A DNA stretch of 61,151 bases from Planctomycetota bacterium (GTDB lineage: Bacteria > Planctomycetota > Planctomycetia > Pirellulales > UBA1268). Positions 1-61,151 of this stretch are shown in pieces; the first letter of the stretch is position 1, and every line of letters begins with the position of its first letter. Position numbers and translations under genes: made by a program. Where the stretch lies: positions 1 to 61,151 of the forward strand of contig VGZO01000026.1 of assembly GCA_016872555.1 (NCBI GenBank), read 5' to 3'. The notes beneath the pieces were generated by a model. The model saw nothing but the letters and a program-made list of their open reading frames with translations, did not search any database and was not told where the DNA came from.

Positions 1-928
1 CGGGCCCCGAGGCGACGGCGTGGGCCAGCGTCCGCGCGGCGTCGCCCTGCCAGCAGGGCAGCGCGCCTGTGAGCAGCGCGTGGAGCAGGCAACCGAGGGC
101 GTAGACATCGGAGCGCGTCGTCGCCGGTGCACCGCGCGCGATCTCCGGCGCGACGAAGCTCGCCCGGCCGCCGAGCCCGGCGATGGCCTCGGCCGATCCG
201 GCGTCGACGCGCGGCGGGACGACGTGCGGATCGCCGGCGAGCGGGAACTGGAGGAGCCGCACCGGACCGGCGTGCGCGGCGGCGCCGACCGGCGATGGCT
301 CACGGTAGACCGCGTCGAGCGAGATCCCCCCGTGCACGCAGCCGAGCCGGTGGAGCCAGGCCACGCCGCGCGCCACCGCGAGCACGACCGCCGACGCTTC
401 CTCGGGGGCGAGCGCGCCGCGGGTGGCGAGCTCGGCCGCCAGTGGCACGCCGCCGACCTCGTCGCAGACGATGAACCGGAGTTTGTCGGCCTTCTCCAGC
501 GCCCGCGGCCGGACGAGCACCGGATCGGCGGCAGCGTGCGCGGCCTTGGTGCGCTGGACGATGTCGGCCCACACCTCGGGGACGCAGCGCTTCGTCGCCA
601 GCACGACGATCGCCACCTCGCGGCCGGCGGTGTCGTGGCGGGCGCGGAAGGCGTTGGGGGCGGGGCAGTCGATGCGGTCGAGGAGCCGGTACTCGCCGAC
701 GAAGAACGGCCCGGTCTCGCCCCGCAGCAGCCGCTTTGCTTGCCAGGCCGTGACGATGCCCCGGTTGACGAGCCAGCGTGCGGCCACCTCGGCCGCCGCC
801 GTCGGCGCCGTCCCGGGCGGGAACGGGAGCCCCTCGAACTCGCGCCGCAGCGCCTGCACCCGCGCGGCGTCGGCCAGGCCCGAGGCGACCAGGGCGTCCC
901 ACAAGCCGTCGGGGGCGGTGCCACTCAT
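1..928 (-). CDS. Serine/threonine protein kinase-like protein, probable pseudokinase (C-terminus beyond window)
   Basis: Reading down from an ATG at 928 gives 309 codons that run off the left edge. Residues 50-72 ([18 protein letters not shown]) match the short N-terminal module that precedes the kinase fold in many planctomycete kinases, and EYRLLDRI at 79-86 begins the kinase domain. The fold is recognisable further on by FVAPEI (258-263) and SDVYALG (273-279). The catalytic signatures are missing: the glycine loop reads DCPAPNAF, the VAIK lysine is valine (VAIVVL, 105-110), HRD reads HGG (199-201), and DFG reads QFP (227-229). The fold call is firm. Loss of phosphotransfer is inferred from these residues, and a regulatory or scaffold role is possible. 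It diverges from the dehydrogenase gene. Confidence 0.8.
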
Positions 929-1104
929 GCGCGAACGGTGCTTCCCGGAGACGATGGCAACAGCCGGCGGCACCACGCCACCGCACCGGCACCGGCGGAG
1001 CGCCTGCCCCGCTCCCGCATCCTACCCGTCGGCCGAACCGCCGATCCACGGCGCGGCCCGCCGCCGCCGTGCCGACGGCCAGGCGCGTGGCCACACCCCG
1101 CCGC

Positions 1105-1134
1105 TTGTGGGGCGCACGGAGCCACCGATATACA
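1105..1134 (+). promoter_or_regulatory. Possible promoter of the Glu/Leu/Phe/Val dehydrogenase gene
   Basis: TTGTGG at 1105-1110 and TATACA at 1129-1134 are separated by 18 bases, in an otherwise GC-rich divergent gap. The next ATG is at 1172, giving a leader of roughly 30 bases. This is motif matching only. Confidence 0.35.
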
Positions 1135-1171
1135 AGGCTCCCCTGCTCCCCGTCCTCCCAGCGACCCTGCC

Positions 1172-2407
1172 ATGCGCCCCAGCGACGCCACCGCGATCTA
1201 CTTCGAGCGTGCCGCCAACGAGCTCGACCTCTCCGCGGAGATGCGCCGGCTGCTCCTCACCGCGCGGCGCGAGGTCCAGGTGCAGATCCCGGTGGAAATG
1301 GACAGCGGCGAGCTGGCGACGTTCATCGGCTACCGGGTGCAGCACAACAACGCGCGTGGCCCGATGAAGGGGGGGCTCCGCTACCACCCCCAGGTCGACC
1401 TCGACGAGGTCCGCACGCTGGCGGCGCTGATGACCTGGAAGACCGCGGTCGTCGACATCCCCTACGGCGGTGCGAAGGGGGGCGTGTCGGTCGATCCCCA
1501 GACCCTCTCGCGCCGTGAGCTCGAGCGGCTCACGCGCCGGTTCGTCGACGCGATCCACGACCTGTTCGGCCCCGACGTCGACATCCCCGCCCCCGACCTC
1601 GGCACGTCGCCGGAGGTGATGGCCTGGATCATGAACCAGTACGGCAACTACCACGGCTTCGCCCCCGCCTGCGTCACCGGCAAGCCGGTCGAATACCACG
1701 GCATCGCCGGCCGTGAGGAGGCGACCGGGCGCGGCGTCGGGGCGCTGACCACCAAGCTCCTCAGCCGGCTCGGGCGGCGCTTGCCCGGCGCCCGGATCGC
1801 GCTGCAGGGGTTCGGCAACGTCGGCTCCCACACGGCGCGGTTCCTCAAGGACGCCGAGTGCAAGATCATCGCGGTCAGCGACGCCACCGCCGGGTTCCAC
1901 CGCGCCGACGGGCTCGACGTCGGCGAGCTGGTGAAATACGCCCAGTCCCACGGCGGCCGGCTCGCCGGCTTCACCGGCGGCGACGCGCTCTCCAACGCCG
2001 AGCTGCTCGCGCTCGACTGCGACGTCCTCGTGCCGGCGGCGCTGGGGGGCGTGATCACCGCCGCCAACGCCGCCGCCGTCCGCGCCCCGGTGATCGTCGA
2101 AGGGGCCAACGCCCCGGTCGATCCCGAGGCCGACGCGATCCTCGCCGAGCGCGGTGTGATCGTGCTCCCCGACATCCTCGCCAACGCCGGCGGCGTGACG
2201 GCGAGCTGGTTCGAGTGGGTGCAAAACCGCCAGCATTACCAGTGGGGCATCCACCGCGTCCGCCAGGAGCTCGACCGGATCCTCGGCGAGGCGTTCGAGC
2301 AGGTCTGGCAACTGTCGACGTCGCGGAAGGTCACGCTCCGCACCGCCGCCTACATGGTGGGCGTCGGCCGCGTCGCCCGGGCGACCGTTCTCGGTGGCAT
2401 CGCCTGA
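1172..2407 (+). CDS. Glu/Leu/Phe/Val dehydrogenase (NAD(P)-dependent)
   Basis: The 411-aa protein catalyses oxidative deamination of an amino acid to a 2-oxo acid and ammonia, most likely glutamate/2-oxoglutarate. The dimerisation half carries [10 protein letters not shown] (lysine 66), a second lysine at 90, and YGGAKGGV with the catalytic lysine at 102. The Rossmann half carries GFGNVG near residue 213. Length fits the family (about 410-450 aa). The open frame extends upstream to position 20, but that part overlaps the opposite-strand kinase and has no family similarity, so the start is placed at [10 protein letters not shown]. No clear ribosome binding site precedes it. Specificity among Glu, Leu, Phe and Val cannot be decided here. 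Confidence 0.9.
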
Positions 2408-2413
2408 CGGCGC

Positions 2414-4003
2414 TCACGCCCCGCGGACAAGCCACTGCCACAGCTCGACCAGCCGCGGCGGCTGCCCGGTGCGGAGGATGCCGGTGGCGAAGATCCGGCC
2501 GGCGAGACAGAGCGTCACCGCCACCGCCGCCAGCAGGAGGAGGGTCGTGCCGACGATCTCCCATGGCGGCGGCGAGGCCGCGGCCCGGTTCATCATCACG
2601 AACGGCGTGTAGATCGGGATCCACGACATCACCCGCGCCAGCGTGCCGTTGGGATCCTTGGGGATGAACATCATCGTCAGCAGCGGCACGATCATCACCA
2701 GCATCACCGGCTGCATCATGTTCTGCGCCTCCTTGAGCGTGTTGCACACGCTGCCGAGCGCCAGAAACAGGCTCCCGTAGAGCAGGTAGCCGAGGATGAA
2801 GTAGCCGACGAACGCCGGCAGCAGCCCGGAGCGTGTCACCACGTCGAGGAGGCTCCGCGCCTGCTCCGCCTGCGGGCCGGCGTTCCACCACAGCATCCCG
2901 ACCATTCCGGCGATCCACGCCAGGATCATCGTCAGCCCGACCGCGGCGATCCCCAGGAGCTTGCCGAACATCAGCTCGCCGGGCGTGACGCTCGACAGCA
3001 GCACCTCGACGAGGCGGTTCGACTTCTCCTCGATCGTGTTGTTGAGCAGCAGCGAGGCGACGGCGAAGATCGACGTCCACAGGAGGTACACGAACCCCAC
3101 CGGCGCCCACTGGCGGAGCTGGTCGGCGAGGCTCACCTGCTCGCGGCCGCTCGCCTTCCGCGGATCGAGTTTGACCACCGGCACGCTCGTCCGCTGGACC
3201 GCCTGGACGGCCGCGGCATCCATCCCCTTGGCGACATACTCGGCGCGCCGCTGCTGGTCGTTGATCGCGCGCTCGATCTCGGTCCGCAGGTCGGTGTCGG
3301 CGAGGTTGGCCGCCCAATACTGCACGCTCTCCCCCGGCTCCGGCACGCGCGGCACCCCGCCGGGGCGGCTGACGTGGTCGGCGATGTCCTCGGGCACGAT
3401 CACCGCCGCAAACAGGTCGGTCGGCCGGCCGTCGATCTCCACCTTCTGCTCACCACGGAGCCAGGGGCGCAAGGCGTCGGCGACGGCCGCCGGCCCCGCC
3501 TCGGGGTCGATCCCCGCCGGCAGGTCGACGCGCACGAACAGCTTCCGCGGCTGGACGAACGGCGGCGCGTCGGGGGCGATCAGGCCGTTGACCTTGGCCA
3601 TCGCCACGGCGAGTCCCCCGGCGTTGACAAACGCCTCGAGCGCCGCAGGGTTGGTGTCGGAAAACTCCTGAAGCACCTTCTCGACGTCGACGGCCGGCGT
3701 CGCCTCGAGGTCGGCGGCGGGCACCGTCTTGCCGCGCACGGCATGGCGCGAGAAGTACTCGCCGAACGCCTTGAGCACCTCGCGCTGGTGGAGCCGCTCG
3801 ACGGCGGCGTCGATCGCGTCGCCGTAGACATCGGCCGGGTCGACGACGACGAAGGCGCGCGAGGGCGTGCTCGATTCGAGGAGGCGCTGCGCCGAGAACC
3901 CGAGGACGAGCAAGAGCGGGACCATCGCGATCCCGAGCCAAAACCCCTTGGTATGGACGTTCTCGGCGAATTCGCGGCAGGCGACGAGCCAGGCGTTTCT
4001 CAT
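2414..4003 (-). CDS. ABC transporter permease, ABC-2/NatB type
   Basis: 529 aa. One membrane segment lies near residues 20-40. It is followed by a large soluble region of about 270 residues, and then a cluster of hydrophobic helices from about residue 315 to 515. This is the layout of NatB-like (COG1668) ABC-2 permeases, in which the large loop lies outside the cytoplasmic membrane. The start codon overlaps the stop of the upstream ATPase gene by 4 bases, so the two are translationally coupled. The exported substrate is unknown; sodium or a small molecule is only a family-based guess. It ends 6 bases from the convergent dehydrogenase gene. Confidence 0.85.
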   Translation of the reverse strand: MRNAWLVACREFAENVHTKGFWLGIAMVPLLLVLGFSAQRLLESSTPSRAFVVVDPADVYGDAIDAAVERLHQREVLKAFGEYFSRHAVRGKTVPAADLEATPAVDVEKVLQEFSDTNPAALEAFVNAGGLAVAMAKVNGLIAPDAPPFVQPRKLFVRVDLPAGIDPEAGPAAVADALRPWLRGEQKVEIDGRPTDLFAAVIVPEDIADHVSRPGGVPRVPEPGESVQYWAANLADTDLRTEIERAINDQQRRAEYVAKGMDAAAVQAVQRTSVPVVKLDPRKASGREQVSLADQLRQWAPVGFVYLLWTSIFAVASLLLNNTIEEKSNRLVEVLLSSVTPGELMFGKLLGIAAVGLTMILAWIAGMVGMLWWNAGPQAEQARSLLDVVTRSGLLPAFVGYFILGYLLYGSLFLALGSVCNTLKEAQNMMQPVMLVMIVPLLTMMFIPKDPNGTLARVMSWIPIYTPFVMMNRAAASPPPWEIVGTTLLLLAAVAVTLCLAGRIFATGILRTGQPPRLVELWQWLVRGA

Positions 4004-4935
4004 GCCACTTCCTCCGCGGCCTGTTCAGCCCCCACCAAGCGCAGGAACACGTCGCGGAGCGTCGGCTCGCTGCGATCGAAGCCCACCAGCGGGATGCCGT
4101 CGCGGAAGCAGGCGGCGAGGATCGCGTCGGCGTCGCCATCGTCGGCGAGCGTGACCTCGTGGCGGTCGCCGCCGAGCGCCGTCAGCCCGGTGACGCCGGG
4201 CATGCCGCGGAGCCGCCCGGGGTCGACGGGGGTGCGGATCACGATCCGCCGCGGGATCGTCCGCCGCGCCTCGGCGACGGTGCCGTCGAACACCGCCCGG
4301 CCGCGGGCGATGAGCACCAGCCGATCGCAGAGCCGCTCGGCGTGTTCCATGATGTGGGTCGAAAAGACGATCGTCGTCCCCTCGCGCTTGAGGTCCTCGA
4401 TGAGGTCTTCGAGGACCTGCTGGTTGACCGGGTCGAGGCCGGAAAACGGCTCGTCGAGGATCACGAATTCGGGGTGGTGGGCGATCGACGCCAGCACCTG
4501 GACCTTCTGCCCCATCCCCTTGGAGAGCGCCTCGCACTTTCGCGTGGCGAATTCGCCGAGGCCGTACTTGTCGAGCAGTTCGAGGGCGCGCTTCCGGGCC
4601 GCGGCCGAGGGCATCCCCTTGAGCGAGGCGAAGTAGGCGATGATGTCGCAGGCGCGCATCTTCTTGTAGAGCCCCTTCTCTTCCGGCAGGTAACCGATCC
4701 GGTCGCGGACCAGGAGCGCCGACGGCTGACCGAGGACCGTCACGCGGCCGGCGGTCGGCTGGTAGATCGACAGCGCCATCCGGATCGTGGTCGTCTTCCC
4801 GGCGCCGTTGGGGCCGAGGAAGCCGTACACGCTCCCCCGGGGCACGGAGAGGGAGACGTCGTGGACGGCGGTAAACGCGCCGAACGACTTCTTCAGCCCG
4901 TCGAGGACGAGGACGGGTTGCGACGACTGCGACAC
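4000..4935 (-). CDS. ABC transporter ATP-binding protein, NatA type
   Basis: 311 aa. The Walker A motif GPNGAGKTTT lies near residue 42. An LSKGM signature stands in for LSGGQ, which is common in the COG4152 subgroup, and Walker B is VILDEPFSGLD. Beyond residue 220 is the usual C-terminal extension of exporters of this class. It energises the permease encoded immediately downstream. A TATAAC hexamer on the minus strand (4962-4967), about 27 bases before the start, could be a -10 box, but no convincing -35 was found. Confidence 0.9.
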   Translation of the reverse strand: MSQSSQPVLVLDGLKKSFGAFTAVHDVSLSVPRGSVYGFLGPNGAGKTTTIRMALSIYQPTAGRVTVLGQPSALLVRDRIGYLPEEKGLYKKMRACDIIAYFASLKGMPSAAARKRALELLDKYGLGEFATRKCEALSKGMGQKVQVLASIAHHPEFVILDEPFSGLDPVNQQVLEDLIEDLKREGTTIVFSTHIMEHAERLCDRLVLIARGRAVFDGTVAEARRTIPRRIVIRTPVDPGRLRGMPGVTGLTALGGDRHEVTLADDGDADAILAACFRDGIPLVGFDRSEPTLRDVFLRLVGAEQAAEEVA

Positions 4936-5088
4936 GCGCGTGGCTCCGGTGGGGGGCCTCCGTTATAGGCCCTCGCCGCACGGCGTCCCACGCCCGGGCG
5001 TGGAGGCCGCTTCGGCCGCCTCGATCGCCGTGTAACGGCCGGACTACACTCACGCTCCGACGGCCCCCCGCGCGACGAGGAGACGCCC

Positions 5089-5472
5089 ATGCTGATCTAC
5101 GGTACGGCCCTGCTCGGCGGCTGCCTGCTCGGCGGCCGGTTGGCCGGGGCGTGGCTCGCGCGGCAGGTCGGTGTCGCCGGCGACGTCGGCGGCGTCGGGA
5201 TCGCGATGCTCCTGCTCGTCGCCACCACCGCCCTGCTCCGCCGGTCCGGCCGGCTCGACGCCCAGACGACGACGGGAATCGGCTACTGGGGCGGCATCTA
5301 CATCCCGATCGTCGTCGCCATGGCGGCCACGCTCGACGTCCGCGCTGCGCTCGGCGGCGGAGTCGTGGCGGCCGTCGCGGCCGGGGCGGTCGTGGCGGCG
5401 GCGTTTTGCCTCGTGCCGGTGATCGTGCGGATCGGCGGACGGTTGCCGGGCCGCGACGGGGAGACCGCATGA
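5089..5472 (+). CDS. madL: Malonate transporter subunit MadL
   Basis: 127 aa, strongly hydrophobic, with about four membrane segments and the GIGYWGGIYIPIVVAMAA stretch typical of MadL. In Malonomonas, MadL and MadM together form a sodium-dependent malonate importer. The start follows a good Shine-Dalgarno (GAGGAG, about 6 bases upstream). The stop overlaps the madM start by 4 bases. Its place ahead of madM and a malonyl-CoA synthetase supports a role in malonate uptake. Confidence 0.85.
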   Translation: MLIYGTALLGGCLLGGRLAGAWLARQVGVAGDVGGVGIAMLLLVATTALLRRSGRLDAQTTTGIGYWGGIYIPIVVAMAATLDVRAALGGGVVAAVAAGAVVAAAFCLVPVIVRIGGRLPGRDGETA

Positions 5473-6251
5473 CGCTCGATCCGGCCGCCTTCAAGCCGCT
5501 CACCGACGTCCTCGCCGCCGAAGGGCTGGTCACGGCGCTAGTGCTCGTGGGGATGATCACGTGGGGCGCGGAAGCGGTCGCCCGCCACCTGCTCCGCGGC
5601 CGCGTGCCGGGATCGGTGGTCGCGATCCTCGCCGGGCTGGCGCTGGCCTGGTGGGGAGGAACCGTGAGCGGCGGCACGCGCGGTGCCGCCGGGATCCCCT
5701 GGCTCGCCGGGCTCGGGCTGCTCGGCGGCGCCACGCTCCGCGACCTGGCGATCGTGGCCACGGCGTTCGGCATCCGCCCGGCCGAGTTGGCAGGCGCCGG
5801 GGCGGCAGGAGTCGTCGGTCTGATCACGGGCCTCGTCGTCGCGTTCGCCCTCGGCGGCGTGAGCGCCTATGCCTGCGGCTACCGCGATCCGGTGGCGGTG
5901 ACGACGATCGCCGCCGGAGCGGCTACCTACATCGTCGGCCCCGTCACCGGCTCGGCGCTCGGCGCGGGGGCCGACGTGATCGCCGTGGCGTTCGCCGCCG
6001 GCGTCATCAAGGCGATCCTCGTGATGCTCCTCACGCCCCTCGTCGCCCGGTCGATCGGCCTCGACAACCCCCGCGCCGCCGCGGTGTACGGCGGACTGAT
6101 GGGCACCAACAGCGGCGTCGTCGGCGGCTTGGCCGCGACCGATCCGGCACTCGTGCCGTATGGCGCGCTGACGGCGACGTTTTACACGGGGCTCGGCTGC
6201 CTCGTCGGGCCGTCGATCGTCCATGGCGTCGTGCGCCTCCTCCTCGGATGA
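5469..6251 (+). CDS. madM: Malonate transporter subunit MadM
   Basis: 260 aa with eight or more hydrophobic segments. The start at 5469 overlaps the madL stop. Family-typical stretches include YGGLMGTNSGVVGGLAATD near the C-terminus and the conserved glycine-rich helices. It is the larger subunit of the malonate:Na+ symporter. The next gene begins 43 bases downstream and encodes the enzyme that would activate imported malonate. Confidence 0.88.
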   Translation: MTLDPAAFKPLTDVLAAEGLVTALVLVGMITWGAEAVARHLLRGRVPGSVVAILAGLALAWWGGTVSGGTRGAAGIPWLAGLGLLGGATLRDLAIVATAFGIRPAELAGAGAAGVVGLITGLVVAFALGGVSAYACGYRDPVAVTTIAAGAATYIVGPVTGSALGAGADVIAVAFAAGVIKAILVMLLTPLVARSIGLDNPRAAAVYGGLMGTNSGVVGGLAATDPALVPYGALTATFYTGLGCLVGPSIVHGVVRLLLG

Positions 6252-6294
6252 GCCGACGCGCGGTCAGACCGACGGATTTCCACGAGTGACTGCC

Positions 6295-7872
6295 ATGCTT
6301 CCGATCATCGACCGGGTGGCTCGACATGGCTCAGCCGTCGCCGTCCGCGACGGATTGGGCTCAGCCGTCGCCGTCCGCGACGGATTGGGCTCAGCCGTCG
6401 CCGTCCGCGACGGATTGGGCTCAGCCGTCGCCGTCCGCGACGGGATGGGCACGACGACCTACACCTCGCTTCTCGACCGCTCGGCGGCGCTGGCAGCGGC
6501 GCTGCTCGGTGGCCGTGGCGATCTCGCGGGCGAACGCATCGGGATCCTCGTCGAACCCGACGCGGCGTTCGTGGCGGCGCTGTGGGGTGTGTGGCGGGCC
6601 GGCGGGATCGCCGTGCCGCTGTCGCTCCATGCCACGGCCGACGAATTGGCCCATGTCGTCGCCGATGCCGGGATCGGCACCGCGCTCGCCGACGACCACC
6701 TCGCCGCCAGCCGCCAAGACGTTTTCGCACGCCGCGGAATGCGACTGCTCGATCCGCGCCGGGCCGCCGCGCCGGCCACGCCCCTCCCCGACGTCGACCC
6801 CACGCGCCCCGGTCTGATGCTGTTCACCAGCGGCACGACCGCGCGCCCCAAGGGGGTGGTGACCACTCACCGCTGCATCCAGGCCCAGATCGAATCGCTC
6901 GTCGCGGCGTGGCGCTGGAGCAGTGCCGATCGGATTCCCCTGTTCCTGCCGCTGCACCATGTCCACGGGCTGATCAACGTCGTGTCGTGCGCGGCGTGGG
7001 CCGGGGCGACGGTCACGGCACTGGGGAAATTCGACCCCGCGGAGGTATCGGCCGCGGTCGCCGCCGACGAGTTCACGCTGTTCATGGCGGTGCCGACGAT
7101 CTTCGTCCGCCTGCTCGAGGCGCTCGACGGCCTCGCGGCTCCCGACCGGGCGCGTGTCGCGGCGGGATTCGGCCGGCTGCGGCTGGTCGTGTCGGGATCG
7201 GCGGCGCTGCCGGCCAGCGTGTTCGAGCGCTTCGCCACGATCACCGGGCAGCGGATCCTCGAGCGCTACGGGATGACCGAGATCGGGATGGCGCTGTCCA
7301 ATCCCTACGACGGCCCGCGCCGCCCCGGCCATGTCGGCGGGCCGCTTCCCGGCGTCGCCGTGCGGCTGTGGAGCGACGCTTCCCGCGGCGCACCGCCGCC
7401 AGGCGAACCGGGCGAAATCCAGGTCCGCGGCGACACGGTCTTCGCCGGCTACTGGGGGCAGCCGGAGGCGACGGCGGCGGCGTTCGTCGACGGCTGGTTT
7501 CGGACCGGCGACGTGGCGGTGATCGAGGAGGGGTCGTACCGGATCCTCGGCCGGTCGAGCGTCGACATCATCAAGAGCGGCGGCTACAAGCTCTCGGCGC
7601 TGGAGATCGAGGCGGCACTGCTCGACTGCCCGGCGATCGCCGACTGCGCGGTCGTCGGCCTCCCCGACGACACCTGGGGGGAGACGGTGGCCGCCGCGGT
7701 CGTGCTCCGCGCTGGCACGGAACTGTCGCTCGAGGCAGTTCGCGACTGGGCCCGCCAGCGCCTGTCTCCCTACAAGCTGCCGCGTGCGCTCGTCTGCGTG
7801 GCGGCACTCCCGCGCAACGCCATGGGGAAAGTCACCAAGCCGGCAGTTCGCGAACTGTTCGACGCCACGTGA
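6295..7872 (+). CDS. matB: Malonyl-CoA synthetase (MatB/ACSF3-type acyl-CoA synthetase)
   Basis: 525 aa, ANL superfamily: activates malonate with ATP and CoA to malonyl-CoA. Motifs: LFTSGTTARPKGVV (about 175-188, P-loop), ERYGMTEIGMAL near 322 (the arginine-containing motif of malonate-specific members), NPYDGPRRPGHVGGPLPGV as in MatB and human ACSF3, GWFRTGDVA near 399, and MGKVTK near 510 with the catalytic lysine. An ATG at 6295 (MLPIIDRV) is preferred over in-frame starts inside madM. Residues about 12-52 hold four copies of a 10-residue repeat, where relatives have one such segment. The MadLM neighbours support malonate as substrate. Confidence 0.88.
   Translation: MLPIIDRVARHGSAVAVRDGLGSAVAVRDGLGSAVAVRDGLGSAVAVRDGMGTTTYTSLLDRSAALAAALLGGRGDLAGERIGILVEPDAAFVAALWGVWRAGGIAVPLSLHATADELAHVVADAGIGTALADDHLAASRQDVFARRGMRLLDPRRAAAPATPLPDVDPTRPGLMLFTSGTTARPKGVVTTHRCIQAQIESLVAAWRWSSADRIPLFLPLHHVHGLINVVSCAAWAGATVTALGKFDPAEVSAAVAADEFTLFMAVPTIFVRLLEALDGLAAPDRARVAAGFGRLRLVVSGSAALPASVFERFATITGQRILERYGMTEIGMALSNPYDGPRRPGHVGGPLPGVAVRLWSDASRGAPPPGEPGEIQVRGDTVFAGYWGQPEATAAAFVDGWFRTGDVAVIEEGSYRILGRSSVDIIKSGGYKLSALEIEAALLDCPAIADCAVVGLPDDTWGETVAAAVVLRAGTELSLEAVRDWARQRLSPYKLPRALVCVAALPRNAMGKVTKPAVRELFDAT
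6331..6450 (+). repeat. Four-copy 30-bp in-frame tandem repeat inside matB
   Basis: Units 6331-6360, 6361-6390 and 6391-6420 are identical, and 6421-6450 differs at two bases (cggatt versus cgggat). Each unit encodes SAVAVRDGLG (last copy SAVAVRDGMG). Because the unit is a multiple of three, the reading frame is kept. Identical synonymous codons show that the expansion is recent. The four units fall at the start of the protein, where the family normally has one strand leading to a YT(Y)-like segment. Confidence 0.97.
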
Positions 7873-7890
7873 GCGCGTGACGCCACGTGA
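7861..7890. repeat. Short direct duplication at the end of matB
   Basis: GACGCCACGTGA occurs at 7861-7872, where it contains the matB stop, and again at 7879-7890, each carrying a CACGTG palindrome. It sits in the 48-base gap between two convergent genes. Its role, if any, is unknown. Confidence 0.6.
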
Positions 7891-7920
7891 CGCCGTGAGC
7901 CCAGCCAAGTGCGCAGTGCG

Positions 7921-8412
7921 TCACCGTGCAGGCGCCGGCCACAGGCCAAGGCGCCGGTAGAGATCGGCGAGCAGCCAGATCGGGCCGATGAGGAGGAACT
8001 TCACGTCGTCGAGAAACGACGGCTTCTTCCCCTCGATCGCATGGCCGATGAACTGCCCGACCCAGGCGACGACAAACACCCCCAGCGCCGCCCCCCACAG
8101 CGGCACCGGGCCGCGGGCCGCGAACATCCGGATCGCCGCCAGCGCCAGCGCCGAAAACAGCACCATCCCCACCGCCAGGCGCGGCGAGAGGCGGAGGTAA
8201 AACAGCGTCGCCAGCGCGACGACGATCACCGCCCAGTCGAGGCCGACACCTCTCAACAGGGCCGGGCAGGGAAGCGACGCGACCAGCGCCAGCACGCTGA
8301 CGGTGATCGCCGGCACGCAGACCCAGTGGAACGCCTTGTTGATCGGGTTGCGGTGGCACTCGCCATAGGCGTCGAGCCACTCGCCGACGGTGCGTCGCGC
8401 GGCCACGGTCAC
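7921..8412 (-). CDS. Mpo1-like / DUF962 (YGL010w-type) membrane protein
   Basis: 163 aa with four hydrophobic segments. Conserved DUF962 features are visible: HRNPINKAFHWVCVPA near the N-terminus and WVGQFIGHAIEGKKPS in the second half, both carrying histidines. The yeast relative Mpo1 is an iron-dependent dioxygenase for 2-hydroxy fatty acids; this function is known for yeast and is only a possibility here. A GTG at 8412 overlaps the stop of the upstream fusion gene in a GTGA arrangement. A second GTG at 8406 is possible. Confidence 0.75.
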   Translation of the reverse strand: MTVAARRTVGEWLDAYGECHRNPINKAFHWVCVPAITVSVLALVASLPCPALLRGVGLDWAVIVVALATLFYLRLSPRLAVGMVLFSALALAAIRMFAARGPVPLWGAALGVFVVAWVGQFIGHAIEGKKPSFLDDVKFLLIGPIWLLADLYRRLGLWPAPAR

Positions 8413-10685
8413 TTCTCCGCGGGAAGCTGCCCGATCCACTCGCGCACCAGGGCCACCGCGTCGGCGTGGACGAGCTTCCGGCCCAGGCTCGGCATCATCA
8501 CCGCCGGCTCGTCGGTCTCGAGGCGGTGGACGAGGATCGAGTCGTCGGGCTTGCCGGGGACGATGTCGTAGCGCCGGCCACCGGCGCCGCGCCCGGCGGC
8601 GACGGGGCTCTTCCAGACGCCGACGCGCGCCAGGTCTCCCTGCGAGCGGCGCAGGTCGAGGCCGGTCGTCCGGGCGCTGCCGGCGGGATTGTGGCAGTGG
8701 GCACAGTTGACCTCGAGCCAGCCGCGGGCCCGCTCGGCGACGGTTCCGGCATGGGGATCGAACGCCGCCGGCACGCTCGGCGCGCCCGCCGCGGGCAGGC
8801 CGGTCAACAGCCCCGCCTCGGCGAGCCGCGCGAGCTGATTGCCGCCGGCGGCATCGGGGAGGGAGCGGTTCATGTTGGCGGCGGTCGGTCCGAGCGGCTC
8901 GTAGGCCGGGCGCGACTGGCCGTGGGTCTGGGCGTGGCAGGAGAGGCACTGGTTGGCACCGGGCACTTCGTAGGAAAGCGTCGCCGTGCCCTCGTCGCCG
9001 GCGCCGCGCGCGATCTCCACCTGCCGGCCACCAAGGCACAACAGGGCGTCGTCCTGCGCGTCGTTCCAGAGGTAAGAGGCGCCAAACCAGCCGTCGGCGG
9101 TGCGCGCCTCGATCCGGGTCTCGACGAGGCGCTCGCCGCCGTCGGCCCCCGTACCGGGAAACGAGAACGTCTTCGCGATCAGCGTGCCGACGGGAAACTC
9201 CACGACACCCGACTCGCGGTATTCGATCGTGCCGCCGGCAGGCAGGCGGATGAACCGGCGCTTGTGGGAGTGGTCGGAAAACAGTTCGGTCGACAGCTCG
9301 TAGCGCACCACCCCCGGCGCCGGCTCCTGCCGGGCCGGTGGGCCGTCGAACAGGCCAAGCGCCGCCAGCGATGTCGGCAGCGACCGGTAGAAGCGCACCG
9401 CCGCGGGCACCTCCCGGCTCGGCGGATCCAGAGGGGCGAGTGTCACCGCCGGCAGGGCCGCGACATCGGCCGACAGCTCCGCAGGATCGGTCTTCGGCCG
9501 CGCGTTGCCCGTGATCAGGCTCAGCGCGTTGACCTCGGCGATCCGGAAGTTGGCGAACGTGGCGGCGCCGTTGGCAGCGAGGCGGAGGCGCGGCTTCGCC
9601 GTGCCGGGGGGCGTGACGCCGTCCCAGAGGATGTCGGGGAACTTCCGCCCCAGCAGCGGGCCGAGGAGCGTGGCCAGCTCCCCCTGTGGCTTGCCGCCGC
9701 CGCCGGAGATCCGGTTGCCGTGGATCGCGATCTCCTCCGGCACGGGATCGTAGGCGGCGTGGTCGAACTTCTTCCCCAGCGACGTGAAGGCGAGGACGAG
9801 CACGCTCGCCGACTGGTTGTCGACGATGTCGTTGTCGGTCACCTCGACCCGGTCGGTGGCGAGGATCATCACGCCGGTACCGGGCGGCACGGTCGCGACC
9901 ATCGAACCGGGATCGGCGAAGTTGCGGTGGTTGTTGGCGACGGCCCGGTTGCGGAACACGCGCACGCCGCCGCCGTTGGCGACCGGGAGGCCGGGGAGGT
10001 CGAAGACGAGGATCCCGCCGGAGTTGTCACGGGCGAGGTTGTCGTGGACGTCGGCGGAGAGGGTGTTTTCGATTTCGATCCCGGCGACGTTCCGCTCGGC
10101 GAGGCAGCGGCGCACCACGACTCCCTTGCACTGGCCGACATACAGCCCGGCGTCGGCGGCGCCGATCGCCGTGCAGTCTTCCATGAGGACGTTTTCACAC
10201 TGGACGGGATAGAGGCCGTAGGCGCCGTTGTCGGCCGAGGGCTCGCCGGTCCACTCGGCGCGGACGTCGCGGAGGATCACGTTCCTCGCGCCCAGGACCT
10301 TGACCGCGTCGCCGGCCGTGTCTTCGACGGCGAAGTGCTCGAGGACGAGGTTGTCGCCGGTGGCTTCGATGCCGTGCGATCCCCCCGACTGCCCGGCGAA
10401 CGACAGGACCGTCCGGGCCGAGCCGCGGCCGCGGACGGTGATCGAGTCGGCGACGAGGTCGAGCTGGTGGGTGAGGCTGTAGACCCCTTCCTCGAGCTGG
10501 ATCACGTCGCCCGGCGTGGCGTCGACGAACCGCTCCTGGAGCCGCGCCTGGGCGTCGGGGCCAGGCGCGATCACGAACCGGCGGCCCGGCTCGGAGCCGG
10601 TGGCCGATACCGGGATGGCGAGGGCGGCGGCGAACGCCACGATCCGCGCTGCCGAAACTACGACACTTCTGTTCACGGTCGACAT
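8409..10685 (-). CDS. Secreted right-handed beta-helix protein fused to a diheme cytochrome-like domain
   Basis: 758 aa with a signal peptide (about 1-30, ending near VSATGSEPG). Residues about 35-350 form parallel beta-helix repeats (strings such as NVILRDV and VVVRRCLAERN), resembling the TIGR03805 family. Residues about 410-755 resemble its usual partner family (HNE_0200 type, TIGR03806). They carry two heme-binding CxxCH motifs, CLSCH near 578 and CAHCH near 661, and end in VREWIGQLP. The two families are commonly adjacent genes; here they are one protein. Location is periplasmic or outer surface, and function is unknown for both families. The stop overlaps the GTG of the DUF962 gene. Confidence 0.8.
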   Translation of the reverse strand: MSTVNRSVVVSAARIVAFAAALAIPVSATGSEPGRRFVIAPGPDAQARLQERFVDATPGDVIQLEEGVYSLTHQLDLVADSITVRGRGSARTVLSFAGQSGGSHGIEATGDNLVLEHFAVEDTAGDAVKVLGARNVILRDVRAEWTGEPSADNGAYGLYPVQCENVLMEDCTAIGAADAGLYVGQCKGVVVRRCLAERNVAGIEIENTLSADVHDNLARDNSGGILVFDLPGLPVANGGGVRVFRNRAVANNHRNFADPGSMVATVPPGTGVMILATDRVEVTDNDIVDNQSASVLVLAFTSLGKKFDHAAYDPVPEEIAIHGNRISGGGGKPQGELATLLGPLLGRKFPDILWDGVTPPGTAKPRLRLAANGAATFANFRIAEVNALSLITGNARPKTDPAELSADVAALPAVTLAPLDPPSREVPAAVRFYRSLPTSLAALGLFDGPPARQEPAPGVVRYELSTELFSDHSHKRRFIRLPAGGTIEYRESGVVEFPVGTLIAKTFSFPGTGADGGERLVETRIEARTADGWFGASYLWNDAQDDALLCLGGRQVEIARGAGDEGTATLSYEVPGANQCLSCHAQTHGQSRPAYEPLGPTAANMNRSLPDAAGGNQLARLAEAGLLTGLPAAGAPSVPAAFDPHAGTVAERARGWLEVNCAHCHNPAGSARTTGLDLRRSQGDLARVGVWKSPVAAGRGAGGRRYDIVPGKPDDSILVHRLETDEPAVMMPSLGRKLVHADAVALVREWIGQLPAEK

Positions 10686-10721
10686 CCTCGTGGGATCGCG
10701 GGCTCGATCTCGCGCCGCGGC

Positions 10722-13109
10722 TCAGGGCCGCGCCGCGGCGGCGCGGTGCGGCGCCGGCCGTGGCTCGCCGGGATGGTAGGCCGGCCCGGCATGCCGGTCG
10801 ATCTCGTCGGCGGTGAACAGCGACGGCTTGTACTCGCCGGCGGCATACAGCGGCGCCTGGTCGAACCAGTGGGGCGACTGCGGGTCGCCCGACTGCCCGA
10901 ACTGGAGCACCGTCCGGGCCCGGATGCCGTCGCCCAGTTCGACGACGCCGACGTAGCTGTGGCCGGCGACGCCGTAGCGCCGCTTCTGTCCGGCCTGCGG
11001 CCGGGTGTAGAAGTTGAACACGATCCCCACCGGCCCCGGCGACCCCGCCACGGGGAGGCTCGGCTCGTCGTCGCTGAACGCCCCACGCCCCTCCATGTCG
11101 ATCTCCGAGCCGTGGATCCGCTGGAGGCGGTTGATCTCCCCCCACTTCACCTGCCAGGTACCGAAATCCTTTTCCAGGTCGGCGACCGTCGCTTCAAGCG
11201 CCCGGAGGCGCGGCGAATTGAGCAGGTCCATCTTCTGCACCATCTGCATGACGCGGTCGAACGTGAGGACGAACAGCGTCATCGGCACCGACTCGACCGT
11301 GCTGACGCAGTCCCAGGTCCGCAGCGCCTCGACTGCCGGGCCGAGCTTCTCGGCACGGGCCGCGTCGGTCTTCTTGACCGCGTCGTACTCGGCGACCAGC
11401 TCCGGCACGCGCGCTTCGGCTTCGATCACGCGCGTGTCGAACCCGGCCCGCGCCCAGGCATCGAAATCGAATGGCTCGGTCGCCCCGAGGATCCGCCGCG
11501 AGATCCGCGCCCGGCCGTTGTCGCGGTCACGCTCGCCGATCATGTATTTCGGGAACCGGGCCGCGGCGGGGTTTTCGTCGGTCGCCCCGGCGGCCAACTC
11601 GCGGCCGTGGGGCACGGTCGTCAGCGGGCCCTGGTTGCAGTTCTGGAGGAAGCCGCACGTGGGGTTGGCAAGCTGCGGCAGTTCGTCGAGCGTGTGGTAG
11701 CCCTGCCAGTCGGTCCGCGGGTCGGCGCCGTCGACCGGCCTGGTCCAGTCGAAGGCCGGGTCGCGCTTCGGGATCGCCCCGTTGTAGACGAAGAAGATCT
11801 CGCCGGCAGAGTCGGCGACGAGGCAGTTGAACATCGGCACGTCGCAGTGGGCCAGCGCCTCCTTGAACTCGGCCACGTTCCGCGCCTTGCCCATCGCCTG
11901 CCACTGTTCGAGCGTGCCCCCCTCCTCGAATTTCGCCAGCCGGAGGGCGAGCGGCTTCCCCGCGCGGACCGCGACGATCGGGCCATGGTGGGTCTTCGTG
12001 AACCGGAACGTCCGCGGGACGACCGCGCCGTCAGTGAGCACGCCGATCGTGTCGGTCCATGATTCGAGCGCCCGGCTGCCGTCGCCATGCCGGTAGCGGG
12101 CCGGATCCTGCGGATCGACGGCGATCTCCCAGACGTCGGCGATGTCGGGCTCGTTGACGGTGTGGCTCCAGGCGAGGTGCTCGTTGTGACCGAGCGTGGG
12201 AAACGGCGAGCCGAAGAAGCAGGCGCCGAGGAGGTTCCAGCCCTCGGCGCTCGTGAGATGCCCCTCGTACCACTGCCCCGGTCCGAAGAACGGCTGGTGC
12301 GGATTGATGAACATCAGCGCCTTGCCCGACGCCGACTTCCGCGGCGCGACGGCCCACATGTTGGAGCCGACGTGGGCCGCCAGCAGGTCGGCCTCGGCGT
12401 CGGCCTCGGCCAGCCGCGCGACATGGTCGAGCGTGGCGGGGAGCAGCCCGACCGGGCCATCGCCGTCGGCACGGACTTCCTTCACGGCGGCGAGGATCTC
12501 GCGCGGCGCGAGGCCGCTTTTGCGGTAGATGAACGACTGGTAGAGCATGAAGCGCCGGAACGCCGGCACGTGCCAGCCCTCGAAGCGCGTGATCAGCCGC
12601 GGCCGGACCTCGGGATGGGTGTCGAGAAACCAGTTTAGCCCTTCGGCGGCGGCGTCGAACAGCGCCTTGCCGGCCGGTGAGGCGGCGGCGTATTCGTCGT
12701 GCGACAGCCGGCCGATCCCCAAGGCGCGGTTGACCAGATCCGCCGGCAACTCCCCCTCGCCATAGACTTCCGCGGCGCGGCCGATGGCCCGGAGGTAGCT
12801 GTCTTCGATCTGCCAGAAATAGTCCTCGGCCTGCGCGTAGAGAAATCCGAACACACAGCCGGCGTCGGTCGGGGCCGAGACGTGCGGCACGCCGTAGGCA
12901 TCGCGGCGGATCGTCACGGTCCGGGCAAGCTCCCGGGCCCGCTCACTGGCCACCGGCTGGCGGTCCTCGACCGCCGGCGCCGCCCGGTCGACGACCGTCT
13001 GGGCCCAGGCAGCGGGCGCACCGAGACCGGCCGCGACGGCGACCGCCGTGGCGACGCCCCAGGCGTTGCCCCTGCTCCGACTCGCCGCGCCATGACCGTG
13101 CCGTTGCAT
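10722..13109 (-). CDS. Penicillin acylase family N-terminal-nucleophile amidohydrolase
   Basis: 795 aa. The start MQRHGHG at 13109 has an AAGGGGG ribosome site and leads into a signal peptide ending near AAWAQ; the longer open frame upstream overlaps nothing recognisable. Family features: RDAYGVPHV near residue 70, then HVGSNMWAV near 247. In these enzymes the serine of that motif becomes the N-terminal nucleophile of the beta chain after self-cleavage. Later come NPHQPFFGP and LGHNEHLAWSHT. It should be periplasmic and cleave an amide bond. The substrate could be an acyl-homoserine lactone, a beta-lactam side chain or another N-acyl compound; nothing here decides. It lies 36 bases upstream of the beta-helix fusion gene. 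Confidence 0.85.
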   Translation of the reverse strand: MQRHGHGAASRSRGNAWGVATAVAVAAGLGAPAAWAQTVVDRAAPAVEDRQPVASERARELARTVTIRRDAYGVPHVSAPTDAGCVFGFLYAQAEDYFWQIEDSYLRAIGRAAEVYGEGELPADLVNRALGIGRLSHDEYAAASPAGKALFDAAAEGLNWFLDTHPEVRPRLITRFEGWHVPAFRRFMLYQSFIYRKSGLAPREILAAVKEVRADGDGPVGLLPATLDHVARLAEADAEADLLAAHVGSNMWAVAPRKSASGKALMFINPHQPFFGPGQWYEGHLTSAEGWNLLGACFFGSPFPTLGHNEHLAWSHTVNEPDIADVWEIAVDPQDPARYRHGDGSRALESWTDTIGVLTDGAVVPRTFRFTKTHHGPIVAVRAGKPLALRLAKFEEGGTLEQWQAMGKARNVAEFKEALAHCDVPMFNCLVADSAGEIFFVYNGAIPKRDPAFDWTRPVDGADPRTDWQGYHTLDELPQLANPTCGFLQNCNQGPLTTVPHGRELAAGATDENPAAARFPKYMIGERDRDNGRARISRRILGATEPFDFDAWARAGFDTRVIEAEARVPELVAEYDAVKKTDAARAEKLGPAVEALRTWDCVSTVESVPMTLFVLTFDRVMQMVQKMDLLNSPRLRALEATVADLEKDFGTWQVKWGEINRLQRIHGSEIDMEGRGAFSDDEPSLPVAGSPGPVGIVFNFYTRPQAGQKRRYGVAGHSYVGVVELGDGIRARTVLQFGQSGDPQSPHWFDQAPLYAAGEYKPSLFTADEIDRHAGPAYHPGEPRPAPHRAAAARP

Positions 13110-13252
13110 CCGGATCCCCCTTTCGCTGCGGGCGCCGCCTCGACCGATCGGCACGGCGCTCGCGCTCGGACCGTTCCCCATCGCCCTGACATCGCGACTA
13201 TATCCGAGGCCGTCGGCTCGGCTCAACGCGGCCTGCCCTGGCCCCCCTCGGG

Positions 13253-15934
13253 TCACCACCCGATCGAAAGCCGCCCGCTTCCCCGCACCGGCACGATCAG
13301 CGAGCGCTCGGCGGCAAGGACCGTCGGTGTCAAGGACACGCCGTTCCACGTCACGCTCCGCGGCGGCGGCACACGGGAGAGGAGCACGCGGCAGCCGTCG
13401 TCCGGCCACGTCGCCAGCTCCAGGTCGATGCGCTCGTCACTGGTGCGCTGCGACACCGTCGCTCCCGCCACGTGGACCAGCCCCCCGGCAGCCCGCCCGG
13501 CGGCGAGGCGCGTGACGGAGTACAGCGGCGTCGCGTTGAATGCATCGGCGAGGCTCGCCTGGAGCGTGCCGGGGTTGATCGCCGGGCCGTCGCCGCGCCC
13601 CTCGGCGAGGAGCCAGAAATCGGGGAGCAGGCCGCCGCGGCCGCGGGCGTCGTCGCGCGGAAACGTCATCGCCAGCCCGCAGCGCGTGATCCCCGCGGCG
13701 AGCGTGCCCCACGTGTCGCCCTGCTCGCCGTCGATCCGGGCCAGGTCCACGAGCGCTGCCGCGTAGACCAGCCCGCACCACTGCACCGGCTGGCCGATCC
13801 AATTGGGCGCGGTCCAGTGGGTCGCGCCGATCACGCCGGTCGTCGCGTAGATCCCCACCGCCGCCGGCGTCGGTGGGTCGAGGACGACCATCGTCGCCCC
13901 GCGCCACGCCCACTCGCGCGCCCTGGCGAGGTGATGCCCGTCGCCGGAGAGGAGATGGCCGAGGACGAAGCAGCGCACGAGGCGCGCCGCGGCGAGGATG
14001 TCGGGGGCGTGGAGGGGGATCTCCCAGGGCTGGGCACCGCGGGGAACGCCGCGCGGATGGTCGGCATCGAGCGCGGCCAGGGCCGCGAGCGCCGCCGCGA
14101 TCGCCTGCTCGTCGCCGGTGAGCGTCGCCTGCTCGAGCAGCGCCTCGACGGCGATCGCGGTCAGGCCGTTGCAGTGGTCGGCACCGAGCGTGGCCGCGAG
14201 GTCGTCGGCTCCCGGGGCATACCGGGCCCGGCCCCCCTGCTCCGCCAGTCGCGCCGCCCCACGCATCACGCTCGGCGCCGCCGCGCGGACGACACGCGGC
14301 AGATCGCCGATGACCAGCGGCCCCACCGGCCGCCCCGCATGCCCGACACCCGACAGCGCCAGGGTGTCGGCCGGCAGCGCCACGATCGCCTCGCGCGCGG
14401 CTGTCTCGAGGCGCGCGGCAAGCGCCTCGTCGGCGACGTGCCGCGAGAGCCAGCCCATGAACACCGGCGCGTCCTCGGCAGGCTGCGGGGGGAACGACTC
14501 CCCCCACACCGCATGGCGCCAGCGCGTGCCGTCGCGCGCGGCCGAATCGAGCCAGCCATGGGCGAGCAGCCGGCTCGCCGCGGCGAGGCCGGTTGCCGGC
14601 GCGTCGGGTGGGCCGACCGGAAACGCCGGCAAGCCGTCGCGGGCGACACGGTCGGCAAGCGCCAGGGCCACGTCGTCGCCAGGGCCACCGCGGAGGCGCA
14701 CGCGCTGCGCCAGTGGCTTGTCCGGGGCCAACTCGAGCACACGCTGCACCGCCACGCTTCCCTGCTCCCGCCACGGGCCGACGGCCGGCGACCACAGCCC
14801 GAGCAGGTGGGCGCCGGAGTCGAACGTCCGGTCGGGGGAATCCAACAGCGGCGACGCGGCGACGTCGCCGGGAAACCAATCGACCGCCAGCCAACGCCCG
14901 CGCGCCGCCAGGACCAGCATCCGGCTACAGACCGTGGTGGGATCGACGAGGCGCCGATCGGCGGCCGCCCCGCGGATCTCCGCCTCGCTGCCACTCGGCT
15001 CGTCCTCGAGATACTCGACACCCGGCAGGAGCGCCTCGGTCTTGCGTGGGCCGAACGAGCCGACACCGGCGACGAGCGACAGCCAGGGCAGATGGACGAC
15101 GTCGCGCGGCCGGTCGACCGTGACGGTGGTCACGATCTCGACCGCCCCGGCGGCGGCACGGATCGCGCGCTGGAATCGCCAGGTCGCCGGATCGGTGCCG
15201 CCGTCGCGGTGCTCGGCAGTGAGCACGATGCCGTCGCCGTGCCGCACGAGCTGCACCTGCTCGGGATCGACAACCCGGCAGGCGCTGCCGTCCCACCAGG
15301 CGATCCGGTCGTCGGGCACCGTCGTCGCCAGGCTCTGGCCGTCGACTTCGACGGCCAGCGCGTTCCAGCACAGCGGATCGACGAACAGCGCGATCGACCC
15401 CGCGGCGACGCGTTCGACCGCGGCGGGCAGCTCGAGGGCCTGCGGCCGCACCGGAAGCGGCGGGCGGATCGAGAGCAGCGGCTCGACGGAGAGATCGACG
15501 ACCACGGCGCGCGGCGTGCCGGCCGGCGGATCGAGCCGGAAGCGCATCCGCTCCGCGAGCCGCGCGACCGTGGCCACGAGCGTGCCCGGTTCCCCCGCCA
15601 GCGGCACGAGCGGCGCCGCCGCATCCTCGGTGAAGGTCTTGTCGGCGGCGGCGACGTACAGCCGCCACGGGGCGCCGTCGACGGCGGCGGTGCGGAGGCG
15701 CACTGCGAGGCGCCCGCCGTCGGGCACCGCGACGGCAGGGCCGACGACCCACGGATCCTCCCCGGAGCAGGCGATCGGGAGGCCGGCGGGACCGGCGCCC
15801 CCGATCGTCGCGTTGCCGTTGCCGCGCCACCCGTGACCGGGGCGGGTGAAATCGGCGACGACCGTCGGCGCGGCGGCGGCGGCATGGGCCCAGACGACTG
15901 CCAGCCCCGCGAGCATGCGTAGCACCGTCGTCAT
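13253..15934 (-). CDS. Large secreted protein of unknown function (893 aa)
   Basis: The ATG at 15934 starts a signal peptide (MTTVLRMLAGLAVVW, cleavage after AHAAAA). No known domain was recognised. The first 270 or so residues look like beta-sandwich segments (VVADFTRPGHGW; LLSIRPPLPVRP). The centre (about 500-800) is rich in alanine-leucine helices with aromatic motifs, including ATTGVIGATHWTAPNWIGQ, and could form an alpha/alpha barrel, as in some carbohydrate-active enzymes. The C-terminus (SVTWNGVSLTP...GSGRLSIGW) resembles a beta domain. This resemblance is a guess from composition. It precedes the acylase gene by 143 bases on the same strand. Confidence 0.8.
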   Translation of the reverse strand: MTTVLRMLAGLAVVWAHAAAAAPTVVADFTRPGHGWRGNGNATIGGAGPAGLPIACSGEDPWVVGPAVAVPDGGRLAVRLRTAAVDGAPWRLYVAAADKTFTEDAAAPLVPLAGEPGTLVATVARLAERMRFRLDPPAGTPRAVVVDLSVEPLLSIRPPLPVRPQALELPAAVERVAAGSIALFVDPLCWNALAVEVDGQSLATTVPDDRIAWWDGSACRVVDPEQVQLVRHGDGIVLTAEHRDGGTDPATWRFQRAIRAAAGAVEIVTTVTVDRPRDVVHLPWLSLVAGVGSFGPRKTEALLPGVEYLEDEPSGSEAEIRGAAADRRLVDPTTVCSRMLVLAARGRWLAVDWFPGDVAASPLLDSPDRTFDSGAHLLGLWSPAVGPWREQGSVAVQRVLELAPDKPLAQRVRLRGGPGDDVALALADRVARDGLPAFPVGPPDAPATGLAAASRLLAHGWLDSAARDGTRWRHAVWGESFPPQPAEDAPVFMGWLSRHVADEALAARLETAAREAIVALPADTLALSGVGHAGRPVGPLVIGDLPRVVRAAAPSVMRGAARLAEQGGRARYAPGADDLAATLGADHCNGLTAIAVEALLEQATLTGDEQAIAAALAALAALDADHPRGVPRGAQPWEIPLHAPDILAAARLVRCFVLGHLLSGDGHHLARAREWAWRGATMVVLDPPTPAAVGIYATTGVIGATHWTAPNWIGQPVQWCGLVYAAALVDLARIDGEQGDTWGTLAAGITRCGLAMTFPRDDARGRGGLLPDFWLLAEGRGDGPAINPGTLQASLADAFNATPLYSVTRLAAGRAAGGLVHVAGATVSQRTSDERIDLELATWPDDGCRVLLSRVPPPRSVTWNGVSLTPTVLAAERSLIVPVRGSGRLSIGW

Positions 15935-15987
15935 CGTGACTCCCCATGGCCAGCGTGCGCCGGCGCCGCGATCGTCGACTGACACCC

Positions 15988-16992
15988 TCACGCCCCGGCG
16001 CCGCCGATCGCCACCACCGTACGGCCGACGACACTGCCGGACAGCAGCGGGGCGAACGCCCCGGGCAACTCCGCCAACGGAATCGTCCGTGGGGCGATCC
16101 GGCCGAGGTGACGCGGCCGCAGGTCGCCGCCGAGGCGCCGCCAGACCGTGAGCCGCGTCGGCCGCGGCGTCTGCGCCGAGGCAATCCCGAGGAGATCGAC
16201 GCCGCGGATGATCAGCGGCATCACCGTCGTGTGCAGCTCGCTCCCGCCGGCCATCCCGACGGCGGCGATCGCCCCGCCGGGGCCGACCGAGCGCGTGAGC
16301 CAGGCCAGCAGCGGACCGCCGACGTTGTCGATCGCCGCGGCGTAGCGCGCCTGCTCGAGCGGCCGCGTGCCGAGGTCGAGGCTCGCGCGCGGAATGACCT
16401 CGGCGGCGCCCAGCGCCCGGAGGTGATCGGCGGCATCCGGCTTGCCCGTGACGGCGACGACCCGGTAGCCGCGCGCCGCCAGCAGGTCGATCGCCACGCT
16501 CCCCACGCCGCCGCTGGCGCCGGTGACGACCACCGCGCCTGCCCCGCGCTCGAGGCCCTGCTGCTCGAGGCGGTGGATCGCCAGCGCCGCGGTGAACCCG
16601 GCCGTCCCCAGCGCCATCGCGGCGTGGGAATCGAACCCTTCCGGGAGGGCGACGACCCAATCGCCGGGCACGCGGGCGAACTCGGCGTAGCCGCCGTCGT
16701 GGGTCTCGGAGAGCCCGCAGCCGGTGACGAGGACCTCGGCCCCTTCGCGCCAACGCGGATCGGACGAGGCGACGACCGTGCCGGCGAGGTCGATCCCGCC
16801 GACGAGCGGAAAGCGCCTGAGGATCTTCCCGGCGCCGGTGGCGGCCAGCGCGTCTTTGTAGTTGACGCCCGAGTGGCGGACGCGGATCACGACGTCGCCG
16901 GGCGACAGGTCCTCGAGCGCCAGCGTCTCGTAGCGCGCGGCGACGCCGCCGTCGGCCTGGTGGATCCGGTAGGCGGTGAAGCGGGAGAACAT
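15988..16992 (-). CDS. Zinc-independent MDR oxidoreductase, YhdH/AcuI type (acrylyl-CoA reductase-like)
   Basis: 334 aa. Medium-chain dehydrogenase fold: HSGVNYKDALAATG near residue 43 is the hallmark of the YhdH/AcuI branch, and the NADPH-binding TGASGGVGSVAIDLLAARGY lies near 155-175. AcuI reduces acryloyl-CoA to propionyl-CoA with NADPH, but the physiological substrate here is not shown by context. The ATG at 16992 (MFSRFTAYRI) is preferred to a GTG two codons upstream. It shares the strand with the DUF1501 gene, which lies upstream. Confidence 0.85.
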   Translation of the reverse strand: MFSRFTAYRIHQADGGVAARYETLALEDLSPGDVVIRVRHSGVNYKDALAATGAGKILRRFPLVGGIDLAGTVVASSDPRWREGAEVLVTGCGLSETHDGGYAEFARVPGDWVVALPEGFDSHAAMALGTAGFTAALAIHRLEQQGLERGAGAVVVTGASGGVGSVAIDLLAARGYRVVAVTGKPDAADHLRALGAAEVIPRASLDLGTRPLEQARYAAAIDNVGGPLLAWLTRSVGPGGAIAAVGMAGGSELHTTVMPLIIRGVDLLGIASAQTPRPTRLTVWRRLGGDLRPRHLGRIAPRTIPLAELPGAFAPLLSGSVVGRTVVAIGGAGA

Positions 16993-17037
16993 GCGCACGC
17001 GGTCGTTGGCCCGGGGGGCAGCCGGCTTCCGCGCGGC

Positions 17038-18384
17038 TCAGCCGAGGTCGAGGACGCGCCCTTCGGAGAGCTTGATCGGTCGGTCGAGCCGGTCGCGGAG
17101 GACCGTGTCGGGGGGGACGCCGAGCGCGGCGTACATCGTCGCCAGGACGTCGGCCGGCGTTACCGGTGTGTCGGCGACCTCGGCCCCCTTGGAGTCGCTG
17201 GCGCCGACCACGCGGCCGCCCGCGACACCGCCGCCGGCGAGGACCGTGGTGTAGGCGTTGGGCCAGTGGTCGCGGCCGGCGTCCTTGTTGATCGTCGGCG
17301 TGCGGCCGAACTCGCCGGTGTTGACCACCAGCGTGTCGGCGAGCAAGCCGCGCTCGGCGAGATCGGCGACGAGCGCCCCGAACGCCCGGTCCATCGGCGG
17401 CACGATCTGGCGATACCGGCCGAGCAGGCCACCGTGCGTGTCCCATTCCTGGTTGAACGCGTTGTAGGCGACGAACTGCACGCCGGCCTCGGCGAGGCGC
17501 CGGGCGAGGAGCAGCGACTGGCCGATCTTCGTGCGCCCGTAGCGGTCGCGCGACGCGGCCGGCTCGTCGGCCAGGTCGAGCGCCCGGCGCACGCGGCCGT
17601 CGGTGACCAGGTCATAAGCGCTCGCCGCGAGCTGGTCGTAGCGCGTCGCGAGCTGCCGCTGGAGCAGCCGCGCGGCCGAATCGAGCCGGCGCGAGAGGTC
17701 GAGGCGCCGGGCGAGCCGGGGGCCGGTCATCCCGTCGGCGAGCGACAGCGACAGCGGCTTGAACGCCGGCGCGGCCGGATCCCCTTCGATCACGAACGGG
17801 TCGTGGACGGCGCCAAGGAAGCCGCCGTATTGCCCCGGCATCCGGTTGGAGGGACCGGGGATCGACAGCCAGTTGGGAAGCGACACGGCGCGCGGCACGC
17901 CGGGGACGGGGGCTTGGAGCGCGTCGAGGACGGCGGCCGGGCCGGGAAAATCGTCGGAGTGGGCCTCACGGTCTTGGTCGGGCTGGGCGGTGGACCCGGT
18001 GAGCGTGACGTAGGTCCCGGCGATGTGGTTGCTGAACCGGTGCGTCATCGAGCGGATCACGCACAGCCTGTCGGCGACCGCCGCGGAGGCCTCGAGCAAT
18101 TCGCCGAACTGGATCCCCGGCACGGCCGTCGCGATCGGGCGGAACGGCCCGCGGATCTCGGCGACGGCCAGCGGCTTGGGGTCCCAGAGGTCGATGTGGC
18201 TGGCGCCCCCCTGGAGGAGCATGTAGATGCAGCGTGCCGCTCGGGGGCTCGCCGCGGTCCCGGCCGCCGCAGTCGCGCGGCGAGAGCTCGAGCCGGCGCC
18301 GATCCCGGCAAGGACGCTCACGCCGCCGATCCGCACCAGCTCGCGCCGTCCGCACCGCACGCCGTCGGCCCACCCGTCGCCCAT
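17038..18384 (-). CDS. DUF1501 domain-containing secreted protein
   Basis: 448 aa. A Tat-like N-terminus (GRRELVRIGGVSVLAG) precedes the DUF1501 body. Typical strings are LLQGGASHIDLWDPKP, WDTHGG near 310, VVNTGEFGRTP and GRDHWPNAYTTVLAGGG. The fold is that of the alkaline phosphatase/sulfatase superfamily. These proteins are greatly expanded in planctomycetes, often beside cytochrome-type DUF1549/DUF1553 genes; no such partner is present here. The start follows an AGGAG site. Substrate unknown. Confidence 0.88.
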   Translation of the reverse strand: MGDGWADGVRCGRRELVRIGGVSVLAGIGAGSSSRRATAAAGTAASPRAARCIYMLLQGGASHIDLWDPKPLAVAEIRGPFRPIATAVPGIQFGELLEASAAVADRLCVIRSMTHRFSNHIAGTYVTLTGSTAQPDQDREAHSDDFPGPAAVLDALQAPVPGVPRAVSLPNWLSIPGPSNRMPGQYGGFLGAVHDPFVIEGDPAAPAFKPLSLSLADGMTGPRLARRLDLSRRLDSAARLLQRQLATRYDQLAASAYDLVTDGRVRRALDLADEPAASRDRYGRTKIGQSLLLARRLAEAGVQFVAYNAFNQEWDTHGGLLGRYRQIVPPMDRAFGALVADLAERGLLADTLVVNTGEFGRTPTINKDAGRDHWPNAYTTVLAGGGVAGGRVVGASDSKGAEVADTPVTPADVLATMYAALGVPPDTVLRDRLDRPIKLSEGRVLDLG

Positions 18385-18517
18385 CGCGGTCTCCTCGCCG
18401 TGAGAGCCGATCCTACCCCCGCCGCCGCCGCGGAGTCGAGGCGGAGCAGGTGCGACGGTCGAACCGTGACAGCGAACCACACGCGGTCGGGGCGACCACC
18501 TCGGACCACGGAGCCGC

Positions 18518-20563
18518 TCACTCCCCGCGCGGCGCCGGGCGGTACCACTCGCCGCGGAGCCAGTCGGCGACCAGCCCGATCTGCTTGGCCGACAGCGGCG
18601 GCGTCGCCCCCTCGTCGGCCGTGCCGAAGCGCGGCATCCGGTCGTTGGAATCTCCGTAGAAGCGCTCGTGCGTCGGGTCGGTGACGATCCCCACCAGCCA
18701 CTCGCGCGATCCCCAGCCGGTGAGGTCAGGCGCGCTGCCCGCGGCAGTGCCGTTGCCATGGAACGTGTGGCACGAGCCGCAGCGGTCGCCGTCGGCGACG
18801 AGCGCACGCCCGCGCTCGATCACGGCACCGTCGATCCCGGCAGCGTTCCCCGCCTCGGCGGTCAGCGCCGCCGCCACCGCCTCGACGTCGGCCGGCGGCC
18901 AGGCGGCGCTGTCGGTGAGGTCGTTCTGCACGAACGACACCATGTCCCCCTCCTTGTGTGCCGTGTTGCCGAAATAGGCCGGGCCGGCCACCTGCCCGGG
19001 ATCGAGCAGGCCCTTCATCCAGGCGACCGTGCCGAAGCCGTGGAGGTTCGCCGCCGAGCTGTTCGCGAGCACGCCCTCGGCCGTCGGGGCGGCCGGATCG
19101 ACGTGGGCGTGGCAGCTCGCGCAGTGCTGCTCGAAGATCCGCGGCCCCTGGGTCGCCGGGTCGCTGCGGAGCAGGTCGAGCATCCCGGCGGGCGGGATCC
19201 GTTCCGGTCGGCCGGCCAGCTCCACGGCGCGGTGGGCCTCGGCATGGGCGGCGTCGACCGCATCGAGGAAGTCCTGCGAGTGGCGGGCGGCATCCCACTG
19301 GCGCTTGCGGGCGGCGAACGCCGCCAGCTTCGCCGGGTCGTTCCCCAGTTCGGCGGCGAGCTTCGCCTCGTCGCCGCCGGTGCGGTCGAGGAGCTGTTTG
19401 ACGTCGGCGAGCGCCGCGGTGTCGGTCCAGCGGACGGCGTAATCCTCGCGCCACGCCAGTGCCGTGAGCACTCCCGCGCCGGCGAGCAGGCCGAGCGTGA
19501 AGGCGATATTGAAGCCGTGGCCGAGCCGCCAGCGCCCGATGATCGGCATCAGGAACATCGCCCCCATCACCAGCCCCGGCACGACGATCGCGCCGAAGAA
19601 CTCGCCGCTGGCCCCCTGCCCCTCGAACAGCTTGAGGAACTGGAACAGGAACAGGAAATACCACTCCGGCCGCGCCGCGGCGTAGGGCTCGGAGGGATCG
19701 GCCGGGGCTCCGAGCTCGGCGCCCAGCGCCCCAAACTCGATCGGCCTGCCGTCGAGCACCGCGCGGAGCGCCGGCACGAGGATCACGCCGAGGACGACCG
19801 CCATCACCGCCAGGCAGGCGACGGCGTCCTTGAGCACCTGATCGGGCCAGAACAGCGCGTCGGGCTTCGTGAACGGCCGCTTCGCGCACAGCCCGTGCTT
19901 GCGGAACAGCGCCAGGTGGAGGGCGAGCATCACGACCAGCGTGCCGGGGAGGAACCCGGCGTGGAGCGCGAAAAAGCGCGTCAGCGTGTGGTGGCCGTAG
20001 TCGGGGCCACCGACGACCACCTGCTGCAGCGCCGGGCCGATCAGGGGCACCAGCCCGGCGAGATTGGTCGCCACGCGCGTCGCCCAGTAGCCCTTCTGGT
20101 CCCAGGGGAGCAGGTAGCCGGTGAGCGCCATCCCCAGCACGAGCATCATCAGGACCAGGCCGAGCCAGAAATTGACCTCGCGCGGCGCGCGGTACGCGCC
20201 GTCGATCACCACCTGGAGCAGGTGGAGCGCGAGCAGCACGACCATCGCCTGCGCCACCACGTGGTGGATCCCGCGCACCAGCCAGCCGCCGGCCATCTCG
20301 TGCTGGATGTAGTACACGCTCTCCCAGGCGGTCTGGGCCCCGGGGGAGTAGCTGCTCCAGAGGACGAGGCCGGTGATCACCTGCGTCATGAACGCGAACA
20401 CCAGCGTGCTCCCCCACACGTAGCGCCAACGGGCGCCGCCGGGGACGCGCTCGTAGAGCGCCTCATGGACCAACGCCCGGTAGCCGGTGCGGTCGTCGAA
20501 AAAGTCGGCGAGCCGGCCGAGCAGACCGCGCTGCCCGGGAGAGGAGTGCCGGGTGGTGCTCAT
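18518..20563 (-). CDS. Cytochrome b fused to a diheme cytochrome c domain (bc-type complex subunit)
   Basis: 681 aa. Residues about 1-390 are a full-length cytochrome b with both halves: heme histidines in GIHHVV/ALHLLQ (13 residues between the pair) and ALHAGF/ALHLAL (14 between, the b6 spacing), followed by ARPEWYFLFLFQFLK with the quinol-site PEWY motif. A linker of about 90 residues leads to a periplasmic part with two CxxCH motifs, CASCH near 482 and CGSCH near 596. It accepts electrons from quinol together with the Rieske protein encoded just upstream, and passes them through the fused hemes. The start overlaps the Rieske stop by 4 bases. The cysteine that binds the extra heme of b6 is not seen. 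Confidence 0.9.
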   Translation of the reverse strand: MSTTRHSSPGQRGLLGRLADFFDDRTGYRALVHEALYERVPGGARWRYVWGSTLVFAFMTQVITGLVLWSSYSPGAQTAWESVYYIQHEMAGGWLVRGIHHVVAQAMVVLLALHLLQVVIDGAYRAPREVNFWLGLVLMMLVLGMALTGYLLPWDQKGYWATRVATNLAGLVPLIGPALQQVVVGGPDYGHHTLTRFFALHAGFLPGTLVVMLALHLALFRKHGLCAKRPFTKPDALFWPDQVLKDAVACLAVMAVVLGVILVPALRAVLDGRPIEFGALGAELGAPADPSEPYAAARPEWYFLFLFQFLKLFEGQGASGEFFGAIVVPGLVMGAMFLMPIIGRWRLGHGFNIAFTLGLLAGAGVLTALAWREDYAVRWTDTAALADVKQLLDRTGGDEAKLAAELGNDPAKLAAFAARKRQWDAARHSQDFLDAVDAAHAEAHRAVELAGRPERIPPAGMLDLLRSDPATQGPRIFEQHCASCHAHVDPAAPTAEGVLANSSAANLHGFGTVAWMKGLLDPGQVAGPAYFGNTAHKEGDMVSFVQNDLTDSAAWPPADVEAVAAALTAEAGNAAGIDGAVIERGRALVADGDRCGSCHTFHGNGTAAGSAPDLTGWGSREWLVGIVTDPTHERFYGDSNDRMPRFGTADEGATPPLSAKQIGLVADWLRGEWYRPAPRGE

Positions 20564-21129
20564 GGCCGGGCCTGCTTCTCGGCGACGCCGGTGTAGAAGT
20601 TCTGCCACAGGACCTCGACCTCACCCCCCGCGGCGACCCGGCACTCGAGCTCGTCCATCGCCCGGGGGCTGGGGCTGGGGTGGACGATCCCGCCGTCGAT
20701 CGCGAACCGGCTGTTGTGGCACGGGCAGCGGAAGCACTTTTCCTGGGCGTCGACCTCGATGAAGCAGCCGGCGTGGGGGCAGGTGGCGGACAGGGCCTGG
20801 ACGGAGTCGGAACCGGGCGCGCGCCGCAGGTAGACCGCGCCGATCGGTTCGGCGGCGAACCCGGTCCAGGCGTCGGTGCGATCGGCGACGACCGGGAACC
20901 GGCGCGGCAGGCCGTCGTCGGGGACCGCCTCGATGTCGGCGACCGGGCGGAACGCCGCCGCCGCCCCCTTCCGCCGGAGCGGGTCGAGAAACGTCCACGC
21001 CCCGGCGATCACGGGAGGAAGCGTCGCCAAGCCTCCGCACGCGAGCGCGGCCAGGCGCGTGAACAGATCGCGGCGCGGCGTGGGATCGGGGCGGGAGGCC
21101 GCAGGCGAACCGTGGTGGGGCGATCCCAT
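20560..21129 (-). CDS. Rieske 2Fe-2S protein of a bc-type complex
   Basis: 189 aa. After a short arginine-containing leader (PTPRRDLFTRL) comes one hydrophobic helix (about 25-50), which anchors or exports the protein. The cluster-binding motifs CPHAGC (about 115) and CPCHNS (about 136) supply the two cysteines and two histidines. MGSPHHG at 21129 is taken as the start; longer in-frame starts exist. The stop overlaps the cytochrome b start, so both subunits are likely made in step. Confidence 0.9.
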   Translation of the reverse strand: MGSPHHGSPAASRPDPTPRRDLFTRLAALACGGLATLPPVIAGAWTFLDPLRRKGAAAAFRPVADIEAVPDDGLPRRFPVVADRTDAWTGFAAEPIGAVYLRRAPGSDSVQALSATCPHAGCFIEVDAQEKCFRCPCHNSRFAIDGGIVHPSPSPRAMDELECRVAAGGEVEVLWQNFYTGVAEKQARP

Positions 21130-21216
21130 GGGGAGTCTCCGGTGGGCCGCGCCAACAGGCGCTGCCCGGCGGGCCAACAGTGTACCGTTGGCGAGGGGGT
21201 GCGGTATGCCGACGAC

Positions 21217-21591
21217 TCAGCGCCGCTCGCGGCCGGCACCGCCGGTGCGCGGCCGACCGCCGGCCGGCCGCCCCGCCAGCGCGCGGAAGATCTCGCCGAC
21301 CGAGTGGGTCGCCTCGAGCGGATGCCGGAGAGGCCGTTCGTAATCGACGGCGTAACTGTTGCAGCGCCCCTGCTTGGTGCGGACGACGTAGCCGTCGCGG
21401 ACGAGGTCGCTGACGATCCGGTGCGCGGCACGTTCGCCGATCCCCACCAGCGCGGCGATCTCGGCCAGCCGGACATCGGGGTTCTGCCCGATGCAGACGA
21501 GGACGTGGCCGTGGTTGGTGAGGAACGTCCACGCCGGACCGGCCTCCGGGCGGGGGGCATGCGGCGACGTGCGTGCGGAACGGGACGCCAT
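21217..21591 (-). CDS. Winged-helix transcriptional regulator (MarR/ArsR-like)
   Basis: 124 aa. Residues about 20-90 read as a winged helix (DVRLAEIAALVGIGERAAHR, then IVSDLVRDGYVV and a short wing TKQGRCNSYAVD). The tail after residue 95 is low-complexity (GRPAGGRPRTGG). No ligand or metal site is obvious. It is divergent from the small gene at 21685, and an 18-bp palindrome lies between them, which suggests autoregulation. It ends 87 bases before the Rieske gene on the same strand, so it could also be linked to that operon. Confidence 0.8.
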   Translation of the reverse strand: MASRSARTSPHAPRPEAGPAWTFLTNHGHVLVCIGQNPDVRLAEIAALVGIGERAAHRIVSDLVRDGYVVRTKQGRCNSYAVDYERPLRHPLEATHSVGEIFRALAGRPAGGRPRTGGAGRERR

Positions 21592-21611
21592 CAGGCCATC
21601 TTAGCTTTTTC

Positions 21612-21629
21612 CTGGTCTCAATTGACCAG
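21612..21629. promoter_or_regulatory. Candidate operator palindrome in the divergent gap
   Basis: CTGGTC (21612-21617) and GACCAG (21624-21629) form a perfect inverted repeat around TCAATT. It overlaps the -35 box of the rightward promoter and lies 20 bases upstream of the regulator start. A second perfect palindrome, ATACATGTAT, lies at 21637-21646, between the -35 and -10 boxes. Either could bind the adjacent winged-helix protein. Confidence 0.5.
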
Positions 21630-21649
21630 CTTTTCGATACATGTATTAT
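21622..21649 (+). promoter_or_regulatory. Probable sigma-70-type promoter for the 88-aa gene and icd
   Basis: TTGACC (21622-21627) and TATTAT (21644-21649) are spaced by 16 bases in an unusually AT-rich island. Transcription would begin near 21656, giving a leader of about 30 bases before the ATG at 21685. Confidence 0.55.
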
Positions 21650-21684
21650 GGGACATGATTTCCATGCCCAGAGGAGACGTGGCC

Positions 21685-21951
21685 ATGACCGCTCGGATCA
21701 CGCTTCGGACGGCCGCATCACGACCGGCGATCGAGAGCCGTGTCGCGACACTGGCGGGAAACGGCCCGTTTTCCGTCCGCGACATCTCCCCCCGCGAGGC
21801 GGAGACGTGGACGCTCACGCTCGGGCCGAGCCGGCCGGGAATGGCGATTGGCTTCGGCAAGGTCGCCGAGCTGCTCGTCCTCCTCGGCCGCGAATTCGAC
21901 GTCGCGGCGGTCGACTGCACAGCCGATGAGGCGCTGGCGGTGGCCAGCTGA
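21685..21951 (+). CDS. Small hypothetical protein (88 aa)
   Basis: The start MTARITLRT follows a GAGGAG site; upstream in-frame ATGs at 21655 and 21664 lack one. The sequence is soluble, with a strand/helix pattern (ETWTLTLGPSRPGMAIGFG, then a helix ending EFDVAAVD). No family was recognised. It is preceded by the clearest promoter in the window and lies 52 bases ahead of the isocitrate dehydrogenase gene, so the two are probably co-transcribed. Confidence 0.65.
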   Translation: MTARITLRTAASRPAIESRVATLAGNGPFSVRDISPREAETWTLTLGPSRPGMAIGFGKVAELLVLLGREFDVAAVDCTADEALAVAS

Positions 21952-22003
21952 CCTCCGTTTTCCATTCCCTGACCGACGAAATCCCCTCCACGGAATCCTG
22001 TTC

Positions 22004-23443
22004 ATGGCGCGGCATGCAGTGACGGTGATCCCCGGCGACGGCATCGGCCCGGAGTGCGTCGGCGCGGCGACGGCGATCGTCGACGCCACCGGCGTGGGGA
22101 TCGACTGGATCGAGCGGCACGCCGGCGAGCGCGTGTTCCGCCAGGGGATCGCCTCGGGCGTCCCGCCGGAGACGATCGATTCGATCGCGCAGACGCGCGT
22201 CGTCCTCAAGGGGCCGCTCGGCACCCCGGTGGGGTTCGGCGAGAAGTCGGCCAACGTCACGCTCCGCAAGCTGTTCGAGACGTTCGCCAACATCCGTCCG
22301 GTCCGCGAGTTGCCCGGGGTGACGACGCCGTTCTCCGGCCAGGGGATCGACCTGGTCGTCGTCCGCGAGAACGTCGAGGACCTGTACGCCGGGATCGAGC
22401 ACATGCAGACGCCCGACGTCGCGCAGTGCCTCAAGCTGATCAGCGCCAAGGGGTGCGAGAAGATCGTCCGGACGGCGTTCGAATACGCCCGTGCCGAGGG
22501 GCGCGGCTCGGTGGCCTGCGCCACCAAGGCCAACATCATGAAGCTCACCGAAGGGGAGCTGAAGCGGACGTTCGAGCGGATCGCTCCGGAATACCCCGAC
22601 ATCCGCGCGTGGCACGTGATCGTCGACAACTGCGCCCACCAGCTGGTGAAGAAGCCGGCGCAGTTCGACGTCATCGTGACCACCAACATGAACGGCGACA
22701 TCCTCAGCGATCTGACCAGCGCCCTGGTCGGGGGCCTCGGCTTCGCCCCGTCGGCAAACCTCGGCAACGGGATCGCGATCTTCGAGGCGGTCCACGGCTC
22801 GGCGCCCAAATACGCCGGCAAGGACGTGATCAACCCCACCGCGGTCGTGCTCTCGTCGGTGATGATGCTCAAGCACCTCGGCGAATTCGCCGCCGCCGCC
22901 GACGTCGAGCACGCCGTCCTCGTCACGCTCGCCGACGGGAAGCTCACCGGCGACGTCGTCGGCTACGACAAGGGGGTCGGGACGAAGGATTTCACCAGGG
23001 CCGTGATCGCCAACCTCGGCCGGCGCGCCGCCGGCTGGAAGGTGCGCGAGTCGAAGCCGATCCGGATTCCGACCGTGAGCCGCGATCCGGTGTTTCGCGC
23101 CGCGAAGACGAAGGAGGTCGTCGGCGCCGATATCTTCGTCGACAGCCCGCTCGACCCGGCGGCCCTCGGCCGGTCGCTCGAGGCGCTCGCGACGACCGGC
23201 CCGCTGAAGCTGAAGATGATCTCCAACCGGGGCACGAAGGTCTATCCGGAGGGGAACCCGGCGATCGACTGCGTCGCCCACAACCGCTGCCGGTTCGTGA
23301 GCCGCTCCGGTCAGCCGGTCGCGTTCGACGACGCCCTGTCGCTGGCGCGGCGCGTCAACGAAGCCCACGAGGTGTGCCACGTCGAGCGACTGCTCTCGAT
23401 CGACGGCAGCAACGGCTTCACGAAGGCCCAGGGGGAGGACTGA
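22004..23443 (+). CDS. icd: NADP-type isocitrate dehydrogenase
   Basis: 479 aa. Oxidative decarboxylation of isocitrate to 2-oxoglutarate in the citrate cycle. Visible motifs: VIPGDGIGPE at the N-terminus, KGPLGTPVG near 70, RENVEDLYAGIEH near 122, TNMNGDILSDLTSALVGGLG near 225-245 (metal and substrate aspartates), and AVHGSAPKYAGKDVINPTA near 262, the cofactor-site region. A C-terminal extension of about 140 residues follows the core, as in the Thermus-type enzyme. The ATG at 22004 fits the family N-terminus. Confidence 0.92.
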   Translation: MARHAVTVIPGDGIGPECVGAATAIVDATGVGIDWIERHAGERVFRQGIASGVPPETIDSIAQTRVVLKGPLGTPVGFGEKSANVTLRKLFETFANIRPVRELPGVTTPFSGQGIDLVVVRENVEDLYAGIEHMQTPDVAQCLKLISAKGCEKIVRTAFEYARAEGRGSVACATKANIMKLTEGELKRTFERIAPEYPDIRAWHVIVDNCAHQLVKKPAQFDVIVTTNMNGDILSDLTSALVGGLGFAPSANLGNGIAIFEAVHGSAPKYAGKDVINPTAVVLSSVMMLKHLGEFAAAADVEHAVLVTLADGKLTGDVVGYDKGVGTKDFTRAVIANLGRRAAGWKVRESKPIRIPTVSRDPVFRAAKTKEVVGADIFVDSPLDPAALGRSLEALATTGPLKLKMISNRGTKVYPEGNPAIDCVAHNRCRFVSRSGQPVAFDDALSLARRVNEAHEVCHVERLLSIDGSNGFTKAQGED

Positions 23444-23458
23444 GCCCGGTCGGGGCGG

Positions 23459-24060
23459 TCAGTGGTCGTCGTCGACCTGCGCGGCCCGCCACAACTCGCG
23501 GAACGTGGCGGCGACATACGGGTTGAGGGAGTCGGCGTAGTCGAGCGGCAGGTGATTGACCCGGATCAGCGCGATCACGTCGGCGAGATCCTGCGGGCGG
23601 TGGGCTGCCGTCATGCCGCTGGCGAGTTTCAACTCCAGCAGCGTGTCGAGCGCCACGTACGGGATGCCGTCGGCACCGACCTCCGCCACGGTCTCGGGTG
23701 CCGGAAATGCCACCGGTTTGGGCCGTCCGTCGCCGGGATAGTCGCCGACGATCAGCGTGTCGATCTTCACGCCGTGGACCGTGTCGCGGAAATTCTTCGA
23801 GCCTTCGCCGAGTCGAGCCAGCCGAGGCCGGCATGCCGCTCCTTGAAACGCGCGAGGTCCTCACGGCGGATGAGGATGCCGATGTCGGCCGTCGTCCGCC
23901 GGTGGCCATGGGCATTGGCGGCCATCGCCCCGGCGATCGCGAACGGGATCCCCATCTCGGCAAGCGCCTGCGTGAGGCGCCGCATCGCCTCGTGGATCGG
24001 GGATTGCGCCATGAAAAACCGATCGGCCGCGCGGGCGACGTCGAGGATCGGAACGGGCAT
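23459..24060 (-). pseudogene. Nucleotidyltransferase (AbiEii-like/DUF6036-like), broken by a frameshift
   Basis: Two overlapping frames make one protein. The N-terminal part (start 24060) reads FAIAGAMAANAHGHRRTTADIGILI, a nucleotidyltransferase-like fold with D/E in the TADIGI strand, and then leaves frame after GLGWLDSAK. The C-terminal part (23459-23770) reads KIDTLIVGDYPGDGRPK...DTLLELKLASGM...DLADVIALIR, the usual second half of such proteins. Inserting one base near 23802 (reverse strand ...AAG G[G]C TCG AAG...) joins them into about 200 aa. Possible causes are a true mutation, a sequencing or assembly error, or two coupled genes (the frames overlap as GTGA). The gene converges on icd with a 15-base gap. 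Confidence 0.7.
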
Positions 24061-24102
24061 GATGGCTGATATCCAGGATCCCCTGACCGTATCCCCGACG
24101 AC

Positions 24103-24127
24103 GGGCGCCGGTCAATCGCCGGCGCCC
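24103..24127. terminator. Strong GC hairpin downstream of the VPEID-CTERM gene
   Basis: GGGCGCCGG (24103-24111) pairs perfectly with CCGGCGCCC (24119-24127) around a 7-base loop. It lies after the minus-strand surface-protein gene and before the nucleotidyltransferase gene. No U-tract follows on either strand, so a terminator role is tentative. Confidence 0.4.
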
Positions 24128-24242
24128 CCGTGGCCTGGGCATACCGGCAGCGGCCGAGGCTCCCCGCGCACGTCACGTCCCGGTGGCGGGCCGAAGCCGC
24201 ACCACCGGGCCGCTTGGAAACCGTCTGAACGCAGGCCGTGCC

Positions 24243-25252
24243 TCAGCCGCGCCGGCGGCGCAGCCGGCGCTCGAACAAGCCAAGGGCGCCGGTGACCATT
24301 GCCAGCACGCCCGTCGCACTCGCCGGGTCGATCTCCGGCACGGTCGTCACCAGGGCGATCTGGTTGCCGCCGAGGTAGTTGTAGTCGATCGAATAACCGC
24401 TCGGCAGACCGTTGACCGCGGTGAACGTGCCACCGGCGAGCGACAGATACTTCGCGAACACCAGATCACCGACAGGCGCGTTTACCACGTTGAACGTCAC
24501 GCTCGACAAGGCGCCGAGAGTGAGCGTGTCCGACGAGCCGTCGAGGAGCCCGACCGAGGAACCGTCGACGTTCACCTTCAGGTCGCCCAGGAGCGAGAAC
24601 CCACCCGTGAACGTCGACGTGCCGGGGCTGTCGGCGAATCCCAACTCCACGACCGAGCCGACGGCGCCGGTCGCAGGGCCGATCACGGTGCCGGCGTCAC
24701 CGGCGAGTGTCTGACCGGCCGCGACTACGTAGCCGCCGGTGACTGCCGAGACGTCGAACGTGGCCGCCCCGAACAGCAGCGTCCCGCTCTGCGCGATGCT
24801 CGCCGACGGGCCGAGGGCCAGCGTGCCGCCGATCGACACGGTGGGACCGGTGTAGCTGTTCGATCCGGTGAAGGTCGTGTTGCTCTCAAAGTTGTAGACG
24901 AGGAGCGGTCCGCTCATCCGGTTGGGCACGTCGAGGTTGGCGGCACTGTGGGTGAACAACACCACGCCACCGCCGTCGGCAGTATTAGAGCCGAGGTTGC
25001 CGTTGATCGTGGCAGTGCTCTTGAGGAATCCGGGGGCGACGGGGTTGGTGCCCGTGCTCCCGATGAGCAGACTCCCGCCGCCGACCAGTTGCCCGCCGTG
25101 CCCCACGCGGCACTGGTAGCGCCAGTCCAGTAGGTGTCGGCCGCGTGGGCGACCGGTGCGAGAAAGAGAAGGAACGCGATAGCAACCGCACTCTCGCTTT
25201 TGCGCGCACGGCGGCCCGCACGGAAAAGACTGCTCGACGATCGACTGGACAT
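24243..25252 (-). pseudogene. VPEID-CTERM (PEP-CTERM-like) secreted surface protein with autotransporter-type repeats, frameshifted
   Basis: An AAGGAG site precedes ATG 25252. The first frame encodes a signal peptide (AVAIAFLLFLAPVAHA) and the start of the mature protein (ADTYWTGATSAAWGTAGNW), a common opening of planctomycete and autotransporter-associated repeat proteins. The continuation (LLIGSTGTNPVAPGF onward) is in another frame, so a single indel lies near 25060-25100. The second frame holds a TFTGSNSYTGPTV-type beta-strand repeat. It ends in VPEID (24327-24341), a hydrophobic helix (TGVLAMVTGALGLF) and ERRLRRRRG: the tripartite exosortase sorting signal. The cognate exosortase gene is the next one upstream. 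Whether the break is real or a sequence error is open. Confidence 0.8.
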
Positions 25253-26020
25253 CAGCGGCTCCTTGAAAAGAAACGATGAATTGGCAGGTGAATGGGGAAA
25301 CGGACACGAAAACGAATCGAAGACGGTGGGGCCTGAGGACGCGCGACGGGGCAACCCCGGCGCGCGGCACTCCGGCGGATCAGGGGGGCGGTCCCGCGGC
25401 GCGCGGCCGGGCACGACGCACCCCGGGTGGGCCGTGCGCGGTCGCCCCCGCTCGGGGCGACGACCCACGAGTTCGGCTGGTCCGGCGCGCAGACGCACCC
25501 TGTGTGGAGAACGACGGCGAGCGATCATCAAGGGCTCTTGGCATGGGGCATGACGCCGCCACTGCCAGCACCCGCGCACGCGTCCACGGCGCGCCCACTG
25601 CTGCCGCCAAACCTCCCTCTCGCGCGGCCGGAAGCCGGGATCACCACGTCCTGGCACCGTCGCCGCGCGTGCCTGCATGCCAGCCAATGCCAGGCTGGAG
25701 ACAGGCCACGGGAACGAACGCCGGTCGGGGATCGGGCAGGTCCGCCAGGGCGTTGCTCACGCAGGGAGCAACGAATCAGCGAACAACCGCTTCACGCCAC
25801 GAGGAGAAAGTCGCTTGGCAACGGCTAGCAGGCCGGAGCAAACGCTTGTGCGGGTGCTTGCAGGAGCGGTTCCAGAACTTCCCGAAATACCCGGCCCTGC
25901 AAAAACCGTGGCAGGTACGACGGGGGACCTGGAGATGTGACCAAAAGCCTTCGGAGCGCCAACCCCCTCCGTGGAACGATTCGCGTGCCGTTCCTTCCCG
26001 GGTTTTCACCGGCAGTCACG
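25253..26020. other. 768-bp stretch without a convincing gene
   Basis: No open frame here has family similarity or credible composition. The part next to 25252 would be the leader of the VPEID-CTERM gene. It contains a GC hairpin (25441-25461) and repeated GGCGCGCGGC strings around 25358 and 25397. The half from about 25780 to 26020 is visibly less GC-rich than its surroundings (aaaccgtggcaggtacg; tgtgaccaaaagcc), with no recognised element. It could hold a long 5' regulatory leader, a small RNA, or gene remnants. Confidence 0.6.
25441..25461. repeat. Perfect 8-bp-stem hairpin in the non-coding stretch
   Basis: GTCGCCCC (25441-25448) pairs with GGGGCGAC (25454-25461) across a 5-base loop. 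It lies about 190 bases upstream of the VPEID-CTERM start, so it may fold in that gene's leader RNA. Confidence 0.6.
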
Positions 26021-27694
26021 TCATCCCAGATCCCACGCGCCGGTGAACACCGCATAAAAGCCGAGCAACGCGTTGGTCGTGGCGTGGGCGACGATCGCGT
26101 CGACCAGTTTCCGCCTGTGGTAGAGAGCCGCGGCAAAGGCGACGCCCGCGAGCGTGGCCGGAAACCAGAGTTGCACCCCGTGGAACAATCCAAATGCCAG
26201 CGACGACCCCAGAAACGACACCCAGGTGAACGAGCCGATCGGCACCTGCTCGGCATCCTCGGACATCAGCCGCCGCGCGAGGAACCCGCGGAAAGCAAGC
26301 TCCTCGGCGATCGGGACCAGGATCATGTAGCCGATGAATCGCATCAACAGCCACGCCGATCCCCAGCCGAGCCCGAGCTGGGCCGGATCGAGGCTGGCGG
26401 CCGTCTCGGGATCGGATGGCGCAAGCAGCATCCACATCACGCACGTCAGCCCGCCGAGCGCGACCGCCACCGGCGATAGCGTCGCCTCCCGCCAGCGGAA
26501 CTCGTGCCGGAGGTTCCACAGGACGGCGGCGATCGCGATCACGCGGAGCGGATACCCCTTGCTCAGCGTGCCTTTCTCGGCGAACAGCTCGGTGAGGATC
26601 GTCGAAGCGAGCATCGCGAGGAACGGAAACAGGCAGGCGGCCACCGTCGGACCGTACGTCGGCGCCGTGGCCGACGCCGCTCGGACAGCCGCGGCTGTCG
26701 CCGCCGTCGAACCCGGAACCCCGCCCGTCGCGTGTTCGTCCTCGACCGGCAGCGTGAAAAACGGCATCCGCGATGCGGCGGCGATGATCCCCAGACCGAC
26801 GACGAGAAACGCCACCCAGCCGGCCTGCGAGTGGAAGCCGTCGACGGCGATCTCCGGTGAGATCCAGATACCGACGAGGATCAGGGCGGTGATCCGCACG
26901 ATATTCGACAGGAAGATCAAACCGATCCCGAGCGGAAACAGGAGGAACGACTGGGGAAACCGGTGGAGTCTCCTGAACCACCACAGATAGCCCGAGAACA
27001 GGAGGATGATCAGCCCGATCCCCTGGTAGCCGCTGCAGCCACCGTTCACCTTGACCGTGAAACCCTCGATGCCGATCGCCATCGGCTCGGGTCGAATGAC
27101 CGGGGCCCCGGCGAAAGGACCGAGGAGGAATTCGACCGCGTTGACGGTCGGACCGCCGGTCAGGTTCCAGAATGTGTCGGTGAACGAATCGGTAATCGCC
27201 ATCCCGACGGCAACCAAGGCGGCGGCCAACATGGCCCCCAAGACTGTCGACCGGACATCGACCCCGGCGGGCAGCAACAGGCGCCACGACGCGAGCCAAC
27301 CGAGCGTCAGCACCGTGATGAGAATCGCCGCGTTAAATTCGCCGATCAGCGGCCGAATTCCTCCGCCCCGCACGGTGATGAGAAAACCGAACAGCGCCAG
27401 GAACGCCGCTGCCTGACCGAGCAACCGGGGGATCGCGATTGCTGCGCTGCGGTACGCATCGCGGTGATTGCGAACGTGCGCTTGGAAGATGACCGCCGAC
27501 GCCAACCCGATGATCATCAGTTCCTTCCGGAGGAAACGTCGCCCGAACAAGACCTCGGAGGCAGAGAGGAACTGCTCACGGACCACCCGATCGAGCAGTG
27601 CCAGTTCCAGCGCCAGAAGTGCCAGGGCGATCACGCTGGCAGCCCAAGGGCGGTCGCGGAGCGACGGCTGGGCGAGCGGTGGCACGGACGACAT
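26021..27694 (-). CDS. Exosortase E / CPBP-family protease fusion (VPEID-CTERM system)
   Basis: 557 aa, many membrane helices. The first half is an exosortase: catalytic cysteine 220 in VNGGCSGYQGIG, arginine 267 in SNIVRI, and histidine 288 in DGFHSQAGW. The second half is a CAAX/CPBP protease: EE..R at 464-469 (AEELAFRGFL), histidine 505 in FGLFHG, and H537/N541 in AHATTNALLG. This two-domain architecture is that of exosortase E, which cleaves VPEID-CTERM tails and transfers the protein to an unknown surface acceptor. A protein with exactly such a tail is encoded just downstream on the same strand. The gene lies 58 bases after a glycosyltransferase gene. Confidence 0.9.
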   Translation of the reverse strand: MSSVPPLAQPSLRDRPWAASVIALALLALELALLDRVVREQFLSASEVLFGRRFLRKELMIIGLASAVIFQAHVRNHRDAYRSAAIAIPRLLGQAAAFLALFGFLITVRGGGIRPLIGEFNAAILITVLTLGWLASWRLLLPAGVDVRSTVLGAMLAAALVAVGMAITDSFTDTFWNLTGGPTVNAVEFLLGPFAGAPVIRPEPMAIGIEGFTVKVNGGCSGYQGIGLIILLFSGYLWWFRRLHRFPQSFLLFPLGIGLIFLSNIVRITALILVGIWISPEIAVDGFHSQAGWVAFLVVGLGIIAAASRMPFFTLPVEDEHATGGVPGSTAATAAAVRAASATAPTYGPTVAACLFPFLAMLASTILTELFAEKGTLSKGYPLRVIAIAAVLWNLRHEFRWREATLSPVAVALGGLTCVMWMLLAPSDPETAASLDPAQLGLGWGSAWLLMRFIGYMILVPIAEELAFRGFLARRLMSEDAEQVPIGSFTWVSFLGSSLAFGLFHGVQLWFPATLAGVAFAAALYHRRKLVDAIVAHATTNALLGFYAVFTGAWDLG

Positions 27695-27752
27695 GGGGCG
27701 CCCTCGATCTGGCTCCAGCGTCCAACGACAGAAGTGTCGCCGAAGCCAACCT

Positions 27753-29078
27753 TTACTCTAGCACCCGCGCTGCCGCGTTGCGGTACACCCGCTCGTGCCC
27801 GTCGGCCATCGCCGCTGGCGAATGGTGCGACCGCGCGTGGGCGTGGGCCGCGCGGCCCATCCGCGCCGCCAGCGCCGGATCGTCGGCGAGGAGCAGCAGC
27901 ACACTGTGGAGGTCGGCCACGTCGCCCGGGGCGTGGAGCAATCCGCGGGCGGTCGCCAGGTCGTCGCCGACATACTCGGGAAACGCCCCGTGTCGCGGCG
28001 CGACCACCGGCAGCCCGGCCGTGAACGCTTCCAGGACCGGGATCCCCTTGGCCTCGGGATGGACCGTCGGCATCGCGAACAGATCGACCTCCGCCAGCAG
28101 CGCGAGCTTTCCAGCCCGGTCCACCTGCCCGCGCCATTCGAACCGGTCGGCGATGCCCAGCGCCGCCGCCCGGCGCCGGCAGTCGTCGAGGTAGGGCTTC
28201 TCGGCCGCGATCGTCGCCCCGGCGGCGACGAGGCGCACGTCGTGCGTCGCGGAGAGGATCGCCACCGCCTCGATGAGGACCATGAGCCCCTTCTCAGGGC
28301 AGGCACGGGCGAGGTACCCGACGCGTAGCGCCCCACCGGCGCGCCGGGCGACCAGGTCGGGGGGCTCGGGCGGATACCCGTCCGGATCGACGCCATGGGG
28401 GACGACCGTGATCCGCTCTCTCGGCACGGCCAAGGCGTCGGCCATGAAGTCGGCGTAGAAGCGATTGAGGGCCACGAAGGCGTCGACCTCGGGGGCACGC
28501 AGCCGCAGCAACTCCCAGACGCGCGTGCGGTGCGGCTCGGGAAGCTGGTCGATGAAGATGTCCTCCCCGGAGAGGCTGCAGATGACCGCCGCGCCGGTGG
28601 CGGCACGGACCCGCCGCGCGACGCCGAGGAGGAGGACGTTGGAGAGGTGGACCACGTCGGGCCGCCCGCCGGTCACCGAGCCGGCGGCGAGCAGCGCGGC
28701 GAGCCGCTCGACCTCCTTGCGCTGGTGCCCTTGCTCGCCCTCCAGCGACGAGACCGTCAGGCCCCCGAGGTCGGCGGCCTTGGTCGCACCGGTGCGTCCC
28801 GACAGCCAGGCCAGCAACCGCCGCGAGTCGAACAGCCGGTCGACGAGCGCCGGCGTGTGCCGGAACAGGGGAACGTGCTCCTGGAGCCAGACGTTGACGC
28901 CCCCCATCACGATCGTCGGCGCGGCGACGTTCTCCTCGTCGGTCGTCGTCGGCACGTAGGCCGGGAGCAGGACGGCGTCGCGACCGCGCTGCCGCAGCGC
29001 CCGGACCAGCGCGTTGTCGTGGAGGCAGGAGCCGCAGATCCTCCCTCCGGCGCCGGCGGTGACGTGAACGATCTTCAT
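27753..29078 (-). CDS. Glycosyltransferase family 4 protein
   Basis: 441 aa, GT-B fold. The N-terminal GGRICGSCLHDNALVRAL and the C-terminal half with LRVGYLARACPEKGL (near 250) and an E..G.P..EA-type site (EAKGIPVLEAFTAGLPVVAP) are typical of retaining GT4 enzymes. The acceptor is unknown. ATG 29078 follows a GGGTGGGG site; a GTG two codons upstream is an alternative. It sits between mnmG (10-base gap) and the exosortase gene, so a role in making the exosortase acceptor glycan is conceivable but unproven. Confidence 0.87.
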   Translation of the reverse strand: MKIVHVTAGAGGRICGSCLHDNALVRALRQRGRDAVLLPAYVPTTTDEENVAAPTIVMGGVNVWLQEHVPLFRHTPALVDRLFDSRRLLAWLSGRTGATKAADLGGLTVSSLEGEQGHQRKEVERLAALLAAGSVTGGRPDVVHLSNVLLLGVARRVRAATGAAVICSLSGEDIFIDQLPEPHRTRVWELLRLRAPEVDAFVALNRFYADFMADALAVPRERITVVPHGVDPDGYPPEPPDLVARRAGGALRVGYLARACPEKGLMVLIEAVAILSATHDVRLVAAGATIAAEKPYLDDCRRRAAALGIADRFEWRGQVDRAGKLALLAEVDLFAMPTVHPEAKGIPVLEAFTAGLPVVAPRHGAFPEYVGDDLATARGLLHAPGDVADLHSVLLLLADDPALAARMGRAAHAHARSHHSPAAMADGHERVYRNAAARVLE

Positions 29079-29088
29079 CCCCACCCTT

Positions 29089-30933
<1,845 letters not shown>

Positions 30934-30936
30934 CGT

Positions 30937-31320
30937 TCAGCCCCGCGGCAGCGGCTTGATCGCCTCGACGCCGTCGAGCTCGGCCGCGCCCGCGGCGTCT
31001 CCGCGGAGCACGATCTGCCAGCGCCCCTCGTCGCCGTCGAGGTGCCAGCGCCCCGCCAACCCCCCTTCCCCGTCGTACATCCCGACGTAGTGGACGACGT
31101 GGGCGTTGCGGTAGCGCTTGACGATCGCCACCGCGCCCCGCGCGTCGATCGTGCCTTCGAGGGTGAACGGGGCGACGAGGTCGCGCCCCTGCCCGCGGAC
31201 GACCCCGGCGGAGATCGACAGCGAGAGCGGCTCCATCGCCTGCCGGCCGCGGTGCTTCTGCTCCCACCAGCCCTGGGCGCGGCGCCCCGCCCCGCCCGCG
31301 CCCGACTCGTGCCCGTTCAT
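30937..31320 (-). CDS. Hypothetical protein (127 aa), first gene of the mnmG operon
   Basis: ATG 31320 (MNGHESGAGG) has a GAGGAG site; longer frames upstream lack support. After a basic N-terminal stretch (WWEQKHRGRQ), the rest reads as a small beta-barrel: VAPFTLEGTIDARGAVAIVK, YVGMYDGEGGLAGRWHLDGD, GRWQIVLRG. Such strand patterns occur in small proteins that bind or sense ligands, but no family was identified. It is tightly linked to mnmG by a 3-base gap. Confidence 0.65.
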   Translation of the reverse strand: MNGHESGAGGAGRRAQGWWEQKHRGRQAMEPLSLSISAGVVRGQGRDLVAPFTLEGTIDARGAVAIVKRYRNAHVVHYVGMYDGEGGLAGRWHLDGDEGRWQIVLRGDAAGAAELDGVEAIKPLPRG

Positions 31321-31417
31321 CGCGATCTGCTCCTCACCGGGGATTCCGGAACCCTCCCCGAGTCTGCCAGACGGCACGCGGCGTCGCCACGCTCGGGACG
31401 GGTGGCGGCCAACCCCT

Positions 31418-33157
31418 TCAGGCCGCGGCCCGCGCGGGGGGTTCGAGCTTGAACAGGGCGAACAGCTCCGCCACCGTCAGGCCGCTGGCCGCCGGGGAGC
31501 CGGCTTCCGAGAGGATCGTGTCGGAAAGGTCGCGCTTGCGGCGGAGCACCGTGTCGATCCGTTCCTCGATCGTGTCGAGGGCGAGGAACCGGGTCACCGT
31601 CACGGCGCCGGCCGCGCCGATCCGATGGGCGCGGTTGATCGCCTGATCCTCGATCGCCGGGTTCCACCAGCGGTCGAAGAGGAACACGTACTGGGAGAAT
31701 TGGAGGTTGAGCCCGACCGCCCCGGCGCCGTAGGAGAGGAGGAGGACGCCGTGACGCCGGTCGTGGCGGAAGCGCTCGATCGTCTGATCGCGGACCGCCG
31801 TCGACAGCCCGCCGTGGTAGACGAGGGCGTTGAACCGCTCCAGATGCCGCTGGATCCGGTCGAGCGTGCCCACCCACTGGCTGAACACCAGCGCCTTGCG
31901 GCCGCTGGCATGGATCTCCTCGAGCTCGGCCTCGAGGCGCTCGAGCTTGGCGCTCTCGCCGGAATGGGTGTCGAAGTTGCAGATTTGCTTGAGCCGCAGC
32001 ACCAGCTCGAAGACGTGCTGGATCGCCGCCTCGTGCCCCATCCCCGCCAGCCGCAACACCCCCTCCTCCTCGGCCAGCCGGTAGGTCTCGCGCTGCTGCG
32101 GCGTGAGCTCGATCCCCTCGTCACGGTCGAGACGCGGCGGCATGTCGGTGAGCACCCGGTCCTTGGTGCGGCGCAGCACGTGGTCGGCCACGGCACTGCC
32201 GATCGCGCGCGGGTTCATCCGCTCGTGGAGGTGCCCCGGGGCAACGTATTCGAACAGCCCGACGATGTCGTCGGCCGAGTTTTCCACCGGCGTGCCGGTG
32301 AGGGCCCAGCTGCGCCCGCGGCGCAGGGCGCGGACGGCCTGGCTCGTCTGGCTGGAGCGATTCTTGATCCGCTGGGCCTCGTCGAGGACGACCAGATCGA
32401 ACGATAACCCCAGCTCGGCGACGAGATCCCGGTCGCGGACGACGACCTCGTAGTTGGCGAGCTTCACCGGCACGCCGGGAAGCGACCACTGCCAGCGGCG
32501 CCGGGCCGGATCCCCCTCGATGACCGCGACGAGCAGCTCCGGCGCCCAGTCGGCCAGCTCGCGCGCCCAGTTGGAGACCAGCCCCTTGGGGCAGACGACG
32601 AGCACCTGCCGCGCCTGCCCGGTGCGCACCAGGAGCCGCAGCGCCGAGATCGCCTGCATCGACTTGCCCAACCCCATCTCGTCGGCCAGCACGGCGGCGT
32701 GCCGCGGCACGAGGAACGCGATGCCGTCGAGCTGGAACGGAAACGGCGTCCGCGGGAAATCGAGGTGGCAGGTGTCGAGGAGCGTCTCGAGATCGGGCTG
32801 GAGCAGATAGAAGAAGCGCTCCGCGAGCTTGACGACGTCGCGCGGCGGGGCGATCCGCGTGCCCCGCGCCCGGGGTGGCCGCGGGGCGGCGGGCCGGGCC
32901 GGCACCGGCCATACCGGGGGCGGCGGCGGAGCGGGTGCTGCGGCGGCGACCGGAAAGCTCCGCACCGTCACCGCCGGCAACCGGTCGGGAAGCGCGAGAG
33001 AGTGGACCACCGGGCGGCCGTCGAGCACCGGCACCGTCAGCACGGCCGCGGCCGGCAGACAGGGCTCGTGGCGGATCACGGCGGCCGCGGGGAGGGCGAG
33101 GGCGGGCGCGGCGAGGCTGCGCAGCGACGGCCCCGGCGGGGTGGTGGGAAGTTGCAT
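31418..33157 (-). CDS. SNF2-family DEAD/DEAH-box helicase
   Basis: 579 aa. The proline/alanine-rich first 90 residues are followed by a SNF2 ATPase: PFPFQLDGIAFL, Walker A LADEMGLGKSMQA near 168, Walker B VVLDEAQRIKN, and LTGTPVENSADD. The C-lobe carries RKALVFSQW, LLLSYGAGAVGLNL and RAHRIGAAGAV, motif VI with the arginine fingers. It would translocate on or remodel double-stranded DNA. It lacks the SWIM zinc finger seen in many bacterial homologues. It begins 10 bases after an unknown gene on the same strand, so the two form a pair. Confidence 0.92.
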   Translation of the reverse strand: MQLPTTPPGPSLRSLAAPALALPAAAVIRHEPCLPAAAVLTVPVLDGRPVVHSLALPDRLPAVTVRSFPVAAAAPAPPPPPVWPVPARPAAPRPPRARGTRIAPPRDVVKLAERFFYLLQPDLETLLDTCHLDFPRTPFPFQLDGIAFLVPRHAAVLADEMGLGKSMQAISALRLLVRTGQARQVLVVCPKGLVSNWARELADWAPELLVAVIEGDPARRRWQWSLPGVPVKLANYEVVVRDRDLVAELGLSFDLVVLDEAQRIKNRSSQTSQAVRALRRGRSWALTGTPVENSADDIVGLFEYVAPGHLHERMNPRAIGSAVADHVLRRTKDRVLTDMPPRLDRDEGIELTPQQRETYRLAEEEGVLRLAGMGHEAAIQHVFELVLRLKQICNFDTHSGESAKLERLEAELEEIHASGRKALVFSQWVGTLDRIQRHLERFNALVYHGGLSTAVRDQTIERFRHDRRHGVLLLSYGAGAVGLNLQFSQYVFLFDRWWNPAIEDQAINRAHRIGAAGAVTVTRFLALDTIEERIDTVLRRKRDLSDTILSEAGSPAASGLTVAELFALFKLEPPARAAA

Positions 33158-33167
33158 GCCGGCGCGA

Positions 33168-33671
33168 TCAGTGCCGCTGTGCTTCGTCGATCGCCGCGCG
33201 GATCCGGCCGAACGGCTCGTGGAGATCGACGGCGCGGGCGAGCATCTCGAGGGCCTCGCGCCACCCGTCGTCGGCCCGTGTCGGCGGCGGAATGACCGCG
33301 GCCCCGCCGAGAACCATCGTGCCGGGACGATCGCCGTCGGGCGTGGTCACCAGAGCGACCGGCAGATCCGTCTCGGTACGGACCGCGAGCATCGTCTCGA
33401 GGTCGGTGACCACCAGCCGCGGGGTCACCGTCGCTCCGCCGAGGAGCGCCGCGCCGAGATGCCGGCCGTGGAGCTGCCCGGGGAGCGTCGCCCCGTAGAG
33501 GATCTGCTGGGCGCGCGACACCTTGACGGGCGTCGTGCAGTGGAACTCGATCGGCCGACCGCAGCCATCGACGAGCAGGTAGCCGCCGAGGCAGCCGTGG
33601 GTGGGAGTGTCGACGGCGGTGAGAAACCCGATCACCGGGTCGTCCGGCCGCTGGTCGAGGGCCCGCTGCAT
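33168..33671 (-). CDS. Hypothetical protein paired with the SNF2 helicase (167 aa)
   Basis: ATG 33671 (MQRALDQRPDD) is the preferred start. The protein contains PVIGFLTAVDTPTHGCLGGYL, then IEFHCTTPVKVSRAQQILYG, which looks like a conserved core, and a helical end. It resembles conserved unnamed planctomycete proteins as far as memory allows; no domain name can be given. The 10-base spacing to the helicase gene suggests joint function. Confidence 0.7.
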   Translation of the reverse strand: MQRALDQRPDDPVIGFLTAVDTPTHGCLGGYLLVDGCGRPIEFHCTTPVKVSRAQQILYGATLPGQLHGRHLGAALLGGATVTPRLVVTDLETMLAVRTETDLPVALVTTPDGDRPGTMVLGGAAVIPPPTRADDGWREALEMLARAVDLHEPFGRIRAAIDEAQRH

Positions 33672-33874
33672 ACCGGCTCGAATCCTCCGCACGGCGGCGG
33701 GGTACCTTCCCGCCTGCCCCTGTCATCGGGTCGGCGGGAACCGGTCTTGAATGCCCTGCCCGGAGCCGCCCCGTCGGCCGGCTGGGGCATCCGGATGGCT
33801 TGACGGCCGGAGCCGGCCGCGTTGCGGGGGTGAACTGGGGGAACCCTGACGCCTGCCATGGCGGCGGAGGGCGT

Positions 33875-33880
33875 TACAAT
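33875..33880 (+). promoter_or_regulatory. Possible -10 box before the 156-aa gene
   Basis: TACAAT matches the consensus at five of six bases and lies 46 bases before the ATG at 33927. No good -35 hexamer sits at the usual distance, so this is weak. Confidence 0.3.
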
Positions 33881-33926
33881 GATCGAGCCGGTCCGCCGGC
33901 GTCCGCTCGGCACGAAGGGACACGCG

Positions 33927-34397
33927 ATGCAGGATCCGGTCACGGTCTTCACCCAACTCGACATCTCTTCCGGGACGGTCGCGTCCGGCCAGACCGGGGC
34001 TGCCGCCCCTCCCGGTGGCGACGAGGTGGTAAGGCTGCTGCGGGAATTGGTCGCGGCCCAGCAGAAGACCACCGAGCAACTGGGCGAAATCGCCGGGTTC
34101 CTCGCCCAGCAGCAGCGCCAGCGGCTCGCGGAATTGAAGGCCTGGAAGGACGCCAATCCGGAATTGTCGCGTTCCTGCCGCCTGGCCGCCGAATCTCTGG
34201 CCCGCGTCCACACCGAGTTTCTCGGCAGCATCGCCCGTGAGGCCCGGGAAAACGCCGAGGATTTCGCCGACAGCGAGTTCGCGCTCGGCGAATTCATCGA
34301 CCGCTACGGCCCGCGGCTGGCGCACTTCAACGCCGTGCTGCAATTGTTCGCCCAACTCGGCGGACCGCAGTCGCCGGCCAATCAATCCGGCTCCTGA
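33927..34397 (+). CDS. Hypothetical helical protein (156 aa)
   Basis: ATG 33927 follows a GAAGGGA site. After a flexible Gly/Ala/Pro segment, residues about 35-75 (VVRLLRELVAAQQ...LGEIAGFLAQQQRQ) form a likely coiled coil. They are followed by a charged helical region (LARVHTEFLGSIAREARENA) ending DRYGPRLAHFNAVLQLFAQL. No enzyme motifs were seen. It lies 62 bases before the acid-activating enzyme gene and might be part of that cluster or simply precede it. Confidence 0.7.
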   Translation: MQDPVTVFTQLDISSGTVASGQTGAAAPPGGDEVVRLLRELVAAQQKTTEQLGEIAGFLAQQQRQRLAELKAWKDANPELSRSCRLAAESLARVHTEFLGSIAREARENAEDFADSEFALGEFIDRYGPRLAHFNAVLQLFAQLGGPQSPANQSGS

Positions 34398-34459
34398 CGG
34401 AGCCCCGCCCCCCGTTCCGCTGCCCCCGCCGCGTTCGTCGCCCGACAAGGAACCCCACG

Positions 34460-35593
34460 ATGGCGTCCCAGTCTTCGGTCGCAGACAAGCCCCCGGTGTT
34501 CGCCGTCGCGCCCCCCGCAGCGGTCGCCGAGGCGCGCGCGGCCCTCGACGCCCACGTCGTCGAGATGATGGCCTGGCATTTCCACGAGTCGACCGGATGC
34601 CCGTTCTGGCTCGACTACGCCCGCTCGCTGCCGTTCGACCCGCTCCAGGACGTCAAGGGGTTCGCCGACCTGCGGAAGTTCCCGCCGTTCGAGGACGAGT
34701 GGCTGCGCGGGGGGCCGGTGCGGCGCTGGGTGCCGAAGGGACTCGCCGACAAGCCGATATACGTGTTCGAGACCGGCGGCACGACGGGAGTCCCCAAGTC
34801 GCGCGTCAACCATCGCGATTTCCGCACCGACTACGAGATGTTCAGCGACACGCTGCCGGAGGAGTTTTTTCCGCGCGGGGCCAACTGGCTGATGCTCGGG
34901 CCCTCCGGTCCGCGGCGCCTGCGCCTCTCCATCGAGCACCTCGCCCAGCACCGCGGCGGGATCTGCTTCTGCGTCGACCTCGACCCGCGCTGGGTGATCA
35001 AGCTGATCCAGAAGGGCTGGATGGAGCACCTCGAGGCCTACAAGCAGCACTGCATCGACCAGGCGATCACGATCCTCACCGCCGGCCACGACGTGAAGTG
35101 CATGTTCACGACGCCGAAACTCCTCGAGTCGCTCGCGCTGGCGCTCGAGAAGCGCGGGACGACGATCCACAAGATGGGGATCACCGGGATCTTCTCCGGG
35201 GGCACCGAGTTCACGCCGCAGTGGACCCGGTTCGCGGTCGAGGAATTGCTCGACGGCTCGTACATGACGCCGACCTACGGCAACACGCTGATGGGATTGG
35301 CCGCCTCACGGCCGGTGATCCCCGCCGACGGCTACACGATCGCGTACTACGCCCCCCAGCCGCGGGCCGTGATCGAAGTCGTCGATTTCGACGATCCCGA
35401 TTCGGTCGTGCCCTACGGAGGCACCGGCCGTGTCCGCCTCACGACGCTGACCCACGAGACGTTCATCCCCGGGTTCCTCGAGCGCGACGAGGGGGAGCGT
35501 GAGCTGCCCTACGCGAAGTACCCATGGGACGGGATCAGCGGAGTCCGTCCGTTCCGCGCCCTCGCCGCTTCGACGACCGTCGGGGTGTATTGA
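34460..35593 (+). CDS. ANL-like acid-activating enzyme (EhpF / phenylacetate-CoA ligase-like)
   Basis: 377 aa. The nucleotide loop FETGGTTGVPKSR lies near residue 110, and MTPTYGNTLMGLA near 275 fills the place of the acyl-binding adenylation motif. The protein stops after a short region (GGTGRVRLTTLTHE), without the mobile C-terminal domain of CoA ligases. This shortened form recalls LuxE and EhpF-type enzymes, which activate a carboxylic acid for a partner reductase rather than make a free CoA ester. The start follows AAGGA. The next gene encodes an acyl-reductase-like aldehyde dehydrogenase, so an acid-to-aldehyde step is the likely joint role. Substrate unknown. Confidence 0.7.
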   Translation: MASQSSVADKPPVFAVAPPAAVAEARAALDAHVVEMMAWHFHESTGCPFWLDYARSLPFDPLQDVKGFADLRKFPPFEDEWLRGGPVRRWVPKGLADKPIYVFETGGTTGVPKSRVNHRDFRTDYEMFSDTLPEEFFPRGANWLMLGPSGPRRLRLSIEHLAQHRGGICFCVDLDPRWVIKLIQKGWMEHLEAYKQHCIDQAITILTAGHDVKCMFTTPKLLESLALALEKRGTTIHKMGITGIFSGGTEFTPQWTRFAVEELLDGSYMTPTYGNTLMGLAASRPVIPADGYTIAYYAPQPRAVIEVVDFDDPDSVVPYGGTGRVRLTTLTHETFIPGFLERDEGERELPYAKYPWDGISGVRPFRALAASTTVGVY

Positions 35594-35705
35594 CCCGGTA
35601 TCGCACTGCCCCCGCGGATCGGCGGCGACCCCCCGGCGCGGCGCCGGGACGCCCGTGGCGGCCGTCCGCCGTCCGTCCCGCACCGCTTTTCCCTGGAGCT
35701 TTCCG

Positions 35706-37142
35706 ATGCATCTCCCCGCGTGGCGGTTCGGCAAACCGTACGAGTCGATCGAGCGAACGACGCTCGTCCATTTTCTCAGCGGCGAGCCGGTCGCCGAAGT
35801 GAGTCAGGTCGGCGGGGCGCTGGTCGGCCGCGACCTCGGCAAGGCGGCGCGGGCCCGGGAGGCGCTGCTCGCTTTCGAGCCCGAGGAGATCGTCGAACGG
35901 CTCCAGACGGCCGGCAATCTCTATGCCCATGGAACGCTCTCCGTGGGCGGCACGCCCCAGTCGCCGGCCGACTTCGTCCGCCAGCAGTCGGCGACCACCG
36001 GCCTCCCCGAGTCGCTCTGCCGGGCGAACATGCAGAAGAACCTGTTCGTCCTCTCCAACATGGACCGGATGCTCGACGCGCTGTCGCGCGGCTTGCCGCC
36101 CGAGATCCTCTGGAAGGGCTGGGGGCGCGAGCAGCGAGGCGTGGTGGTGAGTTACCAGGCCCAGGCCCCCGTGCTCGGGCTGGTGCTGCCGAGCAACTCG
36201 CCCGGCGTCCACACCCTCTGGCTGCCGGTGATCGCCTTGGGGGTCGGCCTGGTGATGAAACCCGGGGGCCAGGAGCCGTGGACTCCCTACCGGATGGCGG
36301 CGGCGATGGTCGAAGCGGGGATCCCGGCCGAATGCATCGGCCTCTACCCGGGCGCCACCGACGTCGGGGCGGCGATCCTCGCCAGTTGCCGGCGGAGCAT
36401 GATTTTCGGCAGTGCCAAGACGGTGGAGCAGTACCGCGGCAATCCGCGCGTCCAGGTGCACGGCCCCGGGTTCTCGAAGATCCTCATCGGCGACGACTGC
36501 GTCGACGACTGGGAACGCCACCTCGACCTGATGGCCGAGAGTGTCGCCGCCAACAGCGGCCGGGGTTGCATCAACGCCTCGGCGATCTGGGCCAGCCGCC
36601 ACACCGAGGCGATCGCCGCCGCCCTGGCGGAGCGGCTCGGACCGATCCCGGTCAAGCTCCCCGACGATCCCGACGCGAAGCTCGCCGCGTTCACCGTGCC
36701 CGGCGCAGCCAAGGCGATCTGGGGCCAGATCGAGGCCGGTCTCAAGGCCCCCGGCGTGTCCCATGCCACGGCCCCCTACGGCGAGCGCTTCGTCGAGGGG
36801 GAGCGCTGCGGCTGGCTGCGGCCGGTGGTCGCCCACTGCGACTCGCCCGATTCCGAGATCGCCAAGGCGGAGTACATGTTTCCGTTCGTGGCAGTGGTCC
36901 GTTGCCCGCAGGAGCAGTGGTTCGAGCGGATCGGGCCGACGCTGGTGGCGACGGCGCTCACCGACGACGCCGCCCTCCAGGCGCGGCTCGCCGACTGCAC
37001 CGACATCGACCGGCTCAACCTCGGGCCGATTCCCACCACCCGGCTCGACTGGCTCCAGCCGCACGAAGGCAACATCATCGACTTTCTCTACCGTTCGCGG
37101 GCCCTCCAGGTCCCCGCGCCGGCGGCTGCGGCCACGGCGTGA
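35706..37142 (+). CDS. Aldehyde dehydrogenase-superfamily acyl reductase (EhpG/LuxC-like)
   Basis: 478 aa. ALDH fold with PVLGLVLPSNSPGVH near 160, where NAD-linked ALDHs have a P-W-N-F-P strand. The nucleophile motif NSGRGCINAS near 280 supplies the catalytic cysteine, and AKEY/AEYMFPFVAVV near 395 resembles the usual E.FGP region. The divergence from standard ALDHs suggests an acyl-thioester reductase working with the upstream activating enzyme, but oxidation in the other direction is not excluded. ATG 35706 follows GGAG; the gap from the upstream gene is 112 bases and to the next gene 31. Confidence 0.75.
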   Translation: MHLPAWRFGKPYESIERTTLVHFLSGEPVAEVSQVGGALVGRDLGKAARAREALLAFEPEEIVERLQTAGNLYAHGTLSVGGTPQSPADFVRQQSATTGLPESLCRANMQKNLFVLSNMDRMLDALSRGLPPEILWKGWGREQRGVVVSYQAQAPVLGLVLPSNSPGVHTLWLPVIALGVGLVMKPGGQEPWTPYRMAAAMVEAGIPAECIGLYPGATDVGAAILASCRRSMIFGSAKTVEQYRGNPRVQVHGPGFSKILIGDDCVDDWERHLDLMAESVAANSGRGCINASAIWASRHTEAIAAALAERLGPIPVKLPDDPDAKLAAFTVPGAAKAIWGQIEAGLKAPGVSHATAPYGERFVEGERCGWLRPVVAHCDSPDSEIAKAEYMFPFVAVVRCPQEQWFERIGPTLVATALTDDAALQARLADCTDIDRLNLGPIPTTRLDWLQPHEGNIIDFLYRSRALQVPAPAAAATA

Positions 37143-37173
37143 GCGGTCCAGGGCACGAGGCCGCAGGAACGCC

Positions 37174-38358
37174 ATGCACCCACCTCCCCCCTCCGCCGCG
37201 TCACCGCCCGCCGGCGCCCCGACTCCCTTCGAGATGCGGGCCCCGACACGGCTGGTGGTGGGAGCCGGAACGCTCGGCCGCCTGGGGAGCCTCGCCACCG
37301 AGCTCGGCGCGCAGCGCGTGCTGGTCGTCAGCGACCGGGGTGTCCAGCGGGCCGGTCACGCTGCCACCGGCCTGGCGGCTCTCGAGGGAGCGGGGCTGGC
37401 GACGGCCCTGTTCGATGAGTTCACGGAAGACCCCGGGAGCGGTGCGGTGGCGGAGGGCGCCGCCCGGGCGCGCGAGTTCCGCCCCGACCTGATCGTCGGC
37501 CTCGGCGGTGGTAGTTCGATGGACTGCGCCAAGGGGATCAACTTCCTCGTCTCCTGCGGCGGGCGGATGCAGGATTACCGCGGCCGCCACACCGCGACCG
37601 GCCCGCTGCTCCCGTCGATCGCCGTCCCGACGACGGCCGGGACGGGGAGCGAGACGCAGTCGTTCGCCCTGGTCACCGACGACGACACCGGCATGAAGAT
37701 GGCCTGCGGCGATCCACAGGCGGCGTTCCGGGTGGCGATCCTCGACGTGGTGCTGACCCTCACCCAGCCCGCACGCGTCACGGCGCTGACCGGGATCGAC
37801 GCCGTGTCGCACGCCGTCGAGAGCCACGTCAGCCGGGCGGCGACGCCCGCCTCGCGCGTCTTCTCGCGGGCCGCGTTCGCGCTGTTGGCGCACGGTCTGC
37901 CGCGCGTGTTCGCCGACCCGGCCGATGTCGCGGCCCGGGCCGACGTCCAACTGGCGGCCGCCTGGGCCGGCCTGGCGATCGAGAACTCGATGCTCGGCGC
38001 CGCCCACGCGCTGGCCAATCCGCTCACCGCGGCCCACGACGTTGTCCACGGCCAGGCCGTGGGGCTGATGCTCCCGCACGTGGTCCGGTTCAACGCCGCG
38101 GCCGGTGCCGACGGGTATGGCGAACTGGCAGCCCACCTCGCCGACGAAGCCGGACCGCCGACGGCGGAGCGCCTCGCCGTGTGGCTCGAGTCCCTCGTCG
38201 CAAGCTCGGGGCTCGCCTGCCGGCTGGCCGACCTGGGACTGGCGACGCCCGACGTGACGGCGCTGGCGACCGCCGCGGCCGGACAGTGGACGGCGGGGTT
38301 CAATCCGCGCCCCGTGGCGACCGCCGACCTCGCCCTGCTCTACGAGGCCGCCCGATGA
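37174..38358 (+). CDS. Iron-containing alcohol dehydrogenase
   Basis: 394 aa, group III. NAD(P)-binding GGGSSMDCAKG lies near residue 110 and PTTAGTGSET near 151. Metal ligands are expected at DAVSHAVESH (about 210) and in GAAHALANPLTAAHDVVHGQAVGL (histidines near 274 and 288). It would interconvert an aldehyde and an alcohol. In this cluster it could reduce the aldehyde made by the two preceding enzymes. The stop overlaps the start of the next gene in ATGA form, which indicates a shared transcript. Confidence 0.88.
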   Translation: MHPPPPSAASPPAGAPTPFEMRAPTRLVVGAGTLGRLGSLATELGAQRVLVVSDRGVQRAGHAATGLAALEGAGLATALFDEFTEDPGSGAVAEGAARAREFRPDLIVGLGGGSSMDCAKGINFLVSCGGRMQDYRGRHTATGPLLPSIAVPTTAGTGSETQSFALVTDDDTGMKMACGDPQAAFRVAILDVVLTLTQPARVTALTGIDAVSHAVESHVSRAATPASRVFSRAAFALLAHGLPRVFADPADVAARADVQLAAAWAGLAIENSMLGAAHALANPLTAAHDVVHGQAVGLMLPHVVRFNAAAGADGYGELAAHLADEAGPPTAERLAVWLESLVASSGLACRLADLGLATPDVTALATAAAGQWTAGFNPRPVATADLALLYEAAR

Positions 38359-39533
38359 CGTCGCCTGCTCTGCGGTTTTGTGTGACGGCCACCGCGCTGG
38401 CCCTGCTGGTCTCCGTCGCGCTCGGCGACGACACCGAGGCGCCGGCCGACGCCTGGCCCGTGTTCCGCGGCTGCCTCGCCGGAACCGGGCGCTCGGCCAC
38501 GGAGCTCGCGCTGCCGCTGGCGGAACGCTGGCAGCGGTCGCTCGGCAAGACCGCCGTCGACGCCACGCCGGTGATCGCCGCCGGCACGATCTACGTCGGT
38601 GACCTCGACGGCACGTTCCACGCCCTCGCGCTGGCCGACGGCCGTCCGCTGTGGACCGTGAAAGGGGAGAACGGCTTCCCGTCGGCAGCGGCGGTCTCGA
38701 CCGACGCCGCGGTGCCGGTGGTCGTCGTCGGCGACGGGGCGGGAATCGTCCGTGGGCTCGACCGCACCGACGGCTCGGAGCGCTGGCGTTTCGAGGCGGG
38801 GGGGGAGATCTCCGGCGGCCCGACGATCGTCGCCGCCGACGACGGGCCGCGCGTGCTGATCGGCTCGCAGGACGCGACGCTGGCGTGCCTCCGCCTCGCC
38901 GACGGTACGGAAGTCTGGCGTCACCAGATCGGCGACCAGATCCGCTGCTCGCCCACGGTCGCCGACGGATTCGTGCTGCTGGCCGGTTGCGACGGCAAGC
39001 TCCACGCCATCGACGTCGCCACCGGCACCGAGGCCTCGGCCGTGGCGATCGACGGTCCCACCGGCACGACCCCCGCGGCCGTCTCCGGCCGGGCCCTGTT
39101 CGGCAGCGAGGGGGGCGTGTTCTTCGGCATCGACGTCGCGGCCGCACGCGTCGCCTGGCAGGTCGATCCCACCGGCAGCCCGCAGGCCTACCGCTCCAGC
39201 GCCGCGATCGCCGGCGACCTGGCCGTGGTCGGGACGCGCGGCCGGGCGCTGGAGGCGTTCGCGATCGCCGACGGATCACGGCGCTGGCGGCACCCGATTC
39301 GCGGCCGCGTCGATGGCTCGCCGGTCGTGGTCCGCGTCGCCGGCGGCGGCAGCGCCGTGATCGCCGCCGATTCCGCCGGGCGGATCGTGGCCCTCGATGC
39401 CGGCGCCGGGCAGGAACGCTGGCAGTTCGACGCCGGCGTGGCGTTCACCGCGTCGCCGGCCGTCGCCGACGGGGTCCTCGTCGTCGCCGACGGGGAAGGC
39501 ACCGTGTGGTGCTTCGGCGCGGCGGCCCCATGA
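38355..39533 (+). CDS. Secreted PQQ-like beta-propeller repeat protein
   Basis: 392 aa with a signal peptide (ALALLVSVALG). Repeated blade motifs such as GTIYVGDLDGTFHALALADG, GSERWRFEAGGEISGGPTI and GQERWQFDAGVAFTASPAV fit a WD40/PQQ-type propeller. It is probably a structural or binding protein: the residues of a PQQ-dependent dehydrogenase active site are not evident. It is translationally coupled on both sides (4-base overlaps with the alcohol dehydrogenase and the decarboxylase genes), an odd position for an exported protein between cytosolic enzymes. Confidence 0.85.
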   Translation: MTSPALRFCVTATALALLVSVALGDDTEAPADAWPVFRGCLAGTGRSATELALPLAERWQRSLGKTAVDATPVIAAGTIYVGDLDGTFHALALADGRPLWTVKGENGFPSAAAVSTDAAVPVVVVGDGAGIVRGLDRTDGSERWRFEAGGEISGGPTIVAADDGPRVLIGSQDATLACLRLADGTEVWRHQIGDQIRCSPTVADGFVLLAGCDGKLHAIDVATGTEASAVAIDGPTGTTPAAVSGRALFGSEGGVFFGIDVAAARVAWQVDPTGSPQAYRSSAAIAGDLAVVGTRGRALEAFAIADGSRRWRHPIRGRVDGSPVVVRVAGGGSAVIAADSAGRIVALDAGAGQERWQFDAGVAFTASPAVADGVLVVADGEGTVWCFGAAAP

Positions 39534-40990
39534 ACGCGGCGTTCGATCCGGAGCGGTTCCGCCGCGAGGGGAGGGCGGTGGTCGACTGGTTGGCCGACTA
39601 CTGGGCGACGCTCGCCGACCGCCCGGTGAGCCTGCCGGTGGAACCGGGGGCGGTGCGCCGGCAACTCCCCGCCGCGGCCCCCGACACGCCCGAGCCGCTC
39701 GCCGCGGTTCTCGCCGATCTCGATCGGGTGATCCTGCCGGCGCTGACCCACTGGCAGCACCCCGGGTTCTTCGCTTACTTCCCGGCCAGCACCGCTCCGC
39801 CGTCGATTCTCGGCGAGCTGCTCGCCGCCGGGCTCGGCGTCCAGGGGATGCTGTGGTCGACCTCCCCGGCCTGTACCGAGCTCGAGACCCACGTCCTCGA
39901 TTGGCTGGCGGACCTGCTGGGCCTGCCGGCGCGGCTCACCAGCCGCGGCCCCGGCGGCGGCGTGATCCTCGACTCGGCGTCGAGCGGCGTGCTGGTGGCG
40001 CTGCTGGCGGCGCGGGAACGCGCCACCGCCGGAATCACCAACGGCGCCGGCATGGCGGCCACCCCGGCGCCGCTGACGGTCTATGCCAGTGCCGACGCCC
40101 ATTCGTGTGTGGAAAAGGCGCTCGGCATCGCCGGCCTCGGCCGGGGGGCTTTGCGCCGGATTGCCGTCGCTGCCGACGGCGGCCTCGATGCCGCCGCGCT
40201 GAGCGACAGGCTGGCCGCCGACGCCGCCGCCGGCTGCCGCCCCTGCCTCGTCGTGGCGACCGTCGGCACGACGGCGCGCGGGGGCATCGATCCGGTGTTG
40301 GCGATCGCCGCCGCGGCCGCGCGGCACGGCGCCTGGGTGCATGTCGACGCCGCCTGGGCGGGCACGGCGGCACTGTGCCCCGAATGGCGTGCCGACCTCG
40401 TCGCCGGAACCGACGCGATCGACAGCTGGGGCACCAATCCGCACAAGTGGCTGCAGGTCAACTTCGATTGCCACTGCCTGTGGCTCGCCGACCGGGCTCC
40501 AGTGGTCCGCGCCTTGTCGGTGAAACCGGAGTACCTGCGGAACGCCGCCACAGAAAGTGGCGCCGTGATCGACTACAGCGACTGGCAGGTGCCCTTGGGG
40601 CGGCGTTTCCGGGCGCTCAAGCTGTGGCTCACGCTCCGCCTCACTGGAGCCGAAGCGCTGCGCGGGCGGATCCGCGACCATGTCCACTGGGCCGGATGGT
40701 TCGCCGAACGGGTGGCAGCCGACGACCGGCTCGTGCTCCTCTGCCCACCGAGCCTGGCGCTGGTCTGCTTCGCCGCTGCCGGCGGCGACGCCGCCACCAC
40801 GATCCTCCTCGAGCGGATCAACGCCACCGGCCGGGTGCTGATGAGCCAGGCGCGGGTCGCCGGGCGAACGGCGATCCGGCTGGCAGTCGGCTCCCCGACC
40901 ACGCGGCGCGAACATGTCGAGGGGGCGTGGGACACCGTCGTGGCGGGCCTGAGCCAGATGCCCGACGGCGCCCCGGACCGCCCCGGGTGA
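39530..40990 (+). CDS. Group II PLP-dependent decarboxylase (aromatic-L-amino-acid decarboxylase family)
   Basis: 486 aa. The PLP lysine is in SWGTNPHKWLQVN near 305. Other family marks are THWQHPGFFAYFPAS near 82, LWSTSPACTELE, and VHVDAAWAGTAAL (the aspartate that contacts the pyridine nitrogen). It releases carbon dioxide from an amino acid to give an amine; aromatic substrates are typical for this branch, but specificity is not settled by sequence. Its start overlaps the propeller gene stop. It ends the five-gene cluster, and a hairpin follows at 41054. Confidence 0.88.
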   Translation: MNAAFDPERFRREGRAVVDWLADYWATLADRPVSLPVEPGAVRRQLPAAAPDTPEPLAAVLADLDRVILPALTHWQHPGFFAYFPASTAPPSILGELLAAGLGVQGMLWSTSPACTELETHVLDWLADLLGLPARLTSRGPGGGVILDSASSGVLVALLAARERATAGITNGAGMAATPAPLTVYASADAHSCVEKALGIAGLGRGALRRIAVAADGGLDAAALSDRLAADAAAGCRPCLVVATVGTTARGGIDPVLAIAAAAARHGAWVHVDAAWAGTAALCPEWRADLVAGTDAIDSWGTNPHKWLQVNFDCHCLWLADRAPVVRALSVKPEYLRNAATESGAVIDYSDWQVPLGRRFRALKLWLTLRLTGAEALRGRIRDHVHWAGWFAERVAADDRLVLLCPPSLALVCFAAAGGDAATTILLERINATGRVLMSQARVAGRTAIRLAVGSPTTRREHVEGAWDTVVAGLSQMPDGAPDRPG

Positions 40991-41053
40991 CCGGAACGCC
41001 CCAGGATGCCCTTTCCTCGGCCGGCTGGAGGGGCGCCTGGTCGCCCGAGGGGG

Positions 41054-41074
41054 CCCAAAACGGCGGGTTTTGGG
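41054..41074. terminator. Hairpin after the decarboxylase operon
   Basis: CCCAAAAC (41054-41061) and GTTTTGGG (41067-41074) form a perfect 8-bp stem with a 5-base loop, 63 bases after the stop. There is no following U-run, so termination efficiency is uncertain. The rest of the 276-base gap to the zinc-finger gene shows only a weak -10-like TAGTAT at 41181. Confidence 0.5.
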
Positions 41075-41266
41075 GGAGATCTTCCGCCTGCCGCCAAGTG
41101 TCGCACCCCAGGGCGGCACGTTTTTCGATAGATCACGCCGGAGGAGCGCGCGGCCGCCGAACCACCGCCTGCGAGCGGCGTAGTATTCGGTGCGACCCAG
41201 GGCGCCGGCGCGCGGGGCAAGGCCCGCCGTGCCGGAAACTATCCGTCCGGGCGAGGAGACTGAACC

Positions 41267-41683
41267 ATGGCACGCAAAGACGCCCTCGTGAACCTGCGGA
41301 CGATCCTCGTCCGCCGACGGGATGCCCTGCGCAGTGCTCTGGCAGGCGACCTGTCGTTGCTCAAGGAGTTGCGCAGCGAGTCGCCGGGCGACATGATCGA
41401 TGCCGCCCTCGATTCGGCCCAGGACGAGATCAGTTCGCAGCTCGCCGAGGTGGAGAGCCGCGAATTGGCCCACATCGAGAATGCGCTGGAGCGGATGAAA
41501 TCGGGCGAGTACGGGCTCTGCGAAGTCTGTTCCTGCAAGATCCCGATGGCCCGCCTCCATGCCCTGCCCTACGCGACGATGTGCATCTCCTGCCAGCGCG
41601 ACAGCGAGCGGACCGGATTCCGGCCATCGCGTGAGGAGGCCGAAGACAGCTTCGCCGGCGACGTCGAGCTCGACGTCGGCTAG
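41267..41683 (+). CDS. TraR/DksA-type C4 zinc-finger protein
   Basis: 138 aa. An N-terminal coiled-coil region (about 5-80) is followed by GEYGLCEVC and CISCQRD, which supply four zinc-binding cysteines, the layout of DksA/TraR proteins. E. coli DksA binds RNA polymerase through its secondary channel. The coiled-coil tip here lacks an obvious DxxDxA motif; DMIDAALDSAQDE is the closest, and contains D and A residues. A GAGGAG site precedes the ATG. Probably a transcription regulator in the stringent/growth response. Confidence 0.85.
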   Translation: MARKDALVNLRTILVRRRDALRSALAGDLSLLKELRSESPGDMIDAALDSAQDEISSQLAEVESRELAHIENALERMKSGEYGLCEVCSCKIPMARLHALPYATMCISCQRDSERTGFRPSREEAEDSFAGDVELDVG

Positions 41684-41753
41684 CGGGCGTGCGGCGGTCC
41701 GACCGTCGGGTATGCTCCGCTGGCCCACGAGGACGAGCCCCACGGAGCCGGTC

Positions 41754-42953
41754 ATGTCCGCCTGCAGGCCTCTGGCTTCGTTTCGCAACCGCTCCGTCGT
41801 GGTGCTGGCCATCGCCGTCACCTCGACGGTGTGTCCGTCGGTCGCCGACGAGCCCCCGGCAATTCCGGATGCGGTCGGCGGTACGGGCGTCCCGCGTGTC
41901 GATCCGGTCCGCCCCGCGCGGCTTTCGGCAGCCGAGCGCGAACGGCTCTACGGGCAGGTGGCCCGGGAGGCCGAGTACCTCGAGCGGCAGGGCGCCCAGC
42001 TGCGCCGGCTCACCCTCCTCCTCCGGCCGACGGTCGTCCACATCGACGCCCGCAAGCCCGCGCTCCGTCCGCGGGCGGGCAAGGCGAGCGAGGAGGAGGC
42101 CGGCTCGGGAGTGATCACGTCGATCGCCGGACGGACGGTCGTGATCACCAACCGCCATGTCGTCAACCGGGCGGAACTCGACAACATCACCATCCGCCTC
42201 GACGACGGCCGTGAACTTTCGCCGCGGCGTCTCTGGTCCGATGCCGGCACCGATATCGCGGTCCTCGAGATCACCGGCACCGAGCTCGAGACGGCGCGGC
42301 TGGCAGCGGGAGACACGGTCGAGATCGGCGACACCGTGCTGGCGATCGGCAGCCCGTTCGGGCTGTCGCACTCGGTGACGATGGGGATCGTGTCGGCGAA
42401 GGGGCGCCGCGATCTCGAGCTCGGCGACGAGCGCGTCCGGTTCCAGGACTTCATCCAGACCGACGCCGCGATCAATCCGGGCAACAGTGGCGGGCCGCTG
42501 GTCAATCTCCGTGGCGAGGTCGTCGGCCTCAACACCGCGATCGCCAGCAACTCCGGCGGCAGCGAGGGGATCGGATTCGCGATCCCGGCCGGTATGGTCG
42601 AGTTCGTCGCCCGCCAACTGGTCGAGAACGGCAAGGTGGCGCGCGGTTACCTCGGTGTCGCCCTCGACAATTCGTTCAATCGTCAGTCGGCGGAGCGCCT
42701 CGGCATGGTGCGGCCGGTGGGGGCACGCGTCACCGGCGTCACCCCCGGGTCGCCGGCCGACCTGGCGGGCCTGCTGGCCGACGACGTGATCCTCGAGTTC
42801 AGCGGACTGTCGGTCGAGGACGACGATCATCTGGTCAGCCTGGTGAGCACCACGCCGACCGATCGCGAGGTCGGTCTGGTCGTCTTCCGCGACCGCGGTC
42901 GTGTGGCGCTGCGCCTCCGCGTCGCCAGCCGCGACCAATACGAGCCGCGGTGA
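41754..42953 (+). CDS. HtrA/DegP-like trypsin-type serine protease with one PDZ domain
   Basis: 399 aa; exported, with a signal peptide (VVVLAIAVTSTVCPSVA). Protease domain: catalytic histidine in ITNRHVV (about 143), aspartate in DAGTDIAVLE (about 166), and serine in INPGNSGGPL (about 245). A PDZ domain follows (GVTPGSPADLAGLLADDVIL). It would degrade or refold misfolded periplasmic proteins. The helical segment at 60-85 (ERERLYGQVAREAEYLER) is a coiled-coil leader. It lies 70 bases after the zinc-finger gene and could have its own promoter there. Confidence 0.92.
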   Translation: MSACRPLASFRNRSVVVLAIAVTSTVCPSVADEPPAIPDAVGGTGVPRVDPVRPARLSAAERERLYGQVAREAEYLERQGAQLRRLTLLLRPTVVHIDARKPALRPRAGKASEEEAGSGVITSIAGRTVVITNRHVVNRAELDNITIRLDDGRELSPRRLWSDAGTDIAVLEITGTELETARLAAGDTVEIGDTVLAIGSPFGLSHSVTMGIVSAKGRRDLELGDERVRFQDFIQTDAAINPGNSGGPLVNLRGEVVGLNTAIASNSGGSEGIGFAIPAGMVEFVARQLVENGKVARGYLGVALDNSFNRQSAERLGMVRPVGARVTGVTPGSPADLAGLLADDVILEFSGLSVEDDDHLVSLVSTTPTDREVGLVVFRDRGRVALRLRVASRDQYEPR

Positions 42954-42962
42954 CCGCCCCGC

Positions 42963-43901
42963 TCAGGTCGCTGCGGCAGCCGCCTGGAGGCCGCGGATCA
43001 GGAAATCGACGACCCCGGCGGCATCGCATCCCGAGACGATGTCGGCGGTGGGGCTGCCGGTGCGGGCCTGGCGGCGATCGATGACGAGCATCCCGGCGGT
43101 CAATTCGCCGCTGGTCTCGACGTCGGCGACGACCGCCGTCCGTTCGAACAACGCGGGATGGACGACCGACGCCAGGGCGACCGTGCCGGGGAGCGTGATC
43201 CCCTCGCTGCCGAGCACCTGCCGCTGGGCCCGGTAGGCGTGCGGCAGCATCCGCCGGACCAGCGCGCCGCCCCGCGAGGTCTCGTCGGGAAGCTGGTCGA
43301 GCAGGTCGAACCCCAGCGCCACCTGCCCGATCGTCTCCAGCGGCACCAGGACCTTGGCCACCGGTTCGCGGATCACCGCGCGGGCGGAGAGGGGGTCGGC
43401 GGCGAAATTGGTGTCGGCGACGGCTGTCGCATCGCCGGTGCCACGGAGCGTGCCGCCACAGACCACCACCTCCTGGAGCAGTTCGACGAGCGTCGGATCA
43501 CGGCGGAAAGACCGGGCGAGATTGGTCAACGGGCCGAGGGCGACGAGCGTTACCTGCCGGGGATGGGCCCGGACCGTTTCGGTGATGACTTTCTCGGCCA
43601 CGTGGCTGCCGTGGAGCGACACCTGGGGCAGGTCGATCCCGCCGAGGCCGTCGCTGCCGTCGAGACGGTAGGGCCAGGGGGCGAGTTCGACGTCGGCCGG
43701 GGCACTGCCGAGGCGCGGCAGCCGAGGGGGATCGAGGAAATTGACGAGAGCCTGGAGATTGGCCGTCGCCTGCTCGTGACCGACGCACCCCGCCGTGGCG
43801 GTCACCGCGAGCACCTCCAACCGTGGGTCGAACAGCGCCAGCGTCAGGGCGAGGGCGTCGTCGATCCCGGGGTCGATGTCGAGAATCACCTTGCGGGCCA
43901 C
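42963..43901 (-). CDS. Nucleoside hydrolase (IUNH family)
   Basis: 312 aa. The N-terminal DIDPGIDDALAL is the calcium-binding aspartate cluster. VTLVALGPLTNLAR near 118 and VVCGGTL with DTNFAADPLSARAV near 160 are family motifs, and the late aspartate near the C-terminus (SGCDAAGV) completes the metal site only in part. It hydrolyses the N-glycosidic bond of a ribonucleoside. The base specificity is not predictable. It converges with the protease gene (9-base gap) and diverges from trpD. Confidence 0.9.
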   Translation of the reverse strand: MARKVILDIDPGIDDALALTLALFDPRLEVLAVTATAGCVGHEQATANLQALVNFLDPPRLPRLGSAPADVELAPWPYRLDGSDGLGGIDLPQVSLHGSHVAEKVITETVRAHPRQVTLVALGPLTNLARSFRRDPTLVELLQEVVVCGGTLRGTGDATAVADTNFAADPLSARAVIREPVAKVLVPLETIGQVALGFDLLDQLPDETSRGGALVRRMLPHAYRAQRQVLGSEGITLPGTVALASVVHPALFERTAVVADVETSGELTAGMLVIDRRQARTGSPTADIVSGCDAAGVVDFLIRGLQAAAAAT

Positions 43902-44164
43902 GGCTCAACTCGCTCCAGGGGACGATGGCCGGTGTAGGCTGACGAACCGCGGCGGCCGGCCAACCGAGTGGTCCGTGGACGATGGCCTCCGTGGCCGCCG
44001 TCCACCCGAGCGACCGCCGGCACCGCCGCCGGTTTTCCGGGATCCGGGCGTCCCCATCCGGCGGCCGACTCCCGAGACCACGGTCTGCTCGCGATCCCAG
44101 GCCCGAGACATCGTATGCGAAACCGACGGTCGATCGTTCCCGAAGGCCTGCGGAGGCTCACCCC

Positions 44165-45235
44165 ATGAGCGCGGCGGCAGATCCCGGCGCCGTAGCCCTG
44201 GAACGCCTTTCCGCGGGCCTGACGCCGTCGCGGCAGGAGGTCCACGACCTCGTCGCCGCCGTCTTCGACCGGCGCGGCGACCTCGACACCTTCGGCCGCT
44301 GGCTGTCGTCGATGGCTGACCGGGCCCCCGACGCTGGCGCGATCGCCGGAGTCGCGGCGGCGGTCCGTGAACGGATGGTGGCGGTGCGCCACGGCCACCC
44401 CGTCGTCGCCGACACCTGTGGCACCGGCGGCGACGGCGCCGGGACGTTCAACATCTCGACCGCCGCCGCCCTGGTGGCCGCGGCAGCGGGCCTGCCGGTC
44501 GCGAAGCACGGCAACCGCGCGGTGTCGAGCGCGACCGGGTCGGCCGACGTGCTCGAACGACTCGGTGTCCGCGTCGGCTGCGGACCGGCGGTGGCGGCCC
44601 GGTGCCTCGACGTCGCCGGCATCTGCTTCTGCCTGGCACCGGTGTACCACCCGGTGATGGCCCTCGTCGGCCCGCTGCGAAGGGCGCTGGGTCGGCCGAC
44701 GCTGTTCAACGCGATCGGCCCGCTGTGCAATCCCGCCGGGGCGACCGTCCAGGTGGTGGGGGTGGGCCGACCGGAGCTGCGCGAGCCGCTGGCCCACGCC
44801 GCGGCCGACCTCGGGATGCAGCGCGTGCTGGTCGTGTCGGGGACGCTGCCGGCCGGGAACGCCTGTGACGAGGTGAGCGTCTTCGGGCCGACGGATGTCG
44901 TCGAGATCGCCGGCGGGGTGCGACGCCGGTGCCGTTGGGAGCCCGAAGACTTCGGCCTGTCCCGCCGCAACGCCGAGGATCTCGGCAGCTTGCTCGTCGA
45001 CGGTCCCGCGGCCAGCGCCGCGGCGATCACCGCCGTCCTCGCCGGCGTGCCGGGGCCGGCACGCGAGACGGTGGCCGTCAATGCCGGAGCCCTGCTCTGG
45101 GCCGCCAGCCGGAGCGCGACCCCGGCCGACGGCTACAGGATCGCCATCGAGGCGATCGACTCCGGCGCCGCCGCGCGGACGCTGGCGGCCCTCGTCGCGA
45201 CGTCACAGGAACCCGATCCGGTGAGCCCCTCATGA
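44165..45235 (+). CDS. trpD: Anthranilate phosphoribosyltransferase
   Basis: 356 aa, second step of tryptophan synthesis (anthranilate plus PRPP). Motifs: DTCGTGGDGAGTFNIST near 80 (PRPP loop), KHGNRAVSSATGSADVLE near 112, HPVMALVGPLRRALGRPT near 160, and FNAIGPLCNPA near 180. The upstream open frame extends to 43982 but lacks family similarity, so ATG 44165 is chosen. No other trp gene is nearby. Its stop overlaps the start of a metal-transport ATPase gene, an unexpected coupling. The 263-base gap upstream holds no visible element. Confidence 0.93.
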   Translation: MSAAADPGAVALERLSAGLTPSRQEVHDLVAAVFDRRGDLDTFGRWLSSMADRAPDAGAIAGVAAAVRERMVAVRHGHPVVADTCGTGGDGAGTFNISTAAALVAAAAGLPVAKHGNRAVSSATGSADVLERLGVRVGCGPAVAARCLDVAGICFCLAPVYHPVMALVGPLRRALGRPTLFNAIGPLCNPAGATVQVVGVGRPELREPLAHAAADLGMQRVLVVSGTLPAGNACDEVSVFGPTDVVEIAGGVRRRCRWEPEDFGLSRRNAEDLGSLLVDGPAASAAAITAVLAGVPGPARETVAVNAGALLWAASRSATPADGYRIAIEAIDSGAAARTLAALVATSQEPDPVSPS

Positions 45236-47460
45236 AGCTCGAGGTGATCCAACCCGACGCTCCTCCCCCCGGGCCGGCGGCCGCTGGCGCACCGCTGCCC
45301 CCGTGCTGCGCCCGTCCCGGCGCCGGTGAGCTCGGCTGGCAGTGCCCGATGCATCCCGACGTCACGGCGTCGGCCCCCGGAAGCTGCCCGGTGTGCGGGA
45401 TGGAGCTGGTCCCGATCGGTCAGGCCTCCACGGCGGCGGACGACGCGGCCCGGGCCCGGCGCCGGCTGGTGGTCTGTGCCCTGCTCGGCGGCTTGTTGAT
45501 GGCGGTGTCGATGACGGGGATGGCCGGCCACGCGCTGGGCATCACCGACGGCATCGTCGGCTGGCTGGCGGGGACGACCGGCAACGTCCTTCAACTACTG
45601 CTCGCCGCACCGCTGGTCCTGTGGGGTGGCTGGCCGATCCTCACCGGCGGCTGGGCCGGTTTCCGGCGCGGCCGGCCGACGATGTTCTCCCTGGTCGGGC
45701 TGGGGATCACGGTGGCGTTCGTCGCCAGCGTCGTCGCCACCGTCGCCCCGGGGCTGTTTCCGCCCGCGTTCCGCCGCCACGACGGCAGCGTCGAAACGTT
45801 TTTCGAATCGGCAGGGATGATCGTCGTCCTCGTGCTCGCGGGCCAGGCGCTCGAGTCGCGTGCCAGGCGCGGCACCGGAGCCGCGCTCCGCGCGCTTCTC
45901 GACCTCGCCCCACCCACCGCGGAGCGCCATCCCGGCGGCAAGACGGTGCCGCTCAGCCAGGTACGGCCGGGCGACCTCCTCCGTGTACGCCCCGGCGGGC
46001 GGATTCCCACCGATGCGACGCTGCTGGAGGGCACGACGACCTGCGACGAGTCGCTCCTCACCGGCGAGCCGCTGCCGGTGGCGCGCGGGCCCGGCGACAA
46101 ACTCCTCGGCGGTGCGATCAACGGTCCGGCGGCGCTGGTGATCCGCGCCGACACCGCGGCCGCCGGGGCGCTGGTGGCGCGGATCGCCCGGCTCGTGCGC
46201 GAGGCACAATCGCGGCGGGCGCCGATCGAGGCCCTTGCCGACCGGGCCGCGGCGGTGTTCACCCCGGCGGTGCTCGGTCTCGCCCTGGCCACGTTTCTCG
46301 GCTGGGCCGCGTTCGGCCCGGAACCGCGGCTCGCCCTGGGCCTCGTGTCCGCGGTCAGCGTGCTGGTGATCGCCTGCCCCTGCAGCCTCGGATTGGCGAC
46401 GCCGCTGTCGATGACCGTGGCGATCGGCCGCGGGGCGCGCGAGGGGATCCTCGTCCGTAGCCCCGCCGCCCTCGAGTCCCTGGCCGCCGCGACGCTGTAC
46501 ACGTTCGACAAGACCGGAACCCTGACCGCCGGGGCGCCGCGCGTCGTCGGCTCGCTGGCGGTTCCCGGGAGGGTGCCCGCGGCGCACTCCCTGCTCGGCA
46601 TGGTGGCGGCCGTGGAAAAGGTGAGCGAGCACCCGCTGGCCAAGGCGTTTGCCGTCGCCGCCGCCGGGGAGCCGATCCCGCCGGTGGCGGATGCGACCGC
46701 CGTGATCGGGCGCGGGATCCGGGGGCGGTGCGGCGATCGCGCCGTGGTGGTGGGAACCGCCGGCCTGCTCGGTGACGACGGGATCGAGCTGACGCCGCTG
46801 CAAACCGGTCCGGCGGCTGAGTGGGTGGCCGAGGCCACTGCCGCCGGACAGACGCTCGTGTTCGCCGCCGTCGATGGCCACCTCGCCGGTGCCTTCGCGA
46901 TCACCGATCCGCCCCGCGACGACGCCGCCGACGTCGTCGGCTTCCTGCGGCGGCGCGGCGCGGGGATCGAACTGCTCTCCGGCGACCGCCCCGCGGCCGC
47001 CGAGCATCTCGCCCGTCTGGTGGGGATCGAGCGAGTCGCCGGCGGACTGTCGCCCGAGGACAAGGCAGACCGGGTGACCGCCCTGCGCCGGCAGGGGCAG
47101 CGGGTGGCCTTCGTCGGCGACGGGATCAACGACGCGGTCGCGCTGGCCGCCGCCGACGTCGGCCTGGCCATGGGGGAAGGCGCCGACGTGGCGATCGGGA
47201 GCGCCGACATCACGCTCCTCACCGGCGGGCTGGCGGCAGTGCCCCGCGCGGTCGCGTTGGCCGACGCGACGATGGCCAACGTGCGGCAGAACCTCGTCCT
47301 CGCGACCGTCTACAACCTCGTCGCCCTGCCCGTCGCCGCCGGCCTCCTCTACCCGCTGTTCGGGCACGTCACCAGCCCGATGCTCGCGGCGGCGGCGATG
47401 AGCATCAGCTCGCTGTCGGTGATCGCCAACGCCCTGCGGCTGCGCCGCGGGGGGCGATAG
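45232..47460 (+). CDS. Copper-type P1B ATPase with an N-terminal heavy-metal-binding domain
   Basis: 742 aa. The first 60 residues carry CC, then WQCPMHPDV and GSCPVCGMELVP, a heavy-metal-binding domain of the kind found in CopB/SilP-type pumps. Further on: TGEPLPV (actuator), CPC near 381 in ACPCSLG, phosphorylated aspartate in DKTGTLT near 425, SEHPLAK with the HP motif, and GDGINDAVALA. It would export copper (or silver) from the cytosol. The number of transmembrane segments fits P1B pumps. The gene begins inside the trpD stop. Confidence 0.9.
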   Translation: MKLEVIQPDAPPPGPAAAGAPLPPCCARPGAGELGWQCPMHPDVTASAPGSCPVCGMELVPIGQASTAADDAARARRRLVVCALLGGLLMAVSMTGMAGHALGITDGIVGWLAGTTGNVLQLLLAAPLVLWGGWPILTGGWAGFRRGRPTMFSLVGLGITVAFVASVVATVAPGLFPPAFRRHDGSVETFFESAGMIVVLVLAGQALESRARRGTGAALRALLDLAPPTAERHPGGKTVPLSQVRPGDLLRVRPGGRIPTDATLLEGTTTCDESLLTGEPLPVARGPGDKLLGGAINGPAALVIRADTAAAGALVARIARLVREAQSRRAPIEALADRAAAVFTPAVLGLALATFLGWAAFGPEPRLALGLVSAVSVLVIACPCSLGLATPLSMTVAIGRGAREGILVRSPAALESLAAATLYTFDKTGTLTAGAPRVVGSLAVPGRVPAAHSLLGMVAAVEKVSEHPLAKAFAVAAAGEPIPPVADATAVIGRGIRGRCGDRAVVVGTAGLLGDDGIELTPLQTGPAAEWVAEATAAGQTLVFAAVDGHLAGAFAITDPPRDDAADVVGFLRRRGAGIELLSGDRPAAAEHLARLVGIERVAGGLSPEDKADRVTALRRQGQRVAFVGDGINDAVALAAADVGLAMGEGADVAIGSADITLLTGGLAAVPRAVALADATMANVRQNLVLATVYNLVALPVAAGLLYPLFGHVTSPMLAAAAMSISSLSVIANALRLRRGGR

Positions 47461-47471
47461 GCCGGGTGGCC

Positions 47472-48326
47472 TCAACCGCGCTCCAGCCCGGTCAGCGGCA
47501 CCGCCAGCCCGTCGTGGGCCAGCTCGATTCCCGGCGGGAGCCGTGCCGACACCTCGGCGTGGCCGAGCTCGTGGGACAAGTGCACCAGCAACGTCCGCCG
47601 GGCCCCGATCGACCGGGCCGTGTCGATCGCCTCGGCGAGCGAGAAATGGGTCGGGTGCCGCGTCGGCCGCAGGCAGTCGAGGACGAGGACGTCGAGGCCG
47701 GCCAGGAGCGGCCGCGTCGCCGCCGGGATCTCGTTGGTGTCGGTGCAGTAGGCGACGTCGCCGAACCGGAAACCGAGGACGTCGAACGGTCCATGGCGGA
47801 GGCGGAGCGGCACGGCGCGGGCTCCCAGCACCGTGAATGGTTCGGTCGAGATCGACTCGAGGGCGAGCTTCGGAACGCCGCCCCCGGGAGCGGGGATCGC
47901 CGCGAAAGCGTAGTCGAAGGCGAGCCGGATCCGGGCCTCGACCCGCGGTTCGCAGTACACCGGCACCGAGCGGCCGGAGTGGAAGCAGATCGGCCGGACG
48001 TCGTCGAGTCCGTAGACGTGGTCGACGTGATCGTGCGTGTAGAGGATCGCGTCGATCGCCGTCAGCCCGGCGTTCAGCAGTTGCTGGCGGAGATCGGGAG
48101 TGGTGTCGATCAGGAGCGTGCCGGCGGGGAGGCCCAGCGCCACACTCGTGCGGAACCGCCGGTCGCGGGGATCGGGGCTGGTGCAGGTGGGGCAACCACA
48201 GCCGACGACGGGGACGCCCACGCTCGTCCCGGTGCCGAGAAACAGCAACTGCCCGGCAATGTCGCGGCCGACCGCACGGGGCCGTGGTGTGGCACGGCCA
48301 GACCGGAAGGAGGGCGTGGCCATCAT
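47472..48326 (-). CDS. MBL-fold metallohydrolase, PhnP-like
   Basis: 284 aa. GTGTSVGVPVVGCGCPTC near residue 30 is the PhnP-type entry strand, with cysteines that can hold an extra zinc. The di-metal motif YTHDHVDHVYGLDD lies near 95, a second HG at RHGPF near 175, DTNEIP near 190 and LSHELGH near 250. PhnP is a cyclic phosphodiesterase of phosphonate breakdown, but no phn genes are nearby, so a general phosphodiesterase role is as likely. It diverges from secA and converges on the ATPase gene. Confidence 0.85.
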   Translation of the reverse strand: MMATPSFRSGRATPRPRAVGRDIAGQLLFLGTGTSVGVPVVGCGCPTCTSPDPRDRRFRTSVALGLPAGTLLIDTTPDLRQQLLNAGLTAIDAILYTHDHVDHVYGLDDVRPICFHSGRSVPVYCEPRVEARIRLAFDYAFAAIPAPGGGVPKLALESISTEPFTVLGARAVPLRLRHGPFDVLGFRFGDVAYCTDTNEIPAATRPLLAGLDVLVLDCLRPTRHPTHFSLAEAIDTARSIGARRTLLVHLSHELGHAEVSARLPPGIELAHDGLAVPLTGLERG

Positions 48327-48421
48327 GGGGAGGAAGTCGGCAAGTGGCCGATGAGCGGAGCGGCGGGAAGCGACCGCATGCTACTCGATCGGGTCGTGCG
48401 GTAGACCGGTCGAGGATCGCC

Positions 48422-48451
48422 TTGACCAGCCGCGGCCGAAACCGTGACAAT
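48422..48451 (+). promoter_or_regulatory. Candidate secA promoter
   Basis: TTGACC (48422-48427) and GACAAT (48446-48451) are 18 bases apart; a TG precedes the second hexamer's core. It lies in the 298-base divergent gap and would give a leader of about 165 bases before ATG 48625. Confidence 0.4.
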
Positions 48452-48624
48452 TATTCGGAGGTTAGCTGGCTCGGGAAAACCTGCCTTCCTGCCATCCGGC
48501 TGCCCGCCCCTCGATCGTCCCCGACGGTCTCCAGAACCCGGCGCCGGCAGGCGGCGGAGTCCGGCCACGTCAGCGTCGGGACCACCCGGCCCGTTTTCGC
48601 CCCCGCGGACCCGTTGATCCCGTC

Positions 48625-52164
<3,540 letters not shown>

Positions 52165-52207
52165 CGCGCCGTTCCGGCCGCTGCCTCACGCCCGTGATCG
52201 TTCCGGC

Positions 52208-53545
52208 ATGCTGCTCGATGTCGTCTATCTGCTGGTCGCGCTGCTCATCCTTCCCTGGGTGGCGTGGCGGAGGCTCTCGGGAGCGCGCCAAGTCGCCGCC
52301 CCGTGGGTGCGGTTCACCGGCGCGATCGCACCGCTCCCCGATCCGGCCGGGAGGCCGCGGATCTGGCTCCACGGCGTCAGTGTCGGTGAGGTGCAACTGC
52401 TCACCGCGCTCGCTGCCGAGATCGAGCGACAGGCCGAGGCCGCCGGGTGCCCCGTCGATTGCGTCGTCTCCAGTTCGACGACGACCGGGCTGGAGGTCGC
52501 GCGGAAGCGTTTCGGCACGGACCGTGTCTTCCCCTGCCCGCTCGACTTCTCCTGGGCGGTGGAGCGGGTCATCGACCGCTGCGCCCCCGCGTTGATCGTC
52601 CTCGGCGAACTGGAACTGTGGCCGAATCTTCTCGCGCGGGCCTGGCACCGTGGCATCCCGGTCGTCGTCGCCAACGCCCGGATGAGCCCGCGCAGTGCCG
52701 CCGGCTACGGCCGGATCGCACCGGTCGTCCGGCGGATGCTCTCCCGGGTGGCAGTCGTGGTGGCCCGGTCCGCCGAGGACGCAGCGCGGTTCGCGGCGCT
52801 CGGGGCGGGGCGGATCGTCGTCGCCGGTTCACTGAAGTACGACGGCGTCCGCGGTGACCGTGACCATCCCGACATCCACCGGCTGCAATCGCTCGCCGGC
52901 TTCACCCCCGACGACGTCGTGTTCCTCGCCGGAAGCACGCAGCATCCGGAGGAGGAACTGGCGCTGGCCACCTACCGCACGTTGGCGCCCCGGCATCCTC
53001 GGCTGCGGCTCGTGATCGTCCCGCGGCACGTCGAACGCGCGCCGGCGATCGCCGCGCTGCTCGATCGCGCCGGCGTGCCCTGGCAGCGGCGCAGCCGGCT
53101 CGACGCGGGTCACCCCCCCCCCGCCACCACGGTCTTGCTCGTCGATACGACCGGTGAGTTGGCCTGGTGGTGGGGTACGGCGGCCGTGGCGTTCGTGGGC
53201 GGCAGCCTCGACGGCCACCGTGGCGGGCAGAACATGCTCGAGCCGGCGGCCTACGGTACAGCCGTCTGCTTCGGTCCCCACACGCGCAACTTCGCCACCG
53301 AAGTGGCGACGCTGTTGGCCGCCGACGCCGCGACGGTGGTCGGCGACGGGAACGCGCTGACCGAGTTCGTGGGCCGTTGCCTCGACGACCCTGCATGGGC
53401 CGCCGCCCGCGGCGCCGAGGCCCGGGCGACGGTCGCGGCACATCGTGGCGCGACGGCCCTGACCGCCGCGCTCGTCCTCGAAAACGTCGCCGGCGGCGGC
53501 GGCGCGGGGGGCGGCCGTTGCCGGTCCCCGGAAAACCGTCCATAA
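52208..53545 (+). CDS. waaA: 3-deoxy-D-manno-octulosonic acid transferase (Kdo transferase)
   Basis: 445 aa. An N-terminal membrane anchor (LLDVVYLLVALLILPWVAW) precedes a GT-B glycosyltransferase with IWLHGVSVGEVQL, VSSSTTTGLEVARKRF, GELELWPN near 138 (the family's E-x-E-L-W-P-N site), and later VFLAGSTQHPEEE and GGSLDGHRGGQNMLEPAAYG. It adds Kdo to lipid A precursors at the inner membrane, implying LPS. It follows secA by 43 bases and is probably co-transcribed. The C-terminal Gly-rich tail is dispensable-looking. Confidence 0.9.
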   Translation: MLLDVVYLLVALLILPWVAWRRLSGARQVAAPWVRFTGAIAPLPDPAGRPRIWLHGVSVGEVQLLTALAAEIERQAEAAGCPVDCVVSSSTTTGLEVARKRFGTDRVFPCPLDFSWAVERVIDRCAPALIVLGELELWPNLLARAWHRGIPVVVANARMSPRSAAGYGRIAPVVRRMLSRVAVVVARSAEDAARFAALGAGRIVVAGSLKYDGVRGDRDHPDIHRLQSLAGFTPDDVVFLAGSTQHPEEELALATYRTLAPRHPRLRLVIVPRHVERAPAIAALLDRAGVPWQRRSRLDAGHPPPATTVLLVDTTGELAWWWGTAAVAFVGGSLDGHRGGQNMLEPAAYGTAVCFGPHTRNFATEVATLLAADAATVVGDGNALTEFVGRCLDDPAWAAARGAEARATVAAHRGATALTAALVLENVAGGGGAGGGRCRSPENRP

Positions 53546-53605
53546 TCCGGCCCTCGGCATCGGCCTACCGGACTGCGAATCCACCATCACGACGAGGAAC
53601 CGGAC

Positions 53606-54793
<1,188 letters not shown>

Positions 54794-54864
54794 CGAGCCC
54801 GCGCCGCAGCCGCCGCTGATGCGGTGACGAAGGTGTGGACGAATCGAGTGCTCACAGCCGAGGG

Positions 54865-55767
54865 ATGCCCGCCGCCGTGACGGACTCGATAGGGTTCCGG
54901 AGAATCTCCCGCCGGTCGGCCGGCGCCGACGACGTCGGTGCCGCGCTCGCCACCGGCGCCCTCGCCCTGGCAGGGGCGCTCCCCCTCGCATGCGCCGGAG
55001 TGCTCGTCGTCCGCCGGTTGGCGGGAGGCCTCCCGGGGGGTGGGCGCCCCGCCGGCATGCTGGCGGTGGCGCTGACCGGCGTCGGATTCGTGGTCGCCGC
55101 CGACCTGATCGCCCGGGCAGCCGCAGGGCGGTCCGACGAGAGGGCGCCGGGGATGGCGTGGCAACCGATCGCTGCACGGATCGCCCTCTGCTGCGCGGTG
55201 GCGGCACTGGCGCCCCCTTGGCCGTGGCGGGGGACGGCGTGGCCGGCGGTGGCGACAGCCGGGGCCGCGATGACGGCGGCGCTGGTGCGGGTGCCGCGCC
55301 GCCGCGCCGTGGCCAGGACCATGGCCGAGCCGGAGGCACGACACCGAGCGGCGCAGGCGCCACTGGGGGCGTGTGCTGTCGGTGGTGGGCCCACGGCGTC
55401 CCCCGCCGAGGCCTCCGGTGGAGCCCTCTCGCAACGGCTGATGCGTTTCCATCGAGCGGACACGATGACCGACCGCATCGAGGGCACGGTGGTCGTCGTC
55501 GTCCCGCCGGGGGAGCGCTCGGCACCGACCCATGTCGCGTTCTGCCCGCCCTTCTCCGTGAGCCCGCTGATCACGATCGCCGCCGTCGAAGCAGCGACGG
55601 AAGCGGAGGCCGATGCGGTCGAAACACTCCCCTGGGGCACCCGGATCGAGTGCCGCCTCGAGGATGCGGCCGACGACCCGGTGGAGGTCGTCGTCTCGTT
55701 CACGGCCGACGGACCGATGCCCTCCTCCGGACGATCCACCGCGGTCCCCGTCACACCGGATCCCTGA
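54865..55767 (+). CDS. Hypothetical membrane protein (300 aa)
   Basis: Two or three hydrophobic stretches occur in the first 150 residues (GALALAGALPLACAGVLVV; TAWPAVATAGAAMTAALV). A proline/alanine linker follows, and then a C-terminal soluble domain with IEGTVVVVVPPGERSAPTHVAFCPPFSVSPLITIAAV and FTADGPMPSSG. The latter looks like a beta-rich domain. No family was recognised. The start is uncertain: ATG 54865 or an in-frame GTG at 54835, both with weak ribosome sites. It precedes the 37-aa gene and the sugar-nucleotide gene on the same strand. Confidence 0.6.
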   Translation: MPAAVTDSIGFRRISRRSAGADDVGAALATGALALAGALPLACAGVLVVRRLAGGLPGGGRPAGMLAVALTGVGFVVAADLIARAAAGRSDERAPGMAWQPIAARIALCCAVAALAPPWPWRGTAWPAVATAGAAMTAALVRVPRRRAVARTMAEPEARHRAAQAPLGACAVGGGPTASPAEASGGALSQRLMRFHRADTMTDRIEGTVVVVVPPGERSAPTHVAFCPPFSVSPLITIAAVEAATEAEADAVETLPWGTRIECRLEDAADDPVEVVVSFTADGPMPSSGRSTAVPVTPDP

Positions 55768-55780
55768 GGCATCGGCTTCC

Positions 55781-55894
55781 ATGGCCCGCTGGCCGCAACG
55801 ACTGTGGACGACGCTGTTCACCTACACGGTGATCTTCTTCGGGTTTCCCCTGCTGGCGTGGCTGCTGTACCGCTGGGTCCGGGGAGGAGGGTAG
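55781..55894 (+). CDS. Small membrane protein (37 aa)
   Basis: MARWPQRLW is followed by one hydrophobic helix (TYTVIFFGFPLLAWLLY) and a positively charged end (RWVRGGG). Its stop is only 3 bases before the next gene start, which suggests an expressed frame rather than a chance one. A clear ribosome site is not seen (CATCGGCTTCC). Function unknown. Confidence 0.45.
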   Translation: MARWPQRLWTTLFTYTVIFFGFPLLAWLLYRWVRGGG

Positions 55895-55897
55895 ACG

Positions 55898-57367
55898 ATG
55901 GATTCCGCCGGCCACCGGCTCGACGAACCCTCCCCCACGCTGGTGGCGGCGCTGCGCGGCGCCGATCAACTCGGCGTCCTCGCCCACTGGGAGCGCCTCG
56001 ACGCCGCTGCACGGGAGCGACTGCTCGCGCAGGTGACGGCCATCGATTGGGGGCTCGTCGCCGATCTCACCCGGCGTGTCCGGCGCGGACACCTCGCCCC
56101 TCCTGCCGGGGACACGTCGTTCGATCTGGCGAGCGCCGAGTCTCCCCCCTGTCGTCCCCTCCGCGGTGCGGATCCGACTGTCGCCGCCCGCGGCCGGGAG
56201 GCACTGGCGGCCGGCGCGGTCGGGGCGATCCTTGTCGCAGGTGGACAGGGCACACGCTTGGGGTGCACCGGGCCGAAGGGGCTGTGCGCCGTGGGGCCGC
56301 TGTCGCAGGCCACGTTGTTCGACGTGCTTCTCGGCCGACTCGCGGCCATCGGCCGCCGCTACGGACGCGGAGTCCCCCTGGCGATCATGACCAGCGCCGC
56401 CACCGACGACGAGACGCGCCGCTTCCTGGCATCGCGGCAGTGGTGCGGGCTCGACCCGGACGACGTGTTCCTGTTCCGGCAACAGGACCTGCCGGCCTTC
56501 GACGCGGCCGATGGCAACATCCTCCTTGCCGCACCGGACCGCGTCGCCCTCGCCCCCGATGGCCACGGCGGCATGCTCTTGGCGCTGGCGGGCGTCGGGG
56601 GGCTCGAGTGGTTCGGCCGTCGCGGGGTCGCGACCGTCGCGAGTTTCCAGGTCGACAACCCGCTGGCACTGCCCCTCGATGCCGAGTTCCTCGGCGCCCA
56701 CCTCGATGCCGCCGCCGAGTTCACGCTCCAGGTGATCCGCAAGCGAGAGCCAGCCGAGCGCGTCGGGGTGATCGCCACCTCCGGAGGCGTGACCCGGGTC
56801 GTCGAATACAGCGATCTGCCCGCCACCGCCGCGGCCGAGCGGCTGGCCGACGGCCGGCTCCGCTTCCACGCCGGCAGCATCGCCGTGCATGCCTTCGCCC
56901 TCGAGTTCCTCGCCCACTGCGCGGCGCGTGGCGACGCCCTCCCGCTCCACGCAGCGCGTAAGGCGGTCCCGTTCGTCGACGCCGACGGCCGCCACCATGC
57001 CCCACGCGCGCCCAACGCGGTGAAGTTCGAACGCTTCATCTTCGACATCCTCCCCCTGGCGAGGCGGGTGTGCGTCGTCGAGCTCGAGCCGGGCGAGGGA
57101 TTCGCCCCGCTCAAGAATCCCAGCGGTGCGGCGGCCGACACACCGGAGCACGTGCGCGAGGCACTGATCGCCCGCGACCGGGCGATTCTGGCCGCAGCGG
57201 GAGTGACCGTCGACGAGGGGGTCGTCGTCGAGCTCGACGCCGCCACGATCCTCGACGCCGACGACGTCACTCTGGCCTTGCCCCCGGGAACGCGGATCAG
57301 CGCATCTGCCGTCATCCGCGCGGACCCGATAACGCCACGCGGGACCGGCGGTGGCGAGTTCCGGTGA
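55898..57367 (+). CDS. UDPGP type 1 family nucleotidyltransferase (UDP-sugar pyrophosphorylase)
   Basis: 489 aa. The nucleotide-binding motif GGQGTRLGCTGPKG is at about 115-128, in the form used by eukaryote-type UDP-N-acetylglucosamine pyrophosphorylases. SFQVDNPLALPLD near 250 and NAVKFERFIFDILPLA near 370 support this. It joins UTP and a hexose-1-phosphate. Whether the substrate is GlcNAc-1-P or another sugar is not settled. It sits ahead of a mannose-1-phosphate guanylyltransferase gene, so the pair feeds polysaccharide or glycan synthesis. Confidence 0.85.
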   Translation: MDSAGHRLDEPSPTLVAALRGADQLGVLAHWERLDAAARERLLAQVTAIDWGLVADLTRRVRRGHLAPPAGDTSFDLASAESPPCRPLRGADPTVAARGREALAAGAVGAILVAGGQGTRLGCTGPKGLCAVGPLSQATLFDVLLGRLAAIGRRYGRGVPLAIMTSAATDDETRRFLASRQWCGLDPDDVFLFRQQDLPAFDAADGNILLAAPDRVALAPDGHGGMLLALAGVGGLEWFGRRGVATVASFQVDNPLALPLDAEFLGAHLDAAAEFTLQVIRKREPAERVGVIATSGGVTRVVEYSDLPATAAAERLADGRLRFHAGSIAVHAFALEFLAHCAARGDALPLHAARKAVPFVDADGRHHAPRAPNAVKFERFIFDILPLARRVCVVELEPGEGFAPLKNPSGAAADTPEHVREALIARDRAILAAAGVTVDEGVVVELDAATILDADDVTLALPPGTRISASAVIRADPITPRGTGGGEFR

Positions 57368-57442
57368 TTTCCCCGCGGGTGGGCCGAGGACCGCACGACG
57401 GATCGGCGACGAGCGACGCGTGTTTCCTCACGGAGGTCGGTG

Positions 57443-58522
57443 ATGCTCCACGTGGTGATCATGGCGGGTGGATCGGGTACGCGGTTCTGGCCCGCCAGTC
57501 GGGCGGCGCTTCCCAAGCAGCTGTTGCGCCTGGCCGGCGAGCGGACGCTGCTGCAGGCCACCGTCGATCGCCTGTCGGGGTTGGTTGCACCCGAGCAGGT
57601 GCTCGTCGTCACCGCCGAGCGGCTCCTGCCCACCGTGCGGGAACAGCTTCCCGACGTACCGGCATCGGCGTTGGTGGGGGAGCCGTGCAAGCGCGACACC
57701 GCCCCCTGCATCGCGCTTTCGGCCCTGCTCGTGTCGCGTCACGACCCCGAGGCGACGCTCGCGGTGATGCCCTCCGACCATGTCATCAGCCCCGCCGAGT
57801 CCTTTCGTAACGCGATCCGCCAGGCAGCCGCTCTCGTCGACGCCCAACCGGCCCGGTTGGTCACGTTCGGCATCAAGCCGACCTACCCGGCCGAGGTCTT
57901 CGGCTACATCCAGCAGGGGGAGAAACTGGCCGACGCCGGGCCCGCCGTGGTGAACCGTGTCGCCCACTTCAAGGAGAAGCCGCCAGCGGCAGTGGCAAGG
58001 GAGTACCTCGCCGCCGGCACCTACCTGTGGAACGCCGGGATCTTCGTGTGGAAGGCACGGACGATCATCGAAGCGCTCCTCGCACGCCAGCCGGAGTGCA
58101 TGGAGCGGCTGCAACGGGTCGTGGCAGCCTGGGATCGCCCCGATCGGGACGCCGTCTTCGCCCGGGAGTTCGCGGCGATCCACGGGATCTCGATCGACTA
58201 CGCGGTCCTCGAGCACGCCCGCGACGTCGTCGTCATCGAGGCGCCATTCGGTTGGGACGACCTCGGCGGCTGGTCGGCGGTCGCCCGCCAGCGGGGTACC
58301 GACAGCGAGGGCAACACCGTCGTCGGCCGCCACCTCGGCATCGACTCGGTACGGACGATCGTCCACGCCGACGGTGACCATCTCGTCGTCACGATGGGAT
58401 TGAAGGATATGCTGGTGGTACACACTCCGGATGCCACGCTCGTCGCCGACCGAGCCCACGAGGAATCGGTCCGCCGCGTGGTGACGGAACTGGAGAAACG
58501 CGGGTGGCGCGACTACCTCTGA
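57443..58522 (+). CDS. manC: Mannose-1-phosphate guanylyltransferase
   Basis: 359 aa. MAGGSGTRFWPASR (about 8-21) is the signature loop, and PKQLLRL, MPSDHVI, FKEKP and NAGIFVWKA follow in order. It makes GDP-mannose from mannose-1-phosphate and GTP. The C-terminal phosphomannose isomerase domain of bifunctional enzymes is absent. ATG 57443 follows a CGGAGG site; a GTG one codon earlier is possible. Confidence 0.92.
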   Translation: MLHVVIMAGGSGTRFWPASRAALPKQLLRLAGERTLLQATVDRLSGLVAPEQVLVVTAERLLPTVREQLPDVPASALVGEPCKRDTAPCIALSALLVSRHDPEATLAVMPSDHVISPAESFRNAIRQAAALVDAQPARLVTFGIKPTYPAEVFGYIQQGEKLADAGPAVVNRVAHFKEKPPAAVAREYLAAGTYLWNAGIFVWKARTIIEALLARQPECMERLQRVVAAWDRPDRDAVFAREFAAIHGISIDYAVLEHARDVVVIEAPFGWDDLGGWSAVARQRGTDSEGNTVVGRHLGIDSVRTIVHADGDHLVVTMGLKDMLVVHTPDATLVADRAHEESVRRVVTELEKRGWRDYL

Positions 58523-58581
58523 CTGTCCGTGGACCAAGCCATCGATGGCCTTGGTCCGCTCGGCCGACCGCGGTGAACACC

Positions 58582-59703
58582 ATGGGGTTCCCGGAGCGCC
58601 GGCGGCCTCACCCAGCGGCCGATCGCCGTGTCCGGGGGTGGCCAGACAGCGACGCGGGACATCCGCCGCCGGGCCGCGGCCGTGCCCTCCTGCGGGCGTT
58701 CGCCCTGCTCGTCGTCCTGCCACCGGGCCTTGCCGCCGCCCAGCCGGCCGCCTCCGCGATTGACGGCGTGACTCCCGACACCCAGGTGTCCGTCGATGCC
58801 CGGGCACGGCAGGCTGCCTGGGCCGAGCGGGTCCGCCGCGCCGCCGAAGCGCTCGCCTGGTCCGATGAACGGATCGCCCATGAATGGCGAATCCAGCGCC
58901 GCCCCGGGACCGACGATTGCCGCCTCCTCGATCCCCGCGACCGGGTCGTCATCGCCGGCCCGCGGGCCGCGTGCGACGAGCGGTTCGCCGACCTCGTCAC
59001 CACCGGCCTGATCCCACGCCACACCGGCCCGACGGTGATCGTGCTCCATGGCCTCGGCGAGGGGCGTTCGAGCATGAGTCCCCTCGTCGAGCACCTCCGC
59101 CGCCACGTGACCGACACCGTCGTGACCTTCGGCTACGCCAGCCCACGTGCCGGTTTGGCCGACCATGGTGCGGCGCTCGCCAGTGTCGTCGCGGCCCTTC
59201 CGGCGGACGAGGGGGTGAGTTTCGTCGCCCACAGTCTGGGAAACCTCGTCGTCCGCCGTTGGATGCACTCGGCGGCGCCGGCCGAGCTGGCCCGCGTACG
59301 GCGGATCGTGATGCTCGGGGCTCCCAACCAGGGGTCGGAGCTGGCCCGATTGGCGTCGCGCGTGTGGGGGCTCCCGGCGCTTGCAGAAGGAGCCGCCCGG
59401 GAACTGGTCGTCGACTGGGAACAGATCGCCCCCGATCTCGCCGTTCCGACCTGCCCGTTCGGGATCGTCGCCGGTGGCCGTGGCGACGAGTCGGGATTCA
59501 GCGCCCTGCTCGAGGGAGACGACGATGCCGTGGTCCGCGTCGCCGAGACACGGCTCGACGGTGCCGACGACTTCCTCCTCGTCCCCGTGCACCACGCCTT
59601 GATGATGCGCCATCCGACCGTTCAGCGGGCGACGGTGTCGTTCCTCACCACCGGCCGCTTCGCGCTGCCGGACGGAACGGCCCCGGAGCCGGTGTCGCGA
59701 TGA
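58582..59703 (+). CDS. Alpha/beta hydrolase, secreted lipase-like
   Basis: 373 aa. An N-terminal signal or anchor sequence (RAFALLVVLPPGLAAAQP) lies at about 34-51. TVIVLHGLGEGRSSM near 150 forms the oxyanion-hole strand, and VAHSLGNLVV near 213 carries the nucleophilic serine. The remaining triad residues are likely an aspartate near 300 and the histidine in PVHHALMMRHP near 340. Substrate is unknown; an esterase or lipase on a cell-envelope lipid is plausible. ATG 58582 is used; a GTG at 58573 is an alternative. The stop overlaps the ruvX start. Confidence 0.82.
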   Translation: MGFPERRRPHPAADRRVRGWPDSDAGHPPPGRGRALLRAFALLVVLPPGLAAAQPAASAIDGVTPDTQVSVDARARQAAWAERVRRAAEALAWSDERIAHEWRIQRRPGTDDCRLLDPRDRVVIAGPRAACDERFADLVTTGLIPRHTGPTVIVLHGLGEGRSSMSPLVEHLRRHVTDTVVTFGYASPRAGLADHGAALASVVAALPADEGVSFVAHSLGNLVVRRWMHSAAPAELARVRRIVMLGAPNQGSELARLASRVWGLPALAEGAARELVVDWEQIAPDLAVPTCPFGIVAGGRGDESGFSALLEGDDDAVVRVAETRLDGADDFLLVPVHHALMMRHPTVQRATVSFLTTGRFALPDGTAPEPVSR

Positions 59704-60179
59704 CCGGAGGAGGGGATCGCCTGCCGAGCGCCGGGCGTCTGGCAGGGATCGACTATGGCCAGCGCCGCGTGGGGATCGCGGTCTGCGATGCGGCCCGGAT
59801 CATCGCCAGCCCCCACGAGGTCCACGAAGCGGGTGGGGATGCCGCCGCCGAAGCCGACTACTACCGCCACCTCGCCCGTGAGGAGGACCTCGTGGGATTC
59901 GTCGTCGGCTTGCCGATCCACGCCGACGGCAATGCCAGCCGGATGTCGGCGGCGGTGGAGCGGTTCGCCGTCTGGCTGCGGACGACGACCGGCCTGCCGG
60001 TGGCGTTCCAGGACGAGCGCTACACCTCGCGCGAGGCGGCAGGCCTGCTGGCACGCTCGGGCCTCACCCGGGGGCGGCGCCGTGAACGGAGCGACGCGAT
60101 CGCCGCGCAGATCATCCTCACCGCGTGGCTGGAGTCGGGCCGCGACGGCTCCGCGGCTCCCGGAGCACTCGACGGATGA
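59700..60179 (+). CDS. ruvX: Putative pre-16S rRNA nuclease / Holliday junction resolvase RuvX (YqgF)
   Basis: 159 aa. RNase-H-like fold: GIDYGQRRVGIAVCD at the start carries the first aspartate, FVVGLPIHADG near 74 the second strand, AFQDERYTSREA near 102 the DER(Y/F)T motif, and RSDAIAAQIIL near 130 the last aspartate. YqgF trims the 5' end of 16S rRNA precursors. It overlaps both neighbours by 4 bases. Confidence 0.9.
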   Translation: MTGGGDRLPSAGRLAGIDYGQRRVGIAVCDAARIIASPHEVHEAGGDAAAEADYYRHLAREEDLVGFVVGLPIHADGNASRMSAAVERFAVWLRTTTGLPVAFQDERYTSREAAGLLARSGLTRGRRRERSDAIAAQIILTAWLESGRDGSAAPGALDG

Positions 60180-61036
60180 ACGCTTCGCCCCCGAAGGCCG
60201 GGCGCCGCCGACTCGTCGTCGGCCACGGCTATCTCGGATCACGCGTCGCCCGGGAATGGCTCGCCCGAGGCGATCGGGTCTGGGCCACCACCCGCTCCCC
60301 GGCTCGGGCTGCGGCCATGGCGGCAGACGGGATCGAACCGCTGCTCGTCGACCTCACCGGCCCGTTTCCGCTCGCCCGGCTGCCCGAGGTCGATACCGTC
60401 CTGTGGGCCGTCAGTCCCGATTCCGCCACCGGGCACCATGCCCTTCATGTCACCGGTCTCGGTGAGCTGCTCGACGCCCTGCCGGGCGCCCCACGGGTCG
60501 TGTTCATCAGTTCGACCGGCGTCTACGGCGAAGCCGACGGCTCGGTCGTGAACGAAGACACACCGGCGCGGCCCGATCGGCCGGCCGGGCTGGCGCTGCT
60601 CGAGGCGGAGGCGTGCGTCGCTTCCCGCTGCCCCGGTCGGGCGGTGATACTGCGGCTGGCGGGCTTGTATGGACCAGGTCGGCTCCCGCGCCTCGCCGAC
60701 ATCCGTGCCGGTCGGCCGCTCGCCGGCCCTGCCGACACCTGGCTCAACCTGATCCATGTCGCCGACGCGACGGCGATCGTGGCGCTCGTCGCCGACCATC
60801 CTGCTCCCGGTCCGTTGTATGTCGTCAGCGACGGCCGTCCCGTGCGGCGTGCCGAGTGGTATGCGGAACTGGCCCGCACGATCACCGCTCCGGAGCCTGC
60901 CTGGGAGCCGACGGCTCGCCGGGTCCGCGGCGGCGACAAGCGCGTCGATCCGCGCCGCTTGCTCCGTGAAATCGCCCCGCCGTTTCGCTATCCCGACCCG
61001 TTTGCCGGGCTGCGGGACTGCCTCACGGATCCCTGA
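60176..61036 (+). CDS. NAD(P)-binding epimerase/short-chain dehydrogenase-like protein
   Basis: 286 aa. LVVGHGYLGSRVA (about 13-25) is a Rossmann loop of the atypical extended SDR type, and ISSTGVYGE near 116 holds the S/T-Y site, though the usual YxxxK is replaced by a helix with LEAEACV. The C-terminal half (NLIHVADATAIV, GPLYVVSDGRPV) binds the substrate. It resembles YeeZ-like epimerases. It is coupled to ruvX by a 4-base overlap, and its product is unknown. Confidence 0.82.
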   Translation: MNASPPKAGRRRLVVGHGYLGSRVAREWLARGDRVWATTRSPARAAAMAADGIEPLLVDLTGPFPLARLPEVDTVLWAVSPDSATGHHALHVTGLGELLDALPGAPRVVFISSTGVYGEADGSVVNEDTPARPDRPAGLALLEAEACVASRCPGRAVILRLAGLYGPGRLPRLADIRAGRPLAGPADTWLNLIHVADATAIVALVADHPAPGPLYVVSDGRPVRRAEWYAELARTITAPEPAWEPTARRVRGGDKRVDPRRLLREIAPPFRYPDPFAGLRDCLTDP

Positions 61037-61054
61037 TCTCCCGGCTCCCGCGGC

Positions 61055-61151
61055 TCACTGCAGGGCCGGCGCCGGCACGGGATCCTGCTTGCCGAGATCG
61101 AGTTGGGCGAGGCTCGCGACTCCGCCGGCGAGGGCCTGCAGGTAATCGACG
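61055..61151 (-). CDS. C-terminal end of an unidentified protein (N-terminus beyond window)
   Basis: A minus-strand frame open from the right edge to a TGA at 61055-61057 reads DYLQALAGGVASLAQLDLGK and ends in VPAPALQ. The codon bias fits the genome and it converges with the previous gene across 18 bases. It is too short to name. Confidence 0.55.
   Translation of the reverse strand, partial: VDYLQALAGGVASLAQLDLGKQDPVPAPALQ

Follow-up and report, generated by a model that had tools for sequence, protein, structure and literature searches.

A probable many-to-one exosortase E/VPEID sorting system in a planctomycete genus and a 20-nt leader motif that may control its substrates together

Results

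Organization of the xrtE locus

The window, i.e. the whole 61,151-nt stretch of DNA that was analysed, carries on its reverse strand a gene for an exosortase E/CPBP protease fusion (xrtE), preceded by a GT4 glycosyltransferase gene and followed by a disrupted gene with a VPEID sorting tail (Table 1). The initial annotation had proposed an exosortase E/CPBP fusion from a probable planctomycete. The congeners of the window's genome are indeed planctomycete MAGs, and the fusion was confirmed by the profile search suggested at that time, with XrtE scoring 197.6 bits against the NCBIfam model TIGR04162 (exosortase E/protease; curated cut-off, 150 bits) and matching the Pfam domains PF02517 and PF09721 at 2e-16 and 2e-7, respectively. 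The C-terminal CPBP half also reaches 123.5 bits against TIGR03008 (cut-off, 81) and gives a weak match to Mrt_core. As had been read from the single sequence, the catalytic residues are in place: C220, R267 and H288 are invariant in all 18 aligned XrtE proteins from the order, and E464, E465, R469, H505, H537 and N541 in all 17 that cover the CPBP half. The gene is an ordinary exosortase E/protease gene. A PDB sequence search returned no relative of XrtE, and an AlphaFold2 model built from three sequences was discarded at a pLDDT of 39. In the G027 relative, an in-frame TAG lies within XrtE (contig C195).

The GT4 gene beside xrtE is real, as shown by its profile match. The MnmG-GT4-XrtE order is conserved in the four congeners (split over two contigs in G002). 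Within the reach of their contigs, the other genera examined showed no GT4 gene adjoining XrtE. The adjacency of xrtE and the VPEID gene is likewise real and maintained in congeners.

Table 1. Coordinates of the features of the xrtE locus within the window
Feature	Position	Strand	Remarks
VPEID-helix-RR sorting tail	24243..24341	(-)	TIGR04161 17.6 bits, under cut-off
Remainder of the substrate (body and tail), other frame	24243..25085	(-)	frame switch near 25070-25110
Substrate N-terminal frame (signal peptide, beginning of mature protein; out of frame beyond)	24914..25252	(-)	
Putative structured 5' leader, 621 nt, up to the substrate start codon	25253..25873	(-)	
AGCGGTT, predicted to pair with the motif (type-2 leader)	25785..25791	(-)	folding z -1.24; complementarity p 0.17
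Invariant 20-nt leader motif GGAACCGCTCCTGCAAGCAC	25854..25873	(-)	between xrtE and substrate
xrtE, exosortase E/CPBP protease fusion, 557 aa	26021..27694	(-)	TIGR04162, PF02517, PF09721, invariant catalytic residues
xrtE CPBP protease half, aa 351-557 (E464, E465, R469, H505, H537, N541)	26021..26644	(-)	
xrtE exosortase half, aa 1-310 (C220, R267, H288)	26765..27694	(-)	aa 1-205 diverged or exchanged relative to sister species
GT4 glycosyltransferase, upstream of xrtE	27753..29084	(-)	next to xrtE in congeners only

The adjacent VPEID gene is disrupted as assembled

The neighbour of xrtE had been described as a secreted protein ending in VPEID; as assembled, it is not one intact protein. The tail-bearing ORF (24243-25370, 375 aa) ends in VPEIDPASATGVLAMVTGALGLFERRLRRRRG but does not itself encode a signal peptide. 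The signal peptide, MSSRSSSSLFRAGRRARKSESAVAIAFLLFLAPVAHA, begins at 25252 and is read in another frame than the body and the VPEID tail. The substrate gene of the sister genome G001 reads without interruption for at least 523 aa, starting with the signal peptide and running into the contig end; by BLAST, the window copy lacks about 1.06 kb of the interior of this gene. A second VPEID gene of the window's genome, on contig C27 (L106), is frameshifted as well. These frameshifts could be either genuine alleles or errors in the assembly of genes rich in repeats.

The sorting tail itself stands on direct reading, since the VPEID signature, the hydrophobic helix and the basic RR end are all present, but not by profile, since it scores 17.6 bits against TIGR04161 (18.1 in the genome search) for a curated cut-off of 33. 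A profile search of the window's genome yielded no tail above this cut-off. Signal-peptide-like starts were found in many VPEID proteins of the congeners. Some VPEID proteins, of 72 aa or in ORFs of 85-95 aa, consist of little beyond a signal peptide and a sorting tail (L069:5434-5649, L192, L075:7342, L079:9687 and L090:6855), and some of these lie beside XrtE.

XrtE is paired with many VPEID tails

Exosortases usually pair many-to-one with their substrates. The initial annotation had taken the locus for a compact system with one dedicated substrate and had suggested a search of the genome for other tails and exosortases. Both were found, and the single-substrate reading fails: the window's genome encodes at least seven further PEID tails, on contigs C8, C21, C22, C23, C25, C27 and C58, together with about 24 VPEP-type tails and, on C7, a second, EpsH-family exosortase, all of these counts being lower bounds from searches. 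A VPEIDP match at C22:481 was rejected as a tail. The EpsH-family exosortase (439 aa; L065:4241-7997) has XrtD as its best match, under the XrtD cut-off, and adjoins a chain-length/BY-kinase-like protein.

A similar picture emerges across the order, where TIGR04162 is present in 21 of 98 genomes. The mean number of VPEIDP patterns per genome is 12 with XrtE and 0.6 without it, and most XrtE genomes contain 3-36 of them. At least three patterns occur in 17 of the 21 genomes with XrtE versus 3 of the 77 without it, with a Fisher p of 1.3e-12 that overstates the evidence, since related genomes are not independent, although the pattern recurs in several genera. All three exceptions lacking XrtE belong to genus g8, in which most other members have XrtE, and are MAGs of 75-84% completeness. 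XrtE and VPEID tails therefore form a many-to-one pairing. The tagged proteins are scattered through the genome, and the system is not compact either.

Mosaic divergence of XrtE and the substrate between sister species

At the DNA level, identity between the window and G001 is 95-99% over 31500-28350 and 26850-25950. On the other hand, identity to G001 (L081) falls to about 50% over most of the N-terminal half of XrtE (27150-27750) and over much of the substrate (24300-25650), with a range of about 37-72%. The same break is visible in the protein, where aa 1-205 of XrtE are 43% identical to G001 and the CPBP half is 98% identical. The N-terminal half of the G000 enzyme shows 43% identity to G001 and 49% to G003, so that the sister species is not the nearer of the two. 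Such an arrangement looks like a recombinational exchange of the N-terminal half of XrtE, perhaps together with the substrate.

A 20-nt motif precedes many genes for secreted proteins

The motif located between xrtE and the substrate has the general form GGA(A/T)CCGCTCCTGCAAGCAC, position 4 being either A or T. With up to two mismatches allowed, it occurs at 10, 13, 11 and 8 sites in the four genomes of the genus (42 in total), and at 0-1 site in each of the other relatives, which is about the level of the reversed control. Scanning 84,980 species genomes, a set that may omit the window's own, for exact matches returned 22 stretches, 21 of them in three congener MAGs, where we estimate about one match by chance in the whole set.

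Gene ends could be read at about 27 of the 42 sites, 14 of the 42 being too near a contig end for the downstream gene to be read. In nearly all readable cases the downstream gene on the same strand encodes a signal peptide. VPEID, IPEID or VPEVD tails terminate 19 of these approximately 27 genes and LPEP or VPEP tails two more; a further five encode short tailless secreted proteins, of which four clearly form a family, and at one or two sites the gene is not clear or its tail is degenerate. The correspondence is partial in both directions: the motif stands before only some VPEID genes and also before a few genes of other kinds. The tailless family (L109:4733-5275, L193, L178 and L172) comprises secreted proteins of about 180 aa without a Pfam match, preceded by a motif leader with an ACTG variant. 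The leader-bearing VPEID protein L183:2396-3430 and its relatives contain an FGE-sulfatase domain (PF03781), and similar proteins also follow other leader copies.

The distance from the motif to the start codon is about 230-670 nt. Upstream, a TTGAC element lies 51-60 nt from the motif at 18 of the 42 sites, compared with 1.7% of shuffles, and at these TTGAC sites a -10-like hexamer is usually found 23-31 nt from the motif. With this spacing, the motif would lie close to the start of the mRNA. A good -35 is missing at the window's own site.

Other upstream elements were also considered. Samples from G026, G020 and G027 revealed no shared upstream motif by 12-mer counting, the only method applied to them. 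A hairpin upstream of several VPEID genes in G008 was rejected as an analogous leader, being a dispersed repeat of about 100 copies. Its core is GCGATGCCCGTCGACCGTGGA (e.g. L242 around 1075, reverse strand), and some copies are upstream of VPEID genes. Separately, a unit containing GCCCGTCGACCGTGG is repeated with a 102-bp spacing near contig ends in G000 (C9:23-145 and C52:24404-24628).

Predicted structures of type-1 and type-2 leaders

Twenty-two sites, referred to as type 1, have a common architecture of about 120 nt, a predicted three-way junction opened by the motif. It is composed of the helices P1 (CAAGCACC/GGUGCUUG), P2 (CCGUCG/CGACGG) and P3 (ACCGGC/GCCGGU), with a conserved joining stretch GCAAUCUGA and a variable hairpin capping P3. 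Single-sequence folding recovers the junction independently, and six of the eight leaders tested have z values at or below -2.65 (-2.65, -2.93, -3.24, -3.06, -3.86 and -3.12). The apical hairpin of P3 is formed in all 22 leaders despite widely differing sequences, with z negative throughout and a mean of about -2.8, in a set where several copies are near-identical and hence not independent. Covariation measures for the conserved type-1 helices did not exceed those of shuffles, as these helices vary too little.

In type-2 sites, the window's among them, the 20 nt of the motif are predicted to find different pairing partners downstream. Motif position 10 changes from A-U to C-G within a type-2 subgroup (four and three sequences), and several type-2 leaders fold strongly, with z from -4.8 to -5.0. 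The window's own leader is a weak folder (z -1.24). Type-1 and type-2 sites have entirely different flanks, and at about half of all sites the longest pairing of the motif is no longer than in shuffled sequence.

Pairing of the motif with the SD averages 1.9 versus 0.67 with shuffled motifs and is carried by about 7 of 22 leaders, which hints at a possible intramolecular anti-SD role. The variant TGGATCCGCTCCT, found in the window at 25854-25873, resembles the 3' end of 16S rRNA (TGGATCACCTCCT); this resemblance may be due to chance. The leader matches no family of Rfam 15, and the covariance model found no credible match outside the genus, a single outside match being marginal (E=0.007).

Discussion

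Relation to known sorting systems

The locus shares with the TIGR04162/TIGR04161 system an exosortase-CPBP fusion above cut-off, VPEID tails and genome-level co-occurrence of the two, but differs in tails that stay under the TIGR04161 cut-off, in the many substrates per genome and in a leader found in one genus. Its CPBP half resembles the CAAX prenyl protease-related proteins of TIGR03008, whose cut-off it exceeds, but is fused here to an exosortase. A CPBP intramembrane protease that acts on C-terminal sorting tags is known from the myxosortase MrtX/MYXO-CTERM system (Guo, Haft and Wall 2025, PMC11980579), and the weak Mrt_core match of XrtE fits this likeness; MrtX, however, is a stand-alone protein that needs conserved Cys residues in the tag, whereas the VPEID tail of the window has no Cys.

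For the regulatory part, the closest parallel is the XrtA/EpsH PEP-CTERM system with its PrsK/PrsR regulon. Proteobacterial PEP-CTERM genes share an upstream sigma-54 site, and further upstream motifs were stated as yet to be found (Haft 2006, PMC1569441). Both systems have scattered genes for sorted proteins, long upstream non-coding regions and a common cis element. The element of the XrtA/EpsH regulon contains a sigma-54 site and is limited to Proteobacteria, while here a TTGAC-type promoter element, seen at 18 of the 42 sites, is followed by a putatively structured element that is probably transcribed. In the non-subscription literature searched, we found no report of a leader RNA for PEP-CTERM or VPEID regulons, and no paper on VPEID.

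A proposed role for XrtE and the leader

We propose that proteins bearing a signal peptide at the N-terminus and a VPEID-helix-RR tail at the C-terminus would be exported and their tails recognized by XrtE. Judging from the family, the cysteine half would then cleave the tail and XrtE would probably join the new C-terminus to an acceptor, and the CPBP half, by analogy with myxosortase (PMC11980579), might make a second intramembrane cut in the substrate or in the released tail. The gene beside xrtE, here assembled in disrupted form, would encode one such substrate. In this genus, a common 5' mRNA leader would be present on many VPEID genes, on two or more VPEP-type genes and on one tailless secreted family, with the promoter followed by the 20-nt motif at about +20 of the transcript and then by 230-670 nt up to the start codon. 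The motif is predicted to base-pair into one of several structures, through which a trans-acting protein, RNA or ligand could affect translation, termination or mRNA stability.

The leader and its distribution are evident from these genomes, whereas its function is our inference. The most likely reading is that of a many-to-one XrtE sorting system in which the leader co-regulates surface-protein genes after transcription start. A bolder version, which we consider speculative and rather doubtful, would make the leader a new class of cis-regulatory RNA, riboswitch-like or recognized by a dedicated RNA-binding factor, for an entire exosortase regulon, with the recognition half of XrtE and the adjacent substrate exchanged together between species.

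Alternative explanations for the motif and the locus

A serious rival, though in our view on the unlikely side, is that the motif is a DNA operator just past the promoter, bound by a transcription factor, and that the folding of the RNA is incidental. An invariant contiguous sequence at a nearly fixed distance from TTGAC would suit such a site, as would the complete difference between type-1 and type-2 flanks, the lack of an exceptional pairing partner at about half of the sites and the weak formal covariation. The motif is not palindromic, however, and an operator would leave unexplained the architecture common to 22 sites over 120 nt, in which the joining stretch is conserved and the apical hairpin is retained while its sequence changes, as well as the compensatory A-U/C-G change in type-2 leaders.

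We regard it as improbable that the leader copies have no function and are shared only because a few secreted-protein genes were recently duplicated or underwent gene conversion. Some type-1 copies are near-identical over 135 nt (G003 C66, C77, C78 and C216), and the contig ends close behind many motif sites suggest repeats, but the 20 nt are invariant while the flanks cannot be aligned between types, and the downstream genes belong to unrelated families. Slightly less probable still is a dispersed repeat or recombination site for the exchange of surface-protein cassettes. The apparently exchanged XrtE half and substrate, the contig breaks after the motif and the dispersed hairpin repeat near VPEID genes in the genus of G008 would be in line with it; against this, the motif is present just 8-13 times per genome, almost always in sense orientation ahead of secreted genes and often at a fixed TTGAC distance. 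That XrtE serves the neighbouring VPEID protein alone is very unlikely: XrtE, the leader motif and a repeat-type secreted gene do stay adjacent in congeners, and VPEID tails adjoin XrtE in other families too (L075, L079 and L090), but the other PEID tails of this genome, the pattern counts of most XrtE genomes and the frameshift in the neighbouring gene all speak against it.

Significance

Collectively, these data correct the earlier view of the locus: the enzyme is of the E type, but the system is neither compact nor single-substrate. If the N-terminal half of XrtE was exchanged together with the substrate, the two sister species would provide a natural experiment on exosortase specificity. 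The new part of the many-to-one XrtE system is the 20-nt motif with its apparently structured leader, which stands before most of the tagged genes checked in the genus and may control them together. The leader thereby addresses the question of how dozens of scattered exosortase substrates are coordinated outside Proteobacteria and, as a compact element nearly confined to one genus, makes this question directly testable.
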